Below, one piece after another: positions 1 to 14,214 of a stretch of DNA of 14,214 nt. Both the position numbers and the translations under genes were made by a program. The DNA is from Phormidesmis priestleyi (lineage in GTDB: Bacteria; Cyanobacteriota; Cyanobacteriia; Phormidesmidales; Phormidesmidaceae), in contig QBMP01000097.1 of NCBI GenBank assembly GCA_003242115.1, positions 1-14,214 of the forward strand, in the 5' to 3' direction. The notes beneath the pieces are model-generated. The model was not told the DNA's origin, made no database searches, and saw nothing but the letters and a program-made list of their open reading frames with translations. How positions within the stretch are numbered: position 1 is the stretch's first letter; every line of letters starts with the position of its first letter.

Positions 1-23
1 GTATTCTTTTGCTTGCGTTTCAT
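1..23 (-). CDS. Start of a gene running off the left edge (partial)
   Basis: An ATG at 23-21 lies five bases after the TAA stop of the RtcB gene on the same strand. It opens a frame reading M-K-R-K-Q-K-N before the window ends. A purine-rich stretch, AGGCGGCGG, lies just upstream inside the last RtcB codons and could serve as ribosome binding site, so translational coupling to RtcB is plausible. RtcB proteins of this class are often followed by prfH, a peptide-chain-release-factor-like gene. The seven visible residues are too few to say whether this is prfH, and they do not obviously resemble the PrfH start that I know. Confidence 0.35.
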
Positions 24-28
24 CTTGT

Positions 29-1165
29 TTACCGCCGCCTTATTTTGTAGTTCAGCACGGGGCGTAGCACGGCCAACACCCGAATCAAATCCGCATCCAC
101 CATGTCTTGAATCACAATGTCGATATCCTTGTAAGCCTGCGGAGCCTCCTCATAAATCAGGGCTTTGTTCTCACAGATCACCAGCCCACCGAGATCTGTT
201 TTAAAAAAGTCATCTGGACGAAACTTTGCCGATAGTCGCCCTTTTGCCTCAGAGCGAACCCACTTGCGCCCCGCCCCATGCGCTAGCGAAAGCGCATTTT
301 CAAGCTGATCAGTTACCTGCGATTCCTTAGGCTGTACCAAATAGCTGTAGGTTCCTCTAGAGCCTGGAATCACCAGCGCCCCCTGGTCTGAAGGGGCAGC
401 TCCTTTGCGGTGAAGCCACTGCCGCCCGCCGTTGATGGTTCTAGGCGTCACGGTGTTGTGCGCCAGATCAAAAATCTTGTGCCCATCGCTCCCCAGCGCA
501 GACAAGAAGCGATGCGCAATCAGATCACGATTTGCAATTGCCCAACCCATCGCCTGATCGTGCCTAGCAATATACGCCGTTGCCTCAACACTCCCATCGA
601 GTAGCCCTGCCTTGCCAAAGCGCCCTACATGGTCACGCAAAATCTCGTGACCTAAGCCCCTTGACCCCGAATGCGCCAAGAAATAAAGCCACCTTTTCTC
701 AATGCCCAGCGCTGAGCAGGTATCTGCATCATGAATTTTTTCAACCGCTTGCAGCTCGGCAAAATGATTGCCACCGCCAATCGTTCCGAGAGACGTTTCG
801 CACAGATTGCCCGGTAGATCGTAGCAGGCTAGCCAGTCTGCCGCATCGCCTTCCCAAGCATCCTCCAACTGAAGCTTCGCAGCCCATTTTTCTAGCTTGA
901 GCTTTTTAGCTTTTAGCTCAGTGCGCCACAGCCCCATGCCACAGCCAATATCATTGCCTACCAAGGCCGGATACATCCATCCTCGCGACAAAAAAGCAGC
1001 TCCAATAGGACAGCCTTTTCCGGCATGTAAGTCCGGCATACCCACTGCTCTAGTGACGCCTTTAAGCTTTGAGGTTTGTTCTAATTGTTGAACGGCATTG
1101 CCTTCAATCCAGTTTTGATCAGAGGCAATCACGCGAACGATTGTCTCTTTCTCTAAAGAGCCCAT
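29..1165 (-). CDS. RtcB-family RNA ligase, short release-factor-H-associated class
   Basis: This 378-residue protein has the full set of RtcB landmarks. GNDIGCGMG (about residues 70-78) supplies metal ligands Asp72 and Cys75. GGGNHF (130-135) supplies Asn133 and His134, AHSGSRG gives His165, and AHNTV gives His236. LAHGAGRK (294-301) carries His296, the expected guanylylated nucleophile. RtcB joins 2',3'-cyclic phosphate or 3'-phosphate RNA ends to 5'-OH ends using GTP and Mn2+. The length (about 380 residues rather than about 410-480 for canonical RtcB) and the opening IASDQNWIEG...MPDLHAGKGCPIG match the class usually paired with PrfH, which in E. coli is linked to repair of nuclease-damaged 16S rRNA. 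The ATG at 1165 is preceded by a weak AGAAAG. The same-strand frame beginning six bases past the stop suggests an operon continuing off the window. Family is certain; subclass is likely. Confidence 0.95.
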   Translation of the reverse strand: MGSLEKETIVRVIASDQNWIEGNAVQQLEQTSKLKGVTRAVGMPDLHAGKGCPIGAAFLSRGWMYPALVGNDIGCGMGLWRTELKAKKLKLEKWAAKLQLEDAWEGDAADWLACYDLPGNLCETSLGTIGGGNHFAELQAVEKIHDADTCSALGIEKRWLYFLAHSGSRGLGHEILRDHVGRFGKAGLLDGSVEATAYIARHDQAMGWAIANRDLIAHRFLSALGSDGHKIFDLAHNTVTPRTINGGRQWLHRKGAAPSDQGALVIPGSRGTYSYLVQPKESQVTDQLENALSLAHGAGRKWVRSEAKGRLSAKFRPDDFFKTDLGGLVICENKALIYEEAPQAYKDIDIVIQDMVDADLIRVLAVLRPVLNYKIRRR

Positions 1166-1195
1166 GACTTTCTTTTATCCACAATAAGGTTTGTG

Positions 1196-1221
1196 GCCTT
1201 TGTCGGTAACGTGACAAAGGC
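1196..1221. promoter_or_regulatory. 9-bp palindrome upstream of the RNA ligase gene
   Basis: GCCTTTGTC (1196-1204) is perfectly repeated in inverse as GACAAAGGC (1213-1221) with eight bases between. It lies 31-56 bases upstream of the RtcB ATG, where an operator or a hairpin in the leader RNA could act. No U-tract follows on either strand, so it is not an intrinsic terminator. Its function is inferred only from position. Confidence 0.4.
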
Positions 1222-1230
1222 TAGTTGAAG

Positions 1231-1317
1231 CTCAGAGCGCTAAAAGTAGCCTCAGAGCGTTACAGCATCAACCAAACGGTGGATCAGTGAGTGCGCCTAA
1301 AAAGGAGCGCTAAAGAT
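1231..1317. repeat. Three short repeats GAGCGYTA upstream of the RNA ligase gene
   Basis: CTCAGAGCGCTAAAA at 1231-1245 recurs as CTCAGAGCGTTACA at 1251-1264, exactly 20 bases further on. A third shorter copy, GGAGCGCTAAAGAT, is at 1304-1317. A 20-base step is close to two DNA turns, which would put the first two copies on the same face of the helix. They could be binding sites for a regulator of the RtcB gene, but the copies are short. Confidence 0.3.
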
Positions 1318-1572
1318 AAAAACGCAAAATCCGCCGGATGGCTATTGGATAGAGTTACGTTGGTCTTTCATGGGTGTAAAAATTTTGAAGTGGCTTAAGC
1401 CTAGCAAATATGGAGGGCGATCGCATCTGCGCTGCAAAACTGCTCAAAAAACTATATTGATGATTGCTAGCTACGAGCTTCGTTACGTCATATTAATGCT
1501 GATATAGCTAGATTACACAGGCTGAGCGTAGCCTCTATTATTTTTGGCTATTTTTATTGAAAATTCAGTGCT

Positions 1573-1668
1573 ATGGAAAAAGAGCTGGCTCAGTTTAAGC
1601 TCGAAGACGGGACGGCTTTTTTGGATGAGCCCAGAATAACCAGAGGTGCGTCGGGCATATTTGATTGA
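1573..1668 (+). pseudogene. Possible remnant of a small trypsin-co-occurring-domain-like gene
   Basis: A 31-codon frame starts at ATG 1573 with M-E-K-E-L-A-Q-F-K-L-E-D-G-T-A-F-L and continues D-E-P before ending in TGA at 1666-1668. The acidic start followed by F-x-L-E-D-G-T-x-x-L and D-E-P recalls the N-terminus of the small bacterial domain found beside trypsin-like proteases (Trypco1-type, normally about 100 residues). If so, a few residues before D-E-P are missing and the rest is gone. A different frame (GTG at 1646) stays open through the break, which would fit a frameshift, but its sequence shows no family I know. This is pattern memory, not a search. Confidence 0.25.
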
Positions 1669-1759
1669 ACGCGCTGACCTTGAACGGCTACAGCCTAAAG
1701 AGCATGGCTTCTCTATTGTCATCGCTGTAGTTAGCTACAAGAAACAAGCGAATGCTCTA

Positions 1760-3268
1760 TCAGGTATCTGCGCTTGTCTCTTTCCAGTGAAATATCACTC
1801 GCTCACGGGGGCGAGGGCCGTAAGCCCCCCAAGTCCCTTCCAAAATCTGCATCCTCTGTGATATCTCCTGCCAGTCTCCCGGCAAGGCCCACACAGCTTC
1901 GGTGAGCTTAACTGGCAAAATTTCAAAAATTCGCCACTTCTTAAATTCCTCGGGCGTATCCCAGAGCACCAGATGAATCTCAGACCATCTATTGAGGGGC
2001 TGATCTCCAATTAAAGAACCGATTACGCCTATGCCACCCACACCATGTTCTACTTTCAACTGCTGGGCAATTTCTCTAGCTTTCTGCCACCAAAGGTCTC
2101 GTTTTTGGCTATCTTGCTGCTGGTTTCGAGTTACGTGCCTTAGCGATCGCACCCACTCATAACCCGCCACCAGTCGGACAGTTTCAACTAGCCCTAAACT
2201 CATGAGCAGCATGGCGATCGCATTTCGCGTCCCAGTCTCTCCACCCCCAATCAGCGGAAAAGGCCCACCTTCTAGCTTTGTCTCTGGGCACCAAGCAATA
2301 AATTGCTCTGGGCTAATGGGCTGAGGCAATAGTCCCACTGAAGGCGTAAAGGGTACGCTGCCATAGCCAAGCTCTACGCTAGGTTCCTTGCGTAGTTCCC
2401 ACTGATGGGCGTTATGAACGCTAGTAAAAGCAGGTAGCGTTTGAATGTAAGGCGACGCATCTTGCTCAAATCCAAGCCAAAAAATATCTGAGCTAAAACT
2501 CAAATCCGCTATCCCCCGATAGCATCCATCAGGATCGACAGCGCTTAGTTGGTAGCCCTCCGACGACCATCGCCAAAACTCGAACGTTTTTTTATCAGGA
2601 TCGACAATCCAGTAGTGCTGTACCTCAGCCTGCTCATATCGCGCTTTCCTGCTTTGCCTATCAACGCTATCCTGTTCAGGGAAAGTAATTTCAACAACGA
2701 GATAGGCTGCGATCTCCGCATAGTAATTGTGGGCTATGTTCTGAGCCATTTGATGAGTTGTTAGAACCAGAATATCGGGCGTTAAAACATCTAAGTCCAT
2801 CTGCATTCCATAGTTGGGGCCAAAGCATTGTCCCCAACCTGCTTGGCTAATAGCAGAAGAAAGTGCCTGCCTTAGATAATCTCGAATCCACCGATGTTCG
2901 CCCGCATACTTCGAGCCCAAGGGCGGATAGAACGAGTCGCGATAGTCAGATGAAATGGGCAATGACTCTGCCCAAGTGAGCCAGTCATCATCGCTCTGAC
3001 AGCTAATGTCATAGGCTTGGCACAGTGATTCCCACCACTGTTCGACGGGTGCGAATGCGATCACTGATTCTAATCCCCAGCCTAGCAGCGCTTCTTTCAG
3101 TAGCCAGCGACTGCCCTGTAGCGTTCCACCGACCACAAATTTCCCATCGACTAGCTCCAGCCGAAATTCTGGCCACTGGCAAAATTGCAGATCGATTGAC
3201 TGAGAAGCACAGTAATTTTGTAACTTCTGCTGAGGCAATTGCTCAGGCGGCTGACTTGGATGAGACAT
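1760..3268 (-). CDS. Uma2-family (DUF820) PD-(D/E)XK protein with extra C-terminal domain
   Basis: This is a 502-residue protein. An N-terminal segment (about 30-80) with FRLELVDGKFVVGG and GSRWLLKEALLGWG occurs in many cyanobacterial Uma2 proteins. The Uma2 core spans about 115-270: PDILVL gives Asp165, LVVEIT gives Glu193, KARY (208-211) supplies the basic element, and YWIVDPD (219-225) is the signature. This core has the restriction-endonuclease-like fold; its role in cyanobacteria is unsettled. The C-terminal 190 residues are unusual. They include EQFIAWCPET (321-330), LIGGGETGTRN (339-349), and GVIGSLIGDQPLNRWSEIHL (414-433). The last resembles the GS...(S/D)D-x-D motif of polymerase-beta nucleotidyltransferases, but with Glu and His at the catalytic Asp positions, so it is probably inactive or only similar. 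The aldo/keto reductase gene lies 139 bases upstream on the same strand. A hairpin abuts the ATG, and no Shine-Dalgarno site is seen. Confidence 0.88.
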   Translation of the reverse strand: MSHPSQPPEQLPQQKLQNYCASQSIDLQFCQWPEFRLELVDGKFVVGGTLQGSRWLLKEALLGWGLESVIAFAPVEQWWESLCQAYDISCQSDDDWLTWAESLPISSDYRDSFYPPLGSKYAGEHRWIRDYLRQALSSAISQAGWGQCFGPNYGMQMDLDVLTPDILVLTTHQMAQNIAHNYYAEIAAYLVVEITFPEQDSVDRQSRKARYEQAEVQHYWIVDPDKKTFEFWRWSSEGYQLSAVDPDGCYRGIADLSFSSDIFWLGFEQDASPYIQTLPAFTSVHNAHQWELRKEPSVELGYGSVPFTPSVGLLPQPISPEQFIAWCPETKLEGGPFPLIGGGETGTRNAIAMLLMSLGLVETVRLVAGYEWVRSLRHVTRNQQQDSQKRDLWWQKAREIAQQLKVEHGVGGIGVIGSLIGDQPLNRWSEIHLVLWDTPEEFKKWRIFEILPVKLTEAVWALPGDWQEISQRMQILEGTWGAYGPRPRERVIFHWKETSADT

Positions 3269-3269
3269 G

Positions 3270-3311
3270 GCTAAAGTAGACTATGACTATCAGGCCATAG
3301 CCTACTTTAGC
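3270..3311 (-). promoter_or_regulatory. 16-bp inverted repeat directly against the Uma2-family start codon
   Basis: GCTAAAGTAGACTATG (3270-3285) is the reverse complement of CATAGCCTACTTTAGC (3296-3311) except for one base, with a ten-base loop. The repeat ends one base before the ATG at 3268-3266. In mRNA this would be a strong hairpin occupying the place of the ribosome binding site. As DNA it could be an operator. No U-run follows on the minus strand, so it is not a standard terminator for the upstream aldo/keto reductase gene. Confidence 0.6.
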
Positions 3312-3407
3312 AAAAAAATGATTTTGGGTTGTCTAGCCGAAAGAATGATTTCTTGCTTATACCCAACGCTCAAAGGATGCCTTCTCTCAACAGGTCAACA
3401 CCGCAGC

Positions 3408-4277
3408 TCAAGCTATACTAGCTTCCTTGCCCGCTTTATCAAGCTGTTGGAACTCTTCATCTGATAGTTTGATCTGCGCAGCGGCAACATTCTCTTCTAA
3501 GTGCGAGACTTTGCTTGTACCTGGAATCGGCAGCATATTAGCGCTGCGCTTTAGCACCCAGGCCAGCGCTACTTGAGCCGCTGATGCGTCATGCGCTTGG
3601 GCGATTTTATCCACCGCACCCCCTGGCTTAGCCAAATCGCCTGCCGCCAACGGAAACCAGGGAATAAAGCCAATGCCTTCGCGATCGCAATAATCTAGTA
3701 CATCCTCATCAGCGCGATCCGCTAGGTTGTAGCGATTTTGCACCGTAGCGACTGGGAATACCTTTCGCGCTGCTTCAATCTCTTCGACTGATACTTGGCT
3801 AAGCCCAGCTTGGGCAATCAAGCCCTCTTCAAGAAACTCCGCAATCACGCCAAACTGCTCATCTCGCGGCACCTTCGGGTCGATGCGATGTAGCTGCCAT
3901 AGATCTAGCTGCTCTACCTTAAGACGGCGCAAACTCATCATCACGCACTGTCGCAAATATTCAGGCCGACCGACCATCGGCCATTGTCCTGGGCCTGTCC
4001 GGGTCAGTCCGCCTTTTGTCGCCACGAACATATTGTCATAGGGATACAGCGCTTCAGCAATCAGATCTTCAGCGACATAAGGCCCATAGCTGTCGGCAGT
4101 ATCAATAAAGTTCACACCAAGCTCTGGCAAGCGTTTTAGCACGCGCAAAGCTTCTTCGCGATCCTCAGGTGGCCCCCACACGCCTTCACCTGTCAGCCGC
4201 ATCGCCCCGAAGCCCAACCGCGTTATGGTGCGATCTGAGAGGGTAAATTGTCCAGAAGCGTTGGCATTGGGTGTCAT
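3408..4277 (-). CDS. Aldo/keto reductase family oxidoreductase
   Basis: This 289-residue protein has the aldo/keto reductase barrel signatures. LGFGAMRL (21-28) opens the barrel. FIDTADSYG (57-65) carries catalytic Asp59 and Tyr64, ATKGG gives Lys88, and WQLHRID gives His130, completing the tetrad. [10 protein letters not shown] (179-188) is the usual nicotinamide-side strand. [13 protein letters not shown] (251-263) is the NADP(H) phosphate-binding loop. Members reduce aldehydes and ketones with NADPH in the cytoplasm; the substrate cannot be read from sequence. The length is normal for the short bacterial subgroup. The ATG at 4277 has no clear Shine-Dalgarno site. Its nearest same-strand neighbours are 128 bases upstream and 139 bases downstream, so it may be transcribed alone. 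Confidence 0.95.
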
Positions 4278-4405
4278 ACTTTAAAACGAGAAGTGAACTG
4301 AATTGCTAATCTTAGAGCCAGCTCTTCTACAGCTAAATCTAACCTGCGACTCATTTTCAGGAATCGTCAGGTCTGGCGGGCCAAATAGCATTCAATCGCC
4401 ATTCC

Positions 4406-4762
4406 TCAATCGTTTTTTATCTCTAGCTGGTACATCCGTAGCGTTGGATACTCTGACATTAGACGCCAGTAATACCCAGATGGCGGTGGCATCGGGCGAT
4501 CGCCGCAGCGATACAAAAAGATTGGATCATTGCGTCTCAGACTCCCTTTTGGCAGATCGCCTAGACTCACGCTAGTCTCTGGGCTGTCCCAAACCATATG
4601 CGCTCTGGCCTGATAGCCAGCCGCAATCAGGCTCAATCCTAGCCACTTCATCACTTCTGTGACCTGCTCAAAAGGAATACCACAGGTTTCCTGTCCGTGG
4701 CTGCTAATGGTCAATTGGTCTGGCTGAGAAATAGGAAGGAGTGCTCTGAGTTGCTTCCACAT
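4406..4762 (-). CDS. Hypothetical protein, 118 residues
   Basis: No family was recognised. The frame has a protein-like composition with a hydrophobic stretch (TEVMKWLGLSLIAAGYQA, about 35-52) too short and mixed to be a membrane segment. A Trp/Tyr-rich C-terminal half includes PPPSGYYWRLMSEYP. There is no signal peptide. A HIP1 octamer lies inside the frame at 4496-4503. It is co-directional with the aldo/keto reductase gene downstream (128-base gap) and the DUF427 gene upstream (240-base gap). No ribosome binding site is evident before the ATG at 4762, and an in-frame stop lies nine codons before it, so this is the first usable start. It is likely real but unproven. Confidence 0.5.
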   Translation of the reverse strand: MWKQLRALLPISQPDQLTISSHGQETCGIPFEQVTEVMKWLGLSLIAAGYQARAHMVWDSPETSVSLGDLPKGSLRRNDPIFLYRCGDRPMPPPSGYYWRLMSEYPTLRMYQLEIKND

Positions 4763-5002
4763 AGGCGAATTGCTTTGGTTTTGCCCTTAAAGGATTCCCT
4801 GCGTACCGGATTGGTGGGTCAATCTGAATTGGTGCGATCACGCAGCTTGCACTAACGGCTAGAAAGCATGGCCCCTGGAGATCCGCAATATGTGGAACGA
4901 CGGTATTATTGACATCTGATAGGTAGTGTAGTGATGGCTGAATAAAGCAATCGAATGACGACAGCGGACATGCTTCACAGTAGGCTGTTGCTTTATCCGT
5001 GC
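4763..5002. other. 240-base spacer without a convincing gene
   Basis: Between the small hypothetical gene and the DUF427 gene. A minus-strand frame beginning with GTG at 5009 overlaps both neighbours, but its composition (Ser-, Cys- and Pro-rich, without recognisable motifs) does not look coding. No terminator or RNA gene was seen. Confidence 0.4.
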
Positions 5003-5497
5003 TTACCACCCCCGAGTGCCAGGGTCGCCTTTGAAGGGGCCGACAATATCATGGGTAATCCACCCGGCATAGAAACTGCCAGCCTGGGGGTTCACTTTCT
5101 CTCCATCTACGTAGCAGGCATCCATCGGCCCAGGGTAAAACCCTACATACCCTTTAAGCTCTGCGTAGGCGGGAGAAATCTCCGGGTAGTACCAAGCCAC
5201 ATCTTGAGCCTGGCGATCGCCCACTTGCAGGCTGTAGTAATTGGCCCGTCCTTTCCACTCACAGTAAGTAGCGTACGTACTCGGCGTTAGATATTCTGTT
5301 TTGATGTCATCCCGTGGGATGTAGTAGTTAGGTGGGTGACTGGTTTCTAAAATCCTTTTAGCGCGATGGGTGTCAGCAATTAGCTCATGGTTGAAAATAA
5401 TCCTAATGTGCTTAGTCACATCCTCAAGCCGGGGAGGTCGAGGGTAATCCCATACGGATTCTTGACCAGGGCCAGGAGAAATAGGTTCAGGACGCAT
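5003..5497 (-). CDS. DUF427 family protein
   Basis: This 164-residue protein carries the DUF427 pattern throughout. ESVWDYPRPPRLE (13-25) is the entry motif. YCEWKGRANYY (78-88) is the central Cys-x-x-W-K-G-x-A-x-Y element. DVAWYYPEISP (99-109), LKGYVGFYP (114-122) and VDGEKVNPQAGSFYAGWIT (130-148) lead to the C-terminal IVGPFKGDPGTRGW. The family is common in cyanobacteria and actinobacteria, is cytoplasmic, and has no assigned reaction that I can state with confidence. Length and both ends look complete. The ATG at 5497 faces the plus-strand NERD gene across a 93-base divergent spacer, so the two may share a regulatory region. No Shine-Dalgarno site is visible. Confidence 0.93.
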   Translation of the reverse strand: MRPEPISPGPGQESVWDYPRPPRLEDVTKHIRIIFNHELIADTHRAKRILETSHPPNYYIPRDDIKTEYLTPSTYATYCEWKGRANYYSLQVGDRQAQDVAWYYPEISPAYAELKGYVGFYPGPMDACYVDGEKVNPQAGSFYAGWITHDIVGPFKGDPGTRGW

Positions 5498-5590
5498 GAA
5501 TAGTAGTCCAAGGGGAAATACGGCTTGAGTATAAGCCTAAACCAAGATAACAACAGCGGGCATATTGAGAGCATTACCAGACGATAAACA
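5498..5590. promoter_or_regulatory. Divergent spacer between the DUF427 and NERD genes
   Basis: These 93 bases must contain the start signals of both neighbouring genes. A small inverted repeat, GGCTT and AAGCC, with a six-base GAGTAT loop lies near 5522-5537. TATACT on the minus strand is a plausible -10 box for the DUF427 gene, but no good -35 box stands at the usual distance. The promoter call rests mainly on position. Confidence 0.35.
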
Positions 5591-6130
5591 ATGGCTCTAC
5601 TTATCCCTTCCTACCGCAGCAGCGCTAGCCGCATGACATCGGGAGAGCGGCGGCTAGCCCAGCGGCTCGAAGCTAATCTCCAAGATGACTACCTGCTCTG
5701 GTACGACGTGCCGGTCGGATCAAAGTGTCTACATCCCGACTTCATTTTGCTGCATCCATCACGCGGGCTGTTCGTGCTGGAGGTCAAAGATTGGAAGCTG
5801 GACACGATTCAATCTGTTGACCCTAGAAGTTTTGAGATCGCTACACCCTCTGGCGTCAAAAGGGTTGACAATCCCCTGTATCAGGTCAGAAATTATGCTT
5901 TGGCCATCTGCTCGCTGCTCGAAAAAGACAGCGCCCTTACTCAAGGCTCAGGCCGCTATAAAGGCAAGCTTTCGTGTCCCTATGCGTATGGTTTGGTGCT
6001 GCCCAACATCACCCGTCGCATGTTCGACTCGCAGCCAGCGCTAGCGCAAGTACTAGAGGCTCATCTGGTTATCTGCAAAGACGAGATGACCGAGCGCATT
6101 GATGCAGGAGCCTTTCAAGAACGGCTTTGA
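5591..6130 (+). CDS. NERD nuclease-related domain protein (5' half of a split NERD-helicase)
   Basis: This 179-residue frame is a NERD domain, a PD-(D/E)XK-type fold. SGERRLAQRLEANL (17-30) gives the helical Glu, HPDFILL (48-54) gives Asp50, LEVKDW (63-68) gives Glu64 and Lys66, and NPLYQVRNYA (94-103) gives the conserved Gln. In cyanobacteria such domains usually form the N-terminus of one protein with a UvrD/Rep-like helicase of about 600-700 residues. Here a TGA (6128-6130) ends the frame just after FQERL, where I recall Trp in intact relatives, and the helicase resumes in the same frame two codons later. The frame is otherwise clean. Either a TGG-to-TGA change has split the gene, or two proteins are made by termination and immediate reinitiation. 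The ATG at 5591 lacks a clear Shine-Dalgarno site. Confidence 0.85.
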   Translation: MALLIPSYRSSASRMTSGERRLAQRLEANLQDDYLLWYDVPVGSKCLHPDFILLHPSRGLFVLEVKDWKLDTIQSVDPRSFEIATPSGVKRVDNPLYQVRNYALAICSLLEKDSALTQGSGRYKGKLSCPYAYGLVLPNITRRMFDSQPALAQVLEAHLVICKDEMTERIDAGAFQERL

Positions 6131-6133
6131 TCG

Positions 6134-7447
6134 ATGAGCCACTACAACTTTGGCAAGACTTTGAATGCCGAGCAGGTTGATCGCATTCGTTGGCACCTCT
6201 ACCCAGAAATGCGGCTCTCTAGCAAGCAACTCTCGTTCTTTGACGATACGCCGGAAGAAACGCTACAAACGGCTATTCCGCAGGTGCTCAAAGTCATGGA
6301 CTTACAGCAGGAGCAGTTAGCCCGCAGCCTTGGCGACGGTCACCGCGTCATTCATGGGGTGGCAGGCAGCGGTAAAACACTGATTCTGGCCTATCGCTGT
6401 CAGCATCTTGCTCAAGCGGAGCAGTCAGTGCTGGTACTGTGCTTCAACGTAGCACTAGCATCCAAGCTGCGATCTCTGCTCGTGGCCAAAGAGATTAACT
6501 CACAGATTAGCGTGCGCCACTTCCACGGCTGGTGCATGGATATGCTCAAACGCTACAATCTGCCGAGCCCTGACGCCAAGCGCTACCGAGGATCTGACTA
6601 CGTTAGGGCGTTAGAGCAAGCCGTCATCACCGCTGTTGAGGCAGGGCATATTCCCAAGGGGCAGTACGGTGCGGTAATGGTCGATGAAGGCCATGACTTT
6701 GCGCCAGAGTGGCTGAAGCTCGTGGCTCAGATGGTGAATCCGGTTACTGACTCTCTGCTAGTGCTCTATGACGATGCGCAAAACCTCTACAGTAAGCGCT
6801 CTAGCCGTCAGTTCAGCTTCAAGACTTTGGGAATTAAAGCGCAGGGCAGAACCACGATCTTGAAGCTCAACTATCGCAATACGGCTCAGGTGCTGATGCT
6901 GGCGTATGAGTTTGCCAAAGAAGTGATGCAGCCTACGCTTATGCCGGACGAAGATATGCCGCCGATGGTAGAACCGAACAGCGCCGGTCGAGAAGGGCCG
7001 GTTCCGGTGCTGGTGAAGTGCGCCAACTATAAAGCCGAGGTCGCCTACATCATTGAGAGAGCCCAGCAGCTTCAGGAAAGAGGGATTCCTTGGCATGAGA
7101 TGGCGATTATCTATCGAGCCCACTGGATGGGGGAGGCCGCTTTTTCAGAGTTGCAACGGGCAGGTCTGCCGGTAGCTTGGCTCAATCAGAACAGCAGCAG
7201 CCGTAGTCTTGATCCGCTTAAGCCGAGCATCAAGCTAATGACCATGCATACGAGTAAAGGGCTAGAGTTTCCGGTGGTCTTCATCCCTGGATTGGGCTAT
7301 CTGCCGAGCGGCGCTGGCAAAATTGCGGATGAAGCTCGCCTGCTGTATGTGGCGATGACGAGAGCAATTGAGATATTGGTGCTGACGGGCGATCGCCGGT
7401 CTGTGTTTGTAGATCGACTCAAGGATGCGCTTGCAAAGGTTTGCTAG
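6134..7447 (+). CDS. UvrD/Rep-like superfamily 1 helicase (3' half of a split NERD-helicase)
   Basis: This 437-residue ATP-dependent SF1A helicase has all main motifs: GVAGSGKT (75-82, Walker A), VMVDEGHDF (181-189, Walker B), LLVLYDDAQNLY (208-219, motif III), LKLNYRNT (243-250, motif IV), TMHTSKGLEFPVVF (370-383, motif V) and EARLLYVAMTRA (400-411, motif VI). The roughly 60 residues before the Walker A look like the linker that normally joins a NERD domain to the helicase (QVDRIRWHLYPEMRL). The ATG at 6134 is therefore probably an internal Met of an ancestral single gene, placed three bases after the upstream TGA. It is compact compared with true UvrD (about 720) and belongs to the NERD-associated group, whose role is thought to be DNA repair or defence. 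The stop TAG at 7445-7447 is two bases from the convergent small ORF. Confidence 0.9.
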   Translation: MSHYNFGKTLNAEQVDRIRWHLYPEMRLSSKQLSFFDDTPEETLQTAIPQVLKVMDLQQEQLARSLGDGHRVIHGVAGSGKTLILAYRCQHLAQAEQSVLVLCFNVALASKLRSLLVAKEINSQISVRHFHGWCMDMLKRYNLPSPDAKRYRGSDYVRALEQAVITAVEAGHIPKGQYGAVMVDEGHDFAPEWLKLVAQMVNPVTDSLLVLYDDAQNLYSKRSSRQFSFKTLGIKAQGRTTILKLNYRNTAQVLMLAYEFAKEVMQPTLMPDEDMPPMVEPNSAGREGPVPVLVKCANYKAEVAYIIERAQQLQERGIPWHEMAIIYRAHWMGEAAFSELQRAGLPVAWLNQNSSSRSLDPLKPSIKLMTMHTSKGLEFPVVFIPGLGYLPSGAGKIADEARLLYVAMTRAIEILVLTGDRRSVFVDRLKDALAKVC

Positions 7448-7449
7448 TG

Positions 7450-7641
7450 TCACTCATCGTCTAAGCCATCAATGCTGAGGGGAACCAGTTTATCGGTATC
7501 TGTCATAGCCAGCCACATTTCTTCATAGGGCTCAATCGTACAGCCAGTTAACGCGCAGTGCTCCTGCCGTCTCGCTTCTGCGGCCATGATCGTTCGGATA
7601 TTTTCTTTGCTAATTCGTTTGGCCTCGCTACCGGCGTTCAC
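7450..7641 (-). CDS. Small hypothetical protein, 63 residues
   Basis: A 63-codon frame convergent with the helicase gene, with two bases between their stops. The start is GTG at 7641. An internal ATG at about codon 19 would give a 45-residue protein. The sequence is charged and has two Cys in HCALTGCTIEPYEEMW, a spacing that might bind metal only if a partner pair existed, and none is seen. The reading frame stays open for a few codons before the GTG back to a TGA at 7662-7660, just short of the MITE-like element, so the upstream region may have been altered by that insertion. No family was recognised. Confidence 0.4.
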   Translation of the reverse strand: MNAGSEAKRISKENIRTIMAAEARRQEHCALTGCTIEPYEEMWLAMTDTDKLVPLSIDGLDDE

Positions 7642-8147
7642 ATACTCCCACAGTTTTTGTCACTCTCCTAAACCCCGTCCATGTTGAAAACTATAGTTTT
7701 CTTACCCAAGGGAGTATGACCTAAAAGTGCTTCAATACAAGGGTTTCGTCAGGTTGACAAAACTACTGGTCTCAAGCTGGACGGGGTTTATACGCTGTTG
7801 AGTCAGCGGCTGTCTGGGGAAGTGGGGTAGGGCGATTTTCATGTAGAGGCAGCACCAACGCTGCGCTTTGTCGCCCTGCCTGTAGATTAAACTTCCAGCT
7901 CACCTAAAGCTTGCCTGCTAAGCGGCTGATGGGCTGTGAGGGCGAAAGCACCTGAATGCAGATGTCTTGGCGAACTGCGGGCAATAAGCGGAAATACTGA
8001 GGCTCATGCGGGGAGATCACTGAAGAGGGTTGGCGACAATCATTCAGCCTATGCGTTGGCGCAGCCTCTCTGCCAGAGAATCGCAAGCTGATTTAATCAA
8101 GAGTCTTACCTGCGATTAAACCACGCCAAAACACCTTTATAGCTAGG
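7642..8147. other. 506-base spacer: MITE-like element plus structured sequence, no clear gene
   Basis: Besides the MITE-like element, the spacer holds nested inverted repeats: AGGGCGA (7829-7835) with TCGCCCT (7871-7877), enclosing GCAGC (7849-7853) with GCTGC (7860-7864). TTTAATC (8092-8098) pairs with GATTAAA (8114-8120), downstream of the primase-like gene stop. GCGTTGGCGCAGCCTCTC near 8052 is a string of the type often found in dispersed cyanobacterial extragenic repeats. A 60-codon minus-strand frame (7904-8086, TTG start) has no recognisable features. Nothing here is a confident gene. Confidence 0.4.
7671..7788. mobile_element. MITE-like element with terminal inverted repeats and TA flanks
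   Basis: A 118-base element begins AACCCCGTCCA and ends TGGACGGGGTT, which are reverse complements. Weaker pairing continues inward (TTGA against TCAA). It is flanked on both sides by TA (7669-7670 and 7789-7790), so the perfect symmetry including TA is 12 bases. A TA duplication is the hallmark of IS630/Tc1-mariner transposition. The element has no coding capacity; it contains a 14-base palindrome AAAACTATAGTTTT (7687-7700) and a GTCA/TGAC pair. This fits a non-autonomous element moved by a transposase elsewhere in the genome. No second copy is in this window. Confidence 0.6.
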
Positions 8148-10001
8148 TCATTGAAACTGTACCATTTCTCGTAGAACGGCCTGCCAGTCCTGCCGTTCTA
8201 GTGCAGTCAGCTCCAGAATCGTTGATTTACCATAATGGGTTTCTAGCTGAGACCTGACCTCTAAGGAAGACCATCGTATCGGTACTAAATACATAGCGAT
8301 CGCAGAGAGATCCGTCAGCAGCGTCTCTAAATCACCGTGCGGATTAGCAGTCAACTCATCTCGCAGGCCCTGAGGCTGCTTCAGAAGCCACTGACCCACT
8401 TCTATCAGCAATATAGGCTCACCTGAGAGTAAGAACTCTCTCATCCGTTGCAGAGCCTGCTCGTGGACGGGCTTGGGCATCTCAGGGCGAGGAGCCAGTT
8501 CAGCAGCAGCTTGAGCGCGAGCTTTCTGAATTTGAGCAAGCTGCTTCTTGATGCGATCGCGAATTGCTGCCACTGACTCTGAAGATTCTGTAATATTACT
8601 ACCTGGATCTGCTTGAGAAGGAGTTCGCAAATCCGAGAAAACCTGACCAGATAAAGGATTACTACCATTCTCTAGTAATAAGCTTGTGGGACTATTGAGG
8701 GCGGTCGCACCTTCAGTGCAGACGCCCTCAATAACCGTATTTTGAAGTTCGGAAACTTTTGGCTCTAAGCCAAGATCAATAGGATGCCACAGCTCGCGGT
8801 AACGATATAGAGATGCACCACCAATACTGTGATTCAGCAGTGCCTTAAATCGAGCGGTTGCCTTTTCTGGAAATGCACATTGGTCTTTTAAAGTCTGAAC
8901 AGCCTGCAATATTTTTTCTCGTGTTTCTTGAGCTTGCCGATCGTTCCAACTCATCTCAGATAAAATGGCATCAGGAATAGTTTTTACTGTTTTGTATTTG
9001 CCTTGAGAAGTACCATAGGGGAAATAATGGCTGCTTTCTACAGATTTAGCCCATTCACTAGCGCGATCTTCGATTTCATGTTGATGGCGGCACCAATCTC
9101 GATAGCCAGGTAGGGCTTGAGCAATTGAAACGATCTGTTGAACCAAAGCCTCGCCAGATAAAGGATCTCCACCTGAAGTGATATGGTGAAAAATATAGGT
9201 GCGCATAGCAATTCGACCTAGAAGTCGATTGGTTTGGCCGTAGTCAGTCCAACCTATTTCTATCTCAGTATCTAAATCACTTAGAAATTTGTGAGATTTA
9301 TTAGAGAGCTGGTAGCTGTATTGTTTTGTGCTTTTAAGAAGCTTTTTGAGATGGCGTACATCGAGATCATTTTTCTGCTGACAATGTTGCCACGATCGTA
9401 CAAAGCAACTCTGTGAATTACTAATCGGCCAAAACTCGTCATTAAGAATGTATGAACCCATCTGTAGAGGCAAACGATGAGCATTAAATAAACTAGGTTT
9501 TCCATCTGCACTATAGACCTTGGGATCAGGGAATAGCTCTAGATGGCCTGGCTTAAGCTTAAAGCCTGCATTCTCCAATAAAACAGAAACAGCTTTACTA
9601 ACCTTCCAGGAATTAAAGGACATGTTCAAAGGAAAGTAGAGATGTAGACCTTGGCTATCGCTAGAAGTACAAACGATATGTTCTACGATTCCTAACGGTT
9701 CTAAAGCTTCCAACAGTCGAGTAATGGATAACGGTACTTGAGTAGGATGGTATGGACTTTGCCAATCAATGTCTAAAAGAAAGTACTGCGTTTCTTGGTT
9801 AGGGCGAACACCAAAAAGGTACTTACCCTCCTCAATGGCTCTATCTGAGAGAGGATATCTGCTCTCTGTATACCATTTTGGGCGATCTCCAGGGTCTGGA
9901 TGCGGGGCATAAAGGAAATCATAGCGATGAGGAAATAGAGCCAGGAAGTCGTTACTGTTCTCCTGCACATATTGAAATTGACTGACAGCAGGCATAATCA
10001 T
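8148..10001 (-). CDS. Archaeo-eukaryotic primase (AEP)-like replication protein
   Basis: This is a 617-residue protein. The N-terminal 190 residues carry AEP landmarks in order: YFLLDIDW (73-80) with metal-binding Asp77 and Asp79 (the D-x-D motif); CTSSDSQGLHLYFPL (111-125) with the S-x-H-type motif ending in His120; LELFPDP (154-160) with Asp159 as third acidic residue; and HRLPLQMGSYIL (175-186), typical of AEP active-site edges. Such enzymes synthesise primers and often DNA for plasmid, phage or conflict systems. A helical region with NRLLGRIAMRTY (258-269) follows. HSIGGASLYRYRELWHP (391-407) resembles a helix-turn-helix of the TLYRHKELWHP type. A charged coiled-coil-like stretch (about 485-510) and a helical C-terminus complete the protein; no helicase domain is seen. 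The ATG at 10001 follows GAGGGGTGAG; Met3 is an alternative start. Upstream lies the iteron region, so this gene may be controlled from it. Two HIP1 sites lie near its 3' end. Confidence 0.8.
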   Translation of the reverse strand: MIMPAVSQFQYVQENSNDFLALFPHRYDFLYAPHPDPGDRPKWYTESRYPLSDRAIEEGKYLFGVRPNQETQYFLLDIDWQSPYHPTQVPLSITRLLEALEPLGIVEHIVCTSSDSQGLHLYFPLNMSFNSWKVSKAVSVLLENAGFKLKPGHLELFPDPKVYSADGKPSLFNAHRLPLQMGSYILNDEFWPISNSQSCFVRSWQHCQQKNDLDVRHLKKLLKSTKQYSYQLSNKSHKFLSDLDTEIEIGWTDYGQTNRLLGRIAMRTYIFHHITSGGDPLSGEALVQQIVSIAQALPGYRDWCRHQHEIEDRASEWAKSVESSHYFPYGTSQGKYKTVKTIPDAILSEMSWNDRQAQETREKILQAVQTLKDQCAFPEKATARFKALLNHSIGGASLYRYRELWHPIDLGLEPKVSELQNTVIEGVCTEGATALNSPTSLLLENGSNPLSGQVFSDLRTPSQADPGSNITESSESVAAIRDRIKKQLAQIQKARAQAAAELAPRPEMPKPVHEQALQRMREFLLSGEPILLIEVGQWLLKQPQGLRDELTANPHGDLETLLTDLSAIAMYLVPIRWSSLEVRSQLETHYGKSTILELTALERQDWQAVLREMVQFQ

Positions 10002-10909
10002 GATCGCTCACCCCTCGTTGAAGCGGATAAGCGATCAGCTGAATCAAAACAAATAAGACAAAACTGCACGGATAATCACCCTTAGCCCTTTCAGGAAGAA
10101 CTGCGGCGAAATTATGACAGTTAGGATGTAGCCACCATTATCACGAGGTTATTAATTTAAACTTATTAGCTGTCTTAGATCTTCAAAGTGACTGTTATCA
10201 AAGAGTTTTGAAAAGCTATAGTGATGCTATACGGCTATCTAGCGATTCGATTGGGGGTAGTTAGTGTACTAATTAGGAGCTGTTTGTCTTATGCCGAAAC
10301 GCTCGCCATTAAAGGCACATAAGCCTATTTGATAGACTTTTTTTAATAAGACAACGTTTTATTGAACCTCACATCCTTATCTCAAATTTTTCAATCAATT
10401 TAGAATAAATTCGCCATAACCTTTGTACCCAGGGCTTTTTCTGCACTTAAAGTCGATAAATTTTACGGCTAGTTAGATTAGTTTCAAAGTGAAACAACAC
10501 GGAGCTGTTTGTCTCAAATTATTAGATGGTTTGAGTGCAACTATTTACACAAGATTCAAAAATAACCAAAAAAAAAGGACGGTAATTAGGGCATTTCTTT
10601 ATATCAAGCAATAAAAAAGTGATTGCATACGGCTAATTTTGTCTTTAGAAAATAAATAAACTCAGAGCAATTTAAACAAATTTCTTCGCGTAGGATAGTA
10701 GTGCTATACGGACGCTCTTGTCTTTTTTCAGAGGAAGAAAGTGCCAATCGCTAAGCATCTGAAATATTGATACTAGACAAAGTAGAGGCGATAATGCGCG
10801 CTACAGGTGATGAGATACGGAGAAAGATGTATTTCGCTTACTCAACTTAAAAAGGCTAAATATGTTGGACGTACTCTATTTCGGCTCTAGTGGTAAGATA
10901 CGGAGAAAC

Positions 10910-10928
10910 CTGTCTCTTAATAAGACAG
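10910..10928. promoter_or_regulatory. Second iteron-linked palindrome CTGTCT...AGACAG
   Basis: In the iteron starting at 10889 the right half reads CTGTCTCTTA and is followed by TAAGACAG. It matches the palindrome at 11247 except for one extra central base and matching changes in the outermost pair (C and G instead of T and A). The paired change keeps the symmetry, which suggests selection for the palindrome itself. Confidence 0.55.
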
Positions 10929-11246
10929 TTACGAAATGCATAGATAATTGGCGATAGAGGTTGACGTCATCTGCATGAAGAGCCTCAGGGCCAGTTCATA
11001 TTGGTTTTTGACTATGTATAGATTTGCTCAAAAGAGAAAACCTACCCTAGGGTGAAGGCATACGGAGAAAATGCAGTCTTAATATTTAGGTTTTTGTACT
11101 TCGGTAGGCTTTTACGGACTTGCTCATCTAGAACCACTTTTTATCTAAGACCAAAGGTGATTAGATGCGGAGATTTGATTTACTTGAGACAAACAAGCAG
11201 CATGGCCTCACAAGCAACTAAATCAGGTGATTAGATGCGGAAAAAT

Positions 11247-11263
11247 TTGTCTTAATAAGACAA
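11247..11263. promoter_or_regulatory. Palindrome TTGTCTTA-A-TAAGACAA completing an iteron
   Basis: The right half of the iteron starting at 11226 is extended to a perfect 8+1+8 palindrome. This is the cleanest copy of the array and probably shows the preferred binding site of a dimeric DNA-binding protein. TAAGACAA halves alone occur at 10054-10061 and near 10347-10354. Confidence 0.6.
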
Positions 11264-11357
11264 CCATTCTGCCCTTGATATACCCCTGAAGGTAGGGAAG
11301 TGAGTCAATACGGATGTGCTTGTATCGGTGCCAAACGATTGATGTAAGGGCTCTGTG

Positions 11358-11371
11358 AGCTATTTTTAGCT
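11358..11371. terminator. Weak AT-rich hairpin downstream of the HTH gene
   Basis: AGCTA, four T, TAGCT, followed on the plus strand by a short T-run. It lies about 20 bases past the stop of the minus-strand 664-residue gene. The stem is only five base pairs and AT-rich, so terminator function is doubtful. Confidence 0.2.
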
Positions 11372-11389
11372 TTTGGTGATACAAACAGC

Positions 11390-13384
11390 TCAGGATTTTA
11401 TTCTTAAAAGCTTGCGAATCTTGGGCTCTAGATCCTCAGTAATTTGTCTGTCTCCACGCTCTATTTTGCCAATGTAGTCAGAGCTAATTCCTAGAAAGCC
11501 AGCCAGTTCCTTTCTAGACCAGCTGCGTTCTTTTCTGCCTAGCTTAATCATCTCTCCCGTCAAAATATCGTATGTTGGTTCGGTGGCTACTAATGCTTTC
11601 TGGGGTTTTGGACTTTTAAGCTTAGAAAGCATTACAGGAATAGGATGCGGGGGTTTAATATTTAACTTAGCTCGCAGCAGCCGTTCGATAAGCTTAACTT
11701 TGCGCCAGTCTTTTGGTTTTGCCGCTTCGCTATTAGGGCGTATCCAGTCTGGGTACGTTTCAGGATCGTATTCAATTTCCCAGCCCAATTCTGTAAGAAG
11801 AGTCAGCGATTTATCCCACCGCTTTCTCAAATCGCGAGCTTTATACTTATCGATGAGTGCACTATTAATATCTGGCTTAGCAATAACCTCTTCAAGCAGA
11901 TTAACAACGGTGTACTCGTAAGGGTTCTGATTTCTGGCTCTAATGCGCGCATCGAGCGTAAGCTGAATGGCTAAGCGTAGCGCTAGTTCATTATGATAAG
12001 GATCGATAGTCAAGATATCTCTTGCTAAGTAGCCAAACTGATGAAGGGCTTCTTTTGCTCGGTTACCAGCTCGGTTGAGAAAATGCTTAGTCCAACCCCC
12101 TGGACTAACGGTGATGTAGATTTCTTCTGGCTTCTCGATTTTATTCGTCGCTAAATCGATTTGGCCGTGCGAATCGATGAGTACATCCCACATTCGACCG
12201 ACTGGCATACTCGCGTCCACTTTCCGTTTGCCACGTCCTTCTATCCAGACAGACTTCACCATTAGGCAAGATAAGGCAAAAGCTGCGGCTGCAACTGTAT
12301 TACGTTTTTCTACAAGGCCAGTATTATGATTACGATCCCAACCTAAAAGTGTGACAACATCTGTAGCCTTGAGCGTAAACGAGCTTGTCCAGGGTTCACC
12401 TTCTACCATCGTTTTGGCTGCAAAAATTAGCTGTAGCTTGACCGTATCAAACCCAAACTTATCAATGATCTGCTCAGCAGCTTCCCAGGGCAATAGTGCA
12501 ATATCTCCTGGATTAGTAATATAGTGCTCAATGAAATTGCCTGGATTGCCCTTACTCTGATATTGAAAAACCGCCAGGTTGTCGTCGCTACGCTGCCAAA
12601 GCTCAGGGCGCAGTTGAGCTTTGATGCTGCTTGCAATCGGAATTGACGTAGGGATAGGAAAAACCTGCTCAAGTGCTAGGTTTGTGTATACCGCAGAGAG
12701 CGGGCGCTGCCTAAGTCCTAGAAGCTGTTCTAAGTCTTGTAGAGAGCAAGCAGGTAAATTTAAACCCTCAACAATTATCTGAGTAATTTCCTGACAGTAA
12801 ATTTGACCTAAAATCTCAAGCTTGTCGTTAAATTCATCAGCATCGGGGTGATTTAGATAAGCGCCAATTGCCTTCTTGAGTTCTACTACTGCTAGCGTTT
12901 CAAGATACCCCCCCTCATGCTCAGCTTCTATCTCTTCAAGTGCCCAAACAATCAAGTTCGATCCGATTGCTTTGACGAACTCATCTTGAAACCCCTGGCG
13001 CTCAAAAAATGCAAGAAGTGCTTCTTTTAAGTGCCCTTTTACAAGGGCCTCATCTAGGGAAATATCAATACTTTGTCCGGTCTTTGTCTTTTTAGTCGCA
13101 TGACTTAGAACTCGATAATGTGACTGATTAAGATCTAACGCCTCAATCCCTTCTCTTTCTACAGTCAGTTCAACTTTATGCCTGTGAATTTTCACTAGAT
13201 GTTCATAAAGCTGTAGCGTTATGAGATCTGGCAAGCTAGACCGCTCTTGAATAGTTCCTGTGAGATGATGTAAATATTCAGACGTTAAGATTTCATTGAT
13301 TAATTGCGCCCAGCGGTAGCCTTTTTCACCCAGCGGCGTGGGCGAAAAGTCATAAATGCTATTTGAAGGTTGGCTATCGCGCAT
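11390..13384 (-). CDS. Large protein with C-terminal XRE helix-turn-helix, candidate replication initiator
   Basis: This 664-residue cytoplasmic protein has no signal peptide or membrane segment. The C-terminal ~55 residues form a classic XRE helix-turn-helix: LTGEMIKLGRKERSWSRKEL and AGFLGISSDYIGKIERGDRQ (608-647). The central part (about 290-480) contains TDVVTLLGWDRNHN (341-354), VEKRNTVAAAAFALSCL (358-374) and MVKSVWIEG (375-383). These helix-strand patterns look like the winged-helix regions of plasmid Rep proteins, though I cannot assign a Pfam family. The N-terminal half is mostly helical and acidic. The gene sits beside the iteron region, with the primase-like gene beyond it on the same strand; this context and the DNA-binding domain support an initiator or iteron-binding role. 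The ATG at 13384 has no Shine-Dalgarno site. A weak promoter (TTGACC, 18 bases, TAAAAG) lies upstream. No HIP1 sites occur in the gene. Confidence 0.75.
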   Translation of the reverse strand: MRDSQPSNSIYDFSPTPLGEKGYRWAQLINEILTSEYLHHLTGTIQERSSLPDLITLQLYEHLVKIHRHKVELTVEREGIEALDLNQSHYRVLSHATKKTKTGQSIDISLDEALVKGHLKEALLAFFERQGFQDEFVKAIGSNLIVWALEEIEAEHEGGYLETLAVVELKKAIGAYLNHPDADEFNDKLEILGQIYCQEITQIIVEGLNLPACSLQDLEQLLGLRQRPLSAVYTNLALEQVFPIPTSIPIASSIKAQLRPELWQRSDDNLAVFQYQSKGNPGNFIEHYITNPGDIALLPWEAAEQIIDKFGFDTVKLQLIFAAKTMVEGEPWTSSFTLKATDVVTLLGWDRNHNTGLVEKRNTVAAAAFALSCLMVKSVWIEGRGKRKVDASMPVGRMWDVLIDSHGQIDLATNKIEKPEEIYITVSPGGWTKHFLNRAGNRAKEALHQFGYLARDILTIDPYHNELALRLAIQLTLDARIRARNQNPYEYTVVNLLEEVIAKPDINSALIDKYKARDLRKRWDKSLTLLTELGWEIEYDPETYPDWIRPNSEAAKPKDWRKVKLIERLLRAKLNIKPPHPIPVMLSKLKSPKPQKALVATEPTYDILTGEMIKLGRKERSWSRKELAGFLGISSDYIGKIERGDRQITEDLEPKIRKLLRIKS

Positions 13385-13558
13385 TAGTCAGGGGCAACGT
13401 TGAGAACTTACTTTTACTAGAGAAAATGCCACTTGGTCAAGTTAGCAGTATTATGCCACTGAAAATGGCTTCGTACTGTTAAAATCTGTACCTTTCAAAT
13501 ATGAACCACCCTACTAAAAAAACTACAGTTCTAGTCGTAGGCTACTCGCACGAAAGCC
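13385..13558. promoter_or_regulatory. Divergent spacer with a direct repeat, upstream of the HTH gene
   Basis: The spacer contains ATGCCACT twice in the same orientation (13426-13433 and 13453-13460), 27 bases apart, and CAACGTTG just before the HTH gene ATG. These might be operators for self-regulation by the XRE domain. TTGACC on the minus strand at 13440-13435 is a candidate -35 box. A 23-codon plus-strand frame starts with ATG at 13501 and overlaps the ATG of the broken gene at 13559 in another frame; it may be a leader peptide, a frameshifted 5' end, or chance. Confidence 0.35.
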
Positions 13559-13888
13559 ATGCACGAAATTAAACAAGCCATTGAAAAGCTAAGGCAGGCG
13601 GCAGAAATCATCAAAAAGAGTGGGGTGATCGTACCCGAGGGCGTAACTACAGATATTCACCATCTAGGCGGCGAGTCGAACTAGGTCTACGAGCGCCTGA
13701 GATCTCGAAAAGTCATTTTCACAGGTAAGCGGGGCAAAATAAAAAACCGTACTTTTAATGGTTCAGATGATCGAAAAGACTGGGAAGGCCGAATCGTTTA
13801 GCAAAACCGATTAAAAGAGGTGGAAAGAGTCGCTCATGGGCTTCAAGAGATTGCCGATGAGCTTATCTGCAATTGGTTACGGGGCTAA
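13559..13888 (+). pseudogene. 109-codon cyanobacterial small-protein frame broken by two in-frame TAG codons
   Basis: From ATG 13559 one frame runs to TAA at 13886-13888 interrupted only by TAG at 13682-13684 (codon 42) and TAG at 13799-13801 (codon 81). All three segments look coding: IKQAIEKLRQAAEIIKKSG, a coiled-coil helix; YERLRSRKVIFTGKRGK and GSDDRKDWEGRIV; and RLKEVERVAHGLQEIADEL, a second helix. The layout (helix, basic strand region, G-S motif, helix) resembles a family of about 100-120-residue cyanobacterial proteins of unknown function, often with a helix followed by a lysine-rich middle and a final helix. Two nonsense changes without any frameshift suggest a recent pseudogene. Amber readthrough is possible but unsupported, since TAG ends the helicase gene normally. 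The frame meets the convergent partial gene with a 4-base overlap. Confidence 0.65.
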
Positions 13889-14214
13889 TTTCCATCTTTT
13901 GTCACCACTCGCAGATGGTATAGCAGGGTAGTTCTGTCGTGGTTGTTAAACTCAGACGGACGCTTGCCCGGAAGAATTCTGGAGATAAGTTCCGAAAGCT
14001 TCGTCCAATTCCAACCAAGTGATCGCACTTTCTGCTGAAGCGCCTGAATGCTGGTTTCTGTCTCTGCGTCAAGAGGATTAGGTTTAAGGGCTTTTGTGCT
14101 TCTAACAATTGATCGAGCCTGTGGAAAACTTCGCCCGCCCCCCAAACCCCCCAGACCGGAGTAAAACTTCGTTTTGGCAGAGGGGAAAGCGTCAGGTTTG
14201 GGGTAGATACACTT
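13885..14214 (-). CDS. Hypothetical protein, 5' end beyond the window or TTG start
   Basis: The frame ends at 13885 and stays open to the right edge, giving 109 codons. The C-terminal part looks well conserved in character: SIQALQQKVRSLGWNWTKL and ELISRILPGKRPSEFNNHDR, then TTLLYHLRVV. I recognise no family. No ATG exists in frame; a TTG at 14145 would give 86 residues. The stretch before codon RS-I-V-R is Gly-rich (GLGGLGGG) because of a G-run at the DNA level and may not be coding, so the true start is uncertain. It overlaps the convergent broken frame by four bases. Confidence 0.55.
   Translation of the reverse strand, partial: KCIYPKPDAFPSAKTKFYSGLGGLGGGRSFPQARSIVRSTKALKPNPLDAETETSIQALQQKVRSLGWNWTKLSELISRILPGKRPSEFNNHDRTTLLYHLRVVTKDGN
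14140..14203. repeat. GC-rich 9-bp inverted repeat with inner hairpin at the right edge
   Basis: CCCCAAACC (14140-14148) pairs perfectly with GGTTTGGGG (14195-14203) across 46 bases. Inside lies AAAACTTCGTTTT, a small stem with a three-base loop. AAAACTTCG also occurs at 14125-14133, outside the left arm. On the minus strand the left side is a run of G6, TTT, G6, C, G3. It may be a structured start region for the adjacent gene or the edge of a mobile element cut by the window. Confidence 0.35.

Follow-up and report, generated by a model that had tools for sequence, protein, structure and literature searches.

What does a 1.1-kb run of bipartite repeats do between two genes of Phormidesmis priestleyi, and which protein reads it? 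The window analysed here is an entire contig of 14,214 bp from an assembly of 4.78 Mb in 439 contigs, and the array sits in a 1,388-bp gap between two minus-strand genes, at 11390-13384 and 8148-10001. The gap is AT-rich, with a GC content of 0.34-0.40 compared with 0.39-0.56 elsewhere in the window (500-bp windows). DnaA boxes are common in iteron-type plasmid origins, if not universal; here the exact box (TTWTNCACA) is absent from 10001-11389, where three one-mismatch matches occur, and an origin based on DnaA boxes was rejected for that reason. The first-pass annotation had proposed a check of GC skew around the array, which gave no support: the cumulative minimum lies near 4.5 kb, outside the array, so that skew does not mark the origin. 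A circular contig was also rejected, as terminal overlap is absent. At 5591-7447 (plus strand) of the window, a NERD-domain protein is followed directly by a UvrD-like helicase, a possible defence or plasmid-processing pair.

Composite units and tandem cores in the gap

When the pattern RGTGATNNNATACGGNNNNNNTTGTCTT was searched with up to three mismatches, seven matches were found in the window, all within the array and all on the plus strand; shuffled sequences gave a mean of 0.01 matches and none of 200 shuffles reached seven. The organism's own 4.78-Mb genome holds ten such matches, seven of them in the array and three, each with three mismatches, on other contigs, and the reversed control pattern has a single match there. 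The shuffles and the own-genome search thus reject both a chance pattern and a motif scattered genome-wide, the latter being one of the outcomes that the first-pass annotation had named as fatal to its proposal. The bipartite repeats with a fixed six-base gap that it described in non-coding DNA are real and far above chance, but its tally, at least 11 copies of a core followed by six bases and TTGTCTT, was too high: there are 10 clear left halves in one orientation and not at least 11 full composites.

These clear cores (at most two mismatches to the core pattern) begin at 10220, 10488, 10618, 10697, 10806, 10889, 11051, 11156, 11226 and 11299, and one further two-mismatch match, at 11198, is on the opposite strand. 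Six more matches have three mismatches, of which 10241 and 10263 were counted as degenerate copies and the other four lie nearby. A right half with at most one mismatch stands at exactly six bases only after the cores at 10263, 10488, 10618, 10697 and 11226; it has two mismatches after 10806, 10889 and 11299, and is absent at that distance after 10220, 11051 and 11156. Among the dispersed plus-strand units, the one at 10618-10645 is a perfect match with no mismatch, that at 10697-10724 has two mismatches and that at 10488-10515 (GTGAA..CACGG N6 TTGTCTC) has three, while weak right halves are found at 10806-10833 (ATGTATT, two mismatches) and 11299-11326 (TTGTATC, three mismatches). The plus-strand left halves at 11051-11065 and 11156-11170 follow the core pattern, the first without a right half at six bases and the second with only an opposite-facing half-site, GAGACAA, at 11186-11192. 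The extension of some right halves into a palindrome, which had also been claimed, was confirmed: half-sites make a 17-bp palindrome, TTGTCTTAATAAGACAA, at 11247-11263 in the unit at 11226-11263 (plus strand), and its near-copy TGTCTCTTAATAAGACA at 10911-10927 continues the right half of the unit at 10889-10927 (plus strand). A 15-nt inverted repeat, GAGCTGTTTGTCTCA (10502-10516 and 11377-11391, 93% complementary), pairs one unit with the last bases of the gap, where the proposed initiator gene has its stop codon.

The first-pass annotation overlooked a tandem block of three cores near the downstream gene (10220-10277; 10220-10290 with its half-site, minus strand). The cores at 10263-10277, 10241-10255 and 10220-10234 are 21-22 bp apart, two of them degenerate, and the half-site AAGACAA lies at 10284-10290. 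Core triples of this kind (20-23 bp apart, at most three mismatches) occur in 13 of 15 clade gaps including the window, where 0.09 would be expected from 100 dinucleotide-preserving shuffles of each gap. Twelve of the triples sit 0.79-0.89 of the way along the gap and the L047 triple at 0.61; the L052 gap holds a core pair only, and that of L049 neither pair nor triple. Core pairs at the same spacing are present in 14 of 15 gaps against 3.1 expected, which is weak evidence when taken alone. At 10149-10176 (minus strand) a half-site, AAGACAG, is followed by an AT-rich tract that we propose as the unwinding region, and the strict form of this pattern was found in four of the 15 clade gaps, namely those of the window, L014/L018 and L017 (two Acaryochloris) and L054.

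The proposed initiator and its replication partners

The gene adjoining the array (11390-13384, minus strand) encodes a protein of 664 aa, the proposed initiator, with a helical N-terminal part, two predicted winged helices (about residues 245-578) and a C-terminal XRE/Cro-type helix-turn-helix (HTH; residues 613-651). Only HTH families match it in Pfam at E <= 0.1, without any Rep family, and neither this protein nor its 617-aa neighbour received a Rep name from Pfam, NCBIfam or PHROGs. The predicted fold of residues 245-578 matches domains 2-3 of RctB; RepE, TrfA and RepA are not among the 50 fold matches listed, which excludes nothing. A profile search of PDB chains matched the protein only over its HTH part (60 of 64 matches listed). 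In the predicted model, helices 357-372 and 513-532 were taken for the recognition helices of winged helices 1 and 2, and the recognition helix of the HTH spans residues 635-643. The corresponding minus-strand codons lie at 12308-12331 (residues 352-359, the turn and start of the first presumed helix), 11834-11848 (residues 513-517, the start of the second) and 11456-11482 (residues 635-643).

The downstream partner (8148-10001, minus strand) encodes the 617-aa protein, which has the predicted Prim-Pol fold of an archaeo-eukaryotic primase (AEP), with RepB' among its fold matches, and is the proposed primase/polymerase of the replicon. It matches no Pfam family and not DUF3854, and so does not join CyRepA; membership in CyRepX was rejected for want of detectable similarity to CyRepX1 (E 6.7). 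One of its relatives (H66; 30.5% identity over query residues 19-445) is encoded at 15959-17272 of NC_005231.1, the 44,343-bp plasmid of Synechocystis PCC 6803 that we take, from its size, to be pSYSG. It is a candidate Rep for this plasmid, for which the abstract of PMC10899382 gives none.

Searched by tblastn against annotated plasmids, the 664-aa protein was found in 46 records and the 617-aa protein in 66, the matches listed being cyanobacterial. In plasmid1 of Leptolyngbya NIES-3755 and in two Acaryochloris plasmids the same gene pair flanks a gap with the same motif, carried in Acaryochloris in repeats of 78-79 bp. A scan of genome contigs, in which the best 80 of 102 relatives were kept, extended this picture: among the first 20 relatives, 15 have two to nine units downstream of the initiator gene, there in one orientation, and the reversed control pattern gave no unit in the downstream regions of these 20. 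A replication-type gene follows in 12 of the 15 array-bearing loci, the flank being too short in the other three, and the five without an array (L037, L042, L045, L046 and L051) are likewise without such a gene. At L053 two units lie downstream and three upstream of the initiator gene, facing a divergent minus-strand Prim-Pol gene.

Across the 80 loci a same-strand replication-type gene was found within 3.3 kb in 60, was absent in 11, and nine had too short a flank; since downstream genes from ten plasmid loci were themselves among the queries, the 60 count the recurrence of those types. The partners are of different kinds: AEP-only proteins like that of the window, CyRepX1-like proteins (L024, L021 and L025, the last two carrying PriCT_2) and a DUF3854 protein (L019). 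CyRepX1 and CyRepX2 are reported to give autonomous replication (PMC10899382) and CyRepA to carry DUF3854 (PMC10079941), so that these relatives, if not the window itself, tie the position of the array to proven replication proteins.

In 95 downstream regions scanned for self-similarity at lags of 15 to 45 with an identity of at least 18/22, 54 passed at lag 22, 39 at lag 44 and eight at lag 21, and none passed after one mononucleotide shuffle of each region; the 95 include near-duplicates, L019 and L060 being the same plasmid. The window is outside the 54 because its cores are too diverged for this test. The typical order in the wider family is a half-site, six bases, a core and further cores at 22-bp steps. 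All 52 units found by the wider-family method have T at base 6 and A at base 13, and hence half-site and core keep a constant distance.

Three relatives deserve mention on their own account. L099 (JAAUUT010000093.1), labelled Candidatus Gracilibacteria, carries a cyanobacterial-type initiator with 22-bp iterons, which reflects either a binning error or a wider range. In plasmid pA of Kovacikia minuta (L016), the initiator frame (42355-44181) ends early, before the HTH, and two units at up to five mismatches lie behind the broken gene (44481-45900). The Calothrix sp. PCC 7716 chromosome (11.4 Mb; L110) has a copy of the module with 22-bp iterons. A search of the open-licence literature found no description of the initiator or the motif.

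Covariation between protein segments and site blocks

Among relatives whose recognition helix begins with SQ[K/R/N], the third residue of the HTH helix (636, which is D in the window protein) covaries with the half-site. K or R goes with AGAACAA and N with AAAACAA at 48 of 52 loci (54 K/R/N loci, two of them without a half-site call), and the four that disagree, three with K and A and one with N and G, each have a single half-site behind the call. A tree from which the last 70 residues had been left out gave seven independent pairs, of which a mean of 6.5 changed in the same direction and none in the opposite one (median p 0.0156). Residue 7 of the helix was discarded as an independent case: K occurs with G in 19 of 19 loci, but the tree shows only one such change. 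Proteins no longer than 430 aa were omitted from the trees, L058, which has no HTH, was left out of the HTH alignment, and L016, with its frame broken before the HTH, was excluded from all covariation.

For the core, 69 of 72 units were used (69 loci), and 21 regions yielded no unit. The 16,456 residue-by-base tests were restricted to columns with letters in 60 rows or more, splits of five or more rows and at least five changes; with these filters off, thinly filled columns with few changes score high too. All 28 pairs that reach |phi| >= 0.85 with at least five changes fall in residues 352-359 (core bases 1-3), corresponding to the ATACGG block, or in residues 513-517 (bases 9, 11, 12 and 14, the last three in the GTGAT block). 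In the second segment, 514R accompanies G at base 12 (phi 1.00, seven pairs in the same direction, p 0.0156), 513F accompanies T at base 14 (7.8 pairs, p 0.0078) and 515R accompanies G at base 11 (6.7 pairs, p 0.0156), with no pair opposite in any of the three. In the first, N or R at 352 goes with C or T at base 1 (phi 1.00, five pairs, p 0.0625), 353H with C at base 2 (phi 1.00, 3.8 of 4 pairs, p 0.125) and 354K with A at base 3 (1.8 of 3 pairs, p 0.5), again with none opposite.

A further set comprised 22 sequences beyond the 69 (21 and the paralogue on contig C24 of the same genome), nine of them with a unit readable by eye. The 352/353 rule holds in seven of the nine (L010, L056, L086, L091, L099, L011 and the C24 paralogue); in the units of L011 and C24 the gap is one base longer. 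It fails in L025 and L109 (R352, K353, CCG). The 514 rule holds in all seven in which base 12 was read (L010, L025, L056, L086, L091, L099 and L109).

Judged by sequence and covariation, one protein family uses three segments to match three site blocks: the TTGTCTT half-site goes with the XRE helix, ATACGG with winged helix 1 and GTGAT with winged helix 2. The suggestion of the first-pass annotation that one protein contacts both halves is borne out to this extent, as each block covaries with a different segment of the same protein. Its term iteron array also proved apt, given an array and gene pair kept in relatives, tandem iterons of 22 bp in the wider family and an RctB-like predicted fold.

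The proposed origin, its rivals and known counterparts

We consider it very probable that a cyanobacterial plasmid, or an element derived from one, has its replication origin at 10149-11326, together with incompatibility or copy-control sites, and that the product of 11390-13384 recognises it. Among the features of an iteron-type origin, the locus has direct repeats, whose binding by the initiator is read from covariation only, and an initiator with two winged helices in the predicted model and in its match to RctB domains 2-3. One initiator monomer would lie along each composite unit, and the fixed gap would keep its XRE domain in register with its winged helices on the same face of the DNA. 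The tandem cores at 10220-10277, starting at the half-site, could load several initiators beside the AT-rich tract (10149-10176), which would open, and the Prim-Pol product of 8148-10001 would prime or copy DNA from there. By analogy with the regulatory half of ori2, the dispersed units and HTH palindromes may titrate, handcuff (pair) or repress. The loading and control steps are modelled on RctB and ori2 (PMC6090056) and on iteron plasmids (PMC4980987).

That the module is a relic, lying inside the chromosome as an integrated plasmid that no longer fires, seems unlikely to us. The contig is 14,214 bp long, carries ordinary genes and lacks overlapping ends, which would fit such a history, as would the degenerate tandem block and the related module on the Calothrix chromosome; yet both reading frames are intact, the array is kept in register, and close relatives exist, with best clusters 96% and 91% identical. 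Transcriptional control is more doubtful still: the protein would be an XRE repressor acting through the repeats, as operators, on the Prim-Pol gene and on its own, with replication starting elsewhere. The Cro/C1 type of the C-terminal HTH, the 17-bp palindrome and a half-site at 10055-10061, just before the downstream gene, agree with it, whereas ten clear cores across 1.1 kb, tandem triples, 22-bp iterons in relatives, a protein with two DNA-reading segments besides the HTH, an RctB-like predicted fold and the repeated occurrence beside replication enzymes of several types argue against it, although autoregulation may coexist with an origin. A partition site (centromere) bound by a ParB-type protein is highly improbable, for even though some relatives have ParA/ParB genes close to the initiator, none of the nine window proteins scanned has a ParA/ParB match in Pfam and the site bases covary with the XRE protein, itself without a ParB match.

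As a replication origin, the locus can be set beside several known systems. The repeats of iteron theta plasmids are about 20 bp long, and IncQ plasmids (RSF1010) combine an iteron-binding RepC with the AEP primase RepB'; the window likewise combines a putative iteron-binding protein with a predicted AEP primase. In the iteron theta plasmids F, RK2 and pPS10, a winged-helix initiator (RepE, TrfA and RepA, respectively) binds direct repeats beside an unwinding region (PMC4980987), and the window has direct repeats, a predicted winged-helix initiator and an adjacent proposed unwinding region. It differs from them in its third DNA-reading domain, its dispersed units, a gap without an exact DnaA box and an initiator without a Pfam Rep family match.

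RctB, of 658 aa with four domains and three HTH motifs (PMC6090056), is of like size to the window initiator, and three DNA-reading parts are therefore not without precedent. In contrast to RctB, the window initiator adds a C-terminal XRE domain and has a Prim-Pol gene as partner, and no sequence match to RctB chains was detected among the PDB profile matches listed (60 of 64). The Vibrio chromosome-2 origin ori2, of about 900 bp, combines iterons at regular spacing with an AT-rich region and distinct control sites (PMC6090056); its second site stands apart as a 39-mer, whereas a fixed gap links that of the window to the iteron, and the core consensus of the window lacks GATC. The Rep proteins CyRepX1/X2 (pSYSX) and CyRepA1/A2 are connected with the same initiator family, which CyRepX1 relatives and a DUF3854 protein partner elsewhere; the words iteron and helix-turn-helix are absent from the main text of the two papers on them. 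Iteron origins as such are known; what would set this one apart is an initiator with an extra XRE domain that a constant gap couples to the iteron.

We lean slightly towards a broader reading, in which the locus represents an undescribed, cyanobacteria-wide origin-recognition cassette: a single initiator would read a three-block site by two RctB-like winged helices and an XRE domain, through a readable contact code whose shifts make plasmids of the same cell compatible, and would be interchangeable with at least three kinds of replicase (AEP-only, CyRepX-like and DUF3854-helicase). Information on Rep proteins is described as limited, and before the two of pSYSX a Rep was known for just one, pSYSA, of the four large plasmids of Synechocystis (PMC10899382); how large cyanobacterial plasmids choose and control their origins is largely an open question. 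If the proposal is right, an initiator family would be named, with sites in dozens of plasmids and contigs, the residue-to-base code would predict origin and compatibility from sequence, and plasmids would appear to exchange the replicase yet keep the origin reader. It would also be a natural example of an initiator coupled to its iteron, across a fixed gap, by a second DNA-binding domain, in which copy control and polarity could be tested directly.

The genome of this strain holds a second system on contig C24, where an initiator 28% identical and a Prim-Pol gene 61% identical to those of the window lie divergently around an array whose half-site is GATTACAA and whose CTAGA-type cores are spaced by 63, 66 and 23 bp. 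The HTH helix of its initiator, SQGLISM, is that of Leptolyngbya L011, whose half-site is also GATTACAA. Such different codes would let the window and C24 systems coexist. Counting C24, five more relatives of the 617-aa Prim-Pol protein, with 33-61% identity, are encoded on the strain's own contigs (C24, C250, C69, C68 and C203; L030-L034), and the strain seems to carry several related replicons.
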